In this document: in pieces, positions 1-53,268 of the stretch
Numbering within the stretch: position 1 is the first letter of the stretch
Layout: each line of letters starts with the position of its first letter
NCBI GenBank assembly: GCA_003210285.1
Contig: QCVS01000011.1
Span: forward strand, 1 to 53,268
Reading direction: 5' to 3'
Length of the DNA: 53,268 nt
Origin: Prochlorococcus sp. AG-686-J21
GTDB lineage: Bacteria > Cyanobacteriota > Cyanobacteriia > PCC-6307 > Cyanobiaceae
Notes under the pieces: generated by a model
The model's database searches: none
What the model was told of the DNA's origin: nothing
The model's input: only the letters and a program-made list of their open reading frames with translations
Translations under genes and position numbers: made by a program

Positions 1-72
1 TTTTCCTCCAGAACAAGATTGCAATAAAATTAAAATAATCAAAACAAACAAATTATTTTTTATAAAACCCAT
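1..72 (-). CDS. N-terminus of a lipoprotein (partial)
   Basis: Reading leftward from the ATG at 72, the frame is open to the window edge for 24 codons. It encodes a short polar start (MGFIKNN), a hydrophobic stretch (LFVLIILILL) and the lipobox-like LLQSC followed by SGGK. That is a typical bacterial lipoprotein signal peptide, so the protein is probably lipid-anchored after cleavage before the cysteine. The ATG lies 2 bp beyond the topA stop codon, so the gene is probably co-transcribed with topA. The body of the protein lies outside the window and cannot be named. Confidence 0.6.
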   Translation of the reverse strand, partial: MGFIKNNLFVLIILILLQSCSGGK

Positions 73-74
73 AT

Positions 75-2687
75 TTATTTTTTACTTTTTTTATTCTTTG
101 AGGTCTTTTTACTAATTACTTTATTTTTTTTGAAACCAGAGCTCTTTTTATCTTTCATTTTCTCTTCTAATAAAACCAAAGCATTATCAAGTGTAAATTT
201 TTCTATATCAGTATCTTTAGGCAAAGAAACATTTGTTTTTCCGCACTTTATGTATAGTCCATATCGTCCATTTAAAATCTGAATTTTATCATTTAATTCT
301 TTAGGTTTTCCAAAATCCTTTATTACTTCTTGTCCTCCTCTCCCTAATTTTGGCATCGCGAGGATTTCTAATGCGCGCTTAAGATCAACCTTAAAAACAT
401 CATCTTCTTTTTTTAAAGATCTATTTTCAGAATCATCTTCATTCTTTATCCATTTAATATAGGGACCAAACCTACCCCTGTCTGCCTCAACAATTCCACC
501 TTCGGGATGTTCTCCTAGCAGTTTTGGTAAGCTTAATAGTTCTAGAGCTTCCAATAAAGTTAAGTCATCCGTTTTTAACTCTTTTGGTAAAGAGGCCCTT
601 CTTGGCTTGGCTTTGTCTTCTTCAGTATTTCCTAACTGAACATAAGGTCCATAAGGGCCAAATCTTAAAAATACTTGCTCACCAGTTTTTGGATCAGTAC
701 CAAGATCTGAAGGGCCACTAAGAATTTGATCAACTTTCTTTTTATCTAAATCGCCAGGAGTTATATCCATAGGGAGATTGCCTTTTGCCTGTATTTCGTT
801 TCCTGATTCATCTATTTTTACCCCTTCAAGCCATGGTCCATTAGAACCAATTCTGACTACACATGGTAAGTCATCAAAATCAACTTGTCTGTATGCTTTT
901 CCATCAATATCACCCTCAGTTTTCTGAACTTTTACCTCAAGACCATTTTTACCTTTATAAAAAGTTTCCAAATATGGAAGCCACTCAAGATTCCCTGAAG
1001 AAATTTCGTCCAATGAAGATTCCATTTTTGCCGTAAATGTAGTGTCAACCAGATCAGGAAAGTGTTCTTCTAATAATGCCGTAACAGCAAAAGCTGTGAA
1101 TGTAGGTGACAAAGAGTTTGAAGAAATATTTGCATAGCCCCTATCTACAATTGTTCCAATAATACTTGCATAAGTAGAAGGTCTTCCTATTCCCTCTTTT
1201 TCTAAAACCTTGACTAATGCAGCCTCAGTATATCTAGCTGGAGATTTGGTTTCATGATAAGTAGCCTCCTTGCTATCAACTTCTAGAACACACCCTTGAG
1301 TTAAATTAGGAAGAATTACTTCTTGCTGTTCTAATGATGCGCTTGGATCATCACTACCTTCTACATAAGCTCTAAAAAAACCTGCAAAATCTATACTTTT
1401 TCCGCTTGACTTAAATAATCCTTCCCCAACTTCTATTTCAGCATTAATCATTGTTAATTTTGCTTCAGCCATTTGACTGGCAACAGTTCTTTTCCAAATT
1501 AGTTCATATAAAGAAAGATCTCTTCCTGAAAGGTCTGTTTCATTTGGAGTCTTAAATACTTCTCCAGCCGGCCTGATAGCTTCATGTGCTTCTTGTGCAT
1601 TCCTTGCATTTGAATTAAACTGACGAGCTGAGTTTGATAAATATTCTTTCCCATATTTTGAATTTACACATTCTCTCGCGGCTTTAATGGCTTGTTCAGA
1701 AAGATGTACTGAATCAGTTCTCATATATGTAATAAAACCTTTCTCATATAAACCTTGAGCACATCTCATTGTTTCTCTTGCAGATAGTCGAAGTTTTCGA
1801 TTAGCTTCCTGCTGCAAAGTACTAGTAGTAAAGGGTGGAACAGGCTTCCTAATTGTGGGTTTTTTTTCTACTTTTAATACTTTCCACTTTTCCTTAGATA
1901 AAGTTTTGAGAAGACTCTTTGACATGTCTTCATTTAAAATTAAAGATTTATTACCTTTTTTTAAGTTACCCGTCTTTTCATCAAAATCATAACCGTTGGA
2001 GATTTTCTGGCCATCTAAACTAAATAACTTAGATTCAAAAGAAATATTATCTTTAAGCAAAGATGCTTTTAATCCCCAGTAAGATGCTTTTTTAAACGCT
2101 CTCCTTTCTCTTTCCTTGTTAACTAGTAATCTTACTGAAACAGACTGAACACGACCAGCAGATAGTCTGGGAGCTACTTTTTTCCAAAGTAATGGAGAAA
2201 GTTCATATCCAAAAAGTCTATCAAGGATTCTTCTTGTTTCTTGAGCCTGAACTAATTCCATATCAATTTCTCTGGTCTCATCTAGTGCCTTATTAATTGC
2301 CTTTTTAGTAATTTCATGAAAAACCATTCGCTTAGTAGGAATTTTTGGTTTAAGAATTTGCATTAGGTGCCAACTTATACTCTCTCCTTCCCTATCTTCA
2401 TCAGTTGCCAATAGCAATTGAGTTGCATCTTTTAAAGCATTTTTTAAATCCTTAACGACCTTCTTCTTTTCCTTTGGGACAATATAAAGTGGCTCAAAAT
2501 CTTCTGTAGTGTTTACTCCTATCCTTGACCATTTTTCTTTTTTAACTGATGCAGGGATTTCAGCAGCTCCTTTTGGAAGATCTCTTACATGTCCCATAGA
2601 AGCCAGAACTTCGTAATTAGGAGGCAAAAACCTTCTTATAGTTTTTGCCTTTGTAGGACTTTCAACAATAACAAGTGTGTGATCCAA
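75..2687 (-). CDS. topA: DNA topoisomerase I (type IA)
   Basis: Relaxes negatively supercoiled DNA by a transient single-strand break. The Toprim domain is at the N-terminus, with Glu9 and the metal-binding DxDxE triad at Asp96, Asp98 and Glu100. The active-site Tyr321 lies in the motif GFITYMRTDS. After about residue 590 come repeated C-terminal modules with RFGPYGPYVQLG-like signatures (around 690, 750 and 820) and a lysine-rich tail. I see no four-cysteine zinc fingers like those of the E. coli enzyme. The length of 870 aa is normal for cyanobacteria. The start is TTG (2687-2685); it gives the expected N-terminus MDHTLVIVESPTKAK, and no ATG fits better. Divergent from ndhB across about 170 bp. 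Confidence 0.97.
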   Translation of the reverse strand: MDHTLVIVESPTKAKTIRRFLPPNYEVLASMGHVRDLPKGAAEIPASVKKEKWSRIGVNTTEDFEPLYIVPKEKKKVVKDLKNALKDATQLLLATDEDREGESISWHLMQILKPKIPTKRMVFHEITKKAINKALDETREIDMELVQAQETRRILDRLFGYELSPLLWKKVAPRLSAGRVQSVSVRLLVNKERERRAFKKASYWGLKASLLKDNISFESKLFSLDGQKISNGYDFDEKTGNLKKGNKSLILNEDMSKSLLKTLSKEKWKVLKVEKKPTIRKPVPPFTTSTLQQEANRKLRLSARETMRCAQGLYEKGFITYMRTDSVHLSEQAIKAARECVNSKYGKEYLSNSARQFNSNARNAQEAHEAIRPAGEVFKTPNETDLSGRDLSLYELIWKRTVASQMAEAKLTMINAEIEVGEGLFKSSGKSIDFAGFFRAYVEGSDDPSASLEQQEVILPNLTQGCVLEVDSKEATYHETKSPARYTEAALVKVLEKEGIGRPSTYASIIGTIVDRGYANISSNSLSPTFTAFAVTALLEEHFPDLVDTTFTAKMESSLDEISSGNLEWLPYLETFYKGKNGLEVKVQKTEGDIDGKAYRQVDFDDLPCVVRIGSNGPWLEGVKIDESGNEIQAKGNLPMDITPGDLDKKKVDQILSGPSDLGTDPKTGEQVFLRFGPYGPYVQLGNTEEDKAKPRRASLPKELKTDDLTLLEALELLSLPKLLGEHPEGGIVEADRGRFGPYIKWIKNEDDSENRSLKKEDDVFKVDLKRALEILAMPKLGRGGQEVIKDFGKPKELNDKIQILNGRYGLYIKCGKTNVSLPKDTDIEKFTLDNALVLLEEKMKDKKSSGFKKNKVISKKTSKNKKSKK

Positions 2688-2855
2688 GGTCTATTTCGAT
2701 AAAATTAGTGTTTTTTTAATCAATTAGGGCATATTATGATTAATTGAAACTCCTTCAAGCAATATTGCTCGAGATTTTCAAAACACATACCCACAAATTA
2801 TAATCAAGTAAGTTTAACTCTTACATCCTTACAATCAAACATTCAATTTAATTAA

Positions 2856-4376
2856 GTGCCCAACGAAATCTTTACAATTAATTTAAATGCTCAAGCAATT
2901 ATTCCAGAAGCTTTCATTTTGCTTGGTATTGTTGGAACTCTTCTTGTAGATCTTTCTGGCGAAAAAACTGCCTCAAGGTGGGCACCCGTAATTTGTTACA
3001 TTTCATTAGGCAGTTCTCTTATAAGTCTCGCTTTGCAGTGGAGTAACCCTGTAAATACTGCATTCCTTGGCTCTTTTAATTCAGATAATTTGGCTATTGC
3101 ATTTAGATCAATTATTGCACTATCAACTCTAATTTCTTTACTCATTAGTTGGCGTTATACAGAGCAGAGTGGAAGTCCAATTGGTGAATTCGCTGCAATA
3201 GTCTTATCGGCAACTTTAGGAGCTATGCTTTTGTGTGGATCTACTGACCTTGTCAGTGTATTTATATCTTTAGAGACTTTATCAGTAGCTAGTTATTGTC
3301 TTTCTGGTTATCTCAAGAGAGACCCTAGGAGTTCAGAGGCCGCTTTAAAATATCTCCTTGTTGGATCTGCTGCTGCTGCTGTTTATTTATATGGCTCCTC
3401 ATTCCTTTATGGTCTTAGTGGTTCCACAAACTTATCAACAATTGGTGTAGAGATAATAAATAAACCATCATTTATTACATCCTTATCACTAGTTTTTGTC
3501 TTATCAACTGTTGCTTTTAAGATTGCTGCAGTTCCTTTTCATCAGTGGACACCTGATGTTTATGAAGGATCCCCCACACCTGTAGTAGCTTTTTTATCTG
3601 TAGGGTCTAAGACAGCGGGATTTGCTTTTGCAATAAGAATTTTAAGCACTACTTTTTCCTCTTTCGATGAACAATGGAAACTATTATTTACAATTTTAGC
3701 CATCTTGAGTATGGCTCTTGGAAATATTGTTGCTTTGGCCCAAACCTCAATGAAAAGAATGTTGGCTTACAGTTCAATTGGTCAAGCTGGATTTGTAATG
3801 ATTGGCATAGTATCTGGAACACAAGATGGTCTATCATCAGCTGTTTTATATTTAGCTGCATATTTATTTATGAATCTAGGGGCTTTTTCATGCGTAATAC
3901 TTTTTTCACTCCGAACTGGATCAGATAGAATTGCAGATTATTCAGGCCTTTATCAAAAAGATCCCTTAATTACTTTGGGGCTAAGCCTATGTCTTCTTTC
4001 TCTTGGTGGGCTGCCGCCTATGTTGGGTTTTTTCGGGAAAATATATTTGTTTTTTGCAGGATGGGCTAATCATCAATACCTTTTAGTAGTAGTTGGATTA
4101 GTAACTTCAGTAATTTCAATTTATTACTACATCTCGGTTATAAAAATGATGGTAGTAAAAGAACCCCAAGAAGCTTCTGAAATAGTTAAATCTTATCCTG
4201 AGATCAACTGGAATATCATTGGATTACCTCCTCTTCGAATTGCACTATATACTTGCATAGCTGTTACTGCTTTAGGAGGAATACTTTCTAACCCTCTTTT
4301 CAAATTAGCTAATTCAGCAGTATCAGAAACTCCTTTTTTACAGGATATATTAGCCATAACAAATAATGTGCTTTAA
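2856..4376 (+). CDS. ndhB: NAD(P)H-quinone oxidoreductase subunit 2
   Basis: Membrane proton-pumping subunit of the cyanobacterial NDH-1 complex (homologue of NuoN), used in respiration and cyclic electron flow around photosystem I in the thylakoid. The product of 506 aa is hydrophobic throughout with about 14 membrane segments. It carries the family's conserved core, including the lysine-bearing segment ending [19 protein letters not shown] and the region [18 protein letters not shown]. The start is GTG at 2856 (GTG-CCC-AAC-GAA). It stands alone on this strand except for the ABC ATPase 14 bp downstream. Confidence 0.97.
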
Positions 4377-4390
4377 AAGAATATTCTTAA

Positions 4391-5077
4391 ATGACTAAAA
4401 AAGTTGCGACCCTAGAAAAAGTATCAAAAATGTATGGCAAAGATGATCTTATCGTAAAAGCCTTAGATAATGTGAATTTAGAAATTTATAAAGGGGACTA
4501 TTTGGCTGTTATGGGCGCAAGTGGTTCAGGTAAAAGTACTGCAATGAACATTATTGGCTGTCTAGACAGACCATCTCAAGGTGTTTATAAATTAAATGGA
4601 ACTCCAATTGAAAATTTATCTGATGATGAATTAGCTGAATTAAGAAACCAAAAATTAGGATTCGTTTTCCAACAATTCCACCTTCTCTCAGACGCTACAG
4701 CACTAGAAAATGTTCTTTTACCAATGATTTATGCAGGAGTAGATCCTATAGAAAGAGAAAAAAGAGCAAAAAATGCATTAGACAAAGTTGGGCTTTCTGA
4801 GAGAGTAAATAATCGTCCTAATCAATTGTCAGGAGGGCAACAACAACGTGTAGCTATTGCAAGAGCAATCATCAATAATCCTGCAATTTTATTAGCCGAT
4901 GAACCCACTGGGGCCTTAGATTCAAAAACGACAGAGGATGTCTTAGACCTTTTTGATAAACTTCATGAATCAGGCATAACTATAGTTTTAGTTACTCACG
5001 AAGATGAAGTTGCAAGTCGGGCAAAAAAAATAGCAAGGTTTAAAGATGGAAAAATAATTGAATTAAAAATCAAATAA
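4391..5077 (+). CDS. ABC transporter ATP-binding protein, DevA/LolD type
   Basis: ATPase subunit of the MacB/LolD/DevA class, which works with FtsX-like permeases to export lipids, peptides or glycolipids. Visible motifs are Walker A GASGSGKST (residues 42-50), the signature LSGGQQQR (146-153) and Walker B ILLADEPTG (166-174). The length of 228 aa is that of a free-standing ATPase. It sits 14 bp behind ndhB, yet no DevB- or DevC-like membrane partner is adjacent, so its partner must be encoded elsewhere. The substrate cannot be deduced. Its stop codon lies 2 bp from the convergent birA stop. Confidence 0.85.
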   Translation: MTKKVATLEKVSKMYGKDDLIVKALDNVNLEIYKGDYLAVMGASGSGKSTAMNIIGCLDRPSQGVYKLNGTPIENLSDDELAELRNQKLGFVFQQFHLLSDATALENVLLPMIYAGVDPIEREKRAKNALDKVGLSERVNNRPNQLSGGQQQRVAIARAIINNPAILLADEPTGALDSKTTEDVLDLFDKLHESGITIVLVTHEDEVASRAKKIARFKDGKIIELKIK

Positions 5078-5079
5078 AT

Positions 5080-5829
5080 TCAAAACCTCGTTAATATTTT
5101 TTCTTGGATTTCATTATAAATTCTCAAATTCCCATTATTATCTACGTCTTTTATTTCCCAATCGTTTGAGTTATAACCCCTAGGTAAATGTTTTTTTGTA
5201 AGATATTTATTTGCGTTATTAATAATATATTCTTTTCTACCATTACATTCGACTGACTCATGAATAGTTTTAAGGATTTTTGCAGTCCAATAAAATTCGC
5301 ATATATTTTTAGTTTTAAGTATTTCAGATAAAGCAATGCCCTCTAATGGAGTTTTATTTAAAAAATTCATTCCGATACCTATCCTTACATAAATAATTTC
5401 TTTTCCTCTTGTTATAACTCTAGGTAAAAATCCAATTAATTTTTTGGAATTAAAAAAAATATCATTTGGCCATTTTAAATCGACTTTTATAGATTCCTTA
5501 TGCAACATTTCACATAATTTAATTGCAAATGACAGACTAAATATCTCACTTGAGAATTTTGAGGTGAAAATTGGATAAGCCGCACTTAGCCAAATTCCTC
5601 CTTTAGGAGAAACCCATGGTCTTGAATTCTGACCTATTCCTAAAAATTGTTCTTTAGCTACTATTGCTCTTGGTTTATATCTTTTGATTGGAGAATTTTG
5701 AAGCCAATTTGTTAGTTCATATTCTGTACTTTTACATTTAAATTTGTATTGAAGTTTCCAATGAGGAAAAAATCCTTGAATATTTTTGTAGTAATATGCA
5801 GTCTTAGCTAAAGATCCAAAAACTTTCAC
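5080..5829 (-). CDS. birA: Biotin--[acetyl-CoA-carboxylase] ligase
   Basis: Attaches biotin to the carrier protein of acetyl-CoA carboxylase through a biotinyl-AMP intermediate. The 249-aa product has the biotinyl-5'-AMP loop as GIGQNSR (64-70, in place of GRGRxGR), the KWPND motif (119-123) and GIGMNFLN (151-158). There is no N-terminal helix-turn-helix domain, so it is a ligase only, not a repressor as in E. coli. The first 40 residues are unusual and poorly conserved. The start is ATG at 5829. Divergent from the DUF721 gene. Confidence 0.85.
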   Translation of the reverse strand: MKVFGSLAKTAYYYKNIQGFFPHWKLQYKFKCKSTEYELTNWLQNSPIKRYKPRAIVAKEQFLGIGQNSRPWVSPKGGIWLSAAYPIFTSKFSSEIFSLSFAIKLCEMLHKESIKVDLKWPNDIFFNSKKLIGFLPRVITRGKEIIYVRIGIGMNFLNKTPLEGIALSEILKTKNICEFYWTAKILKTIHESVECNGRKEYIINNANKYLTKKHLPRGYNSNDWEIKDVDNNGNLRIYNEIQEKILTRF

Positions 5830-5905
5830 AAATCCTTAATATAAAAAAACAGGCAATCTTTACAAGATTAAATTATCTTAAAACTTATAACCTTAATTAT
5901 ACAAA

Positions 5906-6388
5906 TTGAATAAAAAATATTTACCAATATTGAATAAAAGATATCCATCTTCAATGCGTAATTGTCTTGATGATTTCAAAAAATCATGGAAAGACTTAGA
6001 TAAATTATCCAAACTAAATGAAAACTGGGAAAAGTTAATTGGCTTGGAACTATCTAAAGCATGTAAGCCATTAAAAATTGAGCAAAAAACTCTTATTATT
6101 GCTGTAAATCATCCACAATGGCGGCAGGCACTAATTTATAACAAACATAGATTAAAGGAGAGTATTAGCAGATATGGAATAAATCTAAAGGAAATAAAGA
6201 TAATACAAAATTATGAGGTCAAAGTCTTAGATAAAAAAGAGATTAATGCAAAAACAGTTTGGGAGAATCATCCGAGCAGAATAAAGAATAATAATATGAT
6301 TATTTGTAAAATATGTAATAGTCCTGCACCGGAAGGTGAGATATCAAGATGGGGGAAATGTACTTTTTGTTGGAGAAAAAATAGCTAA
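5906..6388 (+). CDS. DUF721 (DciA-like) family protein
   Basis: The central part (about 25-105) has the DUF721 fold signature, with NHPQWRQALIYNKHRLKESI and a preceding WEKLIG. Relatives of this family (DciA) help load the replicative helicase in bacteria that lack DnaC; that role here is only an inference. The C-terminus adds a zinc-ribbon-like pair of CxxC motifs (Cys134/137 and Cys152/155). The longest frame starts at TTG 5906; an in-frame ATG at 5954 (Met17) is a real alternative. It is divergent from birA and convergent with menG. Confidence 0.75.
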   Translation: MNKKYLPILNKRYPSSMRNCLDDFKKSWKDLDKLSKLNENWEKLIGLELSKACKPLKIEQKTLIIAVNHPQWRQALIYNKHRLKESISRYGINLKEIKIIQNYEVKVLDKKEINAKTVWENHPSRIKNNNMIICKICNSPAPEGEISRWGKCTFCWRKNS

Positions 6389-6396
6389 CATGAATT

Positions 6397-7098
6397 TTAT
6401 TTTTCTAGTATAAGTATTCCCATTTGATTAAAAAAAATAGTCCTATATTCAACTTTCTTAAACCCTACTCTCTTTGCAATTAACATAAGTTTGCTTCCCT
6501 CTGGAAAATTTTTTATACTTTTTTCAATATAAGAATATTCTTTACTCAATTTAAAAATTTTTGAAATTGGGACTACAACAAATCTTAAATATATTTTTTG
6601 AAACAAATCAGCTAAAGAATTAAATTTAGAATGATTAAAGTCTAGAAACCCAGCTCTACCTCTATCACTTAAGAGATTAAATACTTTTTTTAGTCCATCT
6701 TCAACATTGACTAAATTTCTTAAACCATAAGACATGCAAATTCCATCATAATTTTTTGAGTTTTCATCTAATTCTAAGATATCTTTCATCTCCCAACAGA
6801 TAAATTTATTTCCAATCAATTTCGACCTTTCCATTGCAATATTTAAAATTTCCTTTGCACTATCTATTCCAGTAACACTTCCATTGGGCCTAATTTTTTT
6901 TAAGATTAAAAATGATAAATCCCCAGTCCCACAACATAAATCAGCCCAATTTTCTCCATCAATTGGTTTTAATAAATCAACTAATTCCTTTTTCCAATAT
7001 TTGTGTAATCCCAAACTTAGCAAACTATTTAAAAAGTCATAACTACAAGAAATTTTATTAAAAATAGTTTTAACCTCATTAGTTTTTTTATATCGCAT
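6397..7098 (-). CDS. menG: Demethylphylloquinone/menaquinone C-methyltransferase
   Basis: SAM-dependent UbiE-family methyltransferase. In cyanobacteria this protein performs the final ring methylation of phylloquinone, the photosystem I secondary acceptor. The 233-aa product shows the UbiE N-terminal block (IFNKISCSYDFLNSLLSLG), the SAM-binding loop DLCCGTGD (53-60), and the later signature YGLRNLVNVEDGLKKVFNLL. It lies 35 bp downstream of hisF on the same strand, so the two may be co-transcribed. Confidence 0.9.
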   Translation of the reverse strand: MRYKKTNEVKTIFNKISCSYDFLNSLLSLGLHKYWKKELVDLLKPIDGENWADLCCGTGDLSFLILKKIRPNGSVTGIDSAKEILNIAMERSKLIGNKFICWEMKDILELDENSKNYDGICMSYGLRNLVNVEDGLKKVFNLLSDRGRAGFLDFNHSKFNSLADLFQKIYLRFVVVPISKIFKLSKEYSYIEKSIKNFPEGSKLMLIAKRVGFKKVEYRTIFFNQMGILILEK

Positions 7099-7133
7099 AT
7101 TTAAATATTTTTAATTAATGATAAATTATTTTT

Positions 7134-7901
7134 TTAATTAGGTCTAATTGGTAGTTTCTTCTCAATAAGAAAAGATTTTATTTCATCTATAGTAAGTTTT
7201 TTGTCATGTAGTAAAGATGCTAAAAGTGCTGCGGAGGCTTTACCTTCAGTAAAAACATTATAAATATCTTCAACAGAGCCTGCGCCCCCAGACGCGATCA
7301 CAGGGATATTAACAGCATTTGCAACCATTTGAGTCAATAATAGGTCGTATCCATTTTGTGTCCCATCACCATCCATTGAAGTTAATAAAATTTCTCCCGC
7401 ACCTAATTCCTCAATTTTTTTTGCCCAACTTATTACATCTAAACCAGTATTCTCACGCCCACCTTTAACATATACTTCCCATTCATTAGATTTGTTAAAT
7501 TTTTTTCTCGCATCAATAGCAATAACAATACATTGTGTTCCGAAATTTGCAGAGCTTTTGGAAATTATATCTGGATTTTTAACTGCAGAAGAATTCAAAC
7601 TTACTTTGTCTGCTCCTGCTCTTAAAAGATCGTTAATTGAGATGATCGAATTTATTCCACCACCAACGGTGAAAGGTATATTAACTGATTTCGCAGTTCT
7701 AGAGACAAGATCAACTAATGTTTTTCTATTTTCTACACTTGCTCTTATATCTAAAAATACTAATTCATCAGCTCCTGCTTCAGAGTATTTACATGCTAAT
7801 TCGACAGGGTCTCCAGAGTCTCTAAGGTTTACAAAATTAACACCTTTAACTACCCTTCCATTAGCTACATCTAAACAAGGAATTAAACGAAGAGCTACCA
7901 T
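7134..7901 (-). CDS. hisF: Imidazole glycerol phosphate synthase, cyclase subunit
   Basis: Histidine biosynthesis: with HisH it converts PRFAR and ammonia into imidazole glycerol phosphate and AICAR. This is a (beta/alpha)8 barrel of 255 aa. The two catalytic aspartates fall at exactly the usual positions, Asp11 ([10 protein letters not shown]) and Asp130 (IVIAIDARK). The phosphate-binding glycines are in TVGGGI and ASGGAG. The start is ATG at 7901. The DUF2862 gene diverges from it across 59 bp. Confidence 0.97.
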
Positions 7902-7960
7902 TTTAAAAAAAATTGTCCAAAGGCTGTTAATCTTGCATAATAGCTTCCATTTTACCTCTT

Positions 7961-8185
7961 ATGGCTGAAACTAAATTATTACCCAAAATTGGTAGTAAAG
8001 TTAAAATTAACATTAACAAGGTTAAAGATAGATTACCTGCAAAGCTAATTGATCAAATATCATCAAACCCAAGAGTTGTAACAACAGGATATAAAATGAC
8101 TGACGGGAGAAGTATTGGCATTACTGTTAGATTGCAAAATGGAGAAGAAAATTGGTTTTTCCCTGAAGAAATTGAGAAAGGTTAA
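7961..8185 (+). CDS. DUF2862 family small protein
   Basis: A 74-aa basic protein with a short beta-rich body that I associate with the cyanobacterial DUF2862 family. It has the core GYKMTDGRSIGITVRLQNGE and the end ENWFFPEEIEKG. Such SH3-like small proteins are widespread in cyanobacteria and have no established function that I know of. The ATG at 7961 is unambiguous. It lies 9 bp upstream of the chlG start, so it is probably transcribed with chlG. Confidence 0.75.
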   Translation: MAETKLLPKIGSKVKININKVKDRLPAKLIDQISSNPRVVTTGYKMTDGRSIGITVRLQNGEENWFFPEEIEKG

Positions 8186-8194
8186 ATATTAAAA

Positions 8195-9142
8195 GTGAAT
8201 GATCCAAAACAATTATTAGGAATAAAAGGGGCTTCTGAGACTTCAAGTATTTGGAAACTACGTATACAATTAATGAAGCCAATCACATGGATCCCTTTGA
8301 TATGGGGGGTAATCTGTGGAGCTGCCGCAAGCGGAAACTTTCAGTGGACAATAAGTAATGTATTAGCCTCACTAGCATGTATGCTCATGAGCGGACCACT
8401 TCTAGCCGGTTATACCCAAACTATTAATGATTTTTTTGATAGGGAAATTGACGCTATTAATGAACCTAATAGACCAATCCCTTCTGGAAAGATTTCGATT
8501 AAGGAAGTAAAAATACAAATTTGGGTTTTACTTATTGCTGGTTTAGTAGTTTCTTTTTTATTAGATTTATATGCAAAACATAGTTTTCCCTCTGTCTTTC
8601 TTCTAGCTTTAGGTGGATCTTTAGTAAGTTATATATATTCTGCTCCTCCTTTAAAATTGAAGCAAAACGGCTGGCTAGGAAATTATGCTTTAGGAGCTTC
8701 ATATATAGCTCTTCCATGGTGGGCGGGACAAGCCTTATTTGGGAAATTAACCATTGTTACTGCATTACTAACTCTTGCTTATAGTCTTTCTGGGCTAGGA
8801 ATAGCAGTTATAAATGATTTCAAAAGTGTTGAAGGGGATTCAAAACTAGGATTGAATTCGTTACCTGTAATATTTGGAATTAAAAAAGCTAGTCGAATAA
8901 GTGCTGGTCTTATTGATATTTTTCAATTAGCAATGGTTATCGTATTAATTGTTATTGGACAACATTTAGCATCAGTAATTTTAGTTTTACTGGTAATTCC
9001 TCAAATTACATTTCAAGATATGTGGTTACTAAGAGATCCTTTAAAATTTGATGTCAAATACCAGGCAAGTGCGCAACCATTTCTTATAACTGGAATGTTA
9101 GTCACCGCTTTAGCAATAGGGCATAGTTTTTTAGTAGCTTAA
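8195..9142 (+). CDS. chlG: Chlorophyll synthase (prenyltransferase)
   Basis: Esterifies (di)vinyl chlorophyllide with phytyl or geranylgeranyl diphosphate, the last step of chlorophyll synthesis, in the thylakoid membrane. It is a UbiA-superfamily protein of 315 aa with about eight or nine membrane helices. The diphosphate/Mg-binding motif is NDFFDREID (78-86), followed by the ChlG-typical INEPNRPIPSG. The second Asp-rich site is INDFKSVEGD near residue 210. The start is GTG at 8195. The stop codon is separated from the next gene's GTG by a single base, which implies translational coupling. Confidence 0.95.
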   Translation: MNDPKQLLGIKGASETSSIWKLRIQLMKPITWIPLIWGVICGAAASGNFQWTISNVLASLACMLMSGPLLAGYTQTINDFFDREIDAINEPNRPIPSGKISIKEVKIQIWVLLIAGLVVSFLLDLYAKHSFPSVFLLALGGSLVSYIYSAPPLKLKQNGWLGNYALGASYIALPWWAGQALFGKLTIVTALLTLAYSLSGLGIAVINDFKSVEGDSKLGLNSLPVIFGIKKASRISAGLIDIFQLAMVIVLIVIGQHLASVILVLLVIPQITFQDMWLLRDPLKFDVKYQASAQPFLITGMLVTALAIGHSFLVA

Positions 9143-9143
9143 A

Positions 9144-10907
9144 GTGAATGGAATAAAATATAAATATTTTATTTTTAGCTCCTCAATATTTATTTTCTTT
9201 GTCATATTTTTTCCCATACTTAATTTAATTAGGATTACTTTAAACTTTGACCCACTTAAAATAAATACTTCAAAATCAATACCCCATTCTTATGAAATAT
9301 TTTCTTCTGACAATAAAATAATAAGAAAATTAAGTCGAAAATTTGATGTTCTTGATAATACAAATGCGATACCATTTTTTCTAAAGTATTCTTTTATTTC
9401 TGGTGAGGATAAAAGATTTTTTAACCATAATGGAATTGACTTAATAGGTTTATCAAGAGCCTTTATTAGTAATATTCAGAGTGGATACTTTAAAGAGGGT
9501 GGAAGCACTATTACTCAGCAAGTAGCAAGATTAATTTTCTTAAATAATGATTTAAGTTTTCAAAGAAAAATTAAAGAAATAATAATTTCCCTAGTATTAG
9601 ATTTTAAATTCAGTAAAAAACAAATTTTAAAATTATATTTAAATAATATTTACTTAGGAGCAGGAGCTTATGGCATTAATGAGGCCTCACAAGTTTATTT
9701 TGGAAAACTGATAACAGAATTATCATTATCTGAGGTTGCCTTATTAGCTGGATTAGCACCTGCTCCCTCAATTTATTCGCCTTATGAAAATATAGATTTA
9801 GCTATTAAAAAAAGAAATAAAATTTTAAAAGATATGTATATTGATGGCTACATATCTTTAGACGAGAGAAATGAAGCCCTTAAAGAAAAAGTTATCTTAA
9901 ATTATTCAATAAATAATAAAGATTCTAAAGATAATTTATTAGTAAATTTCATCCTCAAGGAAACAAATAAAAAAATTAAAAATCATAAAAAATATAAATT
10001 TTTAAGGATAAAATCCAGCATCAACAAGGATTGGCAGACAATAGGACAAAAAATTTCTAGGTCTATAGGGCCTAATAATATTGAAACAGCTTTGGTATCA
10101 ATAGAATCCAATAGTGGTTTAATTAGGACAATGATAACGAGTAAGAATCCAACAATAAACGAATTTAATAGAGTTACTTCAGCCATAAGGCCTTTAGGTT
10201 CAACTTTTAAAATTATTCCCTATACTGCAGCATTGAAAGAAGGTATGAAATTAAGTGATAAATACGAAGATTTACCTAAGTGCTGGAAAGATTATTGTCC
10301 CAAAAATTTTTCTGAAATTTATCGAGGTAAGATATCTTTAATAGATTCTTTTAAAACTTCCTCAAATATAGTTCCTCTAAAAATCGCTAGTAATATAGGC
10401 CTAAAAAGAATTATAAATCTAGCTAATTTATTTGGCCTAGGGTATACACAGCAGCTTGAAGAGTTTTTACCATTAGCAATCGGATCTTATGGAGATAGCC
10501 TCCTAAATATTACAAATGCCTATGCAGCCTTGAATAGCAATGGAAATTTATATAAGCCAAGCATTCTTGAAAAAATAGAATCAAATAATTATGAATTAAT
10601 TTGGGAAAATAAATTTATTCATGAAAAGATATTAGATTCCAAAGTAAACAAAAGCCTAAATAATCTACTTGAAAAATCAGTTTCGGAAGGGACTTCGATA
10701 GCCGCCGCAATTAAAGGAGAAAGAGTATATGGCAAGACAGGAACTTCAGACGGGAACAAGGATCTTTGGTTTATTGGTTCAATTAATAATCTCACTACTG
10801 GAGTTTGGATAGGTTTTGATGAAAACAAAGAATCTAATTTATCTAGTGGTAATGCAGCTTATTTTTGGAAAAAATTTATAAGTAGTATATATGATTTGAA
10901 GATTTAA
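9144..10907 (+). CDS. Bifunctional penicillin-binding protein (class A)
   Basis: Peptidoglycan glycosyltransferase plus transpeptidase. A single N-terminal membrane anchor (about 8-30) precedes the GT51 domain, with catalytic Glu88 in GEDKRFF and the motif GGSTITQQVARL (119-130). The transpeptidase domain has the SxxK nucleophile Ser353-Lys356, SxN at 406-408 and KTG at 530-532. At 587 aa it is shorter than typical PBP1A and close to PBP1C-like enzymes, with no C-terminal extension. The start is GTG at 9144. Convergent with rsmB. Confidence 0.93.
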   Translation: MNGIKYKYFIFSSSIFIFFVIFFPILNLIRITLNFDPLKINTSKSIPHSYEIFSSDNKIIRKLSRKFDVLDNTNAIPFFLKYSFISGEDKRFFNHNGIDLIGLSRAFISNIQSGYFKEGGSTITQQVARLIFLNNDLSFQRKIKEIIISLVLDFKFSKKQILKLYLNNIYLGAGAYGINEASQVYFGKLITELSLSEVALLAGLAPAPSIYSPYENIDLAIKKRNKILKDMYIDGYISLDERNEALKEKVILNYSINNKDSKDNLLVNFILKETNKKIKNHKKYKFLRIKSSINKDWQTIGQKISRSIGPNNIETALVSIESNSGLIRTMITSKNPTINEFNRVTSAIRPLGSTFKIIPYTAALKEGMKLSDKYEDLPKCWKDYCPKNFSEIYRGKISLIDSFKTSSNIVPLKIASNIGLKRIINLANLFGLGYTQQLEEFLPLAIGSYGDSLLNITNAYAALNSNGNLYKPSILEKIESNNYELIWENKFIHEKILDSKVNKSLNNLLEKSVSEGTSIAAAIKGERVYGKTGTSDGNKDLWFIGSINNLTTGVWIGFDENKESNLSSGNAAYFWKKFISSIYDLKI

Positions 10908-10923
10908 TAATAAGATACTTTAT

Positions 10924-12237
10924 TTATTTATAAGAAATTTTTGCTGCATAAAATCCATCCCCTGGTTCATCAAATTTCGGTAAGATTTGTTTTTCACTTT
11001 CTAATTTTATTTCCTTATTTTTTGACAAAAATCTTTTAATTAGAAAATTATTTTCTTCAGGACATATTGTACAAGTTGAATAAACTAAAGTTCCATTTCT
11101 TTTTAAAAGAGGCAAAATACTTTCTAATAATCTTTCCTGTAAAAGAATTAATTGATTTATTTTATCCTTACTTAAAGACCATCTTGAATCAGGATTTCTT
11201 GCTAAGGTTCCAATACCTGAACATGGTGCATCAATTAAGATTTTATCAAAATAAGAGATTAGATTTGGATTAATATCAAATAAACTAGTAGCATCAGCTT
11301 TCAAAGTTTTAACACTTTTTATATTTAATCTTTCTAAATTTGATTGAAGTATTTTCAATCTTTTTTCTGATCTATCAACAGCTAGTATTTCAGCCTCGTC
11401 ATTAGCTAACTGAGCTAAATGAGTTGTTTTACTTCCAGGGGCAGAGCAAGCATCTAGAATTTTTTCCCCTTTCATTGGATTTAAAAGAGGAGAGACCCAT
11501 TGAGAAGATCTATCTTGAACTACCCAAAGGCCATCGGTGTAACCTGGGAGTTTTTTAATAGACCTAGGATTAGAATTTAAAGCGATCCCATTTTTTAATT
11601 GACTGATTGCCGTAGCATTAATATTACATTCGGAAAGTTCATTCAAAAATTTATTTAAATCAGTTTTAAGAGAATTGATTCGTAAATCAATTGAAGGTTT
11701 TTTATTAAATGCCTTAGCGATATTTTTAGCTTCTTTTATTCCTACCCAATTAACAATTTCTTTTACAAGCCATATTGGTAATGACTCAAGAGAAGACAAT
11801 CTCTCTATTTCATCTGAGGATATTTTTGGGAGATTTTCTTTTTCTATATGCCTAACGGTATTTCGTAATATAGCGTTTACAGTTCCAGCCAAACCTTTTA
11901 AATCAGTTTTCTTGGCAACTTCTACAGTTGAAGAAATAGCGGCAGAAAAAGGTATTTTATCCATTTTTAATAATTGATATAAACCTATATGTAAAAGCCA
12001 TCTTAGTTTTGGTGGTTGCTTTGCATGAGAAAGTTTTGATATATGATCTATCCAAAGGTCAAGAAATTTTCTATACCTAATACATCCAAAAGATAATTCG
12101 GTTATGAATGCTATATCTAATGAATTGAACTCATAATTTTTTAGTACCTTTTCTAGAGCATGATCTGAATAAATGCCAGAACTTACTTTTAATAGAATTT
12201 CCCAAGATGCTTTTCTCTGAAGATAACCTTTTATCAA
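10924..12237 (-). CDS. rsmB: 16S rRNA (cytosine967-C5)-methyltransferase
   Basis: Sun/Fmu family RNA m5C methyltransferase. An N-terminal NusB-like helical domain (about 1-135) precedes the Rossmann methyltransferase. The SAM loop is DACSAPGSKT (262-271). The two conserved cysteines are Cys339 (DAPCSG) and the nucleophile Cys389 (YSTCT). The length of 437 aa is normal. Target position C967 follows from the family. The ATG at 12237 is the natural start. It overlaps no neighbour and is convergent with the PBP gene. Confidence 0.93.
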   Translation of the reverse strand: MIKGYLQRKASWEILLKVSSGIYSDHALEKVLKNYEFNSLDIAFITELSFGCIRYRKFLDLWIDHISKLSHAKQPPKLRWLLHIGLYQLLKMDKIPFSAAISSTVEVAKKTDLKGLAGTVNAILRNTVRHIEKENLPKISSDEIERLSSLESLPIWLVKEIVNWVGIKEAKNIAKAFNKKPSIDLRINSLKTDLNKFLNELSECNINATAISQLKNGIALNSNPRSIKKLPGYTDGLWVVQDRSSQWVSPLLNPMKGEKILDACSAPGSKTTHLAQLANDEAEILAVDRSEKRLKILQSNLERLNIKSVKTLKADATSLFDINPNLISYFDKILIDAPCSGIGTLARNPDSRWSLSKDKINQLILLQERLLESILPLLKRNGTLVYSTCTICPEENNFLIKRFLSKNKEIKLESEKQILPKFDEPGDGFYAAKISYK

Positions 12238-12295
12238 TGTATAAAATTTATTTAGTTATATATGCTAAATATACTATTAATTATGAGTGTTTTTC

Positions 12296-12433
12296 TTAGC
12301 TATTAATTGAAGTATTAAACCAAATAAATCCAAGAACACTAACCAAGGTTAAATTGAATCCCAAAAATATATAGATATTAAGAGAATGAACTTTTTCTCT
12401 TGAAAATATTTTATTTTTTTTATTTTTTTTCAT
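12296..12433 (-). CDS. Small single-pass membrane protein, 45 aa
   Basis: Starting at the ATG at 12433, the frame encodes a very basic N-terminus (MKKNKKNKIFSREK) followed by one hydrophobic segment (about residues 18-39, NIYIFLGFNLTLVSVLGFIW) and a short polar tail. The positive-inside rule would place the N-terminus in the cytoplasm. The size and layout resemble small subunits of thylakoid complexes, but I do not recognise the family. It lies 58 bp upstream of rsmB on the same strand. Confidence rests on the clean membrane-protein pattern only. Confidence 0.55.
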   Translation of the reverse strand: MKKNKKNKIFSREKVHSLNIYIFLGFNLTLVSVLGFIWFNTSINS

Positions 12434-12737
12434 TTATAAGGATGAGATAAAATTTAAAGCCTTTAAACTCGAGACAATATTTACAGTTACTAAATCATTA
12501 ATTGTTGTAGCCTTGAAAGAAGTTAAATCTTTAAGAGGACTGCATTTTATATATAAATTTATAATCCAATCTAACTTCTTAAAAAGTAAAGAAAGGAGTA
12601 GAAATAGCACCTGAATAAATTTTTAAAATTAATTAATAACCTATTATTCTATTAATCTAACACTTGTTTTTAATATTTCTTAATATCATAAGATTCTCTT
12701 AAGTTTTAAAAATTGGTTGTAAATTAAGTTTTATATT
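12434..12737. other. Intergenic stretch without a convincing gene
   Basis: About 300 bp of AT-rich DNA between the small membrane protein gene and the end of the photolyase-related gene. A 33-codon frame on the plus strand starting with TTG near 12513 is the longest reading frame I found, and it has no clear ribosome site. No strong hairpin with a T-run and no tRNA are visible. It probably holds the promoter of the small membrane protein gene. Confidence 0.5.
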
Positions 12738-14228
12738 TTAATAAAGATTACTAATAAATCCCTCTGCTATTCTTAAATGACCATATAACTTTTCGTCACT
12801 CATTTTATCTAAATTTCTCGTTAGCATTGCAAGTCTATATTGTTTTCTAAAATAAGTTTCATTATCTTTTATAAATTTCCAAAATAAACCATCCCAGATT
12901 GAACACCAAGGACCACTTTTATAATCAGACATTTTTTTCACATAATTTGAGCTAGAAATATAAGGTTTTGTTGAAAAGATCCCTCCATCGCTAAACTGAC
13001 TCATTCCATAAACATTAGGGACCATTACCCAATCGTAAGAATCTATAAACATTTCCATAAACCATTTGTAAACATGATCAGGATGTATCCGACATAAAAG
13101 CATAAAGTTACCTATTATCATAAGTCTCTCAATATGATGGCAATAACCGTATTTAATAATATTGTTTATGACGATATCTACTGGTTCGATTCCTGTGGTT
13201 CCCTTATAGAAACACTCAGGCATAGGCTTATTATCAAAATTCCAATAATTAGTAGTACGCATTTTGGTCCCATATTTTTCATAAACTAAGCAAATAAATT
13301 CTCTCCATCCAACTATTTGACGAATAAAACCTTCTAAAGAGTTAATAGGAACTTTATTTTTTTCACCATAAGTTAATGCCTTATTTATAACTTCTTTGGC
13401 AGTCAATAAACCGCTATTTAAGAGAGGGGAAAGTAAACTATGCCATAAAAAAACTTTATCCTTACTAATTGCATCTTCATAATCGCCAAATAAAGAAAAT
13501 CTATTTTCGAAAAAATCATTAAGCCAACTATCCGTTTCTTCGAAAGAAGTTGGATAAATAAAATAATTACTTTCACCTATAAACTCTATCTGTAAATTAG
13601 AAATTATCTTTTCAGCCTGAATTACAAACTGATTCTTTGGTAATTTTGGGATTTCAGGAATATTTATGTTCTTGGGTAATTTTTTTCTATTTAATTCATC
13701 AAAACTCCATTTACCTCCTTGAGGTGTGCCATCAGGATTCAATAATATATTTTGACTTCTTCTTTGATTCTCATAAAATCTACCCATCAAGGGTTTTTTG
13801 GGATTAGATTTAAAAGACTCTCGTAAGTCTTCATTAGTAATAAACATTGGGGATTGTAAAACTTTTAATTTAAGATTATTGGCTTCAACAAATCTATTTA
13901 TCCTCTTCATAATTAAGAAATCATGAGGATTTATAATGTTTATTTTTTGATATTTTCCTTGCAAATATTTTGATAAATAATCAACAGTGGAAAGATTATT
14001 TTTATTCTCAATATAAAGAATTTTGCGACCTAAATTTTCCAGATATTTTTTATATGCAAGCATTGAGGCTTTATGGAAAATTAATTTGTTTTTATGATTA
14101 ATTAACTTTTGAAATTTATCATTACCAAAAAATAATGAATCTTCTATCATCAAAATTTCACAACTTAATTTCAAGAGTGGACTTTCTCTAAAAAGTTGAT
14201 TTGGAAATATGATTGATATCTGATTCAT
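12738..14228 (-). CDS. Cryptochrome/photolyase-related flavoprotein (DPRP family)
   Basis: Belongs to the deoxyribodipyrimidine photolyase-related family, whose studied bacterial members are (6-4) photolyases binding FAD, a lumazine-type antenna and a [4Fe-4S] cluster. Family signatures are present: [14 protein letters not shown] (298-311), [15 protein letters not shown] (361-375) and [10 protein letters not shown] (407-416). Of the four cluster cysteines known in the family, three appear absent: TGIEPVD (345-351) has none, the SDYCxxC position reads SDYKSGP (434-440), and only Cys442 remains. It is therefore likely a cluster-less variant. 496 aa; the ATG at 14228 overlaps the stop of the DUF2256 gene, as the last gene of a four-gene cassette. 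Confidence 0.85.
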
Positions 14229-14356
14229 ACTAATGACTTCCTATTTCTGCATCTATTAGAACAGTATTTAACTTCCGTCCAACAATCTTTCCATTTTTTG
14301 CGCCAATTAAATGGTCTATTGCAAACAGGACATATTTTGCTTGGTAAGATTTTCAA
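14225..14356 (-). CDS. DUF2256 zinc-binding micro-protein, 43 aa
   Basis: Below usual gene-calling size but convincing. From TTG at 14356 the frame encodes [20 protein letters not shown] followed by [13 protein letters not shown], the typical DUF2256 (COG4338-like) pattern of CPxC, RPFxWRKKW and YCSxRCR. The four cysteines of the two CxxC-like pairs probably bind zinc. Its TGA overlaps the ATG of the photolyase-related gene, and its start lies 3 bp after the upstream TIGR03643 stop, so the genes are translationally coupled. DUF2256 genes often sit next to photolyase/cryptochrome genes, which supports a shared but unknown role. Confidence 0.85.
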
Positions 14357-14359
14357 AAT

Positions 14360-14596
14360 TTATAATTTTCTTTTATGAGTAGATTTAAATCTAGACGAAT
14401 CCTTAAGTTCCATATGTTTTGTTTTTCTTCCAGAAACTCTTTTTCTCCAAACTTTAAATGATTTTGGCTTAAGATTATTTCTCATTATTTTAATAGCATC
14501 TTCTTCTTTCAAACCAAATTGATACTCAATCGCTTCGAAAGGAGTTCTATCTTCCCAACACATCTCGATTAATCTATCTATATCAATATTTTCCAT
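14360..14596 (-). CDS. TIGR03643 family small protein
   Basis: A 78-aa basic protein. The first half looks like a helix-turn-helix (IDRLIEMCWEDRTPFEAIEY, then FGLKEEDAIKIMRNNL), followed by the family hallmark KPKSFKVWRKRVSGRKTKH. This family of uncharacterised proteins is common in marine bacteria and is often found with cryptochrome/photolyase genes. It lies 3 bp from both neighbours, in the middle of the photolyase cassette. DNA binding is possible but is only inferred from the shape. Confidence 0.8.
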   Translation of the reverse strand: MENIDIDRLIEMCWEDRTPFEAIEYQFGLKEEDAIKIMRNNLKPKSFKVWRKRVSGRKTKHMELKDSSRFKSTHKRKL

Positions 14597-14599
14597 AAT

Positions 14600-14992
14600 T
14601 TATTGCTTACATTCAGAGGTACAGAGTTTTTCAATATTTGATCTACCAGTAATTTTAAGTCTATATTTTGCCCAATATTTGTAAAATAACCTCAAAACTG
14701 GTGCTATAAATTCAATTTTTAAAGGATAGTAAACCCAACCTAGACCTATCAATTCATATGAATATGCTAATACGTCTAACCCTTTAATAATATTTCCATT
14801 TTCTAAAATCCCATGAAGATTAGACATTGCTTCTGCATATGAAATGTCCTTAAAGAGAAGAGGATTATAGTTAACATTATTGATGTCAACAAAATCAATT
14901 TTATTTAGCTTGTCTTTACTTTTTAAGAATTTCGTTTCCCTAAGACATAATGGACAGCCACCATCGAATAGAAAAATTAATTTATTTTGCAT
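14600..14992 (-). CDS. DUF393 (DCC family) thiol-disulfide protein
   Basis: A 130-aa protein of the DCC/DUF393 family, named for a thioredoxin-like motif near the N-terminus: here FDGGCPLCLRETKF with Cys13 and Cys16. The later block SYELIGLGWVYYPLKIEFIAP is also typical. Redox activity is assumed for the family but the substrate is unknown. It is the first gene of the four-gene cassette with TIGR03643, DUF2256 and the photolyase-related protein. The ATG at 14992 is clear. Confidence 0.85.
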   Translation of the reverse strand: MQNKLIFLFDGGCPLCLRETKFLKSKDKLNKIDFVDINNVNYNPLLFKDISYAEAMSNLHGILENGNIIKGLDVLAYSYELIGLGWVYYPLKIEFIAPVLRLFYKYWAKYRLKITGRSNIEKLCTSECKQ

Positions 14993-15169
14993 CTTATCTT
15001 TTACTTAAATATAAAATTTAAATAACTTTTTTGTGGACAATTAAAAATTAAAAGCTTTCTAAAGAATTTTTTATGAAAACTACTTTATAGATTTTCAAAA
15101 GAAGCTTTATAAAGCCTTAATAATTTCATTCTCTAATTCAATCAAAATTCTCTTACCATGATTGTTAAT

Positions 15170-15199
15170 AACCATTGATCAAGGGATACATCAATGGTT
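15170..15199. terminator. Hairpin downstream of the 67-aa gene
   Basis: A perfect 10-bp inverted repeat, AACCATTGAT (15170-15179) and ATCAATGGTT (15190-15199), separated by 10 bases, lies 7 bp beyond the stop codon of the minus-strand gene at 15207. No long T-run follows on the minus strand, so this may be an mRNA 3'-end stabiliser or a weak terminator. Confidence 0.45.
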
Positions 15200-15206
15200 T
15201 AAATTT

Positions 15207-15410
15207 TTAATCGTCCAAGAGATGTACTCCTTCTCCTATATCTGGCGCAAATTTACAATATTTTTCAAACACAATTCCAACTCCTCTCATCCTTTCTCCA
15301 AGTTCATCGTTAAATTGTACCCACTCTTTTGAATCATGTTCAGGTAACGTCCAGCCCTGAGCTTCCACCATACTGGTTATAACTGTGTAATCCCATTCAA
15401 TGTAGGCCAT
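15207..15410 (-). CDS. Conserved-looking hypothetical protein, 67 aa
   Basis: Acidic soluble protein beginning MAYIEWDYTVITSMVEAQGW and ending DIGEGVHLLDD. It is rich in Trp, Glu and Asp, with no cysteine pair, membrane segment or known motif. The start ATG at 15410 is clear and the gene has its own spacers on both sides, with a hairpin 3'. I do not recognise a family, though the codon usage matches the neighbours. Confidence 0.6.
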   Translation of the reverse strand: MAYIEWDYTVITSMVEAQGWTLPEHDSKEWVQFNDELGERMRGVGIVFEKYCKFAPDIGEGVHLLDD

Positions 15411-15577
15411 CTAATCTTATCTTAATTACTTAAATATTATAAACGAAATAACGTATTTAATATTCCCTTGATCGAATTTGAATTAATATAAAAGTAATCA
15501 CTTAAAACTAAAAATTTATTTTTTAAATTATATTTTTTTGAACGAATATAATCTAATTAACTTTAAACATTTTTAAA

Positions 15578-16249
15578 ATGTCGATTTTGCCACGAAGATT
15601 TGAGCGAATAAAAAATGTTTTAAATTGCCGAATGAAAAACTTATCGGTTTTAGTAGAGGCAGTAAATAAGCCACACAATTTATCTGCGATATTAAGAACA
15701 TGTGATGCGGCAGGAGTTTTTGAAGCGAATTTTATTTGTGAAAAAGATAAAGTTAAAACTTTTAACAGTACAGCTCAAGGGAGTCAAAAATGGGTCAAAT
15801 TAAATAATCATGAAACAATAATTTCTGCAGTATCTGAACTTAAAAAAAAAGGTTTTAAATTATATGGAACAACACTAAATGAGAGATCGACCGATTACAG
15901 AAATTTTGACTATTCAGAGAATACTTGTTTTGTTTTAGGAGCAGAAAAATGGGGATTAAGTGATCAACTAATTTCAAAAGTTGATGAATCAATCTTCATT
16001 CCAATGTCAGGAATGGTCCAATCTTTGAATGTTTCAGTAGCAGCTTCCATATTACTTTTTGAAGCTATTAGACAAAGAGAAAGTAAAGATTTACTTCCTC
16101 TTAATGGAGAAGGTTTAAGTGCCGAAGAGTACGAAAAGACATTATTTGAATGGAGTTATCCTGAGTTAGGTTCTATATATAGAAAGTCTGGAAATAAATA
16201 TCCAATGCTAAATCAGTATGGAGAAATTATTGAAGTTGTTAAAAACTAA
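15578..16249 (+). CDS. trmH: tRNA (guanosine-2'-O-)-methyltransferase
   Basis: SPOUT-class methyltransferase that 2'-O-methylates G18 of tRNAs. The 223-aa product has the three SpoU motifs: KPHNLSAILRTCDAAGVF near the N-terminus, VLGAEKWGLS (residues 127-136) and IPMSGMVQSLNVSVAASILL (145-164), which form the knot and SAM pocket. The C-terminal extension after about 175 is typical of TrmH proper. The start is ATG at 15578. Convergent with the ABC permease gene, 19 bp between stops. Confidence 0.88.
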   Translation: MSILPRRFERIKNVLNCRMKNLSVLVEAVNKPHNLSAILRTCDAAGVFEANFICEKDKVKTFNSTAQGSQKWVKLNNHETIISAVSELKKKGFKLYGTTLNERSTDYRNFDYSENTCFVLGAEKWGLSDQLISKVDESIFIPMSGMVQSLNVSVAASILLFEAIRQRESKDLLPLNGEGLSAEEYEKTLFEWSYPELGSIYRKSGNKYPMLNQYGEIIEVVKN

Positions 16250-16268
16250 AAAATATTAAAATTAACTT

Positions 16269-17102
16269 TTAGTTCTCAAAAATATTTTCTAATTCTTCTC
16301 CTATAAAAGAAAGACCTAAGACTAAAAAAAACATTGCTAATCCAGGGAATAAAGCAGTCCACCAAATTCCAGTAGGTATAGCCGCTAGCGCAAGATTAAG
16401 ATCACTTCCCCATTCTGGAACATTTGCAGGAACTCCTAACCCTAAAAAGCCTAAACTTCCTAATACCAAAACAGCATCCGCAGCATTTAAGGTAAGTAGA
16501 ATAGGCAAAGGAGTTATTACATTTGGAAGTATATATTTAAAAATTATAGTTTTAACATCAGCTCCCGAAACTTTTGCAGCTTCAACATATGTCTCTGATT
16601 TTATTAACATTGTTTGATTTCTGATCAATCTAAAATATTGGGGAGAATAAACTATGCACAAGGCTATAGAGGCATTAATAATTCCTTTACCAAGAACAAA
16701 AGCTACTACAACTGAGAGTAAAATAACAGGAATTGAAAAAATAGTATCCATTACAAGTGATAAGCCTTTATCAAGGATCCCTCCAAAATATCCACTCAAC
16801 AAGCCTAATGGAAGGCCTAAGATTAAAGCAAAGAAAATTGCAAGAAATACGACTTCAATAGCTATCGATGATCCTTGTAAAGTTCTTAAACAAACATCCC
16901 TTCCTAATCTATCCGTACCACATAAATGTTTTAAGGAAGGTGGAGCAAAAATATCATTACTAAATGATGATAAAGAATAACCAAAAAAGTTATTCGCCTC
17001 TAATACTTTCATAATCAATACTATTAAAAGATATAAAAGTACAATTAAAAATCCAATCCTTCTAATGTTCTGAGCAACTTGATTTGATGAGTTTGAATTC
17101 AC
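16269..17102 (-). CDS. Peptide/nickel-type ABC transporter permease (DppC-like)
   Basis: Inner-membrane permease of the OppC/DppC/NikC group, 277 aa, with five to six membrane helices. An N-terminal helix (about 15-32) is followed by the family block PPSLKHLCGTDRLGRDV. The cytoplasmic EAA loop for ATPase contact is EAAKVSGADVKTIIFKYILP near residue 175. The start is GTG at 17102. No DppB-type permease, ATPase or binding protein adjoins it, so its partners are elsewhere. Substrate unknown. Confidence 0.85.
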   Translation of the reverse strand: MNSNSSNQVAQNIRRIGFLIVLLYLLIVLIMKVLEANNFFGYSLSSFSNDIFAPPSLKHLCGTDRLGRDVCLRTLQGSSIAIEVVFLAIFFALILGLPLGLLSGYFGGILDKGLSLVMDTIFSIPVILLSVVVAFVLGKGIINASIALCIVYSPQYFRLIRNQTMLIKSETYVEAAKVSGADVKTIIFKYILPNVITPLPILLTLNAADAVLVLGSLGFLGLGVPANVPEWGSDLNLALAAIPTGIWWTALFPGLAMFFLVLGLSFIGEELENIFEN

Positions 17103-17184
17103 AAATTTATGATTATTTCAATCTACTAAAATATACCTGTTGTTTTAAAGATAAAGTAGCTTTTAGTTTTTAATTTGAAATTAA

Positions 17185-18993
17185 TTACTGATTTAATTTC
17201 AGAACTGCCATAAAAGCTTCTTGAGGTACGTCAACTTTACCCATAGCCTTCATCCTCTTTTTACCTTTAGCTTGCTTCTTCAAAAGTTTCTTTTTTCTAG
17301 AAATATCTCCCCCATAGCACTTGGAAAGGACATCTTTTCTTAATGCACTAATACTTTCGCTTGCAATAATACGGCTACCTATTGAAGCCTGAATTGGTAT
17401 TTTAAATTGTTGCTTTGGTATTAGCTCCTTTAATTTTTCTACTAAACCCCTCCCAATCCCATAGGCCTTATCTTTATGAACAATTGAAGTTAAAGGATCA
17501 GCTCTTTCAGAATTTATAAGAACATCTAACCTAACGAGATCATTTTTTCTATATCCAATCAAATGGTATTCCATTGATGCATATCCTTGAGTTCTACTTT
17601 TCATTTGATCAAAAAAGTCAGTAACGACCTCTGCTAATGGTATTTCGTAAATCAAGGTCACTCTATCTGTTGTGATATATTTCATATCAATAAAAACGCC
17701 TCGTCTTTCTTGGCATAAACCCATTAGTGTCCCGTTAAATTCATTCGGAGAATAAATTTCCATTTTTACATATGGCTCTTCTATTGATTCTCTTGATTGA
17801 GGATCTGGGATTGTCGAAGGATTATCAATAAATATCTGTTCCTGATCGTTTAGATTAACTTTATATATCACTGAAGGCGCCGTTACAATCAAATCCAAAT
17901 CATATTCCCTCTCCAATCTTTCCTGAACAATTTCCATATGAAGAAGTCCTAAAAAACCACATCTAAAGCCAAATCCCATAGCACTACTTGTCTCGGGTTC
18001 GTACTTAAGCGCTGCATCAGATAATTGTAGTTTTTCTAAAGACTCTCTTAGATCTGGATATTGATCTGCATCAGTTGGAAACAATCCACAAAACACCATA
18101 GGATTGGCTGTTTTATATCCTGGAAGAGGATCTTTAGCAGGGGAATTAAATAATGTAATTGTATCTCCAACTCTTGCATCAGCGACTGACTTTATAGATG
18201 CAGCCAGATAACCAACTTCTCCTGCATGAAGTTCATTTACTTGCTTCTCCTCAGGAGCCATTATTCCAATTTCATCTAACTCATAGTTTTTCTTGCTTGC
18301 CATGAGTAAGATCTTGTCCTTTTTATTGATTGACCCAGATATTACTCTGAAGTAAACAATTACACCTCTATAGGGATCATAATAAGAGTCAAAAATGAGA
18401 GCCCTAGTAAGAGATTTGACTTCATCTTGGGGATGAGGAATTCTATTGACAACTGCTTCTAATATATCCTCTATACCTTCTCCAGTTTTAGCAGAACAAT
18501 TTATAGCATTTGATGTGTCTAATCCAATTATCTCTTCAATTTCTTTCTTTATTTTTTCAGCATCTGCCCCAGGCAAATCAACCTTATTTAAAACAGGAAT
18601 TATTTCTAAATTATTTTCAAGAGCAAGGTAAACATTGGCTAAAGTTTGCGCTTCTACGCCTTGACTTGCATCAACAACTAATAAAGCACCTTCACAAGCC
18701 TGCAAAGATCTACTTACTTCATAAGAAAAGTCAACATGTCCTGGAGTGTCAATTAAATTTAAAATATATTCTTGAGAATCTTCTGCTTGATATTTCATTC
18801 TCGCAGCCTGTAATTTGATTGTTATGCCCCTTTCTCTTTCAAGATCCATACTATCCAAAAACTGATCTTGCATATCTCTTTGCTTCACAGTACCAGTATC
18901 TTGAAGTAACCTATCTGCGAGTGTAGATTTACCATGATCAATATGAGCTATGATACAAAAATTTCTTATTTTTGAAACAGATATATCAGTCAT
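17185..18993 (-). CDS. lepA: Elongation factor 4 (LepA)
   Basis: Ribosome-bound GTPase that can back-translocate stalled ribosomes and assists 30S maturation. The P-loop is AHIDHGKST (16-24), G3 is DTPGHVDFS and G4 is NKVD. The effector region and domains II, III and V follow, and the LepA-specific C-terminal domain is present with [20 protein letters not shown] at the end. The 602-aa length is exactly typical. ATG start at 18993. Confidence 0.97.
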
Positions 18994-19050
18994 ATAAATT
19001 AGAGAACAGTTCCTATATTTTCTTCATTAATTAATAATAGCTAATAAAGA

Positions 19051-20544
19051 TTATGGATGGAAACCTAAAATAGAATTATTTCTTTTTTTAATAATTTCTA
19101 AAAAATTATTATCACTTTCATTTTTTAATTCAGATTCATAAAGAAGATTACTTAATTTCTTTTCAAGATCAAATTTATCAGCCTTAAAAAGGCAAGATTT
19201 TTTTAAAACCTCAATCATTATTGAAACTGCTGTACTAGCTCCAGGAGAAGCACCTAATAAAGCAGAAAGTGAGCCGTCTTCCGAGTTTACAATTTCCGTG
19301 CCAAATTGCAAAGAACCTCCATCTTTAGTTTTTTTGATTATTTGAACTCTTTGTCCAGCATTCTCTAAATACCAATTCGAAGGCTCAGCTGATGGCATCA
19401 TATTCCTTAAGTTTTCAACTCTTGAATTATGACTCTTAAGAGATTGTGAAAAAAGATAATTAATTAATTCGTTATTCTTAATCCCAACATCAAGCATAGA
19501 AAATAAATTATTTTTTTTAATTGAACTAAATAAATCAAAATAAGAGCCTTTTTTTAAGAATTTAGTCGTGAAACCAGCAAAAGGACCGTAGAGAAGAAAT
19601 TTTTTGCCTTCAATCCATCTTGTATCTAAATGCGGCACTGACATTGGAGGTGATCCTATATCTGCTTTTCCATAAACTTTTGCATTATGTTTTTCCGTTA
19701 TAGACTTTTCCTCACAAATAAGCCATTTTCCACTAACAGGAAAACCACCGTATATTTTAGCTTCTGGAATTTTAGATTTCTGAAGAAAATTTATTGTTTT
19801 ACCCCCAGCCCCGAGGAAAACATATGAAGTCCTTAAAGAAACTTTTCTACCTTCTGAACGAAAATTTAATTCCCAATTGTTTTTATTAGTTTTCTTTAAA
19901 TCTATTAATTCAGTTTTATAACTAATTTCAACATTTTTATTCTTAGAAATATAAGTTAGATATTCTCTTGTTAAAGCCTCAAAATTGATATCTGTTCCTC
20001 TTTTTATTCGAGTAGCTGCAACTTTATCTAATGGATTTCTACTATTAGTAATAAGTGGTGCCCAAGATTTTATTTGATTAAAAGATGATGAAAATTCCAT
20101 GTCTGCAAACTCTGGATATTCAGACATTGCTTTAAATCTTTTTTTTAAAAAAGAAATATTTTCAGTACCTGTGACAAAGCTTATATGAGGAATAAATTTT
20201 AAAAATTTTCTAATATCTATCTTTCCAGTTGCATACAATGAGGCCCATAATGACATTGAATTTTCAAAGGAACGATTTATAGAAAGGGCTTTATCTATTT
20301 GTAAATCTCCATTCTCATCTAAGGGGGTGTAATTTAATTCGCAATTTGCAGCATGACCAGTTCCTGCATTATTAAATGCACCAGTACTTTCACTACCTGG
20401 TTTATTTAACTTTTCTATAATTAATATTTTTATTGCAGGTAAAATCTCTGTAATTAATAAAGCAAGTGTTCCGCTCATTATTCCTGCCCCTACCAATATC
20501 GCATCATAACTATCATTTTGATTTAAGATGTTTTTAGAAGTCAC
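19051..20544 (-). CDS. mqo: Malate:quinone oxidoreductase
   Basis: FAD-dependent peripheral membrane enzyme that oxidises malate to oxaloacetate and passes electrons to the quinone pool, substituting for NAD-dependent malate dehydrogenase. The N-terminal dinucleotide-binding loop is [17 protein letters not shown] (14-30). Mqo signatures include [19 protein letters not shown], the FGPFAGFTT-like block [12 protein letters not shown], and the C-terminal [19 protein letters not shown]. 497 aa. The start is GTG at 20544, divergent from nfu across 71 bp. Confidence 0.93.
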
Positions 20545-20615
20545 AACAGAAAATTTATTTTTTTTGCAATTAATCGCATTTCTTTCTAGGCTTATTATAA
20601 AGTTAATTCAAAATT

Positions 20616-20861
20616 ATGAGTACTGAAACATTACCACTTACAAATGAAAATGTAGAAACGGTTTTAGATGAACTAAGACCTTTCTTAATATCAGATGGAG
20701 GTAATGTAGAAATAGCAGAAATTGATGGTCCAATTGTTAAAGTAAGACTTCAAGGAGCTTGTGGAAGCTGCCCAAGCAGTACCATGACATTAAAAATGGG
20801 AATAGAAAGAAAGCTAAAAGAAATGATTCCTGAAATCAGCGAAGTAGTTCAAGTTTTGTGA
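20616..20861 (+). CDS. nfu: Nfu-type iron-sulfur cluster scaffold
   Basis: An 81-aa NifU C-terminal-domain protein with the cluster-binding CxxC at Cys49 and Cys52 in [14 protein letters not shown], preceded by [13 protein letters not shown]. In cyanobacteria this stand-alone NfuA-like scaffold delivers [4Fe-4S] clusters, notably to photosystem I. The length is typical. It is divergent from mqo and convergent with the following small membrane protein gene. Confidence 0.92.
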
Positions 20862-20882
20862 GCTATTTTTTTAAAATCTTTT

Positions 20883-21143
20883 TTACGACTCTTTGCTTAA
20901 TTCTTTAGTTAATGAAGATTTAAAATCTAAGCAATTTACAGGAAGACCTTGACCTATAGCAATTAAAAGAGGAGCTAAAATTCCTAATGTAAATACTAAA
21001 TTTGACTGATTAACTTCATTTTTACTTAATGTAAAAGTTATCAAATAAATAATAGTGAAGTACGCATGTAAAGAAAAAAATTCTTTTGGTTTTAAAGCGG
21101 GCCATCTCAAAGTATTTCCCAAAAAATATAAAAACCCTGTCAT
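20883..21143 (-). CDS. Small membrane protein, 86 aa
   Basis: Contains two hydrophobic stretches, about residues 24-42 (FSLHAYFTIIYLITFTL) and 49-66 (VFTLGILAPLLIAIGQGL), joined by a short polar loop, and a hydrophilic C-terminus. The N-terminal part TGFLYFLGNTLRWPALKP may be a re-entrant or third segment. I do not recognise a named family; the layout suggests a conserved picocyanobacterial membrane protein. Start ATG at 21143. Confidence 0.65.
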   Translation of the reverse strand: MTGFLYFLGNTLRWPALKPKEFFSLHAYFTIIYLITFTLSKNEVNQSNLVFTLGILAPLLIAIGQGLPVNCLDFKSSLTKELSKES

Positions 21144-21295
21144 AAATTTAAATTAATTAGTAAAGCGGAAATTAAATATAAACCTAATCCCTTTTAGATA
21201 TAAATCACATCAAAATTTACTTAAGATAATAATTAAAAAAAAATTAAAAAATTATTTCTATACGTAATATCTGGACAACAACACAAAAATACGCT

Positions 21296-21301
21296 TATAA
21301 T
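21296..21301 (+). promoter_or_regulatory. -10 box of the DUF4278 gene
   Basis: A perfect TATAAT lies 80 bp before the start codon. Transcription would begin near 21308, just before the small hairpin GTAGC-TGAT-GCTAC (21308-21321) and the riboswitch-like aptamer, which matches a leader RNA of about 70 nt. Confidence 0.55.
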
Positions 21302-21325
21302 TAATGAGTAGCTGATGCTACATTT

Positions 21326-21380
21326 CGTTCACCTTCATTAGAGGGCGCAGTTCGAGTCATACCAAGGAACGGGGGATGGC
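21326..21380 (+). promoter_or_regulatory. Glutamine riboswitch-like leader (glnA/Downstream-peptide type)
   Basis: The leader is strikingly GC-rich for this genome. It carries the pattern of the cyanobacterial glutamine riboswitch classes: CGTTCACC at 21326-21333, a short stem (CCTT with GAGG), GGCGCAG, and AAGGAACGG ending the aptamer. P1 pairs CGTTC (21326-21330) with GAACG (21367-21371). The downstream bases AACGG and CCGTT can pair instead, placing the ATG of the gene in the loop, so aptamer and sequestering hairpin appear mutually exclusive. Recognition is from memory of the motif consensus; a covariance search was not run. Confidence 0.7.
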
Positions 21381-21573
21381 CGTTTTGTCACATCGAAACA
21401 TGACTACTTTAACTTACAGAGGTAAAAACTACGTTCAAAACAAAAAGGCTGCTAACAAGCAACCTGTTGAACTTACCTACAGAAGAAACGTATACACCAA
21501 TAGAATGGATGACGCTTCTTCAAGTAATGAAAAGGCAGAATTAAATTACAGAGGTGCTAACTACACTAAATAA
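21376..21573 (+). CDS. DUF4278 repeat protein, 65 aa
   Basis: Small basic protein with three copies of a beta-hairpin-like repeat: LTYRGKNYV (12-20), LTYRRNVYT (33-41) and LNYRGANYT (56-64), as in DUF4278. Function is unknown. It follows a riboswitch-like leader, as expected for the short ORFs behind Downstream-peptide RNAs, so it may respond to glutamine and nitrogen status. The ATG at 21376 has AAGGAA upstream; an in-frame ATG at 21400 (Met9) would give a protein starting right at the first repeat and is a fair alternative. A strong terminator follows. Confidence 0.8.
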   Translation: MAVLSHRNMTTLTYRGKNYVQNKKAANKQPVELTYRRNVYTNRMDDASSSNEKAELNYRGANYTK

Positions 21574-21591
21574 TTTAATTCCAAAAGAAAG

Positions 21592-21617
21592 AACCCCTTC
21601 TAAGGGGTTTTTTTTTT
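21592..21617 (+). terminator. Rho-independent terminator
   Basis: Stem AACCCC (21592-21597) and GGGGTT (21604-21609) with a 6-base loop, followed by a run of T to 21617. It ends the DUF4278 transcript. Confidence 0.9.
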
Positions 21618-21648
21618 AGCTATATTTATCAAAATCAGAATTATTTTA

Positions 21649-22443
21649 ATGTCTAGCGATTGCTGCAATACTGATGAGTCAAATAAAACTTTGAAAGGTC
21701 TTGATCATAAAAATTCTATTCAAGAAAGGTATGGTTCTGCTGCATTAGTAAAAGAAAGTTGTCTTTGCACACCTGTTGGTTTTAATCCTGTTTTACTTGA
21801 GGCAATTCCTGAAGAAGTTATTGAAAGGGATTATGGATGTGGTGATCCAACGAAATATGTACGGAAGAATGATATTGTTTTAGATCTTGGTAGTGGGAGC
21901 GGCAAAAATGCCTTTATTTGTTCTCAAATTGTTGGCGGAGAGGGGAAAGTAATTGGGGTTGATCAAAATCCTGATATGCTTACATTATCAAGATCTGCTT
22001 CCAAAAAATTTTCAGAAAAGATTGGTTTTATCAATACAGAATTTCTTGAAGGCTCAATTGAAAATCTCGATGAATTAGATAAAGATTTAAATCCGTTAAT
22101 CGCAGACAAATCAGTTGATATTATTTTAAGTAATTGTGTTTTAAATTTAGTAAATCCTGAATCTAGAAATAATCTTTTAAGAAATATAAAAAGAGTTCTT
22201 AAAGATAATGGAAGAATAGCCATTAGCGATATTGTCTCAAGTAAAAAAGTTCCTTTAAGATTACAAAATGATCATGATCTATGGACAGGATGTATTAGTG
22301 GAGCCTGGTATGAGCCAGAATTCCTAAATGATTTTAAAGATCTAGGTTTTAAAAACTTAGAATTCGCGGAAAGAAGTAATGAACCTTGGAAAGTTATTGA
22401 AGATATTGAATTTAGAACAGTTACTTTAGTAGGCAATATTTAG
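21649..22443 (+). CDS. arsM: ArsM-like SAM-dependent methyltransferase
   Basis: Class I methyltransferase closest in layout to arsenite S-adenosylmethyltransferase, which converts As(III) to methylated arsenicals. The SAM loop is VLDLGSGSGKNAF (77-89). Three cysteines sit in the contexts of the ArsM As(III) ligands: Cys64 (DYGCGDP), Cys163 (SNCVLNL) and Cys215 (TGCISGA). There is also an N-terminal CC pair (5-6) and CLC at 38-40. 264 aa. No arsR, arsC or acr3 is adjacent, so the arsenic role is inferred from motifs alone. Confidence 0.75.
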   Translation: MSSDCCNTDESNKTLKGLDHKNSIQERYGSAALVKESCLCTPVGFNPVLLEAIPEEVIERDYGCGDPTKYVRKNDIVLDLGSGSGKNAFICSQIVGGEGKVIGVDQNPDMLTLSRSASKKFSEKIGFINTEFLEGSIENLDELDKDLNPLIADKSVDIILSNCVLNLVNPESRNNLLRNIKRVLKDNGRIAISDIVSSKKVPLRLQNDHDLWTGCISGAWYEPEFLNDFKDLGFKNLEFAERSNEPWKVIEDIEFRTVTLVGNI

Positions 22444-22475
22444 CCCTTCTTAAGAAATTTAATTTTAAAATTTAA

Positions 22476-23657
22476 ATGACAATTAATTTAAGAGATCAAA
22501 TACCCGCATTAAAAAACAAATATTACTTTAATTATGGAGGTCAAGGACCATTACCAAAATCTTCTCTAGAAGCAATAGTTAAAACTTGGGAAATCATTCA
22601 AGATTTAGGACCATTTACAAATGATATGTGGCCTTTTATTCATAAAGAAATATTGACTACAAAAGGAATTATTGCACAAAAATTAGGTGTTAATTCAAAA
22701 AATGTAGCTTTAACTGAGAATATCTCTTCTGGAATGATTTTGCCTTTTTGGGGTATAAAAGTAGAAGAGGGAGAAGAATTGTTAATAAGTGACTGTGAAC
22801 ATCCTGGAGTAGTAGCTGCGAGCAGAGAATTTTGTAGAAGAAATAAATTAATATTTAAAATTTTACCAATCCAAAAAATTAAAAATCTAAACGACGAAAA
22901 TATAATTTTAGAGATTTCAAAAAATCTAAATAGTAAGACTAAGATCCTAATTATTTCTCATATTTTGTGGAACTTTGGATATAAAATCCCTTTAAAACAA
23001 ATTTCTATCGAATTAAAAAATAATCGAGAAAATTCTTATCTACTTGTTGATGGTGCTCAAACCTTTGGTCATATAAAAATTGAAGAAGAAGTTTTTTATT
23101 CTGATTTATATTCTATAACTTCTCATAAATGGGCATGTGGTCCTGAAGGACTTGGAGCTATTTATGTCTCAGATAGATTTATTCATGAAACAGATCCAAC
23201 AATAATTGGTTGGAAATCATTAAAAAAAGAACAAGGTATTTATGAGCCGTCAGATAACCTTTTTCATGAAGATGCAAGGAAGTTTGAAGTAGCTACCTCT
23301 TGTATCCCTTTACTTGCAGGTCTCCGGACTTCTTTAGATCTTTTGGATAAAGACTGCCCTGAAAAAGAAAAAAGCAACAACATCAAAAGATTAAGTGAAA
23401 AACTTTGGGATAATTTACATCAATTTAACGAAATTGATTTAGTTTTAGAAAAAAAATACTTAAATGGGATAGTTAGTTTTAATATCGAAAATATTGAAAA
23501 TAAGGACAAATTTGTGAAGAAACTTGGAGAAAAGAAAATTTGGATTAGAGTTTTAGAAGACCCAAAATGGTTCAGAGCATGCGTGCATCAGATGACAACA
23601 GATGATGAAATTAATTTACTTTCTGAAGAAATAAAAAAATTACCAAGGAATTTCTGA
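22476..23657 (+). CDS. Aminotransferase class V / cysteine desulfurase-like protein
   Basis: PLP-dependent fold-type I enzyme of 393 aa. The Schiff-base lysine is Lys218 in SITSHKWACGPEGLGA, Asp192 (LLVDGAQ) contacts the pyridine nitrogen, and His109 (CEHPGV) stacks on the cofactor. The pattern resembles isopenicillin-N-epimerase-like and cysteine desulfurase-like proteins. I cannot tell which reaction it catalyses: there is no clear desulfurase catalytic-cysteine loop near residue 340-360. It overlaps the convergent SDR gene by 18 bp. Confidence 0.75.
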   Translation: MTINLRDQIPALKNKYYFNYGGQGPLPKSSLEAIVKTWEIIQDLGPFTNDMWPFIHKEILTTKGIIAQKLGVNSKNVALTENISSGMILPFWGIKVEEGEELLISDCEHPGVVAASREFCRRNKLIFKILPIQKIKNLNDENIILEISKNLNSKTKILIISHILWNFGYKIPLKQISIELKNNRENSYLLVDGAQTFGHIKIEEEVFYSDLYSITSHKWACGPEGLGAIYVSDRFIHETDPTIIGWKSLKKEQGIYEPSDNLFHEDARKFEVATSCIPLLAGLRTSLDLLDKDCPEKEKSNNIKRLSEKLWDNLHQFNEIDLVLEKKYLNGIVSFNIENIENKDKFVKKLGEKKIWIRVLEDPKWFRACVHQMTTDDEINLLSEEIKKLPRNF

Positions 23658-24344
23658 GCTATCCCATGCAATAAATTTTCCGGTAGATGCTGGTGATTGA
23701 TTTTTAATAATATTGATCATTAATTGGGATGATTTTTCAGTACTAAATAATTTATGTTCTGGAACAAATTTATGAAAAGGTCTAGATAAATCAGTATCTA
23801 CTGTCCCTGGATGAAGCAATGTAATAGTAGCTTTTGGAAAACGTCTAGCCCACTCAATACTTAAAGATTTAAAAAACTGATTTTGTGCAGATTTTGCGGC
23901 TCTATATGAATACCAACCTCCAGACTGATTATCTCCAATACTACCAACTCTTGCACTTATACTCGCAAAATTAAAATCATTATCTTTTGGTATAAATTCT
24001 TCAATAGCTTTAGCTAATAAAATAGGAGAAAAGGCATTTATTGAAAAACTTTCCATCATATTTTTTTTATCAAGATGTTGTAATCTTTTTTCTGGCTTAA
24101 GAGTTTCACTATGAAGTCTTCCAGTAGCGTTAACTACTAATCTTAATTCTGAAGAATGATTCGAAATTTTAGTTTTAAACTGCAAAAGTGATTGAGAATC
24201 CTCTATGTCTAATTCCCAAAAAGAATTAAATTGACTTTTTCTTCCACACAAAACAACATCCAATTCTTTTTCACTTTTGCTCAAATCTGTAGCTAGTTGG
24301 GTACCAATTCCACCAGAGCCTACAACCAAGGCTAAACCTTTCAT
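23640..24344 (-). CDS. Short-chain dehydrogenase/reductase
   Basis: A 234-aa Rossmann oxidoreductase. The NAD(P) loop is GSGGIGTQLA (9-18), the NATG-type segment is VNATG (71-75), and the catalytic pair is Tyr147 and Lys151 (YRAAK) with Ser128/Ser130 upstream. The pattern resembles the C-factor/CsgA-like SDR group; the substrate is unknown. The 3' end overlaps the convergent class V aminotransferase gene by 18 bp. Confidence 0.8.
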   Translation of the reverse strand: MKGLALVVGSGGIGTQLATDLSKSEKELDVVLCGRKSQFNSFWELDIEDSQSLLQFKTKISNHSSELRLVVNATGRLHSETLKPEKRLQHLDKKNMMESFSINAFSPILLAKAIEEFIPKDNDFNFASISARVGSIGDNQSGGWYSYRAAKSAQNQFFKSLSIEWARRFPKATITLLHPGTVDTDLSRPFHKFVPEHKLFSTEKSSQLMINIIKNQSPASTGKFIAWDSSEIPW

Positions 24345-24425
24345 TTTTGAAGAATAATTTTTTTTGATTCTAAGAAACTTTTCTTATTATTTGTGCAAAT
24401 ATCTCTCTTATTTACTTAATAAATT

Positions 24426-25964
24426 TTATTTAGATTTACTTTTTTCTTCTAAAAATTTGTAAGCAATTTTTCTATCATCAAAATCAATTATTTTATCATT
24501 TAGAATTTGATAGTCCTCATGTCCTTTACCTGCGATTAAAACAATATCTTCTTTTTTTGCAAATTCAATAGATTCTTTTATTGCTATAAATCTGTCAATT
24601 TCAATTTTTATTTGATCTCTTTTTTCAATACCCTTTAAAATCTCACTTACTATTTTTTCAGGGTCTTCTGACCTTGGATTATCTGATGTTATGAAAACGT
24701 AATCAGAAAACTCTTCAGCTATTGATCCCATTAAAGGTCTTTTTCCACTATCTCTATCTCCACCACATCCAAAAACAGTTATGATTTTTCCTTCACAAAG
24801 TTTTTTAATTGATTCCAAAACTTTCTTTAATCCATCAGGAGTATGGGCATAATCAACGATTACAGTTGGTAGTAATGCTGAAACATCATTATTATCAATA
24901 TCAATTTTCTCCATTCTCCCAGGAGTACCTGGAAAAGATTTTATTGATCTTGATAAATCTTTTAGAGAGAAATTAAGTTTATACAAAATTGTTATTGCTT
25001 GAATTGCATTCATTAAATTAAACTCTCCAACTAGTGGAACAAAAAGATTAATTTTTTCTTCAGGGGTATGAAAGATGCATGAGGAACCTTTTTCAGTGAA
25101 ATTTTTATCTGTTACGTAAAATAATTCTTCATTTTTAAATTCGCTCTTAATCTTTTTTGTAGAAACTACAGACGATCTTTTTTTTAGATGAGTTGGCAAT
25201 TTAGAGATCCAAAGATCATCGCAATTTAAAACAGCTGTCCCATTTTTTTCTGATAAGTAAGGCGGGAAAAATAATCTTTGTTTTGTCTTAAAATACGATT
25301 CCATATCGGAATGATAATCAAGATGATCTTGAGATAAATTTGTAAAAATAGCTGCCTTAAATTCACAACCTGATATCCTATTTTGAGCAATAGCATGGGA
25401 ACTTACTTCTAATATTGCAAACTCAGAGTCGGCTTCAACTGCAGCATTTAATTTCTTTTGAAGTTTATCCGCAAAATCAGTTGTATGTGAAGATACCTCT
25501 GAATATCCTGGCCACCTATTAAATAATGTTCCAAATAAAGCTGTCTTTTTTCCTAATTTATTAAGAAGATATTCTAATAAAAAAGTTATTGTTGTTTTCC
25601 CATTAGTACCTGTTACACCAATAAGTTTAAGTTTACTTGAAGGTCTATTCCAAAACTCAGATACTATTTGACCACAAAAAAGATCCCCTAAAGGCTCTTT
25701 TATAACAAGAACTTTTTTATGATCAATAGTTTCAGTTAATTCTTTGGCTTTGAAACCAATAATGGCTGCCTCTGCACCATTTTCAATAGCCTCTCTCCAA
25801 TATTTCCCTCCATCGACATTTAATCCTGGTAATCCCAAAAACAAAGTTCCTTTTTCAACTTCTTTGGAATTAAAAGATATATTAGTTATTTCTGGATTTA
25901 TCAACCCAGATGTTGGAACAATTTCTACTAAAGATAGGAGTTTATGTAATTTTATTGATCTCAT
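24426..25964 (-). CDS. murE: UDP-MurNAc-tripeptide synthetase (meso-DAP adding)
   Basis: Peptidoglycan precursor synthesis: adds meso-diaminopimelate to UDP-MurNAc-L-Ala-D-Glu in the cytoplasm. The ATP-binding loop is GTNGKTT (119-125). The motif FITSDNPRSEDP contains the DNPR sequence that marks DAP rather than lysine specificity. 512 aa. It is the last of three tightly spaced genes with a glutaredoxin-like gene and yidD. Confidence 0.95.
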   Translation of the reverse strand: MRSIKLHKLLSLVEIVPTSGLINPEITNISFNSKEVEKGTLFLGLPGLNVDGGKYWREAIENGAEAAIIGFKAKELTETIDHKKVLVIKEPLGDLFCGQIVSEFWNRPSSKLKLIGVTGTNGKTTITFLLEYLLNKLGKKTALFGTLFNRWPGYSEVSSHTTDFADKLQKKLNAAVEADSEFAILEVSSHAIAQNRISGCEFKAAIFTNLSQDHLDYHSDMESYFKTKQRLFFPPYLSEKNGTAVLNCDDLWISKLPTHLKKRSSVVSTKKIKSEFKNEELFYVTDKNFTEKGSSCIFHTPEEKINLFVPLVGEFNLMNAIQAITILYKLNFSLKDLSRSIKSFPGTPGRMEKIDIDNNDVSALLPTVIVDYAHTPDGLKKVLESIKKLCEGKIITVFGCGGDRDSGKRPLMGSIAEEFSDYVFITSDNPRSEDPEKIVSEILKGIEKRDQIKIEIDRFIAIKESIEFAKKEDIVLIAGKGHEDYQILNDKIIDFDDRKIAYKFLEEKSKSK

Positions 25965-25971
25965 CTTCCAA

Positions 25972-26274
25972 TTAATTGTTATTCAAAGCAATATTTATAT
26001 TTTTTTCTAGCCATTTTTTTAGTTGATCATCCTTCAATCTTGGAGAGATCCTAGGTAACTCAATAATTTTTTGAGACGTACTTTCTTTAATAGCGACAAC
26101 AGGAACTTCATTATCAAATATTTTATATTTATCTTGGTACAAATCAAACCTATCTATGTCAATTTCATTAATTTCTAATTTAGGTTTTATTTCTTTAAGA
26201 TTTATTTTTGTTAGTTTATTTTTTAATGTCTCACAAAGGCAACAACCTTTCCTAACAAAAATGAGTATTTTCAT
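25972..26274 (-). CDS. Glutaredoxin-like (DUF836) protein
   Basis: 100-aa thioredoxin-fold protein with an N-terminal cysteine cluster KGCCLCETLK (Cys11, Cys12, Cys14) and a cis-proline-type VPVVAI segment near residue 79, as in the DUF836 family. It is probably a thiol redox protein; the substrate is unknown. It lies 4 bp from yidD and 7 bp from murE on the same strand. Confidence 0.8.
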   Translation of the reverse strand: MKILIFVRKGCCLCETLKNKLTKINLKEIKPKLEINEIDIDRFDLYQDKYKIFDNEVPVVAIKESTSQKIIELPRISPRLKDDQLKKWLEKNINIALNNN

Positions 26275-26278
26275 TCAC

Positions 26279-26515
26279 TTAATCAGGAACAGGATCACAA
26301 CCGCATGGAGTTAACGGATGACATTTGCTTAATCTTCTTAGGGTCAACCATCCACCTCTCCAAGGGCCGTGCCTTTTAATAGCCTCGTATCCATAAGAAC
26401 TACAACTTGGTATAAATCTGCATCTTGGTCCAAAAAAAGGGGAGAACCACTTTTGATAGAAGGAAATCATCAAAAGAAGTATAGATGTAAGTAGTTTGTT
26501 GACGCTTTTAATCAC
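26279..26515 (-). CDS. yidD: Membrane protein insertion efficiency factor YidD
   Basis: 78-aa protein that assists YidC in inserting inner-membrane proteins. It shows an amphipathic N-terminus (residues 7-22) and the fully conserved family body: [20 protein letters not shown] followed by [20 protein letters not shown] and the CGCDPVP end. First gene of the yidD / DUF836 / murE unit; divergent from rpsD. Confidence 0.93.
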
Positions 26516-26610
26516 TTTAATGATGTAAAATAAGAATCTAGTAGTAATTAGTTTAGTTGAATTTAATCAATTATCCAATTTATTGCAAATCTCAATTTTA
26601 ATTTAAAATT

Positions 26611-27219
26611 ATGTCAAGATACCGCGGCCCAAGATTAAGGGTTACGCGTCGCTTGGGAGAACTACCAGGTCTCACTAGGAAAGCTTCAAAGAAGTCAAAT
26701 CCTCCAGGTCAGCACGGCCAAGCCCGTCGCAAGCGATCAGAATACGCAATTCGTCTAGAAGAAAAGCAGAAACTTAGATTCAACTATGGAGTTTCTGAAA
26801 GACAACTTGTTCGTTACGTTAAAAAAGCTAGGGCTCAAGAAGGCTCTACAGGAACCAATCTCCTTAGACTTTTAGAAAACAGATTAGATAATGTTTGTTT
26901 TAGATTAGGTTTTGGTGGAACGATCCCAGGTTCAAGACAATTAGTAAATCACGGGCATGTAACCATTAACGGAAAAGTTCTTGATATTGCTGGTTACCAA
27001 TGTAAACCAGGAGATGTAATTAGCATTAAAGAAAACAAAGCGAGTAAAAAACTTGTAGAAGGAAATATTGAATTTCCTGGTTTAGCTAATGTTCCACCTC
27101 ATATAGAGTTAGACAAACCTAAATTAACAGGCAAAATCAACGGAAAGTGCGATAGAGAATGGGTCGCGCTTGAAATAAACGAGTTATTAGTTGTTGAATA
27201 CTATTCAAGAAAAGTATAA
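26611..27219 (+). CDS. rpsD: 30S ribosomal protein S4
   Basis: Primary 16S rRNA-binding protein of the small subunit. 202 aa, starting [20 protein letters not shown]; the S4 RNA-binding domain lies at about 90-150 ([20 protein letters not shown] and following). No zinc cysteines are present at the N-terminus, so it is the zinc-free form typical of cyanobacteria and plastids. Codon use is more GC-rich than its neighbours, as expected for a highly expressed gene. A hairpin terminator follows. Confidence 0.98.
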
Positions 27220-27241
27220 AAATCCTTTTCTTCAAATTATT

Positions 27242-27270
27242 AAACCACTCACCTTATTGGTGAGGGGTTT
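27242..27270 (+). terminator. Terminator of rpsD
   Basis: Stem AAACC-A-CTCACC and GGTGAG-G-GGTTT around the loop TTATT, 22 bp after the rpsD stop. One internal A/G mismatch; the T-run is short. Confidence 0.75.
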
Positions 27271-27293
27271 AATTAATTCTTATTTTGAAAATA

Positions 27294-28457
27294 ATGGGAA
27301 ATAAGAAAAATATTATCAAAAAGCCAGGTGTTAAAACCTTATCAATTCATCATGGAGAGACATTTTCTGAAGAAACTGGATGTGTCATGCCACCAATTTT
27401 TTCTACCTCAACTTTTAAACATGGTAATAAGGGCAATTTCGATTACACCAGATCAGGTAATCCAAACTTTAAAATCCTAGAAAATATACTTAAATCCATA
27501 GAAGAATCCAAATATTGTACAATCTTTGGATCTGGCATAAGTGCAGTAACTGCAATTACATCTTCATTAAAATCAGGAGATAAAATACTCTGCGAGTCAA
27601 ATCTATATGGTTGTACAGTAAGAATGTTCGATAAAGTTTTCAAAAAATTTGGAATAGAAGTTTTATGTACAGATTTTACAAATAAAGAAAATTTTAAAGA
27701 AATTAAAGACTTTCAGCCAACTTTAATATGGCTCGAAAGTCCAACAAATCCGCTTTTAAAAGTACTTGATATTAAACTTATTTGTGATGAAGCTAATAAA
27801 TACAAAATACCTGTTGTTCTAGATAACACCTTTTCTACAGCTATCATTCAAAAACCTCTAGAACTAGGCGCAACACTTTCTCTTATAAGTACAACAAAAT
27901 TTATAAATGGCCATAGTGATGCACTTGGTGGAGCAGTCCTAACAAATAATGAGGAATGGAATAGTAAGATGCTTTTCTCTCAAAAAGCTTTAGGACTTCA
28001 ACCCTCTCCTTTTGATTCATGGTTAATTACAAGAGGAGTAAAAACTCTACCTCTAAGAATCGAACAACAAACAAAAAGTGCAGAGATAATTTCTAAGGAA
28101 ATTGAAAATCACAGAATCGTTGGTAAAGTTTTTTACCCCTTTAATCGAAAACATCCACAATTTGATTTGGCAAAATCACAAATGAAATCTGGGGGTTCAA
28201 TGATCACCCTAAAATTAAATTTAAATAAAGCTGACACTTTTAAATTTTGTAAATGTCTTAGATATTTCTCATTAGCAGAGAGTCTTGGAGGCGTTGAAAG
28301 TTTAATTTGCCACCCTGCAACAATGACTCATGCATCTGTTGATGATAAAACAAAAAATCTCCTAGGTATTGATGATTCTCTTATAAGATTGTCGGTAGGT
28401 TGTGAAGATACAAATGATCTAATTTCAGATATATTATTTGCCTTTAATAAATTCTAA
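27294..28457 (+). CDS. metB: Cystathionine gamma-synthase family PLP enzyme
   Basis: Trans-sulfuration enzyme that condenses an activated homoserine with cysteine (or sulfide) toward methionine. The PLP lysine is about residue 202 in ISTTKFINGHSDALGG; the substrate-binding YTRSGNP and ESPTNPLL blocks are intact. ATG at 27294 is the preferred start; an in-frame TTG at 27285 would add three residues. It heads a block with a second family member 3 bp downstream and cysK. The exact choice between cystathionine gamma-synthase and O-acetylhomoserine sulfhydrylase activity is not settled by the sequence. Confidence 0.85.
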   Translation: MGNKKNIIKKPGVKTLSIHHGETFSEETGCVMPPIFSTSTFKHGNKGNFDYTRSGNPNFKILENILKSIEESKYCTIFGSGISAVTAITSSLKSGDKILCESNLYGCTVRMFDKVFKKFGIEVLCTDFTNKENFKEIKDFQPTLIWLESPTNPLLKVLDIKLICDEANKYKIPVVLDNTFSTAIIQKPLELGATLSLISTTKFINGHSDALGGAVLTNNEEWNSKMLFSQKALGLQPSPFDSWLITRGVKTLPLRIEQQTKSAEIISKEIENHRIVGKVFYPFNRKHPQFDLAKSQMKSGGSMITLKLNLNKADTFKFCKCLRYFSLAESLGGVESLICHPATMTHASVDDKTKNLLGIDDSLIRLSVGCEDTNDLISDILFAFNKF

Positions 28458-28460
28458 AAA

Positions 28461-29930
28461 TTGAGAAATTTACTTAAAAATCCAATATGGAGAAATATAG
28501 AATTGGGGCATTCGATTCCTGATAATGAACATGCTGTTTCTGTAGCTTTACCAACTTGGAATGATGTAATTAATTATGAGGAAAAAAATCCAAAATGCAT
28601 GGAATTATTAAGGTCAATCTATCCTCGATTTGGACTTAATCCTTTAGTAAAAAGATTATGTGAAAAGGTAAAAAAAGAAAGTCACTTAAATGATCAAAGT
28701 GTCTGGCCCTATCCAGACGAAAGCATAGCTATAAAAGCAAAAAAATACTGCGATAAAAATACTTCTGTAGAATCTTCATATATCGAAAGAAGACATAATT
28801 TATTTTTTTTAATTACTAAAGAATCAGCAAGCAAATATGCAAAATCTTTTTGGCAACATACAGGTCTCGGTATATCTTCAAGAGCGGCTGCAATTGAATT
28901 AGGCTGTGAGGATTGCCCTTCAAAATCTTTAGCCAATGAAAGTTACCAAAAAATAAAAGATAGAATTTCCAATTTTACAAAATCAAGCTACAACGATGTC
29001 CACTTAACTTCATCTGGCATGTCAGCACTATACACATCATTAGAAATAATATATAAATTGTTTCCAGATAGACCTACACTTCAAATTGGTTTCCCATATG
29101 TAGATGTACTTAAATTACCAATGCATATCTTTCATGGAGCAAAGTTAGTTACAGAAGAAAATTGTAAGGATATTGAATTAGAAATAAAAAAAATAAATCC
29201 AGCAGCCTTGATTATTGAATTACCAAGTAACCCAATGCTCAAATGTGTGAACATAAAAAAAATTTCAGAAATAGCAAATAAAATAAAAATACCTGTGATA
29301 GTTGACGATACTATTGGTTCAAATATAAATATAAATTCTCTAGAGCATGCAGATATCGTTTTCACTTCACTAACAAAAATCTTTTCCGGTAGCGGTGATA
29401 TTCTTGCTGGCTCACTAATACTAAATCCAAAAAGCAGATGGATTGATCAGTTTAGAAATACTTTAAATGAAATAAACCTTCCAAAGCTTTCAGATAGCGA
29501 TATAGTCTCTCTAGAAAAAGTTAGTAGAGATGTAAAACAAAGAGTTTTTGACCAAAATAATGCATGTTTGGAATTAAAAAAAAGATTAGAAACCCATAAA
29601 GAGATCAAAAATATTTTCCATCCCGAAGATTGTCCTAATTTCAATTCCATACTTACTTCTGATGGTGGATATGGTTGCTTATTATCGTTTGAATTAAAAG
29701 GAGGTCTAGAGAAAGCAAAAAAATTTTATGATTATCTTCAAATATCAAAAGGACCTAGTTTAGGTACAAAATTTACCCTTGTATGTCCTTATGTTTTATT
29801 AGCTCATTATGACGAATTAGATTGGGCTGAAAGTTTTGGCATTCCTTCGCACCTTATTAGAGTATCCGTCGGACTAGAAGATAAAGATCACTTATGGAGA
29901 ACCTTTTCTGAAGCATTAAATAATTTTTAA
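28461..29930 (+). CDS. Second, N-terminally extended Cys/Met metabolism PLP enzyme
   Basis: 489 aa. The C-terminal part (about 175-489) is a cystathionine gamma-synthase-type fold: LTSSGMSALYTSLE, ELPSNPMLKC, and the PLP lysine Lys306 in FTSLTKIFSGSGDILAG. The first 170 residues are an extension with no motif I can name (contains WKxY-free segment FGLNPLVKRL and several Cys). It resembles MetB/MetC but lacks the canonical YTRSGNP, so the substrate may differ. The start is TTG at 28461, 3 bp after the metB stop, so the two are coupled. Confidence 0.75.
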   Translation: MRNLLKNPIWRNIELGHSIPDNEHAVSVALPTWNDVINYEEKNPKCMELLRSIYPRFGLNPLVKRLCEKVKKESHLNDQSVWPYPDESIAIKAKKYCDKNTSVESSYIERRHNLFFLITKESASKYAKSFWQHTGLGISSRAAAIELGCEDCPSKSLANESYQKIKDRISNFTKSSYNDVHLTSSGMSALYTSLEIIYKLFPDRPTLQIGFPYVDVLKLPMHIFHGAKLVTEENCKDIELEIKKINPAALIIELPSNPMLKCVNIKKISEIANKIKIPVIVDDTIGSNININSLEHADIVFTSLTKIFSGSGDILAGSLILNPKSRWIDQFRNTLNEINLPKLSDSDIVSLEKVSRDVKQRVFDQNNACLELKKRLETHKEIKNIFHPEDCPNFNSILTSDGGYGCLLSFELKGGLEKAKKFYDYLQISKGPSLGTKFTLVCPYVLLAHYDELDWAESFGIPSHLIRVSVGLEDKDHLWRTFSEALNNF

Positions 29931-30015
29931 ATTCCTAGTATTTACCGTATAAAAACCTATGTACTCTTTTTATTAAATAATAGTTATTATTAATATATAT
30001 TTTCTCAACGTATAA

Positions 30016-31002
30016 ATGGCAAAAATTTATGAGGACAACAGTTTTGCTATTGGAAACACTCCATTAGTAAAATTAAAATCAGTTACTAAAAACTCTAAAG
30101 CTACTGTATTAGCAAAAATTGAAGGTAGAAATCCTGCCTACAGTGTTAAATGCAGGATTGGTGCAAACATGATATGGGACGCGGAGAAAAGCGGAAAACT
30201 TACAAAAGACAAAACCATTGTTGAACCTACATCTGGGAATACTGGAATTGCCTTAGCTTTTACAGCTTCAGCAAGAGGTTACAAACTAATCCTTACAATG
30301 CCAGAATCTATGTCTATTGAAAGGAGAAGAGTGATGGCAGTATTGGGCGCCGAAATTGTATTAACAGAGGCTGCCAAAGGTATGCCAGGAGCTATTGCTA
30401 AAGCTAAAGAGATAGCAGAAAGTAATCCATCTCAATACTTCATGCCAGGTCAGTTTGATAATCCAGCAAACCCAGAAATTCATTTCAAAACAACTGGGCC
30501 TGAAATTTGGGATGATTGCGATGGTGAGATTGATGTTTTTGTTGCAGGGGTTGGAACAGGTGGAACAATTACAGGAGTCTCAAGATACATCAAACAAGAG
30601 AAGGGCAAGAATATTGTTTCTGTAGCAGTAGAACCATCACACAGCCCTGTTATTACACAGACAATGAATGGTGAAGAAGTTAAATCTGGACCACACAAAA
30701 TACAAGGCATAGGCGCAGGATTTATTCCTAAAAACCTTGATTTATCAATTGTTGACAAAGTTGAACAGGTTACGAATGATGAATCAATCGAGATGGCTCT
30801 TAGATTGGCAAAAGAAGAAGGGCTTCTCGTGGGAATATCTTGTGGAGCTGCTGCTGCCGCAGCTGTTAGATTAGCTGAGCAAGATGAATATGCAGGGAAA
30901 ACTATAGTGGTTGTTTTACCAGATTTAGCTGAGAGGTATTTATCATCAATTATGTTTACTGAAGTTCCAAGTGGAATAATTGAGGAGCCAGTTAAAGCTT
31001 AA
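30016..31002 (+). CDS. cysK: Cysteine synthase A
   Basis: O-acetylserine sulfhydrylase: makes cysteine from O-acetylserine and sulfide. PLP lysine Lys45 in [13 protein letters not shown] (41-53), substrate loop TSGNTG (72-77), phosphate loop [10 protein letters not shown] near 177-186. 328 aa. It has its own 85-bp upstream region, so it is likely transcribed separately from the two PLP genes before it, though the three form a sulphur amino-acid block. Convergent with queA, 2 bp between stops. Confidence 0.95.
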
Positions 31003-31004
31003 AT

Positions 31005-32129
31005 TTATTTTTTCACCAGAAATGAATCTGGTGAAATGTACATAGCATCGCCATAAGAGAAGAATCTAAATTTTTCTCTTATGGCTTTTTTATAAAGATT
31101 TAGTAATCTTTCTCTACCAATCATTGCGCTTACTAGGAGTAATAATGAACTCTTTGGAAGATGAAAATTAGTTAATAATCCATCAACTGCTTTGAATTTA
31201 TAGCCTGGCTTAATTACTAAATCAACATACTTATCTATAGGAATTAGCTCTTCCATTTCATACGAATAGCAACTTTCAAGAGCTCTTACGCTAGTAGTTC
31301 CAATAGCTATTACTCTACTGTCAGTTTTTTTAACCTTTTTTATTTCTTCTACCACTTTCCTACTAACGCTGACCCACTCTTTATGAAGTTTTAAATTAGA
31401 TAAATCTTCTTGATCAATTGGCTTAAATGTTCCATAACCTACATGTAAAGTAATAGGCATGACTCTTATACCTTTGTTTTTTAAATTTGAAATAAGGTTT
31501 TTACTTAAATGTAATCCTGCTGTTGGCGCAGCAACTGCTCCAGGATTACTTGCATACTCAGTTTGATAACTATTTTCATGAAAAGATTTTTCTTCGCCAC
31601 TTTTTATATATGGAGGGAGGGGGATTTCTCCATATATATCAAGGAGTTTATTCATTGATATTAGATCATTTATATTTCCTGGAAACTTGATAAATCTTCC
31701 TCCAGTTTCTTTATCAATCCCAGAAATATGCAATTTTATATCTTTTGCCAAGGATGATTTTAAATTTAATTGTCTATTTATTTTTAACTTTTTAGCAGGC
31801 CTTGCTAAACATAGCCAAGTAGATTCATCTGCCTTCTCCAAAACTAATAATTCAACAAGTTTTCCATTTTCTAATTCAACCTTTAACCTTGCTTTCATCA
31901 CCTTCGTATCATTAACAATTACCAAATCCCCATCTCTGAGTTCGTCCAAGAGATTCTTTGTATATTTATTTGTTGAAAAGTCTTCTTTTAATGAACTATC
32001 TTTAACTATCATTAATCTAGATTCATGCCTTACTTTAGAAGGTTTATTAGCAATTAATGTTTCATCTAGAATATAATCATAAGCTTCTAGCTTATGATCT
32101 ATTTCTTCATTATGAATTTCAAAATTCAA
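31005..32129 (-). CDS. queA: S-adenosylmethionine:tRNA ribosyltransferase-isomerase
   Basis: Transfers the ribosyl part of SAM to preQ1 at tRNA position 34, giving epoxyqueuosine. 374 aa with the family blocks GDLVIVNDTKVMKARL, the region PGAVAAPTAGLHLSKNL, LHVGYGTFKPI, and the C-terminal LLTNFHLPKSSLLLLVSA. Length slightly above average because of an N-terminal extension before YDYILDETLIA. It lies 6 bp downstream of the E2 gene on the same strand. Confidence 0.93.
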   Translation of the reverse strand: MNFEIHNEEIDHKLEAYDYILDETLIANKPSKVRHESRLMIVKDSSLKEDFSTNKYTKNLLDELRDGDLVIVNDTKVMKARLKVELENGKLVELLVLEKADESTWLCLARPAKKLKINRQLNLKSSLAKDIKLHISGIDKETGGRFIKFPGNINDLISMNKLLDIYGEIPLPPYIKSGEEKSFHENSYQTEYASNPGAVAAPTAGLHLSKNLISNLKNKGIRVMPITLHVGYGTFKPIDQEDLSNLKLHKEWVSVSRKVVEEIKKVKKTDSRVIAIGTTSVRALESCYSYEMEELIPIDKYVDLVIKPGYKFKAVDGLLTNFHLPKSSLLLLVSAMIGRERLLNLYKKAIREKFRFFSYGDAMYISPDSFLVKK

Positions 32130-32135
32130 TTAAAA

Positions 32136-33503
32136 TTAGGCTACAAGTGTTTCTGGCTCGTTTTCAATGAGAGAAGACAAGTCTTTTAAGAATGATGCAC
32201 CATCAGCACCATAAATCACTCTATGATCAGCGGTTAAATTTACTTGCATTATTTTTTTAACAGATATTGACCCATCATTATTAGCAACAACTGTTGGCTT
32301 TGAAGATGCTATGGCTAAAATCGCACCTGTACCTGGTGGAAGTATTGCATCAAATCTATCAACACCAAACATTCCTAAGTTAGACAAAGTAAATGTTCCT
32401 GTTGAGTATTCATCTGGTTCTAATTGTTTTGCTCTAGATCTTTTCACAAGATCTTTCCACTCTCTAGATAATTCAAATAAATCAGTGTTACAAGGTTCTT
32501 TTAATACTGGAGTTATCAACCCTCCATCTTCCATAGCAACAGCTACCGCAATGTTTATATTTTCTGGATAAGAAATTCCGTTTTCTGAAAAGCTTGAATT
32601 AACTTGTGGATGTTTTTTAAGTGTCTTAGCAACTGCCTTAACTAATAACGCAGTCATAGTGACCCCATTTTGCTTTACTTTCTTATAAAAGCTATCCAAT
32701 TTATCAGTATTTATTGAATAACCAACTCTAAAACATGGAACATTTAAACTAGATTCCATATTCTTATTTACAGCTTTTTGAAGAGTATTAAATTGAACAG
32801 TTTCTCCAGGTTTACCAAAACTATTGCCTAATGTCTTTGACTTTCTTTCAGCTTGAACAGAGAAACTGCCAATAGTAGCCGGAGAACTCCCTTCTCCTAT
32901 CCATGGAATAGACACAGGTTGTCCATTTGCCTTCAATACATCATCAGCCTGAATCCTTCCATGAGGTCCTGATCCATGAACTTTTGCCAAGTCAACTCCC
33001 ATTGTAGAAGCAAGTTTTTTTGCCCTTGGAGATGCTATTAACCTTGAAGAATTATTAATAGTAGAGGCGTTAAATTGAATCTCATTAGAAGTAGCTAGCA
33101 CTTTTTCCCTTTTAATTTCGACTTCCTGCTCATTAATTTTAGGCACCTCTTTTTGCTTCTCTTCTGTTATTTCAGGTTTTTTATTTGGCAATTCGAGTTG
33201 GCCATCACTGGATACTTCAGTCTTTTTATCTTTATTTTGTTCTTGTATGGAAGCTATCTCATCCTGATTCTCTACAATAAGTCCGATGGTTTCACCTACT
33301 GGAGCAGTGCTACCAGCTGGCATAAGAACTGCCGCAAGATATCCATCTTGAAAAGATTCGACATCCATATCAGCTTTATCTGATTCAACAACTAAAACAG
33401 ATTCTCCTCTTTCAACTTTATCTCCAGGATTCTTTAACCATTCAACAATTTTGCCTTCAGTCATAGTAGAACTTAGAGCCGGCATAAATATTTCGTGAGT
33501 CAT
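32136..33503 (-). CDS. pdhC: Pyruvate dehydrogenase E2, dihydrolipoamide acetyltransferase
   Basis: Core subunit of the pyruvate dehydrogenase complex, making acetyl-CoA. One lipoyl domain (1-80) with the lipoylated Lys43 in ESDKADMDVES; a linker; the E3-binding domain (about 156-191) with ASPRAKKLASTMGVDL; and the catalytic domain with His427 in ADHRVIYGADGA. 455 aa, a single-lipoyl, plastid-like form. lipB lies about 2.6 kb away. Confidence 0.92.
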   Translation of the reverse strand: MTHEIFMPALSSTMTEGKIVEWLKNPGDKVERGESVLVVESDKADMDVESFQDGYLAAVLMPAGSTAPVGETIGLIVENQDEIASIQEQNKDKKTEVSSDGQLELPNKKPEITEEKQKEVPKINEQEVEIKREKVLATSNEIQFNASTINNSSRLIASPRAKKLASTMGVDLAKVHGSGPHGRIQADDVLKANGQPVSIPWIGEGSSPATIGSFSVQAERKSKTLGNSFGKPGETVQFNTLQKAVNKNMESSLNVPCFRVGYSINTDKLDSFYKKVKQNGVTMTALLVKAVAKTLKKHPQVNSSFSENGISYPENINIAVAVAMEDGGLITPVLKEPCNTDLFELSREWKDLVKRSRAKQLEPDEYSTGTFTLSNLGMFGVDRFDAILPPGTGAILAIASSKPTVVANNDGSISVKKIMQVNLTADHRVIYGADGASFLKDLSSLIENEPETLVA

Positions 33504-33611
33504 CAGATAGATTTTTAAAGATTTACTAGCTTTAAGAACTTACAAAACTCTTAAAGATTGATATGTTTATATTTTACAAAAAAATAGCCCCAAAGAAACT
33601 ATGATTTACAT

Positions 33612-33634
33612 TCAAAAAGGAATTTAAACCTTTT
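33612..33634 (-). terminator. Weak terminator after ylqD-like gene
   Basis: On the minus strand AAAAGG and CCTTTT pair around an 8-base AT loop, followed by a T, just beyond the stop at 33638. Short stem; low strength. Confidence 0.4.
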
Positions 33635-33637
33635 AAT

Positions 33638-34084
33638 TTATTCGTTATTATTGATAGATTGAATTATCCCATCTTTAACTGTTATTGAAACTTGCATCTT
33701 CTTAATAAGATTATCTCCAACGGAAACATCACAAAAGCTATCAACCTGTCCTTGATCAACAATCTCATCCATTTTTAAATCGCGAACTTGGCTTTGTTGT
33801 TGCAATAGATTTCTTTTTTGCTCTTCTAGTTCGTTCCTTTTTGCACCAACTTGTTGCTGAACTTGGCCAACTTGCTCTTGAACTCTAGGATCTAATGGAT
33901 TTACTGACTGCGATCTTATATTACTAACTATTTGTTGACCTTCTTGTTCAAGTTGTGATAGCTGTTGATCAACTGCAGAAATCGCATTACTTAACTCTTT
34001 CTCAGCGTCTTCTTTCCAAGTAGGAGTAACAATAGCTTTTATTGCTATTGAACGTTTGATGGATATTGAGTTTTTTGTTTCCAT
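33638..34084 (-). CDS. YlqD family coiled-coil protein
   Basis: 148 aa. Residues about 23-103 are glutamine- and glutamate-rich with heptad-like spacing (repeated QLEQEGQQI, QVQQQVGAKRNELEEQ), a long coiled coil. The ends (IKRSIAIKAIVTPTWKEDAE; then GDNLIKKMQVSITVKDGIIQ) form the small beta domain typical of YlqD-like proteins. Function unknown. It stands between the acyl-CoA synthetase and the E2 gene with its own spacers. Confidence 0.75.
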   Translation of the reverse strand: METKNSISIKRSIAIKAIVTPTWKEDAEKELSNAISAVDQQLSQLEQEGQQIVSNIRSQSVNPLDPRVQEQVGQVQQQVGAKRNELEEQKRNLLQQQSQVRDLKMDEIVDQGQVDSFCDVSVGDNLIKKMQVSITVKDGIIQSINNNE

Positions 34085-34142
34085 AAAAAATTAAATCACC
34101 CTTTTAATATAGAGATCTCAAAAAGAATTTTCTTTTTTTAAT

Positions 34143-36068
34143 TTATTTTTTATACATTTCTTCTATGTTTGATGAATACAAATCAACTATTTCTCTTCTT
34201 TTCTGCTTAAGAGTTTGAGTTAACAAACCATTTTCTAAAGTGAAATTATCAACAAAGTAGCAATCGAATACCTGCTCCTCAAATCTTGCTCCTAATCTGT
34301 TTTTTAACAAATTGTTTATCTGCGACTTAAAAAATAAACTTATATTTTTATTCGAATTTAGTTTTGAAAGATCATTTTCAAGGAATTTTCTTTCTACTAA
34401 TTCTATATTTGGAGCTACCAGTGCTGTTAAACATTTTTTATCTTGACCAACTAATTGAACTTGATTAATAAATTCAGAACTAAGAATTTCAGTTTCTAGA
34501 GGGTTTGGCTCTATATTCTCTCCACTAGAAAGAACAATCGTATCCTTAGCTCTCCCTGTTATAACCAAAGATCCATTTGGAATAAGAAAACCTAAATCTC
34601 CAGTATCAAACCAACCATCTTTTGATAAAACATCTTTAGTAGCTGAAATATTATTCAAATAACCTTTCATAACTTGAGGTCCTTTAACAAGAATCTTACC
34701 TATCTCCCTATATTTCAAAATCTTCTCCTTCTCTTCATTCATTATTTTAATTTCAGTAAATGCTAAAGGCTGTCCAGAAGATCCCCTTACATTAAGTTCT
34801 CTTCTTCTACAAGTTAGTACTGGGCTGGTTTCTGTTAATCCATAACCAACGAGAACATCTATACCTAAAGATTCAAAAAACAAATCTACGTGCTCAGGTA
34901 AAGCACCTCCACCATTTATTGGAAATTTAAGTTTTTCTCCACATAATTGTTTCAAAATACTTGGCCATAAAAAAGTAGAAGATAGCTTATGTATAAAAAA
35001 TCTTCCTATTACAGATATTGTCAAAGATATTTTTTCTAAGGAACTCACTTGATTAATTTCTAAATTTCTGATCTTCCTGAAATTTCTTTTAAAAATAGAA
35101 CTATTTTTTATCAAAATCTTTATGATTTTCTGTTTTTTTGAAGGCATTTTTTTTAAAGCCAAGAAAAAGCCATCATGAATGGCTTCCCATAGCCTAGGAA
35201 CAGTAGCCATAACAACTGGCTTAACTTGTTTGATATCATCTTTCAGAAATTTCGGATTTGTATAATATTGAGTACACCCGCATGAAAAAAAGAAATATTC
35301 TGCACTTCTTTCATACGAATGCCAGATAGGTAATACACTCAAGACAGAAGTTCCGGGTTCTGGATCAGCGATGTAGGCCAGATTTATAATTTGATGTAAA
35401 AAGTTTGCATGAGTTAAGGGAACTCCTTTTGGTTTGCCTGTTGTCCCTGATGTATAGAGAATGCTGGCAATATCATTAATCTTATGATTATCTTTTTCAA
35501 AACTATTATTTTTTAAAATATCTTTTTCTCCTGCTTTAATAAATTCAGGCCAATTTATTAAATCTTCAAATTGTTCATCTTCCAAATTAATTATAAATTT
35601 AAATCTTTTTTTTAATTCATTTTTCTTATTTAACTTTAACCAAACTTCCTTAGATTGAACAATTAGACCAACAGAATTAGAGTGTTTTATTATGTACTCT
35701 AATTCTAATGAAGGTGAATTAATCCCTCTTACAGCATTAATAGCTCCTAATCTCATTAATCCTTGATCCGCTATTAACCATCTTGGGGAGTTTTCAGAGA
35801 TTAATGTGACAACATCTCCCTTAACTAATCCATAATTTTTAAAAGATTTAGAGACTTTAGTGATTAAATTAGCTAACTCAGAATAGGAAAATTTTTCTTT
35901 ATTTTTTCCTCTCAAATCATTTATAGCTATAGTATTTCCACATTTAAATTTTAAGTATTCCCAAATTTGATCAACATGATCAAGATTATTTATGTCTTTT
36001 CTTTTACTGGTAAATTTTTCATTTTTTGTAAGAGATTTTACTGCGGGCCAATATGCTAACTCTTTCAT
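34143..36068 (-). CDS. Long-chain acyl-CoA/acyl-ACP synthetase (AMP-forming)
   Basis: Activates fatty acids through an acyl-adenylate. ANL-superfamily protein of 641 aa with the AMP-binding motif YTSGTTGKPKGVPLTH (205-220), GYGLTETSPVLTCRR, the WFDTGDLG block and the hinge GRAKDTIVLSSGENIEP. In cyanobacteria the single such enzyme usually acts as acyl-ACP synthetase to recycle free fatty acids released from membranes; that specificity is inferred. Start ATG at 36068. Confidence 0.88.
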   Translation of the reverse strand: MKELAYWPAVKSLTKNEKFTSKRKDINNLDHVDQIWEYLKFKCGNTIAINDLRGKNKEKFSYSELANLITKVSKSFKNYGLVKGDVVTLISENSPRWLIADQGLMRLGAINAVRGINSPSLELEYIIKHSNSVGLIVQSKEVWLKLNKKNELKKRFKFIINLEDEQFEDLINWPEFIKAGEKDILKNNSFEKDNHKINDIASILYTSGTTGKPKGVPLTHANFLHQIINLAYIADPEPGTSVLSVLPIWHSYERSAEYFFFSCGCTQYYTNPKFLKDDIKQVKPVVMATVPRLWEAIHDGFFLALKKMPSKKQKIIKILIKNSSIFKRNFRKIRNLEINQVSSLEKISLTISVIGRFFIHKLSSTFLWPSILKQLCGEKLKFPINGGGALPEHVDLFFESLGIDVLVGYGLTETSPVLTCRRRELNVRGSSGQPLAFTEIKIMNEEKEKILKYREIGKILVKGPQVMKGYLNNISATKDVLSKDGWFDTGDLGFLIPNGSLVITGRAKDTIVLSSGENIEPNPLETEILSSEFINQVQLVGQDKKCLTALVAPNIELVERKFLENDLSKLNSNKNISLFFKSQINNLLKNRLGARFEEQVFDCYFVDNFTLENGLLTQTLKQKRREIVDLYSSNIEEMYKK

Positions 36069-36104
36069 ATTGATGAACTTTCCAAATCTTTTTAGTTTCT
36101 ATTC

Positions 36105-36743
36105 TTATACAAAATTAAACTTAAACTCTTCATGAATGATGTTTTTAACAATTTTCTTAACTTCTTTTATATCTATATTTTTACTGTAATCAGACATATT
36201 TACCATTTGACAACCCTCAATACCGCAAGGAACAATCTTATTAAAATTTTCTAATTTGCAGTTAACATTTATTGAAAAGCCATGGATTGTTACCCACCTT
36301 TTGCATCCAATACCGATTGAAGCAATTTTCCTTTCTCCTATCCACACACCTGTAAATCCATCTTTAGTAGAGCAATCAATATTAAAACTTCTTAGAGTTT
36401 TAATAATTATTTTTTCAAGTCTTCTTAAATACCAATTTAAATCTTTTTTAAAATTACTCAGATCTAAAACTAAATAAGTAACTAACTGTCCTGGCATATG
36501 GCATGTAACCTCGCCACCTCTATCAATTTTAAATACATCTTGTTCATCTGCTGAGAAAAGCAAGTTACTCATATTCGAACCTCTTCCGATGGTATAACAA
36601 AGTTGATGCTCCCCTAACCAAATGAAATTCATATTTGATCTACCTGATATTAATGAGTCTTGATATTTTTTTTGTAATTTGTATACATCATCAAAAAATG
36701 AAATTTTATCAGGTTGGTTAATTATTGATGTTCTATTAATCAT
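36105..36743 (-). CDS. lipB: Octanoyl-[acyl-carrier-protein]:protein N-octanoyltransferase
   Basis: First step of lipoate synthesis: transfers octanoate from ACP to the lipoyl domains, for example of PdhC. 212 aa with [16 protein letters not shown] (75-90), the catalytic Lys139 (ERKIASIGI) and the catalytic Cys173 in [12 protein letters not shown] at 36743; divergent from hpf across 44 bp. Confidence 0.92.
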
Positions 36744-36787
36744 AGTTATGTAGATTTAGGAAGTATGAAAATATTTTTAGATTTATT

Positions 36788-37372
36788 ATGAAAATTTTAA
36801 TCCATGGCAAGAATCTCGAACTTACAGGAGCATTAAAGGAATATACTGAGGCAAAAATAGAAAAAGCAACGCATCACTATAAGGATATCGTTAAAGAAGT
36901 AGATATACATCTTTCAATCGAAAAAAATCCAAGAGTTTCATTCCAAACAGCTGAAGTTACAATTTTTGCTAATGGAACTATTATCAGAGCTGAAGAAAAA
37001 ACAGAGAATCTATATTCAAGTATTGATTTGGTTTCAAATAAACTTTGTAGAAAACTACGGAAATATAAAGAGAGGCATAATAAAAAATTACATAATAATC
37101 TTGTAAAGAATAAAAATACTTATTCCAATGAAATTGAAGAATCAAATTCTATAGATAAAGATATATTCAACGAGGGAAGAGAGGCAAGATTACCTGAACC
37201 ATCAATTAAAAATAAATACTTTGAAATGATTCCTATCTCTTTGGAAGAGGCTAGAAAACAATTGGATTTTATTGATCATGATTTTTATGTATTTAGAAAT
37301 AAAGTAAATAATGAACTGCAAGTTATTTATAAAAGGAATCATGGTGGTTATGGATTAATCCAGTCTAAATAA
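36788..37372 (+). CDS. hpf: Long-form ribosome hibernation promoting factor (LrtA)
   Basis: 194 aa. The N-terminal domain (1-105) has the HPF/YfiA fold with MKILIHGKNLELTGALKEYT, and the C-terminal domain (about 135-190) ends DHDFYVFRNKVNNELQVIYK, the dimerisation part of the long form. It inactivates ribosomes as 100S dimers. In cyanobacteria this is LrtA, a light-repressed protein. First gene of a run with the DeoC-like gene (8 bp gap) and recO. Confidence 0.92.
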   Translation: MKILIHGKNLELTGALKEYTEAKIEKATHHYKDIVKEVDIHLSIEKNPRVSFQTAEVTIFANGTIIRAEEKTENLYSSIDLVSNKLCRKLRKYKERHNKKLHNNLVKNKNTYSNEIEESNSIDKDIFNEGREARLPEPSIKNKYFEMIPISLEEARKQLDFIDHDFYVFRNKVNNELQVIYKRNHGGYGLIQSK

Positions 37373-37380
37373 TAATAAAA

Positions 37381-38040
37381 ATGTTTAATATCGATTATGA
37401 ATTAAATGAAAAGATACATGCAATAATAATTAACCCTTATTTATCTTTGGAAGAATTAAATGCGAACTGCGATTTAATTCAAAAATATAATATTAGAAAT
37501 GTTTCTACATCTCTTAACTTTTTAAGTCCTATAAAAGATGCATTAAACAATCATAAAGTAAATATAAATACTCTGATTTCTTACCCATTTGCTGATTTAC
37601 CCGTTGATTTTATTGATGAATTTGTTTGCTATGCAAAAGATAATGGTGCAAGAGGAATAGAATACACACCTAATTTTCTAAAACTATCTAAAAATGATTT
37701 AAATAGTTTTGCCAGCGAAATTGAGAGTATTAATGCCTCAGAATTACCAGTAACTATAATCGTAAACAAAACAAAATTAGATAAAGAACTTTTTGAAAAA
37801 GCCATAGAAATTTCTCTTGAATTAGGAATAACAAATTTTCAATTTGGAGATGGTTTTGGACCTGCTATTTCTAAAGTTGATATAGTTGAAATATTAAAAT
37901 TTATTGGCAACAAGAATTCTATAAAAGTTGTAGGAAGCATAAAAACACTATCACAAGTTGTTGATTTATTTGATTCAGGTATAGATTCTATTGGAACTTC
38001 AAATTTTAATGAGATTTTCAAAGAAATTAGACTTATTTAA
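37381..38040 (+). CDS. DeoC-like aldolase fold protein, probably not an active aldolase
   Basis: 219 aa, similar in order to deoxyribose-phosphate aldolase: an N-terminal INPYLSLEELNANCD, a barrel, and the late phosphate-binding VVGSIKTLSQVVD. At the position of the DeoC Schiff-base motif FxKTSTG the sequence reads NFQFGDGFG (152-160), so the reactive lysine is missing, while the second lysine (Lys182) remains. Function therefore uncertain. Its stop codon is followed at once by the recO ATG (no gap), which points to coupling. Confidence 0.65.
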   Translation: MFNIDYELNEKIHAIIINPYLSLEELNANCDLIQKYNIRNVSTSLNFLSPIKDALNNHKVNINTLISYPFADLPVDFIDEFVCYAKDNGARGIEYTPNFLKLSKNDLNSFASEIESINASELPVTIIVNKTKLDKELFEKAIEISLELGITNFQFGDGFGPAISKVDIVEILKFIGNKNSIKVVGSIKTLSQVVDLFDSGIDSIGTSNFNEIFKEIRLI

Positions 38041-38820
38041 ATGTCCGGAGAATTTAGAATAAAAGGTCTCTGTATTAAAGCTAGTCCGCTAGGTGAGAGT
38101 GGAAGATTAATAACTGTTTTAACAGATGAACAAGGTATTATTAGGCTTGCAGCTCCAGGCGCTAGGCGCCCAAAAAGTAGTCTTGCGGCAGCTACTCCGT
38201 TAACATATTTAAGTTTTCAGATCTTTGGGAAAAGAAGTCTTAAGTCTGTTCGTCAAATTAAAATACTCAAAAGCTATAACGGGTTGGGGAAAAATATTGA
38301 ATGTCTTGCTGCAGCCCAAGCAATAACTGAATTAACCTTTTTATTAGTTGGAAACAACGACAAACAAAAAGATTACTTATCTAGCGTACTTATTCATTTA
38401 GATCGAATTTACGAATATAACCTTGAAAGTGAAGAGGACTTCAAAATGCTTTCAATGAGTCTTCAATCTTTAATTCATTTATTAGCAATTGGAGGTATAA
38501 ATATTCCTGTAAATTTTTGCTGCAAAACCGGTGAGGCTATCATTCCACCCTTAGGTAACTGGGATTGGCAATGTTCCTATTTACCAAATGAGGGATTTTC
38601 TACAGTAGAAGATGTAGAGAGTGTTTTAAAAGTGAATGCTTCTGAAGTTGCTCTTTTACAAAGACTTCTTTTCGCAGAATTACCAATTAAATCAAATGGA
38701 GAATTATTAGGACCTAAAAACGTTTGGCTTAAAATATTATCAATTGTCGAAAGTTGGATCTCTACTCAATTAGAAAAAGAATTATCATCACTAAAAATGT
38801 TAAGAGAATTTTATAGATAA
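38041..38820 (+). CDS. recO: DNA repair protein RecO
   Basis: Loads RecA onto SSB-coated single-stranded DNA at gaps together with RecR. 259 aa: N-terminal OB domain with IKASPLGESGRLITVLTDEQ and APGARRPKSS, then a helical domain. The zinc-finger cysteines of longer RecO proteins are reduced to CCKTGEAI near 160. Directly abuts the DeoC-like gene. Confidence 0.88.
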   Translation: MSGEFRIKGLCIKASPLGESGRLITVLTDEQGIIRLAAPGARRPKSSLAAATPLTYLSFQIFGKRSLKSVRQIKILKSYNGLGKNIECLAAAQAITELTFLLVGNNDKQKDYLSSVLIHLDRIYEYNLESEEDFKMLSMSLQSLIHLLAIGGINIPVNFCCKTGEAIIPPLGNWDWQCSYLPNEGFSTVEDVESVLKVNASEVALLQRLLFAELPIKSNGELLGPKNVWLKILSIVESWISTQLEKELSSLKMLREFYR

Positions 38821-38905
38821 TTAAGGGTTAAATTGTTATTAAATTAAAAGATCGCGATGATTGTAACTTTGACTGTTAACTTTATAAATAGTTGATCAAT
38901 TTCAT

Positions 38906-40072
38906 GTGGTTCATGTTGCCTGGTTAGGTAAAAAATCTCCCTTTTGCGGAAATGTAAGTTATGGAAATTTAACTACCGAACAATTAAAAGTGAGAGGCCA
39001 TAAAGTAAGTTTTATACATTTTGATAATCCCTCTAATGCAAAAGAATCTAAACCCTTATTTTTAGCCAATGATCCTGAGGTCAGTCTTCCTTACTTAATT
39101 AAATCACAAGTTTACACGATCCCTTCTCCAAGAGCAGAAAAAGAATTAAGACATTCATTAGAGAGATTAAAGCCAGATATAGTTCATGCAAGTCTAACTT
39201 TATCTCCACTCGACTTTAGATTGCCTGAACTTTGCAAACAAATAAACCTCCCACTTGTAGGAACATTTCATCCTGCATTTGATAAGAATAATAGAAACTT
39301 AACTGCAAGTACTCAACAATTAACTTATCAACTTTATGCGCCCTCTCTCGCTAAATTTCATAAAATAATTATTTTTTCAGAACCTCAAAAAACACTTTTA
39401 GAAAACCTAGGAGTTAGTAAAGAAAAGCAAATAATTATTCCAAATGGAGTTGATGAAAATATTTGGCAACCTATGACAGTTAAAAGTAAAAAATATAATT
39501 TAGTTAAAAGTAAGTTAGGAGAAGGCAGAATTTTTATATATATGGGAAGGATTGCCAACGAAAAAAATATCGAGGCTCTTTTAAAAGCATGGCGTCAAAC
39601 AAAAACTAATAATTGCAAACTAGTAATTGTTGGAGACGGCCCAATGAAGCCTACACTGGAAAATAGTTTTTCTAACCTAGGAAAAGATAAATTAATTTGG
39701 TGGGGATCAGAAACTGATTTAGAAATCAGAGTAGCAATTATGCAAATCGCAGAGGTGTTTTTTTTACCAAGTTTAATAGAGGGACTATCTTTATCACTTT
39801 TAGAAGCAATGTCCACTGGGACGGCGTGTGTAGCAACTGATGCTGGAGCTGATGGTGAAGTTTTAGATAATGGAGCAGGTATCGTGATCTCTACTGATAA
39901 TGTTGTCACTCAATTAAAAACTATAATTCCAATTTTGGTAGATCATCCCTCATTCACAGAGGCTTTGGGTGCAAAGGGACGTGAAAGAGTAATTGAAAGA
40001 TATACAATAAAAAGAAATATTGAAGCTCTAGAAAAACTCTACTTAGACACAATAAAAATATCTAACCCTTAA
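38906..40072 (+). CDS. Glycosyltransferase family 4
   Basis: 388-aa GT-B enzyme: N-terminal acceptor domain with FCGNVSYGNLTTEQL and LVGTFHPAFD, then the donor domain with YMGRIANEKNIEALLKAW, VIVGDGP and the retaining-GT motif EGLSLSLLEAMSTGTACVAT. The N-terminus does not match SqdX, which I considered. The product sugar or lipid is unknown. The start is GTG at 38906 because an in-frame stop lies 21 bp upstream and no ATG is in frame. Convergent with proC, 4-bp overlap. Confidence 0.82.
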   Translation: MVHVAWLGKKSPFCGNVSYGNLTTEQLKVRGHKVSFIHFDNPSNAKESKPLFLANDPEVSLPYLIKSQVYTIPSPRAEKELRHSLERLKPDIVHASLTLSPLDFRLPELCKQINLPLVGTFHPAFDKNNRNLTASTQQLTYQLYAPSLAKFHKIIIFSEPQKTLLENLGVSKEKQIIIPNGVDENIWQPMTVKSKKYNLVKSKLGEGRIFIYMGRIANEKNIEALLKAWRQTKTNNCKLVIVGDGPMKPTLENSFSNLGKDKLIWWGSETDLEIRVAIMQIAEVFFLPSLIEGLSLSLLEAMSTGTACVATDAGADGEVLDNGAGIVISTDNVVTQLKTIIPILVDHPSFTEALGAKGRERVIERYTIKRNIEALEKLYLDTIKISNP

Positions 40073-40875
40073 CGAAATTCCTTACTACGATTACTTGCAG
40101 AAACTACTGCTTCAATTAAAGCTGACCTTAAACCCCTATTTTCTAAAACCCTTAGTGCTGAAATCGTGGTACCCCCAGGGGAAGTTACCATATTCTTTAG
40201 CTCAGCAGTTGTTAAATTAGTTTCTCTTATTAAATTAACAGTCCCTAATAACATCTCCATAACAAGTTCTTCAGAAAGTTTTTTTTGTAATCCGCCGCTT
40301 AAACCTCCGTCACTTAAAGCTTCAATAATTAAGGCAATTATAGCTGGTCCCGAAGATGTTAATGCTAAAAATATATCGAGTAAATCTTCGGGAAATTCAT
40401 AAATTTTACTAGAGTTTTCAAACAATCTTCTTATTAATTTCTTCTGATCTTCCGTTATTTCATCCCCCCATGAAATTCCAGTTAAACCTTTACCAATTGT
40501 TATTGGAATATTAGTCACAACCCTAATGCATTTATGATTGGGGAATCTTTTGATAAGTTTTTCTAAAGAAACACCAGCTAAAATAGAAACCAATAAATTA
40601 TCATTATTATTATCTAATTCAATTATATTTTTAAGTTGCTGAGGCTTTACAGAGAGAAGTTTAACTTTGCAATCCCATATAATTTCTGAACCTTTAGAGT
40701 TTGACTGAAAAATATTAATATCATATTTATAGCTTTTTCTAATATTTTCTAAACTTTTTTTTGTATTTACTAAACAATAAACATCCTTAGGATTTAGTAA
40801 ATTTTTATCGAATAGAGGAGTTATTATAGCTTTTGCAATATTTCCAAAACCAATGACTGCAATTTTACTAATCAC
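40069..40875 (-). CDS. proC: Pyrroline-5-carboxylate reductase
   Basis: Last step of proline synthesis, NAD(P)H-dependent. 268 aa with the N-terminal dinucleotide loop IGFGNIAKAI (8-17) and the C-terminal family signature from GLSGGLQKKL to MVTSPGGTTISALRVL. Last gene of the conserved pipX-pipY-sepF-proC cyanobacterial cluster; 7 bp after sepF. Confidence 0.93.
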   Translation of the reverse strand: MISKIAVIGFGNIAKAIITPLFDKNLLNPKDVYCLVNTKKSLENIRKSYKYDINIFQSNSKGSEIIWDCKVKLLSVKPQQLKNIIELDNNNDNLLVSILAGVSLEKLIKRFPNHKCIRVVTNIPITIGKGLTGISWGDEITEDQKKLIRRLFENSSKIYEFPEDLLDIFLALTSSGPAIIALIIEALSDGGLSGGLQKKLSEELVMEMLLGTVNLIRETNLTTAELKNMVTSPGGTTISALRVLENRGLRSALIEAVVSASNRSKEFR

Positions 40876-40882
40876 AGATCAA

Positions 40883-41455
40883 TTAAGAGTAAGCAGATAA
40901 TTTAGATTCTCCCCAAGCTGGTTCTGGAGTTGTATTAGTATCAAAATTATATTGAGACGTCTTTTTGCTTGAAACATTTGAGGGAGAAGCCTCCTCTGGG
41001 AAAGAACTAGTTACGTTTACACAACTAGGAGCAAAAAGGAAAATACTTTCCCCAACTCTTTCTTGATGGCCATCTATTGCATATGTACCTCCTGCAACAA
41101 AATCAACAGCTCTTTGTGCTTGATCAGGATCCATCATAGTCAAATTTAGGATTACAGTCTTTCTCTCTCTTAATGCCTGTATTGCTTGAGGCATTTCATC
41201 AAAACTTCTTGGCTCCATCAAGCTTACTTCAGAAGATGAATTGGAGATACCAGGCATTCCAACCACATTTGATGATCTATTATTCATAAATTGAAATGGA
41301 TTTGAATTTGAAAGAGCATTCGAGTTTTTTTGATTTTGTTTAAAATCATTAACACCATTAAATTCATCCTCTGATGCATAATCCAACTCATCAAAATCAT
41401 CATCCAGATAATCATCACCTGCAACAACTGCTTTTAATCGAGAAATAAGCGACAC
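40883..41455 (-). CDS. sepF: Cell division protein SepF
   Basis: FtsZ-binding Z-ring component (DUF552), known as Cdv2 in cyanobacteria. 190 aa: N-terminal amphipathic helix ([12 protein letters not shown]), an acidic and Asn-rich linker, and the DUF552 domain (about 80-160) with [20 protein letters not shown] and the glycine-rich dimer face [10 protein letters not shown]. Typical length. Upstream spacer of 158 bp separates it from pipY. Confidence 0.93.
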
Positions 41456-41613
41456 CTTTTAAATCCTCTTGAAATTGATAACAAAGGCCAAAAAACCTTT
41501 AGTAAGGTATCCATCTTTTATGAATGAATAAACTACCTATACTTAAATAACGTTACTTATAGTTTACTGCAAGTTTAAAAACAAGATTTTTATAAAATAT
41601 AATTAATTAACGA

Positions 41614-42252
41614 CTAATATGTTCTATTCCCAAAGATTATTGATCCTAACCTTAACCAAGTAGAGCCTGCTTCAACAGCTTCCTCCCAGTCTCCTGACAT
41701 TCCCATTGAACAATCCTGAAGTTTGAGTGAATCTGCAAGGTATCGACATTTTTTAAATAGTTTAATATTCTCTATTGAACTTAAACCTTTTGGATTAATA
41801 GTCATTAGGCCTTTAATTTTGATACTTTTAAATTCCTTAATCTGGTCCCATTTTTCTAACAATCCTTCGGGATTAAAACCTCCTTTATTTGGATCATCAC
41901 TTAATTTGACTTGCAACATTACCATTGGATTTCTCTTCTCTTCAAATGAAACATTAGAAATCTTTAATAATTTTTCAAATGAGTCAACCGAATGAATATA
42001 TTCAAAATTTTGAACTATTTTTCTTATTTTATTAGTCTGTACTCTTCCAATGAAATGCCATTTTATATTTTTAAAATCATCTAATAAGAGTTTCTTCTCA
42101 ATAGCTTCTTGAAACCTACTTTCCCCAAAATCGTTTTGTCCTAGATTATTTATAATTTTAATTTCTTTACTACTAAACCCCTTACTAACAGCAAGTAAAT
42201 TTACATTAAGAGGTAATTGTTTTTTAATTTGTAAGTAATTTGAAATTTCCAA
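41614..42252 (-). CDS. pipY: PLP homeostasis protein (YggS/PipY)
   Basis: COG0325 protein, a monomeric alanine-racemase-fold PLP carrier. The PLP lysine is Lys24 in NLLAVSKGFS; the phosphate region ends MGMSGDWEEAVEAGSTWLRLG. 212 aa. It follows pipX with 3 bp between, the arrangement for which the cyanobacterial name PipY was coined; it keeps free PLP low and amino-acid pools balanced. Confidence 0.92.
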   Translation of the reverse strand: MEISNYLQIKKQLPLNVNLLAVSKGFSSKEIKIINNLGQNDFGESRFQEAIEKKLLLDDFKNIKWHFIGRVQTNKIRKIVQNFEYIHSVDSFEKLLKISNVSFEEKRNPMVMLQVKLSDDPNKGGFNPEGLLEKWDQIKEFKSIKIKGLMTINPKGLSSIENIKLFKKCRYLADSLKLQDCSMGMSGDWEEAVEAGSTWLRLGSIIFGNRTY

Positions 42253-42255
42253 ATT

Positions 42256-42522
42256 TTATAAAAAAGTTTGTCTAAATAAATTCTCCCATTTTGGAAAATC
42301 TTCTGATCCTTGTCTTCTTGCTCTTTGCAAGTTTAATTCAGACTGATTTCGAGCATCTAAATAGGGTATAACTTCAAAAAAAACTTCTCGTTGTTTAACC
42401 TCGACTAAGAAAAACATTTTTTGTGCATACAAAGTCGCATAAATATCCTTTCCCTCAATCCCAAGAGAGACTTGGTACAACATTCCAAATGTTGGATGAT
42501 TTAAATAACGCTCTGAACTCAA
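42256..42522 (-). CDS. pipX: PII-interacting protein X, NtcA co-activator
   Basis: 88-aa Tudor-like protein. PipX swaps between the nitrogen regulator NtcA (activating when 2-oxoglutarate is high) and PII. The family is recognised from YLNHPTFGMLYQV, YATLYAQKMFFLV, and the C-terminal helices ARNQSELNLQRARR. The start is TTG at 42522, which gives the known N-terminus. First gene of the cluster with pipY. Confidence 0.93.
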   Translation of the reverse strand: MSSERYLNHPTFGMLYQVSLGIEGKDIYATLYAQKMFFLVEVKQREVFFEVIPYLDARNQSELNLQRARRQGSEDFPKWENLFRQTFL

Positions 42523-42542
42523 ACTAAAATTTATTTATTTAT

Positions 42543-43457
42543 TTATAATGCACCATACTGTTTTCTAAGAAAAATTGCTATGCATATAAAACATATCGAT
42601 AATGAATTAAAAATAAAAGTTAGAGAGTTTTTTTTATCAAAAGCTCTATATCTTTGGGTTTTTATGGATATTTTCTTTTTAGAAAGTAATGAATCTGCCC
42701 CTTGATCGATTCTTAAGAATATATTCAAAAAAAGTCTTTCAACCATTGTTAATAAAACATTTATAGATTTCTTCAAACCCAAACTTCTAAGATTTATTGA
42801 TCTAACTGATACTGCTTTGATTATATTTTGTAATTCTTCCTGAACTAAAGGAATAAAGCGTAAAGCTAACAGTAATTGAAATAGCCATTTATCAATAGGT
42901 AACCCAACTTTTCCTAAAGGTTTCATAAACCAACTTAAGGCCCAGACAATATCTTCTTGTAATGTTGTTAGGAGCATCAAATTCACACTATGAATAACAG
43001 TAAATATTAAAGTTGAAGTTTTTATTCCTAACTCAAAAGCTTTCCTAGATAAGTTGTGGGGGCCAAAAGTTATAAATCCTATTTTCTTGGATGGAATTTC
43101 TAAAATATTCCAATTTTCCTGACTTTCTAAAATCAAATTCAATTCATTAGGATCTCTTATAGAGCTATCAAGAGATTGAATATCAGAAGATGCTATTAAA
43201 GATAATAATCCAATAAATAATGATAATCCTAAAAGTAAGAGGAGTGATCGCCACCAAACTCTTGGTGGTATCAAACTTATAGAAGTAATAACTAACAAAC
43301 AAATAACTAAACTCAGTCTCCACAATGGGCCTGCCCAAATTGGAGTAATTAGAAAAATCGATACTGCAATTATCTTTAATCTACTATCGATAATTCTTAA
43401 CCAACTACTATTACCATCAACATATTGTCCAATAGGAAATTTAGTAAGAATATTCAT
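42543..43457 (-). CDS. ECF/CbiQ-type transporter transmembrane protein
   Basis: 304-aa membrane protein of the EcfT/CbiQ family, which couples ATPases to vitamin or metal S-components. Several membrane helices lie in the first 190 residues; the family coupling region is LLALRFIPLVQEELQNIIKA. No ECF ATPases or S-component genes adjoin, so substrate is unknown. Its ATG overlaps the der stop by one base (TAATG). Confidence 0.82.
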   Translation of the reverse strand: MNILTKFPIGQYVDGNSSWLRIIDSRLKIIAVSIFLITPIWAGPLWRLSLVICLLVITSISLIPPRVWWRSLLLLLGLSLFIGLLSLIASSDIQSLDSSIRDPNELNLILESQENWNILEIPSKKIGFITFGPHNLSRKAFELGIKTSTLIFTVIHSVNLMLLTTLQEDIVWALSWFMKPLGKVGLPIDKWLFQLLLALRFIPLVQEELQNIIKAVSVRSINLRSLGLKKSINVLLTMVERLFLNIFLRIDQGADSLLSKKKISIKTQRYRAFDKKNSLTFIFNSLSICFICIAIFLRKQYGAL

Positions 43458-44833
43458 TAATCTTTTTGAATAATATTAATATTCTTTTTTGATGTCTCCT
43501 TTTCTAGGTCTCTTTGCTGTTTCCCTCTCCAAAGTAAAATTATTGGAGATCCTTCAAACCCAAGATTTAATCTTATTTGTTTTTCAATATATCTTCTATA
43601 TGTAATTCCAAATAATTTGGGGTCATTTACAAAAAGTGTAAAAGTGGGAGGTTGGTTTTTTACTTGAGTCCCATAGTAAAGTCTTCCCTGTTTTCCGCTT
43701 CTCTTTGTTGGTGGACTTTTCCATCCAAGAGCCTCTTTGAGAACTTCATTAACGACTGAAGTTGTAACTCTCCTTCTATGTTGAGTTACAGCACTAAGAG
43801 CATGCTCAAAAATATTTTCAACTCTTTGACCTGTCAAAGCTGAAATGAAAATCATTTTTGACCAATGTAAAAAATATAATTTTGATCTAAGTTCTTTTTC
43901 TACTTGATAGATTGTGGAATTATTTTTCTCAACAAGATCCCATTTATTCACTACTATCACACATGCTCTACCTTGCTCTTCTATTCGCCCTGCCAATTTC
44001 TGATCTTGATCAGTCACACCATCTATAGCATCTATAACTAAGATGCAAACATCACTTCTATCAATAGATTTAAAAGCTCTATTAATACCAAAAAATTCAG
44101 TCCCATATTTTACATTTTTTTTTCTTCTTATTCCTGCAGTATCGACTATTTTCCATAGATGTGAATCTTTCTTAATAAGAGTATCTATTGAATCAGTTGT
44201 GGTCCCACTTATATCACTAACTATTGCTCTTTTTTCTCCGCAAATTGCATTTAACAAACTAGATTTACCAACATTTGGTCTCCCAATAATTGACATCATT
44301 ATGTTTTCTTCTTTATCTTCAAAATTTAAATCTTCAGGAAATCCTTCAATAACAAGGTCCAACAGATCTCCCGTTCCAGAGCCATGAATAGCAGAGACTG
44401 GATAAGGTTCACCTAAACCCAATTTCCAGAATTCAGAGGCCAAAGAAATACCTAAGGAGGTAGATTCACATTTATTTACTGCAACAATTGTCTTACAAGC
44501 TGAATTCCTCAGCCATTTTGCTATAGATAAATCTCCGTCAGTTACACCTTGATTTCCATCAACTACAAATAAAGCAAGAGATGCCTCTTCTAATGCTAAA
44601 AATACTTGAGTACGAATCTCAGGAAGGAATTCACTATCATCTTCAAAAACTAGTCCTCCGGTATCAACAACTTGAAATTCCCTCCCGCCCCAAGAAGTAT
44701 TTTGATAAGTTCTATCTCTAGTAACTCCAGGTTTGTCAAATACAATTGCATCATTACTTTGGCATAACCTATTAACCAAAGTAGACTTCCCAACATTAGG
44801 TCTTCCGATTATTGCTATTGATGGAAGAGTCAA
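43457..44833 (-). CDS. der: GTPase Der (EngA)
   Basis: Tandem-GTPase ribosome assembly factor for the 50S subunit. First G domain with GRPNVGKS at 10-17, second at 184-191; NKCE and NKWD are the two G4 motifs; the KH-like C-terminal domain begins near 355 and ends with the typical [17 protein letters not shown]-like region. 458 aa. Translationally coupled to the EcfT-like gene. Confidence 0.97.
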
Positions 44834-44904
44834 TTATTCCCCACAGAAATTAGATCTATTACAACTATACCCTCAATAAGATCTTTTACTCTATACAAGA
44901 ATAT

Positions 44905-45387
44905 TTATTTTATTTCAGGATCTCCATAATGACCTTCTGTTGGATTAGGAGATGGGGAAGATAATTTAGGTAATTTACAAAAACCATCTAAAGGAGTACT
45001 CAAGTCAATAGACCAATAGATCAACCAATTCACAGCAGTTGCTCTTCTTGTTCTTCTAGGATAGAGTTCGTTAACTTTATAACCTTTAAAATTAAGAATT
45101 TTTTTTAAATTTTGTTTTTGATCTTTCGGTATAGATCGTGTCAAGTGAACTGAAGCTGATCGTTCTGAAATAATTTGAGGAGCTTTTATAAATTTTTCTG
45201 ACCAATATAAGGGAGTTAAAGAACTTGATATCCACTCATCCGAAGAAGGTTGATTAATATAAAAAAGTCTTTCCCATATCAGTTCGCATACAAAAATATC
45301 ACTTACTTTATCTTCAAGTATTAGAAACAATATTTCTCTACTTATCGGCCATTTAAATTCATTCTTTAGAAAATTATCCTTATTCAT
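44905..45387 (-). CDS. DUF1823 family protein
   Basis: 160-aa cyanobacterial/plastid-lineage protein without known function. The pattern VCELIWERLFYI, TPLYWSEKFIKAPQII and LPRRTRRATAVNWLIYW (reading YPRRTRRATAVNWLIYW) is what I associate with DUF1823. No membrane segment. Its ATG overlaps the cobI stop by one base, so it is coupled to it. Confidence 0.72.
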   Translation of the reverse strand: MNKDNFLKNEFKWPISREILFLILEDKVSDIFVCELIWERLFYINQPSSDEWISSSLTPLYWSEKFIKAPQIISERSASVHLTRSIPKDQKQNLKKILNFKGYKVNELYPRRTRRATAVNWLIYWSIDLSTPLDGFCKLPKLSSPSPNPTEGHYGDPEIK

Positions 45388-46142
45388 TAATTAGGTCTTA
45401 TCAAAATCAAAGAGAAATAAGGCATAGCATCCATATTATATTTCGAAGCATATTGGATAATTTGATCAGGCATACCTACATTTAAGGCGATTAAAGCTTT
45501 ATTAATGATTTTCTCTTTTTCTAAAATTTCTTTAACTAAACTCCATCTTTTCCCAACTTTCATTAATGCTAAAACTGTTTTATTTAATTTAGTCTGAATT
45601 ATTAGAGCTGTTAATTCGGATTGGGTAGAAGGACATTCTTTTATTATCAAAGTCTCCCCTTTCTTAACTAAATCAAAATTACTAAACGCTGCGGCTGCTG
45701 AGATAGATGATATCCCTGGGATCGTCCTTGTGATTATTTCAGGATAATTATTATTTATTATTCTTAGAATATTAGAGGAACTTGCATACAGTGAAGGATC
45801 TCCAAGACAAAGTAAAGCAACAGACTCGTTATTTCTAATAGATTTTACAATTATATCCACAGCACTAGACCAGATTTGATCTGGATCAAATTCTTGCCTT
45901 GCCATTGGAAAAATAATGGGTACTTTTTTCTTGAATTTGATATATTTTTTGACTATTTCCGCAGATGAACTCTTTCTATCATCACTTGAAATTGGGAAAA
46001 CTATAAGTTTTGCTTTTTTTATTGCCTGAACTGCAGCAATAGTTATTAAAGAACTATCTCCAGGTCCAACACCAACTACTGTTAATGATGCAAGATCACT
46101 TTTAAAGCTAAACAACTTTTTTAGAGTTTTTTTAATTCCCAT
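45387..46142 (-). CDS. cobI: Precorrin-2 C20-methyltransferase
   Basis: Cobalamin (pseudocobalamin in this group) biosynthesis: SAM-dependent methylation of precorrin-2 at C20. 251 aa, tetrapyrrole methylase fold: TVVGVGPGDSSLITIAAVQA (21-40), SVALLCLGDPSLYASSSNIL, and RTIPGISSISAAAAFS. The GDPSLY motif separates CobI from other family members. 3' neighbour DUF1823, 5' neighbour miaE. Confidence 0.88.
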   Translation of the reverse strand: MGIKKTLKKLFSFKSDLASLTVVGVGPGDSSLITIAAVQAIKKAKLIVFPISSDDRKSSSAEIVKKYIKFKKKVPIIFPMARQEFDPDQIWSSAVDIIVKSIRNNESVALLCLGDPSLYASSSNILRIINNNYPEIITRTIPGISSISAAAAFSNFDLVKKGETLIIKECPSTQSELTALIIQTKLNKTVLALMKVGKRWSLVKEILEKEKIINKALIALNVGMPDQIIQYASKYNMDAMPYFSLILIRPN

Positions 46143-46162
46143 AAATCAATAATAAAATTTAC

Positions 46163-46771
46163 TTAACTATGAATTCTTGGCAAAGCAAAAGTTTGGGATA
46201 AGATTTCCGATTCAATATCAGATAATTCCTCTAATCTTTTGTTAGTTTCATTTTTGGAGAATTTAGTTTGTGCTAGTTTCCAATAAATTCCAAAATGTCT
46301 TGCTTCACTTTCAAGCAAAGACTCATAAAGTATTTTGAAAGATTGGTTCTCAGAATTCAATGCTAGTAAACTTAATCTTTCATGACTTCTTGCTTCAATA
46401 AGTCCTGCTATTAAGAAACTGTCTAACATCCTATAAGGTTCCTCTTTCCTGACACGTTTAGCCAATTCGGCTCCATATGGGGGAGGCTTTAGAGCTTTAA
46501 GCGAATGACCAAGATCCTTTAATAAAAATAGTATTTTTTCAAAATGCTCTAACTCTTCCCTTGCTATAGGGCTCAAAACTTCTGCCAGATCTGGTTCAGA
46601 TGGATATCTAAACATTAACTGAATTGCAACTCCAGCAGCTTTTCTTTCACAATGAGCATGATCAATAAGTATCTCTATTGGATTTGATAAAGCTAGCTCC
46701 AGCCAATTTTCTGAGGATAATGAGGATAAATATTTAATATTAGAAGAGGGCCTTTTAAAATCTACTGGCAT
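46163..46771 (-). CDS. miaE: tRNA-(ms2io6A)-hydroxylase-like diiron protein
   Basis: Ferritin-like diiron oxygenase that hydroxylates the isopentenyl group of modified A37 in tRNA. 202 aa with the metal-ligand motifs HAHCERKAAG (38-47), REELEHFEK (71-79), EARSHERL (126-133) and SEARHFGIY (155-163). It directly adjoins the end of aroQ (no gap), so the two are probably co-transcribed. Confidence 0.9.
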   Translation of the reverse strand: MPVDFKRPSSNIKYLSSLSSENWLELALSNPIEILIDHAHCERKAAGVAIQLMFRYPSEPDLAEVLSPIAREELEHFEKILFLLKDLGHSLKALKPPPYGAELAKRVRKEEPYRMLDSFLIAGLIEARSHERLSLLALNSENQSFKILYESLLESEARHFGIYWKLAQTKFSKNETNKRLEELSDIESEILSQTFALPRIHS

Positions 46772-47212
46772 TTACTTCTTACTACTTAAAAATTCAATTA
46801 TTCCATCAAGAGCAAGAAAATAACTTGTAATTCCAAATCCGCTAATTATTCCTATTGCTTTGTCTGTAAGAAAAGATTCTTTTCGAAATTCTTCCCTACT
46901 AAATATATTTGAGATATGGAGTTCTACAAATGGAATTTTTGACCCAATTAAAGCATCTCTTATAGAAATTGAAGTATGAGTGAAAGCTCCAGCATTTATT
47001 AATATTCCTTGAATACTTTTAACCGAATTTTGAATTTTATCTACTAATTCACCTTCATGGTTACTTTGAAAACATTCAAGATTAATACTTTTTTCTTTAG
47101 CAACTTTGGTTAAATCTTTTTCAATAACATTCAAAGTTTTATTTCCATATATTTCAGGTTCTCTAGTGCCCAACAGATTAAGGTTTGGCCCATTTATCAA
47201 TAAAATATTCAT
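46772..47212 (-). CDS. aroQ: 3-dehydroquinate dehydratase, type II
   Basis: Shikimate pathway enzyme, dodecameric. 146 aa from the ATG at 47212: [20 protein letters not shown] with Tyr22 as the catalytic tyrosine, [16 protein letters not shown], and the [15 protein letters not shown] motif with the catalytic histidine. A longer frame from TTG at 47218 adds two residues; the ATG gives the standard N-terminus. tRNA-Tyr diverges 101 bp away. Confidence 0.93.
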
Positions 47213-47313
47213 CAGCAATTAAGTCTTTTCTTTTAAATGCTATCTAGAAAGAAACAAAAAAACCAAAACATTTTCACACAAAGTGACCATTAACTGATAA
47301 GTTCAAATAGTGG

Positions 47314-47395
47314 GGGTCGGTGCCCGAGTGGTTAAAGGGGGCGGACTGTAAATCCGCTGGCTCTGCCTACGTTGGTTCAAATCCAACCCGGCCCA
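47314..47395 (+). tRNA. tRNA-Tyr (GTA)
   Basis: Complete 82-nt class II cloverleaf. Acceptor GGGTCGG pairs with CCGGCCC, anticodon loop CTGTAAA reads TAC/TAT, an extended variable arm follows, T arm GTTGG-TTCAAAT-CCAAC. CCA is not encoded. Ten bases before tRNA-Thr, so both are probably one transcript. Confidence 0.97.
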
Positions 47396-47405
47396 CTTTT
47401 TTTCA

Positions 47406-47477
<72 letters not shown>

Positions 47478-47505
47478 TAAAAACCCTCTACCGCAAGCAA
47501 CCATT

Positions 47506-47528
47506 AGACGCCAAGAGGCGTCTTTTTT
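47506..47528 (+). terminator. Terminator of the tRNA-Tyr/tRNA-Thr transcript
   Basis: Stem AGACGCC (47506-47512) and GGCGTCT (47517-47523) with a 4-base loop, then five more T. Lies 28 bp after tRNA-Thr, between the tRNA and the island. Confidence 0.88.
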
Positions 47529-47608
47529 AGTTTTCAGTTCTGTTACTTACTGGAATCTGCAAAAAACATTTTTCAGGAGGCTTCAGTATAAGCCAATTTC
47601 AAAAATAT

Positions 47609-47641
47609 AAAAGTTCCCGAAAAGTTCCCGAAAAGTTCCCG
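47609..47641. repeat. Three exact tandem 11-mers (iteron-like)
   Basis: AAAAGTTCCCG is repeated three times without variation at 47609, 47620 and 47631. The array is bordered by GGAGG-CTTCAG on the left (about 47577) and CTGAA-ATAA-CCTCC on the right (about 47660), which can pair. Such arrays can be recombinase or replication-initiator binding sites. Confidence 0.7.
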
Positions 47642-47812
47642 AAAAATGTATTTTTTACGCTGAAATAACCTCCAAAAGTAGTCATAAGGGGGTCATAACC
47701 AATCAGTAAAATGCCCGACGAGGGTAAGCAGCTGGGGATCTTATGACACTTCTACTATCAAAAAAGATATTACTGCTGTAATGGGAGTAACTTTCGCTGT
47801 TAAGTGATTAAT

Positions 47813-47908
47813 TTAGGACTTCTTCTTTTTGCCTTTGAGGATCATCAGTAAAGGTAATCCAATAAGCATTAGACTCCCATCTATTAATAAAAAAATATTG
47901 AGATTCAC
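47813..47908 (-). CDS. Small membrane peptide, 31 aa
   Basis: GTG at 47908 overlaps the TGA of the preceding 69-aa gene (GTGA). The peptide is one hydrophobic segment (NLNIFLLIDGSLMLIGLPLL and on) with a KGKKKKS tail, which by the positive-inside rule would be cytoplasmic. Too short for family assignment; the overlap with the upstream gene is the main support. Confidence 0.45.
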   Translation of the reverse strand: MNLNIFLLIDGSLMLIGLPLLMILKGKKKKS

Positions 47909-48114
47909 TGATCTATTCCTTCGGGGGTATCCCAATTAAGGGGTATCCCTTTTTTTATTGGGTCTTTTTTCATGTCATCCATTTCTTTTCTAATTTTGTT
48001 GTAATAAGCTAACTCGTCAAAATCATCAGAACCAAGACCATAGCCCATGGTCGCAGCAAGATAAATTCTATGCATTCTGTAAGAACTTAACGTCATACTG
48101 AAATCATAAACCAA
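47905..48114 (-). CDS. Hypothetical island protein, 69 aa
   Basis: Begins MVYDFSMTLSSYRMHRIYLA and ends PLNWDTPEGIDQ. The first half may form a helix hairpin; the second half is charged (KIRKEMDDMKKDPIKKG). No known motif. Start ATG at 48114. Middle gene of a minus-strand set with the 60-aa gene 47 bp upstream and the 31-aa peptide overlapping its end. Confidence 0.6.
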   Translation of the reverse strand: MVYDFSMTLSSYRMHRIYLAATMGYGLGSDDFDELAYYNKIRKEMDDMKKDPIKKGIPLNWDTPEGIDQ

Positions 48115-48161
48115 TAATATTCCAACTATTGAATCTTGATGCAGAGCAATATTTAATTATT

Positions 48162-48344
48162 CTATTGGTGAAAATTGTCAGAGGAACCAATGGTTAAATT
48201 CAAAGTTGACATGCTATAGAACTTCTCATGAACTGAATCACTAAATTCATTTTCATTTGAATAATCCAACAGGTCCCGTGGGTCAATATTCTCATCGAAC
48301 CATTCGTCGTATTCAATATAATTAGGATCAGCAAAATAAGTCAT
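48162..48344 (-). CDS. Hypothetical acidic protein, 60 aa
   Basis: Very acidic first half (MTYFADPNYIEYDEWFDENI, then DPRDLLDYSNENEFSD), polar second half. No recognisable family. The ATG at 48344 is the only sensible start. Probably the first gene of the short minus-strand set at the left end of the island. Confidence 0.55.
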   Translation of the reverse strand: MTYFADPNYIEYDEWFDENIDPRDLLDYSNENEFSDSVHEKFYSMSTLNLTIGSSDNFHQ

Positions 48345-48505
48345 ATCAAATTAATAGCTACTAAAAAATATCTAAACGGTACATGTAATACAAAATCAAA
48401 GATTGATTTCTAGAAAGAAACTCTAAAAAATTTAAATTCAGAGACAAATTAAAGGCTTCCTGAATTATTGGTTTTAAATTAATGGTTAGATAATTATTTT
48501 TTTAT

Positions 48506-48826
48506 ATGGCTTACTATCACGTTCATGGATTGATTCCGGATGGAATCTCTCAGGCTGAGGGTTACAAAATGTTTAAGCAATATATTGATTCCGGTGCACC
48601 TATGGATAAATTTGAAGGGTTTGAATTAATTACCAGATTCCATGCTCCTGAAACCGGGGAGGTTTTTGTGACTCTCAAAGCTGATAATCACCTGGCAATA
48701 TCTGAACATTTCGGAGTATGGAGAGCAAAATTCGGCCTTGAGTGGAATATCACTGCTGTTTTGAATGATGAAGAAGTCATTCAAAGAAATAAGCAGGTTG
48801 CGGATGCTGTCGCTGCGATGGGATAA
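48506..48826 (+). CDS. DUF3303-like alpha/beta-barrel protein, 106 aa
   Basis: Soluble 106-aa protein beginning MAYYHVHGLIPDGISQAEGY; one ferredoxin-like domain is suggested by FEGFELITRFHAPETGEVFV and the later HFGVWRAKFGLEWNITAVLN. I associate this layout with DUF3303, whose function is unknown. GC content is a little higher than that of its island neighbours. It does not have the repeated operator module of the next genes. Confidence 0.6.
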   Translation: MAYYHVHGLIPDGISQAEGYKMFKQYIDSGAPMDKFEGFELITRFHAPETGEVFVTLKADNHLAISEHFGVWRAKFGLEWNITAVLNDEEVIQRNKQVADAVAAMG

Positions 48827-48833
48827 TTTGATT

Positions 48834-48879
48834 GATTGACAGTCGATCTATATTAAAGGGATAAAACCCTCTTTTTTTT
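48834..48879 (+). promoter_or_regulatory. Island operator-hairpin module, copy 1
   Basis: Palindromic operator GATTGAC-A-GTCGATC (48834-48848), the AT-rich -10-like box TATATTAAA, then hairpin AGGG/CCCT and eight T, ending at the ATG of the 85-aa gene 44 bases after TTGACA. Same layout as four other copies in the island. Confidence 0.8.
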
Positions 48880-49137
48880 ATGACTAATAAATTTTATCAA
48901 TGGTGGAAAACCCATCGAAGAGTAGTTACTCTTGGAGGCTTTTTAATCTTGTTAGGTTGGTATGTGTCACCGGTGATTAAAGAAGCAAAATTTAAAAACA
49001 CATGCATAAGTCTCTCGGAGAAAGCTGCTTTAAATAAATTCGAGGGGGATAATATCGGAGAAACACTTTTAAAGGAAACTGGTTTAAGTATTACGGAATT
49101 AGCAAAAATAGAAGGTTATAAGAATTGCGTAAAATAA
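48880..49137 (+). CDS. Membrane-anchored hypothetical protein, 85 aa
   Basis: Basic N-terminus (MTNKFYQWWKTHRRV), one membrane segment (about 16-33, VTLGGFLILLGWYVSPVI), then a hydrophilic domain that would be periplasmic or lumenal, with two cysteines (Cys52 and near the end) that could form a disulfide. No known family. It starts directly after module copy 1, whose T-run touches the ATG. Confidence 0.65.
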   Translation: MTNKFYQWWKTHRRVVTLGGFLILLGWYVSPVIKEAKFKNTCISLSEKAALNKFEGDNIGETLLKETGLSITELAKIEGYKNCVK

Positions 49138-49187
49138 AACGCTTGCCACTTCCAAAAATGCTTTAATCACCCACCTGTTTTCAGCAA

Positions 49188-49277
49188 TTAAGTTAAAACC
49201 AGAACTATTATCACCAGTAACATAAGCACGTTTAATGCAACTGCTATCCGAAATAAAACCCTCCGATCTTTTGCCAT
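49188..49277 (-). CDS. Small membrane peptide, 29 aa
   Basis: From ATG 49277 the frame gives MAKDRRVLFRIAVALNVLML and seven to nine further hydrophobic residues up to VLT: a short basic head and one membrane helix. GAAAGG lies 5-10 bases upstream as a possible ribosome site. It runs opposite to the flanking genes. Small size keeps confidence modest. Confidence 0.45.
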   Translation of the reverse strand: MAKDRRVLFRIAVALNVLMLLVIIVLVLT

Positions 49278-49362
49278 TAAACCTTTCAAGTTATTGATTA
49301 ACTTTTAGCTCTTTTCTTTTTAACCATCTGCAACTTGCGATACCTTATTACAAGGTGTAATT

Positions 49363-49406
49363 ATTGACAGTCAATATAAAATAAGGGGTAATCAGCTCCT
49401 TTTTTT
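49363..49406 (+). promoter_or_regulatory. Island operator-hairpin module, copy 2
   Basis: Here the operator is a perfect palindrome, ATTGAC-A-GTCAAT (49363-49375), followed by TATAAAATA, the hairpin AAGGGG/CTCCTT (one G-T pair) and seven T, ending at the ATG of the cupin gene, 43 bases after TTGACA. Confidence 0.85.
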
Positions 49407-49835
49407 ATGCAAAAATTTAGAAATCTTTTAATCTCAGCAATAACAATTTCATCAGTTCTTCTACCTCTGGAAATTGCTAAAGCTCAAGAAAAGATTGAAG
49501 TAATACCTCTTATTCAAAGTACAAAGGGGCTGGGAGGTGAAAAGATTTCTTACCCTAGGTGGAAGCAGGCCGAGCTTAGATTCTTCAAGGTAATTATCCC
49601 TGTTGGTGTAAAGACTCCAATTCACATACATCCAGCACCAATGGTTGTACTTCTTGCCAAGGGAGAATTGAAGCATACAAGGGGAGATGTTATAAATTAC
49701 TTTTCATCAAAGCAATCTTTTATAGAGAGCAATAATGGCGATGAACATTTCGTTGAAAATATAGGAAATGAACCTGCAATTCTTTATGTAGTTGCGGCAT
49801 CTGCTGTCGGACTTCCTACAACTGTTAATAAGTAA
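49407..49835 (+). CDS. Secreted cupin-domain protein, 142 aa
   Basis: Signal peptide at residues 1-26 (MQKFRNLLISAITISSVLLP, ending IAKAQ, AxA-type site), then one small cupin barrel: GVKTPIHIHPAPMVVLLAKG supplies the two metal-ligand histidines and the glutamate region, and GDEHFVENIGNEPAILYVV the second motif with its histidine. So it is probably a metal-binding periplasmic protein; substrate unknown. Controlled by module copy 2. Confidence 0.78.
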   Translation: MQKFRNLLISAITISSVLLPLEIAKAQEKIEVIPLIQSTKGLGGEKISYPRWKQAELRFFKVIIPVGVKTPIHIHPAPMVVLLAKGELKHTRGDVINYFSSKQSFIESNNGDEHFVENIGNEPAILYVVAASAVGLPTTVNK

Positions 49836-49852
49836 AGTCTCAATACTTTTGT

Positions 49853-49897
49853 GATTGAAAGTCGATCTACACTAAGGAGCAACTAGCTCCTTTTTTA
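49853..49897 (+). promoter_or_regulatory. Island operator-hairpin module, copy 3
   Basis: GATTGAA-A-GTCGATC, then TACACTAA, then the best hairpin of the five: AAGGAGC (49874-49880) and GCTCCTT (49886-49892) with loop AACTA and a T-run reaching the ATG at 49898. TTGAAA replaces TTGACA, and the -10 region is weaker. Confidence 0.8.
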
Positions 49898-50161
49898 ATG
49901 GAAAAGTTATTTATAGTTTGTACCTTCGATTGCTCTTTTCAGTATTATGAGTAGACAATTAATCAATGGGTAAAAGAACAGGGAGAAGGAATCGTAATAG
50001 ATTATGAGTTAGTCAAAATTAATGATCATAGGTCTCATTCTTTTTATACAGTTAAAAGTTTAGAAGAGTTTTCAGGGATGTTAGATACTGAATGGGCAAG
50101 GGAGTGGGATAAGGCTAATAATTGCAAAGATATTATTTATAAACTTGAGCTGGTTGAATAA
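49898..50161 (+). pseudogene. Small gene with an in-frame TAG (87-codon frame)
   Basis: From the ATG at 49898 the frame reads MEKLFIVCTFDCSFQYYE, TAG at codon 19 (49952-49954), then continues open for 68 codons (TINQWVKEQGEGIVIDYELV and on to YKLELVE) to a TAA. Both halves have normal coding character, so it looks like one 86-aa gene broken by a single amber codon. It follows module copy 3. Family unknown. Readthrough or a sequencing error are alternatives. Confidence 0.65.
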
Positions 50162-50184
50162 CTCATATATGCCATAGAAATATT

Positions 50185-50325
50185 TTAAATTTCGCAGCCG
50201 CGGTACGAAGGGTTCTCTTCGCACTTAAGTTTCCAATAAATCACTTTGATATTTGCCCCATTATCTATATCGTTAACAGTCTTGAAGTATTTAGGAATAA
50301 TTGTATAAGGAACTCTTTTATCCAT
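50185..50325 (-). CDS. Hypothetical protein, 46 aa, with a consensus ribosome site
   Basis: ATG at 50325 is preceded on the minus strand by AGGAGG with a 5-base spacer, the strongest Shine-Dalgarno in the island. The product is MDKRVPYTIIPKYFKTVNDI followed by a polar beta-like segment and the end KCEENPSYRGCEI with two cysteines. No family is recognised. The hairpin CTGACACA/TGTGTATCAG-like sequence upstream (50362-50388) may be part of its promoter region. Confidence 0.65.
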   Translation of the reverse strand: MDKRVPYTIIPKYFKTVNDIDNGANIKVIYWKLKCEENPSYRGCEI

Positions 50326-50392
50326 GATTTCCTCCTATTTACTACATCTATGTTCTAACTACTGACACATAGCATTTGTGTGTATCAGTATG

Positions 50393-50520
50393 TACGGTTA
50401 AAGGAAGAATAAGGTACGGGAAGAGGACTGAGTTTCGAGGCTTTTATTTAATTGCCAGTCCTAGGATTGATTAATGGTTGTCATGAGGCAGATGCTGGGA
50501 TTCAACTGAAAACAACCATT
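50393..50520 (+). ncRNA. Structured non-coding element, copy 1
   Basis: Runs from TACGGTTAAAGGAA through GGTACGGGA, a hairpin AGGACTG/CAGTCCT (50424-50462 region), to a terminal stem AATGGTTGT (50473-50481) with ACAACCATT (50512-50520). The loop begins CATGAG. A second copy with the same order lies at 51241. No reading frame explains the conservation. I do not recognise an Rfam family; the strand is assumed from the downstream genes. Confidence 0.55.
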
Positions 50521-50574
50521 AATTATTAAAGATAAAGTTAGGTTATTAAACACACTCATTAAAGTAAACAGATT

Positions 50575-50619
50575 ATTGACAATCGATCTAAAATAAAGGG
50601 AGTTTAGTAGCTTTTTTTA
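50575..50619 (+). promoter_or_regulatory. Island operator-hairpin module, copy 4
   Basis: TATTGAC-A-ATCGATC, then TAAAATAAA and a degenerate hairpin (AAAG with CTTT) and seven T, ending at an ATG 44 bases after TTGACA. It drives the micro-operon at 50620-51168. Confidence 0.75.
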
Positions 50620-50667
50620 ATGAATAAAAGATTTATAGCTGAAAAGATAATGACTCTACTCATTTAA
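50620..50667 (+). CDS. 15-codon peptide behind module copy 4
   Basis: ATG directly after the module T-run encodes MNKRFIAEKIMTLLI and a TAA. It may be a leader peptide or the decayed start of a lost gene. The next ATG is 12 bp beyond its stop. Listed because every other module copy also ends exactly at a start codon. Confidence 0.3.
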   Translation: MNKRFIAEKIMTLLI

Positions 50668-50678
50668 TTAATCGGCTA

Positions 50679-50795
50679 ATGAATATTTCTCCTCATTTAT
50701 TAATAGATGCTGGAATACTAAGTACTGCTCTGACTATAATTTTAGTACTAAGAGCTAAAGGAAACTCAGCCAGAAAAGGGCGAGAAAGTAAATGA
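50679..50795 (+). CDS. Small membrane protein, 38 aa
   Basis: MNISPHLLIDAGILSTALTI starts an almost fully hydrophobic segment (about 7-24), followed by a basic tail RAKGNSARKGRESK. One membrane helix, tail probably cytoplasmic. Its TGA overlaps the ATG of the next gene (ATGA). Family unknown. Confidence 0.55.
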   Translation: MNISPHLLIDAGILSTALTIILVLRAKGNSARKGRESK

Positions 50796-50932
50796 TTACT
50801 AAAAAAGAAGAAACAGAATACGAAAAACCAAAATTATTTAGGATTTGGAATTTTCTAATATATGGAAGCTTTTTTGCTATTGGCGCTTTCTTGGTTTATT
50901 TATATTCCGCTTATATATTTATAAATAAATAA
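50792..50932 (+). CDS. Small membrane protein, 46 aa
   Basis: Charged N-terminus (MITKKEETEYEKPKLF), then one membrane helix (about 18-43, IWNFLIYGSFFAIGAFLVYL and on). Overlaps the preceding gene by 4 bp and the next gene by 1 bp (TAATG), so the three are translated as one unit. Family unknown. Confidence 0.6.
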   Translation: MITKKEETEYEKPKLFRIWNFLIYGSFFAIGAFLVYLYSAYIFINK

Positions 50933-51168
50933 TGGAACATTGGCTAATAAATTCCAATAGATCACAAGTTAAAAGATTCATAAAGAACGATAAGAGTATT
51001 GAGGAAGTTTTCGAGTATATGTTTATTGACTCCGGAAAAATAGTTGGAGTCTTAGGGAAAGAACCTCCCGTAATGACAACAACAGTTTCTGTAGAAATAG
51101 ATTTAGCTAGAGAGATCTATGAAAGATTACTTTCTCAAGGTTGGCGTAAAACAAAAGTGGTTTGGTAA
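50932..51168 (+). CDS. Hypothetical soluble protein, 78 aa
   Basis: Starts MEHWLINSNRSQVKRFIKND and contains a beta-like core (GKIVGVLGKEPPVMTTTVSV) and a helical end (LAREIYERLLSQGWRKTKVVW). The final part resembles many small picocyanobacterial proteins ending with a GW motif, but I cannot name the family. Last gene of the micro-operon; a hairpin with T-run follows. Confidence 0.65.
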   Translation: MEHWLINSNRSQVKRFIKNDKSIEEVFEYMFIDSGKIVGVLGKEPPVMTTTVSVEIDLAREIYERLLSQGWRKTKVVW

Positions 51169-51174
51169 TAAATA

Positions 51175-51210
51175 ATCATTTACTACTTATAATGATCGTT
51201 TCGTTTTTTT
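51175..51210 (+). terminator. Terminator-like hairpin after the micro-operon
   Basis: ATCATT (51175-51180) and AATGAT (51191-51196) pair around a 10-base loop; a T-run ends at 51210. AT-rich and hence weak. Confidence 0.5.
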
Positions 51211-51240
51211 AGAGTTTTTAGATTTGTGATATGAACTTTG

Positions 51241-51365
51241 TACGGGTTAAGGAACGAGGAGGTTCGGGATTAGGTATGTATAAATACTTAGTAAATAATT
51301 AAGACTTCCTAGAGTAATTGCATGGTTGTCATGAGACTGCCGCGGAAGCTGTAGAAATCAACCAT
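51241..51365 (+). ncRNA. Structured non-coding element, copy 2
   Basis: TACGGGTTAAGGAA, GGTTCGGGA, an internal stem (AGGAGGT with ACTTCCT) and the terminal stem ATGGTTG (51322-51328) with CAACCAT (51359-51365) repeat the order of copy 1. The loop start TCATGAG is identical. The stems differ in sequence yet still pair, which suggests selection on RNA structure. It ends 22 bp before the 49-aa gene and may be its leader. Confidence 0.55.
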
Positions 51366-51387
51366 ACTTTTTAAACAAGGAACAAAT

Positions 51388-51537
51388 ATGACCGACCCAA
51401 TTCTCTATCTTTCAATGATATTAGGACTCACTGGAGTCTACGTTTTAATCTCATCTTTTGGCGATGATGACGATGATAGTAATGATGATGGTGAAAGATA
51501 TATGTACAACCTTGAATACGTAAAAGTGGGTAAGTAG
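51388..51537 (+). CDS. Small membrane protein with an Asp-rich segment, 49 aa
   Basis: MTDPILYLSMILGLTGVYVL starts a membrane helix (about 5-24), then FGDDDDDSNDDGE, an acidic stretch that could bind cations, and a short end MYNLEYVKVGK. AAGGAA lies 7-12 bases before the ATG. It lies directly behind non-coding element copy 2. Family unknown. Confidence 0.6.
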   Translation: MTDPILYLSMILGLTGVYVLISSFGDDDDDSNDDGERYMYNLEYVKVGK

Positions 51538-51683
51538 TAAGGAAGCATTAATAACATAATTGATTCACTAATAAAGCCTTCACTTATTGAAAATTGATCA
51601 GACTTAAATTCCTTTAAAAAGTTGATTATATTTAGGGATTTCTACTCTCACGGCTAGAAAGAGCCGATGTTAATATTGATATA

Positions 51684-51740
51684 CGTTCATCCTAGTAATA
51701 TCTGGACGCATGACATGGAAATAGGGAACGGGATTTCCAT
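51684..51740 (+). promoter_or_regulatory. Glutamine riboswitch-like leader, second copy
   Basis: CGTTCATCC (51684-51692), GGACGCATGACATGG (51704-51718) and GGGAACGGG match the glnA-type glutamine aptamer order; P1 is CGTTC with GAACG (51726-51730). An alternative perfect 8-bp hairpin ATGGAAAT/ATTTCCAT (51715-51722 and 51733-51740) would hold the P1 strand in its loop, a plausible switch. A separate hairpin CGGCT/AGCCG lies upstream at 51651-51666. Compare 21326. Confidence 0.7.
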
Positions 51741-51754
51741 TAACTGCAAAGGCC

Positions 51755-51919
51755 ATGAATAACCTCGTATTCATTAGAGAGAAAATCAAAAGAGCAGAAA
51801 GGCTAAATAAAGCCCAGCTTCTTGCTACAAAAAATGGAGAGATTACTCCTTATAATCCTTCTGTTTTTGAGCTAAGACAAAAGCAGGCTCTTTTAGATAT
51901 GGAAGCATTAAATTCTTAA
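51755..51919 (+). CDS. Short peptide gene behind the riboswitch, 54 aa
   Basis: MNNLVFIREKIKRAERLNKA and on through QLLATKNGEITPYNPSVF to LDMEALNS: a basic, mostly helical soluble peptide of unknown function. It fits the short ORFs that follow Downstream-peptide/glnA glutamine riboswitches in marine picocyanobacteria and phages, which suggests nitrogen-dependent expression. A strong terminator follows 27 bp after the stop. Confidence 0.7.
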   Translation: MNNLVFIREKIKRAERLNKAQLLATKNGEITPYNPSVFELRQKQALLDMEALNS

Positions 51920-51945
51920 TTTGAATTTATTACTTACATCCGAAT

Positions 51946-51972
51946 AAAAGGGGTTTTATAACCCCTTTTTTA
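51946..51972 (+). terminator. Rho-independent terminator
   Basis: AAAAGGGGTT (51946-51955) and AACCCCTTTT (51960-51969) pair around TTAT, with a T-run. Ends the riboswitch-controlled 54-aa gene. Confidence 0.9.
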
Positions 51973-52121
51973 TTAGGAAAGTTTTTGGATAAAAAAGCAA
52001 ATATTGAAACACTTACTACCTGTACCGCTTATTTAAAAAATAAATTCTAGAAAATTACAATTACTAATAGAAAGTCTTATGAGGTGTATCCTTATTGGCA
52101 GATGTTAATTAAGTATTAGTT

Positions 52122-52277
52122 ATGGCACTTCCAGAATTACATGAAAACACAATTGATCAAATAAGAACTCTTCTTAGATATTTGAGTGAAACAGATCTAT
52201 TAAATAATAAAGATATTCTTAGGTGTTTAGATGTAATAGCGAGAGAGCATGGAGGAGAAGTGGTAGATAAAAATTAA
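52122..52277 (+). CDS. Small acidic helical protein, 51 aa
   Basis: MALPELHENTIDQIRTLLRY begins a fully helical soluble protein that ends ILRCLDVIAREHGGEVVDKN. One cysteine; no membrane segment. No family recognised. A 13-bp sequence (AAGTATTAGTTAT) overlaps its start and recurs before tRNA-Thr(CGT). Confidence 0.55.
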   Translation: MALPELHENTIDQIRTLLRYLSETDLLNNKDILRCLDVIAREHGGEVVDKN

Positions 52278-52528
52278 ATATTAATATCCGATTTTATTTT
52301 TTGGATCAGTTATAAAAATTATAAGATTAAGAACTAGATTGGCAGGAAAATTAAGTGGTTTTAGAAGAAGTAAAACCATTCCCTGAGTTACATTAAAATC
52401 CATATCTTTCTAGACATATTCGTAATAATTCACAGGACTATAGATTGCATCTAGCTTTTCTCATTAAAACTATAGATTTATATTATTTTTCTATTACATA
52501 GTGCAATAAAGTATTAGTTATATTCCTT
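52278..52528. other. Gene-poor spacer before tRNA-Thr(CGT)
   Basis: No convincing gene. A 23-codon minus-strand frame (52464 to 52393) reads well except for one TAG at codon 9 and ends SCELLRICLERYGF, perhaps the remains of a small gene. The tRNA promoter must lie at its right end. Confidence 0.4.
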
Positions 52529-52600
52529 GCCGATATAGCTCAGCGGTAGAGCAACTGTCTCGTAAACAGTAGGTCATCGGTTCAATTCCGATTATCGGCA
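52529..52600 (+). tRNA. tRNA-Thr (CGT)
   Basis: Complete 72-nt cloverleaf: acceptor GCCGATA with TATCGGC, anticodon stem ACTGT/ACAGT with loop CTCGTAA (CGT, reads ACG), T arm ATCGG-TTCAATT-CCGAT. Surrounded by accessory genes on both sides, so it lies within the island or at an internal junction. Confidence 0.96.
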
Positions 52601-52625
52601 TTTAGATTTTAGGTATTAGTTAGTA

Positions 52626-52668
52626 ATTGACAGTCGATATAAAATAAGAGGCAATTAGCTCCTTTTTT
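52626..52668 (+). promoter_or_regulatory. Island operator-hairpin module, copy 5
   Basis: AATTGAC-A-GTCGATA, TATAAAATA, hairpin AAGAGGC/GCTCCTT (one mismatch) and six T, ending at the ATG of the 41-aa gene 42 bases after TTGACA. It lies 25 bp after tRNA-Thr(CGT). Confidence 0.85.
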
Positions 52669-52794
52669 ATGTCTTCTTCAATGAAAGATTTCACGGATAA
52701 ATTTTTTGATTTATGTAGAGAATATCAGGAAGAAATTCCACCTCAAAAGATGGCTGAAGTTTTAAGAGATTATGCAGATAGGTTAGATGGATAA
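52669..52794 (+). CDS. Small helical protein, 41 aa
   Basis: MSSSMKDFTDKFFDLCREYQ followed by EEIPPQKMAEVLRDYADRLDG: acidic, two predicted helices separated by IPP. Directly behind module copy 5. Its TAA overlaps the next ATG by one base. Family unknown. Confidence 0.6.
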   Translation: MSSSMKDFTDKFFDLCREYQEEIPPQKMAEVLRDYADRLDG

Positions 52795-52979
52795 TGTTAA
52801 ATACAGATGAAGCAAATGGTTTAGCCAATTGGATACAAAACTGGAAAAAAACTTATAAAGAAAATCCAAAGCTAAATGAATGTATTACCTGGTTTGAATG
52901 GAAATATAAAGATAGAGAACTTTCCTCAAGCGACAAGAGTTCAATAGCAACTATTCTGAGATATAACTCAGAAGATTAA
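52794..52979 (+). CDS. Hypothetical soluble protein, 61 aa
   Basis: MLNTDEANGLANWIQNWKKT begins a Trp-rich helical protein ending KSSIATILRYNSED. The order NWxQNWKxxYxxNP, TWFEWKY suggests a compact helical bundle. Coupled to the 41-aa gene (TAATG) under module copy 5. Family unknown. Confidence 0.6.
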   Translation: MLNTDEANGLANWIQNWKKTYKENPKLNECITWFEWKYKDRELSSSDKSSIATILRYNSED

Positions 52980-52992
52980 TTATTTAATGATT

Positions 52993-53223
52993 TCAAGCAG
53001 CTTCAGGCGCAAATATCATCACATCTTTCTTCCAAAATCTGCAGCCCTTTTTTAAGTGCTCATCTCCATGAATTAATCTTTGATGAAGCGGACAGGTCTG
53101 AATAATTACACAAGAATCTGTCGTGCTGTATCTGAAGTGACTGCACGATGCGCAAACTTTTGTCCTCTTTGGTTTCAGTTCTGAGAGGTACTCGAAGTAA
53201 GCCCATGACTGCGGATCTTCCAT
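52993..53223 (-). CDS. Cysteine-rich putative zinc-binding protein, 76 aa
   Basis: Contains VCASCSHFRYSTTDSC (23-38), TCPLHQRLIHG (43-53) and a lone GCRFW (61-65): four to six cysteines and three histidines spaced like a zinc-binding module. No named family. The ATG at 53223 overlaps the stop of the gene entering from the right (TAATG), so the two are one unit. The competing frame with start 53254 is a shadow. Confidence 0.65.
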   Translation of the reverse strand: MEDPQSWAYFEYLSELKPKRTKVCASCSHFRYSTTDSCVIIQTCPLHQRLIHGDEHLKKGCRFWKKDVMIFAPEAA

Positions 53224-53267
53224 TAGTCATATACGTATTCTTCATCAAGCTCAATTACAACACCATT
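53223..53267 (-). CDS. C-terminus of an unknown protein (partial)
   Basis: The last 14 codons before the window edge on the minus strand read NGVVIELDEEYVYD and a TAA that overlaps the ATG of the cysteine-rich gene. The rest lies outside the window. Overlap with a real gene and coding character support it. Confidence 0.5.
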   Translation of the reverse strand, partial: NGVVIELDEEYVYD

Positions 53268-53268
53268 G

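Follow-up and report, generated by a model that had tools for sequence, protein, structure and literature searches.

Organization of the Modules in the Window

The window analysed here is a stretch of 53,268 nucleotides from Prochlorococcus sp. AG-686-J21. It contains five copies of one composite module, starting at 48835, 49363, 49854, 50575, and 52626, all within 1 base of the positions given in the initial annotation. In every copy, a core of the form ATTGAC-A-GTCRAT (0-2 differences from ATTGACAGTCGATC) is followed by a TANNNT box and then by a hairpin whose T-run reaches the ATG. The distance from TTGAC to ATG is 44, 43, 43, 44, and 42 bases in copies 1-5, in agreement with the 42-44 annotated before. 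At 0-1 mismatch, ATTGACARTCRATNTA occurs in the window only in these five copies. tRNA genes are located at 47314-47477 and 52528-52601. The features are as follows:

48506..48826, +, DUF3303 gene, stop 8 bases before core 1; 73% identity with a family-22 member
48835..48848, +, core of copy 1, 14-bp near-palindrome ATTGACAGTCGATC, exact consensus; proposed recombination joint
48849..48854, +, -10-like box of copy 1, TANNNT as TATATT
48855..48879, +, hairpin of copy 1 (GGGATAAAACCC class) and T8 run; -4.6 kcal/mol, z -0.6, shuffles equally good
48880..49137, +, cassette gene 1, 85 aa, family 6 (7 members behind modules, itself counted)
49363..49376, +, core of copy 2, ATTGACAGTCAATA
49377..49382, +, -10-like box of copy 2, TAAAAT
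49383..49406, +, hairpin of copy 2, 7 pairs, and T-run; -6.8 kcal/mol, z -2.8
49407..49835, +, cassette gene 2, 142 aa, family 13 (4 members, itself counted)
49854..49867, +, core of copy 3, ATTGAAAGTCGATC
49868..49873, +, -10-like box of copy 3, TACACT
49874..49897, +, hairpin of copy 3, AAGGAGC/GCTCCTT, and T-run; -9.6 kcal/mol, z -3.8
49898..49954, +, cassette gene 3, resembling the start of a family-1 gene (compared by eye, L079)
50575..50588, +, core of copy 4, ATTGACAATCGATC
50589..50594, +, -10-like box of copy 4, TAAAAT
50595..50619, +, hairpin of copy 4, 10 weak pairs, and T-run; -5.4 kcal/mol, z -2.2
50620..50667, +, cassette 4 ORF, 15 codons; nearly the same start occurs behind modules of other genomes
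52626..52639, +, core of copy 5, ATTGACAGTCGATA, 24 bases past the tRNA-Thr gene
52640..52645, +, -10-like box of copy 5, TAAAAT
52646..52668, +, hairpin of copy 5, one mismatch, and T-run; -2.7 kcal/mol, z -0.2, shuffles equally good
52669..52794, +, cassette gene 5, 41 aa, family 19 (itself and two behind modules of other genomes, L062 and L161)

Cassette gene 1 has no Pfam match at E 0.1, cassette gene 2 has a weak Cupin_2 match under the Pfam cut-off, and cassette gene 3 is interrupted by a premature stop 18 codons in. The annotation had described near-identical operator-plus-hairpin modules. The core, box, hairpin, and T-run are indeed present in all five copies; the hairpins are not even, as their fold energies show.

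Conservation and Distribution of the Module

The loci used for comparison were mostly obtained by a pattern scan for the element itself, among the matches listed, and therefore do not form a random sample. Near-duplicate loci exist (for example L116/L171 and L158/L180, where each pair apparently represents a single contig). Exact duplicates were removed for the 358-site consensus, the breakpoint analysis, and the comparison of flanks with gene starts, and were kept in the filled/empty link counts and in the comparison of loci with both flanks. Sites close to locus ends were excluded, as were the non-cyanobacterial loci L095, L097, L106, and L127 from the 358-site consensus onward. One L148 site (a Bacteroides record) is included in this consensus and in the ORF and spacing tallies, and was left out from the first breakpoint run onward. 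Among the matches listed, no ORF was called downstream of the module at 101 of the 358 sites.

The initial annotation had proposed one shared element ahead of unrelated genes, with promoter-like and structured parts. This is borne out by the conservation of the TANNNT box and of the stem. The box stands directly behind 228 of 256 cores selected by the 13-mer alone, and the spacing to the ATG is tight, mostly 43-45 among the matches listed. No -35-like signal was found at the proper distance in the 358 sites (among the matches listed), and a sigma-70-type scan of the window detected only copy 4, via a weak upstream hexamer. In MED4, the ncRNA Yfr11 ends beside a module; this end is its own terminator ahead of the core, and so gives no start-site evidence for the module.

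The recurrence beyond the window, which had been named as a check, was found across the genus: the 20-base consensus (<=2 mismatches) is present in 37/37 and 55/55 same-genus genomes, versus 0/23 and 1/245 others. The genome of the window itself (1.58 Mb) has 18 matches to the 20-mer at <=2 mismatches and none to the reversed pattern; the copies outside the window are concentrated on few contigs. The phage part of the earlier expectation, that copies would be restricted to islands or phages, was not borne out, as the element lies in bacterial genomes and its 16-base core is no commoner in viral contigs than chance would give. A phage origin was considered and rejected: the 20-mer occurs in just 2 viral stretches, and the 16-base core has 8 matches in viral contigs versus 9 for the reversed 16-mer. 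A search of the 47-base consensus against 50,697 phage records gave 45 weak matches, with 0.02 as the best E shown; inspection of two of these, both in Vibrio phages, revealed plain terminators. No known RNA family matched at the modules.

Exchange of Gene Cassettes at the Core

Comparison of loci indicates that the module serves as the joint through which gene cassettes are traded, a role missed in the initial annotation. Among the matches listed, 66 upstream flanks recur, and 55 of these stand before more than one downstream unit; of the 60 downstream units that recur, 55 follow more than one upstream flank. For ordinary gene starts taken from these loci, just 8/84 upstream flanks have more than one downstream unit (Fisher 4e-21), and within 3 kb of a module the number is 6/60 (Fisher 1e-17). 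The breakpoint is limited to the core: similarity among sites with the same upstream side and among sites with the same downstream side ends within ATTGACAGTCGATCTA (20-mer at <=4 mismatches; <=3 in an earlier breakpoint run and in the arm-swap test below). Filled and empty alleles were found in 45 pairs forming 19 groups, 14 of them single-cassette, in a search that demanded core sites at both ends; the groups partly share cassettes and empty alleles and are not all independent. The junction pairs share a median of 17 identical bases.

The position of the core relative to the gene in front is also conserved. In family 4 the core lies at -5 from the upstream stop, with the TGA within the core, in 8/8 genes with a core at <=200 bases. 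In family 7 it lies at 4 from the stop in 5/5. Differing units follow in these families. The 8-base gap behind the DUF3303 gene is kept in 3/3 family-22 genes despite differing next units. Adjacent sites are on the same strand in 191 cases versus 19 on opposite strands.

These features resemble an integron-like system, in which a dedicated site-specific recombinase would cut the palindromic core at its 3' end, moving cassettes in and out. Crossovers fall inside 16 bp and none in the hairpin, single cassettes are gained or lost, the cassettes share orientation, and in several families the core keeps a constant position after the gene. Each of the 41 genus genomes examined encodes a tyrosine recombinase whose open frame spans 386-398 aa. 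Other tyrosine recombinase matches lie close to some of the modules, for example beside them, at G000:C22:4085-4615 (module at 4004) and G294:C10:303416 (module at 303650), or about 4 kb away, at G000:C16:20575 (module at 16349). However, the 386-398-aa gene also occurs in 109/111 genomes of other genera, only one of which has a module, and 17 of the 41 genus genomes have no further tyrosine recombinase match. The family-wide recombinase was thus rejected as the module-specific enzyme, being present in module-free genera too. The confinement of crossovers fits short-homology recombination equally well: the 16-bp stretch is the longest conserved one, so such recombination would yield the same pattern. 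A dedicated recombinase system of the integron kind is considered unlikely.

Structure and Probable Role of the Hairpin

The hairpin has support from an arm-swap test and from covariation. In the arm-swap test, matched arms scored 12.30 versus 10.87 for swapped arms, and the best of 200 swaps reached 11.31. The covariation score was equalled in 2/500 shuffles for 54 distinct leaders, taken from 70 of 158 and picked by the loop rather than the stem. The number of pairs changed on both sides was not significant (63/500 shuffles), and a pairing slid by 3 columns gave an equal number of pair types. A strong stem was found in only 64/158 representative leaders; in 53 of these 64 it starts at position 20, directly behind the -10 box. 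A terminator-like scan of the window passed 2/5 copies, with 8 sites in the stretch versus 2.0 expected.

The hairpin might act as an attenuator or 5' leader on its own mRNA, through premature stop, stability, or translation, and the initial annotation had taken it for an attenuator of the gene behind. The tightly held ATG spacing is consistent with such a role. The stem is equally strong behind a divergent neighbour (p = 0.46), where there is no read-through to stop. Stem strength does not depend on a same-strand gene in front (p = 0.49, with noisy ORF calls), which counts against a pure terminator role, as this predicts such a dependence. However, the geometry speaks against self-attenuation. 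The 5' arm starts directly behind the -10 box, so that a transcript starting about 7 bases past the box would be expected to lack most of the arm. Sites that lack a 45-aa ORF also retain the hairpin, their score being only a little lower (11.86 at 135 sites versus 12.37 at 204). An attenuator or leader function is considered unlikely. With its 5' arm falling after the box but ahead of the predicted start, the hairpin more likely terminates read-through of the previous cassette than attenuates its own gene.

Proposed Mechanism and Significance

The module is probably a portable promoter-terminator joint between the one-gene cassettes of Prochlorococcus variable islands, similar to the promoter-early stem-loops (PeSLs) of T4-type phages but in a cellular genome. 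A cassette would consist, in order, of the TANNNT box, the hairpin with its T-run, the ATG, a small gene, the stop, a short tail, and the 14-bp core. As the sequence comparison shows, cassettes are swapped by recombination within the shared ATTGACAGTCGATCTA core. From the -10 box, the transcript of the cassette would begin near module position 25-27, either where the hairpin 5' arm ends or in the loop. The full hairpin would then form only on RNA from the preceding cassette, where it would be an intrinsic terminator. The residual pyrimidine-rich leader (CUCCUUUUUU-AUG) would be unstructured and free for translation start. With its own start signal and a terminator joint, each inserted gene would be self-started and shielded from the gene next to it.

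The core may additionally bind a regulator. The narrower view, that there is only a regulon, with the palindrome as putative operator of one transcription factor and the flank shuffling as ordinary island turnover, seems quite unlikely. It would account for a palindrome that abuts the -10 box, for the lack of a -35-like signal, and for a core that is near-invariant in the 358 sites (consensus-selected, among the matches listed). However, ordinary gene starts of the same loci show no such shuffling. In what appears to be a single locus, the core is kept in several genomes before a plain terminator lacking the -10 box, and the half-sites of the core differ in a conserved manner (T at position 2, G at position 10). 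It is extremely unlikely that the module itself is a small mobile promoter (MITE-like) jumping ahead of genes, as its many near-identical copies before unrelated genes could suggest, since loci with the same two flanks number 546 with the core versus 39 scored without it, 23 of the 25 listed among these 39 have a degenerate or module-like core (2 are seemingly unrelated), and presence or absence affects whole cassettes rather than the module alone.

As a less probable reading, we tentatively raise a new cellular cassette system, in which the 14-16-bp core would be read by a site-specific recombinase and fused to a self-exempting promoter-terminator. If true, a captured gene would be at once expressed and insulated, and the system would drive the filling of islands in high-light Prochlorococcus. 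Of the 41 genomes examined, 17 have no tyrosine recombinase match beyond the family-wide core gene. An element of about 45 letters marks the seams of small-gene swapping in the ocean's most abundant photosynthetic bacterium. The joint sequence is short and countable, which makes the gain and exchange of single genes in islands measurable: exchanges are readable in genomes or metagenomes via one 16-mer. The module could in addition provide a compact natural part for blocking incoming transcription and initiating its own.

Comparison with Known Systems

A description of the element was not found in the published literature covered, including passages of PMC2518516, PMC5069720, PMC2784084, and PMC5607370.

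The tycheposons of Prochlorococcus are elements of 4-200 kb with a tyrosine recombinase, located in islands beside tRNA genes (PMC10872708). Like them, the module occurs in variable islands adjoining tRNA genes, and in the same type of host; unlike the tycheposons, it delimits single-gene units. No match to the PF00589 tyrosine recombinase was found on the contig of the window.

Integron cassettes are mostly promoterless and carry an attC site with GTTRRRY/RYYYAAC boxes, which is recognized by the IntI integrase. One-gene cassettes, same-direction arrays, a site behind the gene, and single-cassette gain and loss are common to both systems. However, each module cassette has its own promoter-like box, and the GTTRRRY/RYYYAAC boxes are absent from the module consensus as checked by eye. 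The two recombinases tested from the genome of the window score far below the integron integrase model or do not match it.

PeSLs carry the -35 and -10 elements of a strong promoter of the sigma-70 type. They were reportedly studied in T4-type phages by Arbiol et al. in 2010 and Comeau et al. in 2014. PeSLs are composites of a promoter and a stem-loop terminator, repeated in variable regions; such a composite is predicted for the module, in which the TANNNT box is conserved and the stem supported. In both, the genes are shuffled with breakpoints at the element. The role of PeSLs in T4-type phages is treated in PMC4503421. Unlike PeSLs, the module lies in the islands of a bacterial genus without enrichment in viral contigs, has no -35 element, and carries a 14-bp near-palindrome ahead of the -10 box. 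Its crossovers are limited to the core, and its start site is predicted within the hairpin.

Module structure and occurrence

Pattern matching located five copies of the module in the window, which were also its only matches at 0-1 mismatch.

48835, plus strand, module copy
49363, plus strand, module copy
49854, plus strand, module copy
50575, plus strand, module copy
52626, plus strand, module copy

Layout of the module (the A of ATTGAC is position 0)
0-13, core
14-19, TANNNT box
about 20-38, hairpin
about 37-43, T-run
43-45 (most often), ATG

The spacing of 42-44 bases from TTGAC to the ATG, given in the initial annotation for the window copies, was confirmed. Recurrence beyond the window, on which that annotation had made its reading depend, was also found. 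Most fetched loci had been retrieved via the element; therefore, whole genomes were used for the unbiased figures. The module occurred in every same-genus whole genome of two sets that overlap in some genomes: 37/37 versus 0/23 other genomes in the first, and 55/55 (4 to 27 copies per genome) versus 1/245 other genomes in the second, where the reversed pattern gave one match altogether. In the 1.406 Mb of fetched loci, the 20-mer consensus matched 358 distinct sites at ≤3 mismatches; the reversed 20-mer matched none at this threshold and four at 4 mismatches. The modules are not a chance occurrence. A scan of named genomes found at least 118 stretches with the element; among the matches listed, five were from unrelated bacteria, and the others were from Prochlorococcus or picocyanobacterial single cells. 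One genome of another genus (G184; locus L197, about 1186) carries a single complete module with hairpin and ATG, perhaps due to transfer out of the Prochlorococcus group.

Genome G015, which we infer to be MED4, contains 16 sites at ≤3 mismatches. Several lie close to ncRNAs that Steglich et al. assigned to islands 1 and 2 (PMC2518516). Seven sites (1347087-1364604) lie 11-28 kb past an island 5 ncRNA.

Switching of flanking sequences

The 25-40 bases preceding a module were found again ahead of different genes, and the same gene was found again behind different flanks. Flanks of 150-200 bases were grouped by BLAST. Among recurrent upstream flanks, 55/66 were joined to more than one downstream unit (maximum 8), versus 8/84 at 817 ordinary gene starts in the same loci and 6/60 at those within 3 kb of a module. 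Conversely, 55 of the 60 recurrent downstream units had more than one upstream flank (maximum 12); this side is less telling, because the ordinary starts already reached 56/109 (50/85 near modules). Sequence comparison indicates that the module is a joint, at which upstream flanks and downstream units are recombined, and not merely a promoter. Adjacent modules have the same orientation in 191/210 cases.

The distance from the upstream stop to the core was compared within gene families, using cases with the core within 200 bases of the stop. It was -5 in 8/8 genes of one family, where the TGA of the core is the stop codon, 4 in 5/5 genes of family 7, 8 in 3/3 genes of another family, and 34 in 3/3 of a further one. 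The downstream units of family 7 were all different in the four assignable cases. Two larger families were split: family 0 between -1 (four genes) and 40 (three), and family 1 between 36 and 38 (two each). A tail resembling GAAACGCTTACTACTTGCACCGCTA, with any of a few short spacers behind it, recurs shortly ahead of the core; it precedes modules of unrelated genes (loci L003, L045, L053, L069, L082, L094, and others), and a similar stretch is also present at 52006-52029 of the window.

Position of the crossover

Pairs with the same upstream flank exceeded background similarity at several positions as far as 10 and no longer did so from 16 onward, save at isolated positions 22 and 27. Pairs with the same downstream unit showed background similarity through 15, save at isolated position -10, and exceeded it at most positions from 16. 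Together, these profiles place the recombination within ATTGACAGTCGATCTA. A search for filled and empty alleles, which required core sites at both ends, identified 19 groups, of which 14 concern one cassette only, roughly 0.3-2.5 kb long; the median identical run at the two junctions was 17 bases. In 15 comparisons aligned side by side, similarity mostly switches at the core, a few having degenerate cores. Where the two cores differ, the empty alleles match the first core in some cases and the second in others, so they do not tie the crossover to one exact place within the core.

A stretch of 16-20 shared bases is a short substrate for RecA but could serve phage-like annealing proteins or replication slippage. 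A tyrosine recombinase whose open frame spans 386-398 aa occurs in 41/41 genus genomes and 109/111 genomes of other genera (119/121 family genomes, including the genus). Its 392-aa copy in locus L189 (1507-2685) has neighbours that we take to be hemH, cobO, pyrH, and frr. Further tyrosine recombinase matches lie close to some modules; these leave the balance unchanged, being offset by the 17/41 genus genomes with no other such match.

Cassette genes and other RNA elements

The 257 cassette ORFs (median 94 aa) form 103 families by single linkage. A Pfam scan of ten proteins, seven from the window, gave three above cut-off: DUF3764, DUF1651, and DUF3303, whose gene adjoins core 1 on the upstream side. 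The cassette gene at 49898-50161, family-1-like by eye, has one in-frame stop after 18 codons, past which the frame is open.

Glutamine-II riboswitch aptamers were observed at 21323-21380 and, within the island, at 51681-51740, ahead of a 54-aa ORF at 51755. Related stretches (TGGTTGTCATGAG) able to form a stem-loop lie at 50466-50526 and 51310-51372. The first, at -18 kcal/mol, folds far better than its shuffles (z -3.45); the second does not stand out in this way (z -1.04), and neither matched Rfam.

Proposed function of the module and hairpin

The TANNNT box follows 228/256 cores picked by the 13-mer alone; no -35-like signal was found at the 358 sites. Bacterial transcription starts about 7 bases past the -10 box. 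In the module, the start would fall at positions 25-27, past most of the 5' arm, and the cassette's own transcripts would open with an unstructured pyrimidine-rich leader (predicted fold 0 kcal/mol). One study discusses how pyrimidine-rich leaders could provide for S1-dependent initiation in MED4 (PMC5607370). The full hairpin would form solely on RNA arriving from the preceding gene. From noisy ORF calls, the median stop-to-core distance is 11 bases, which leaves little room for another terminator. In several genomes, the core is directly followed by a terminator-like hairpin (mostly GGGGCTTTTAGCCCCC) without a -10 box; the loci concerned (L039, L042, L044, L050, L099, L140, L162, and L165) look like one shared locus. 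The direct terminator test, comparing stem strength with the direction of the preceding gene, showed no difference with these noisy calls.

Two common hairpin forms, GGGGC-AATTA-GCTCC and AGGG-ATAAAA-CCCT, precede unrelated genes. Matched arms scored 12.30 versus 10.87 for swapped arms (best of 200 swaps, 11.31). The first form gave 12.24 versus 11.28 (best swap 11.97); the second showed no clear gain (12.33 versus 11.76; best swap 12.42). In an alignment of 54 distinct leaders, pairing holds in 82.3% of cells, versus 78.7% in shuffled and at most 71.4% in slid versions. The covariation score was 0.237; 2/500 shuffles reached it, but none of the slid versions did (0.195 at best). The five double-sided pair changes in these leaders were not significant (63/500), and a version slid by 3 equals the true alignment in such changes and in pair types.

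Comparison with known systems

The outcome resembles that of an integron, but the module differs in two defining features, the attC-type boxes and the mostly promoterless cassettes. As for a third, the integron integrase, two recombinases from the window's own genome either scored far below its model or did not match it. Its nearest known counterpart is the promoter-early stem-loop (PeSL) of T4-type phages. The module sits in the wrong kind of genome and has no -35, so it is not a member, although it appears to work alike.
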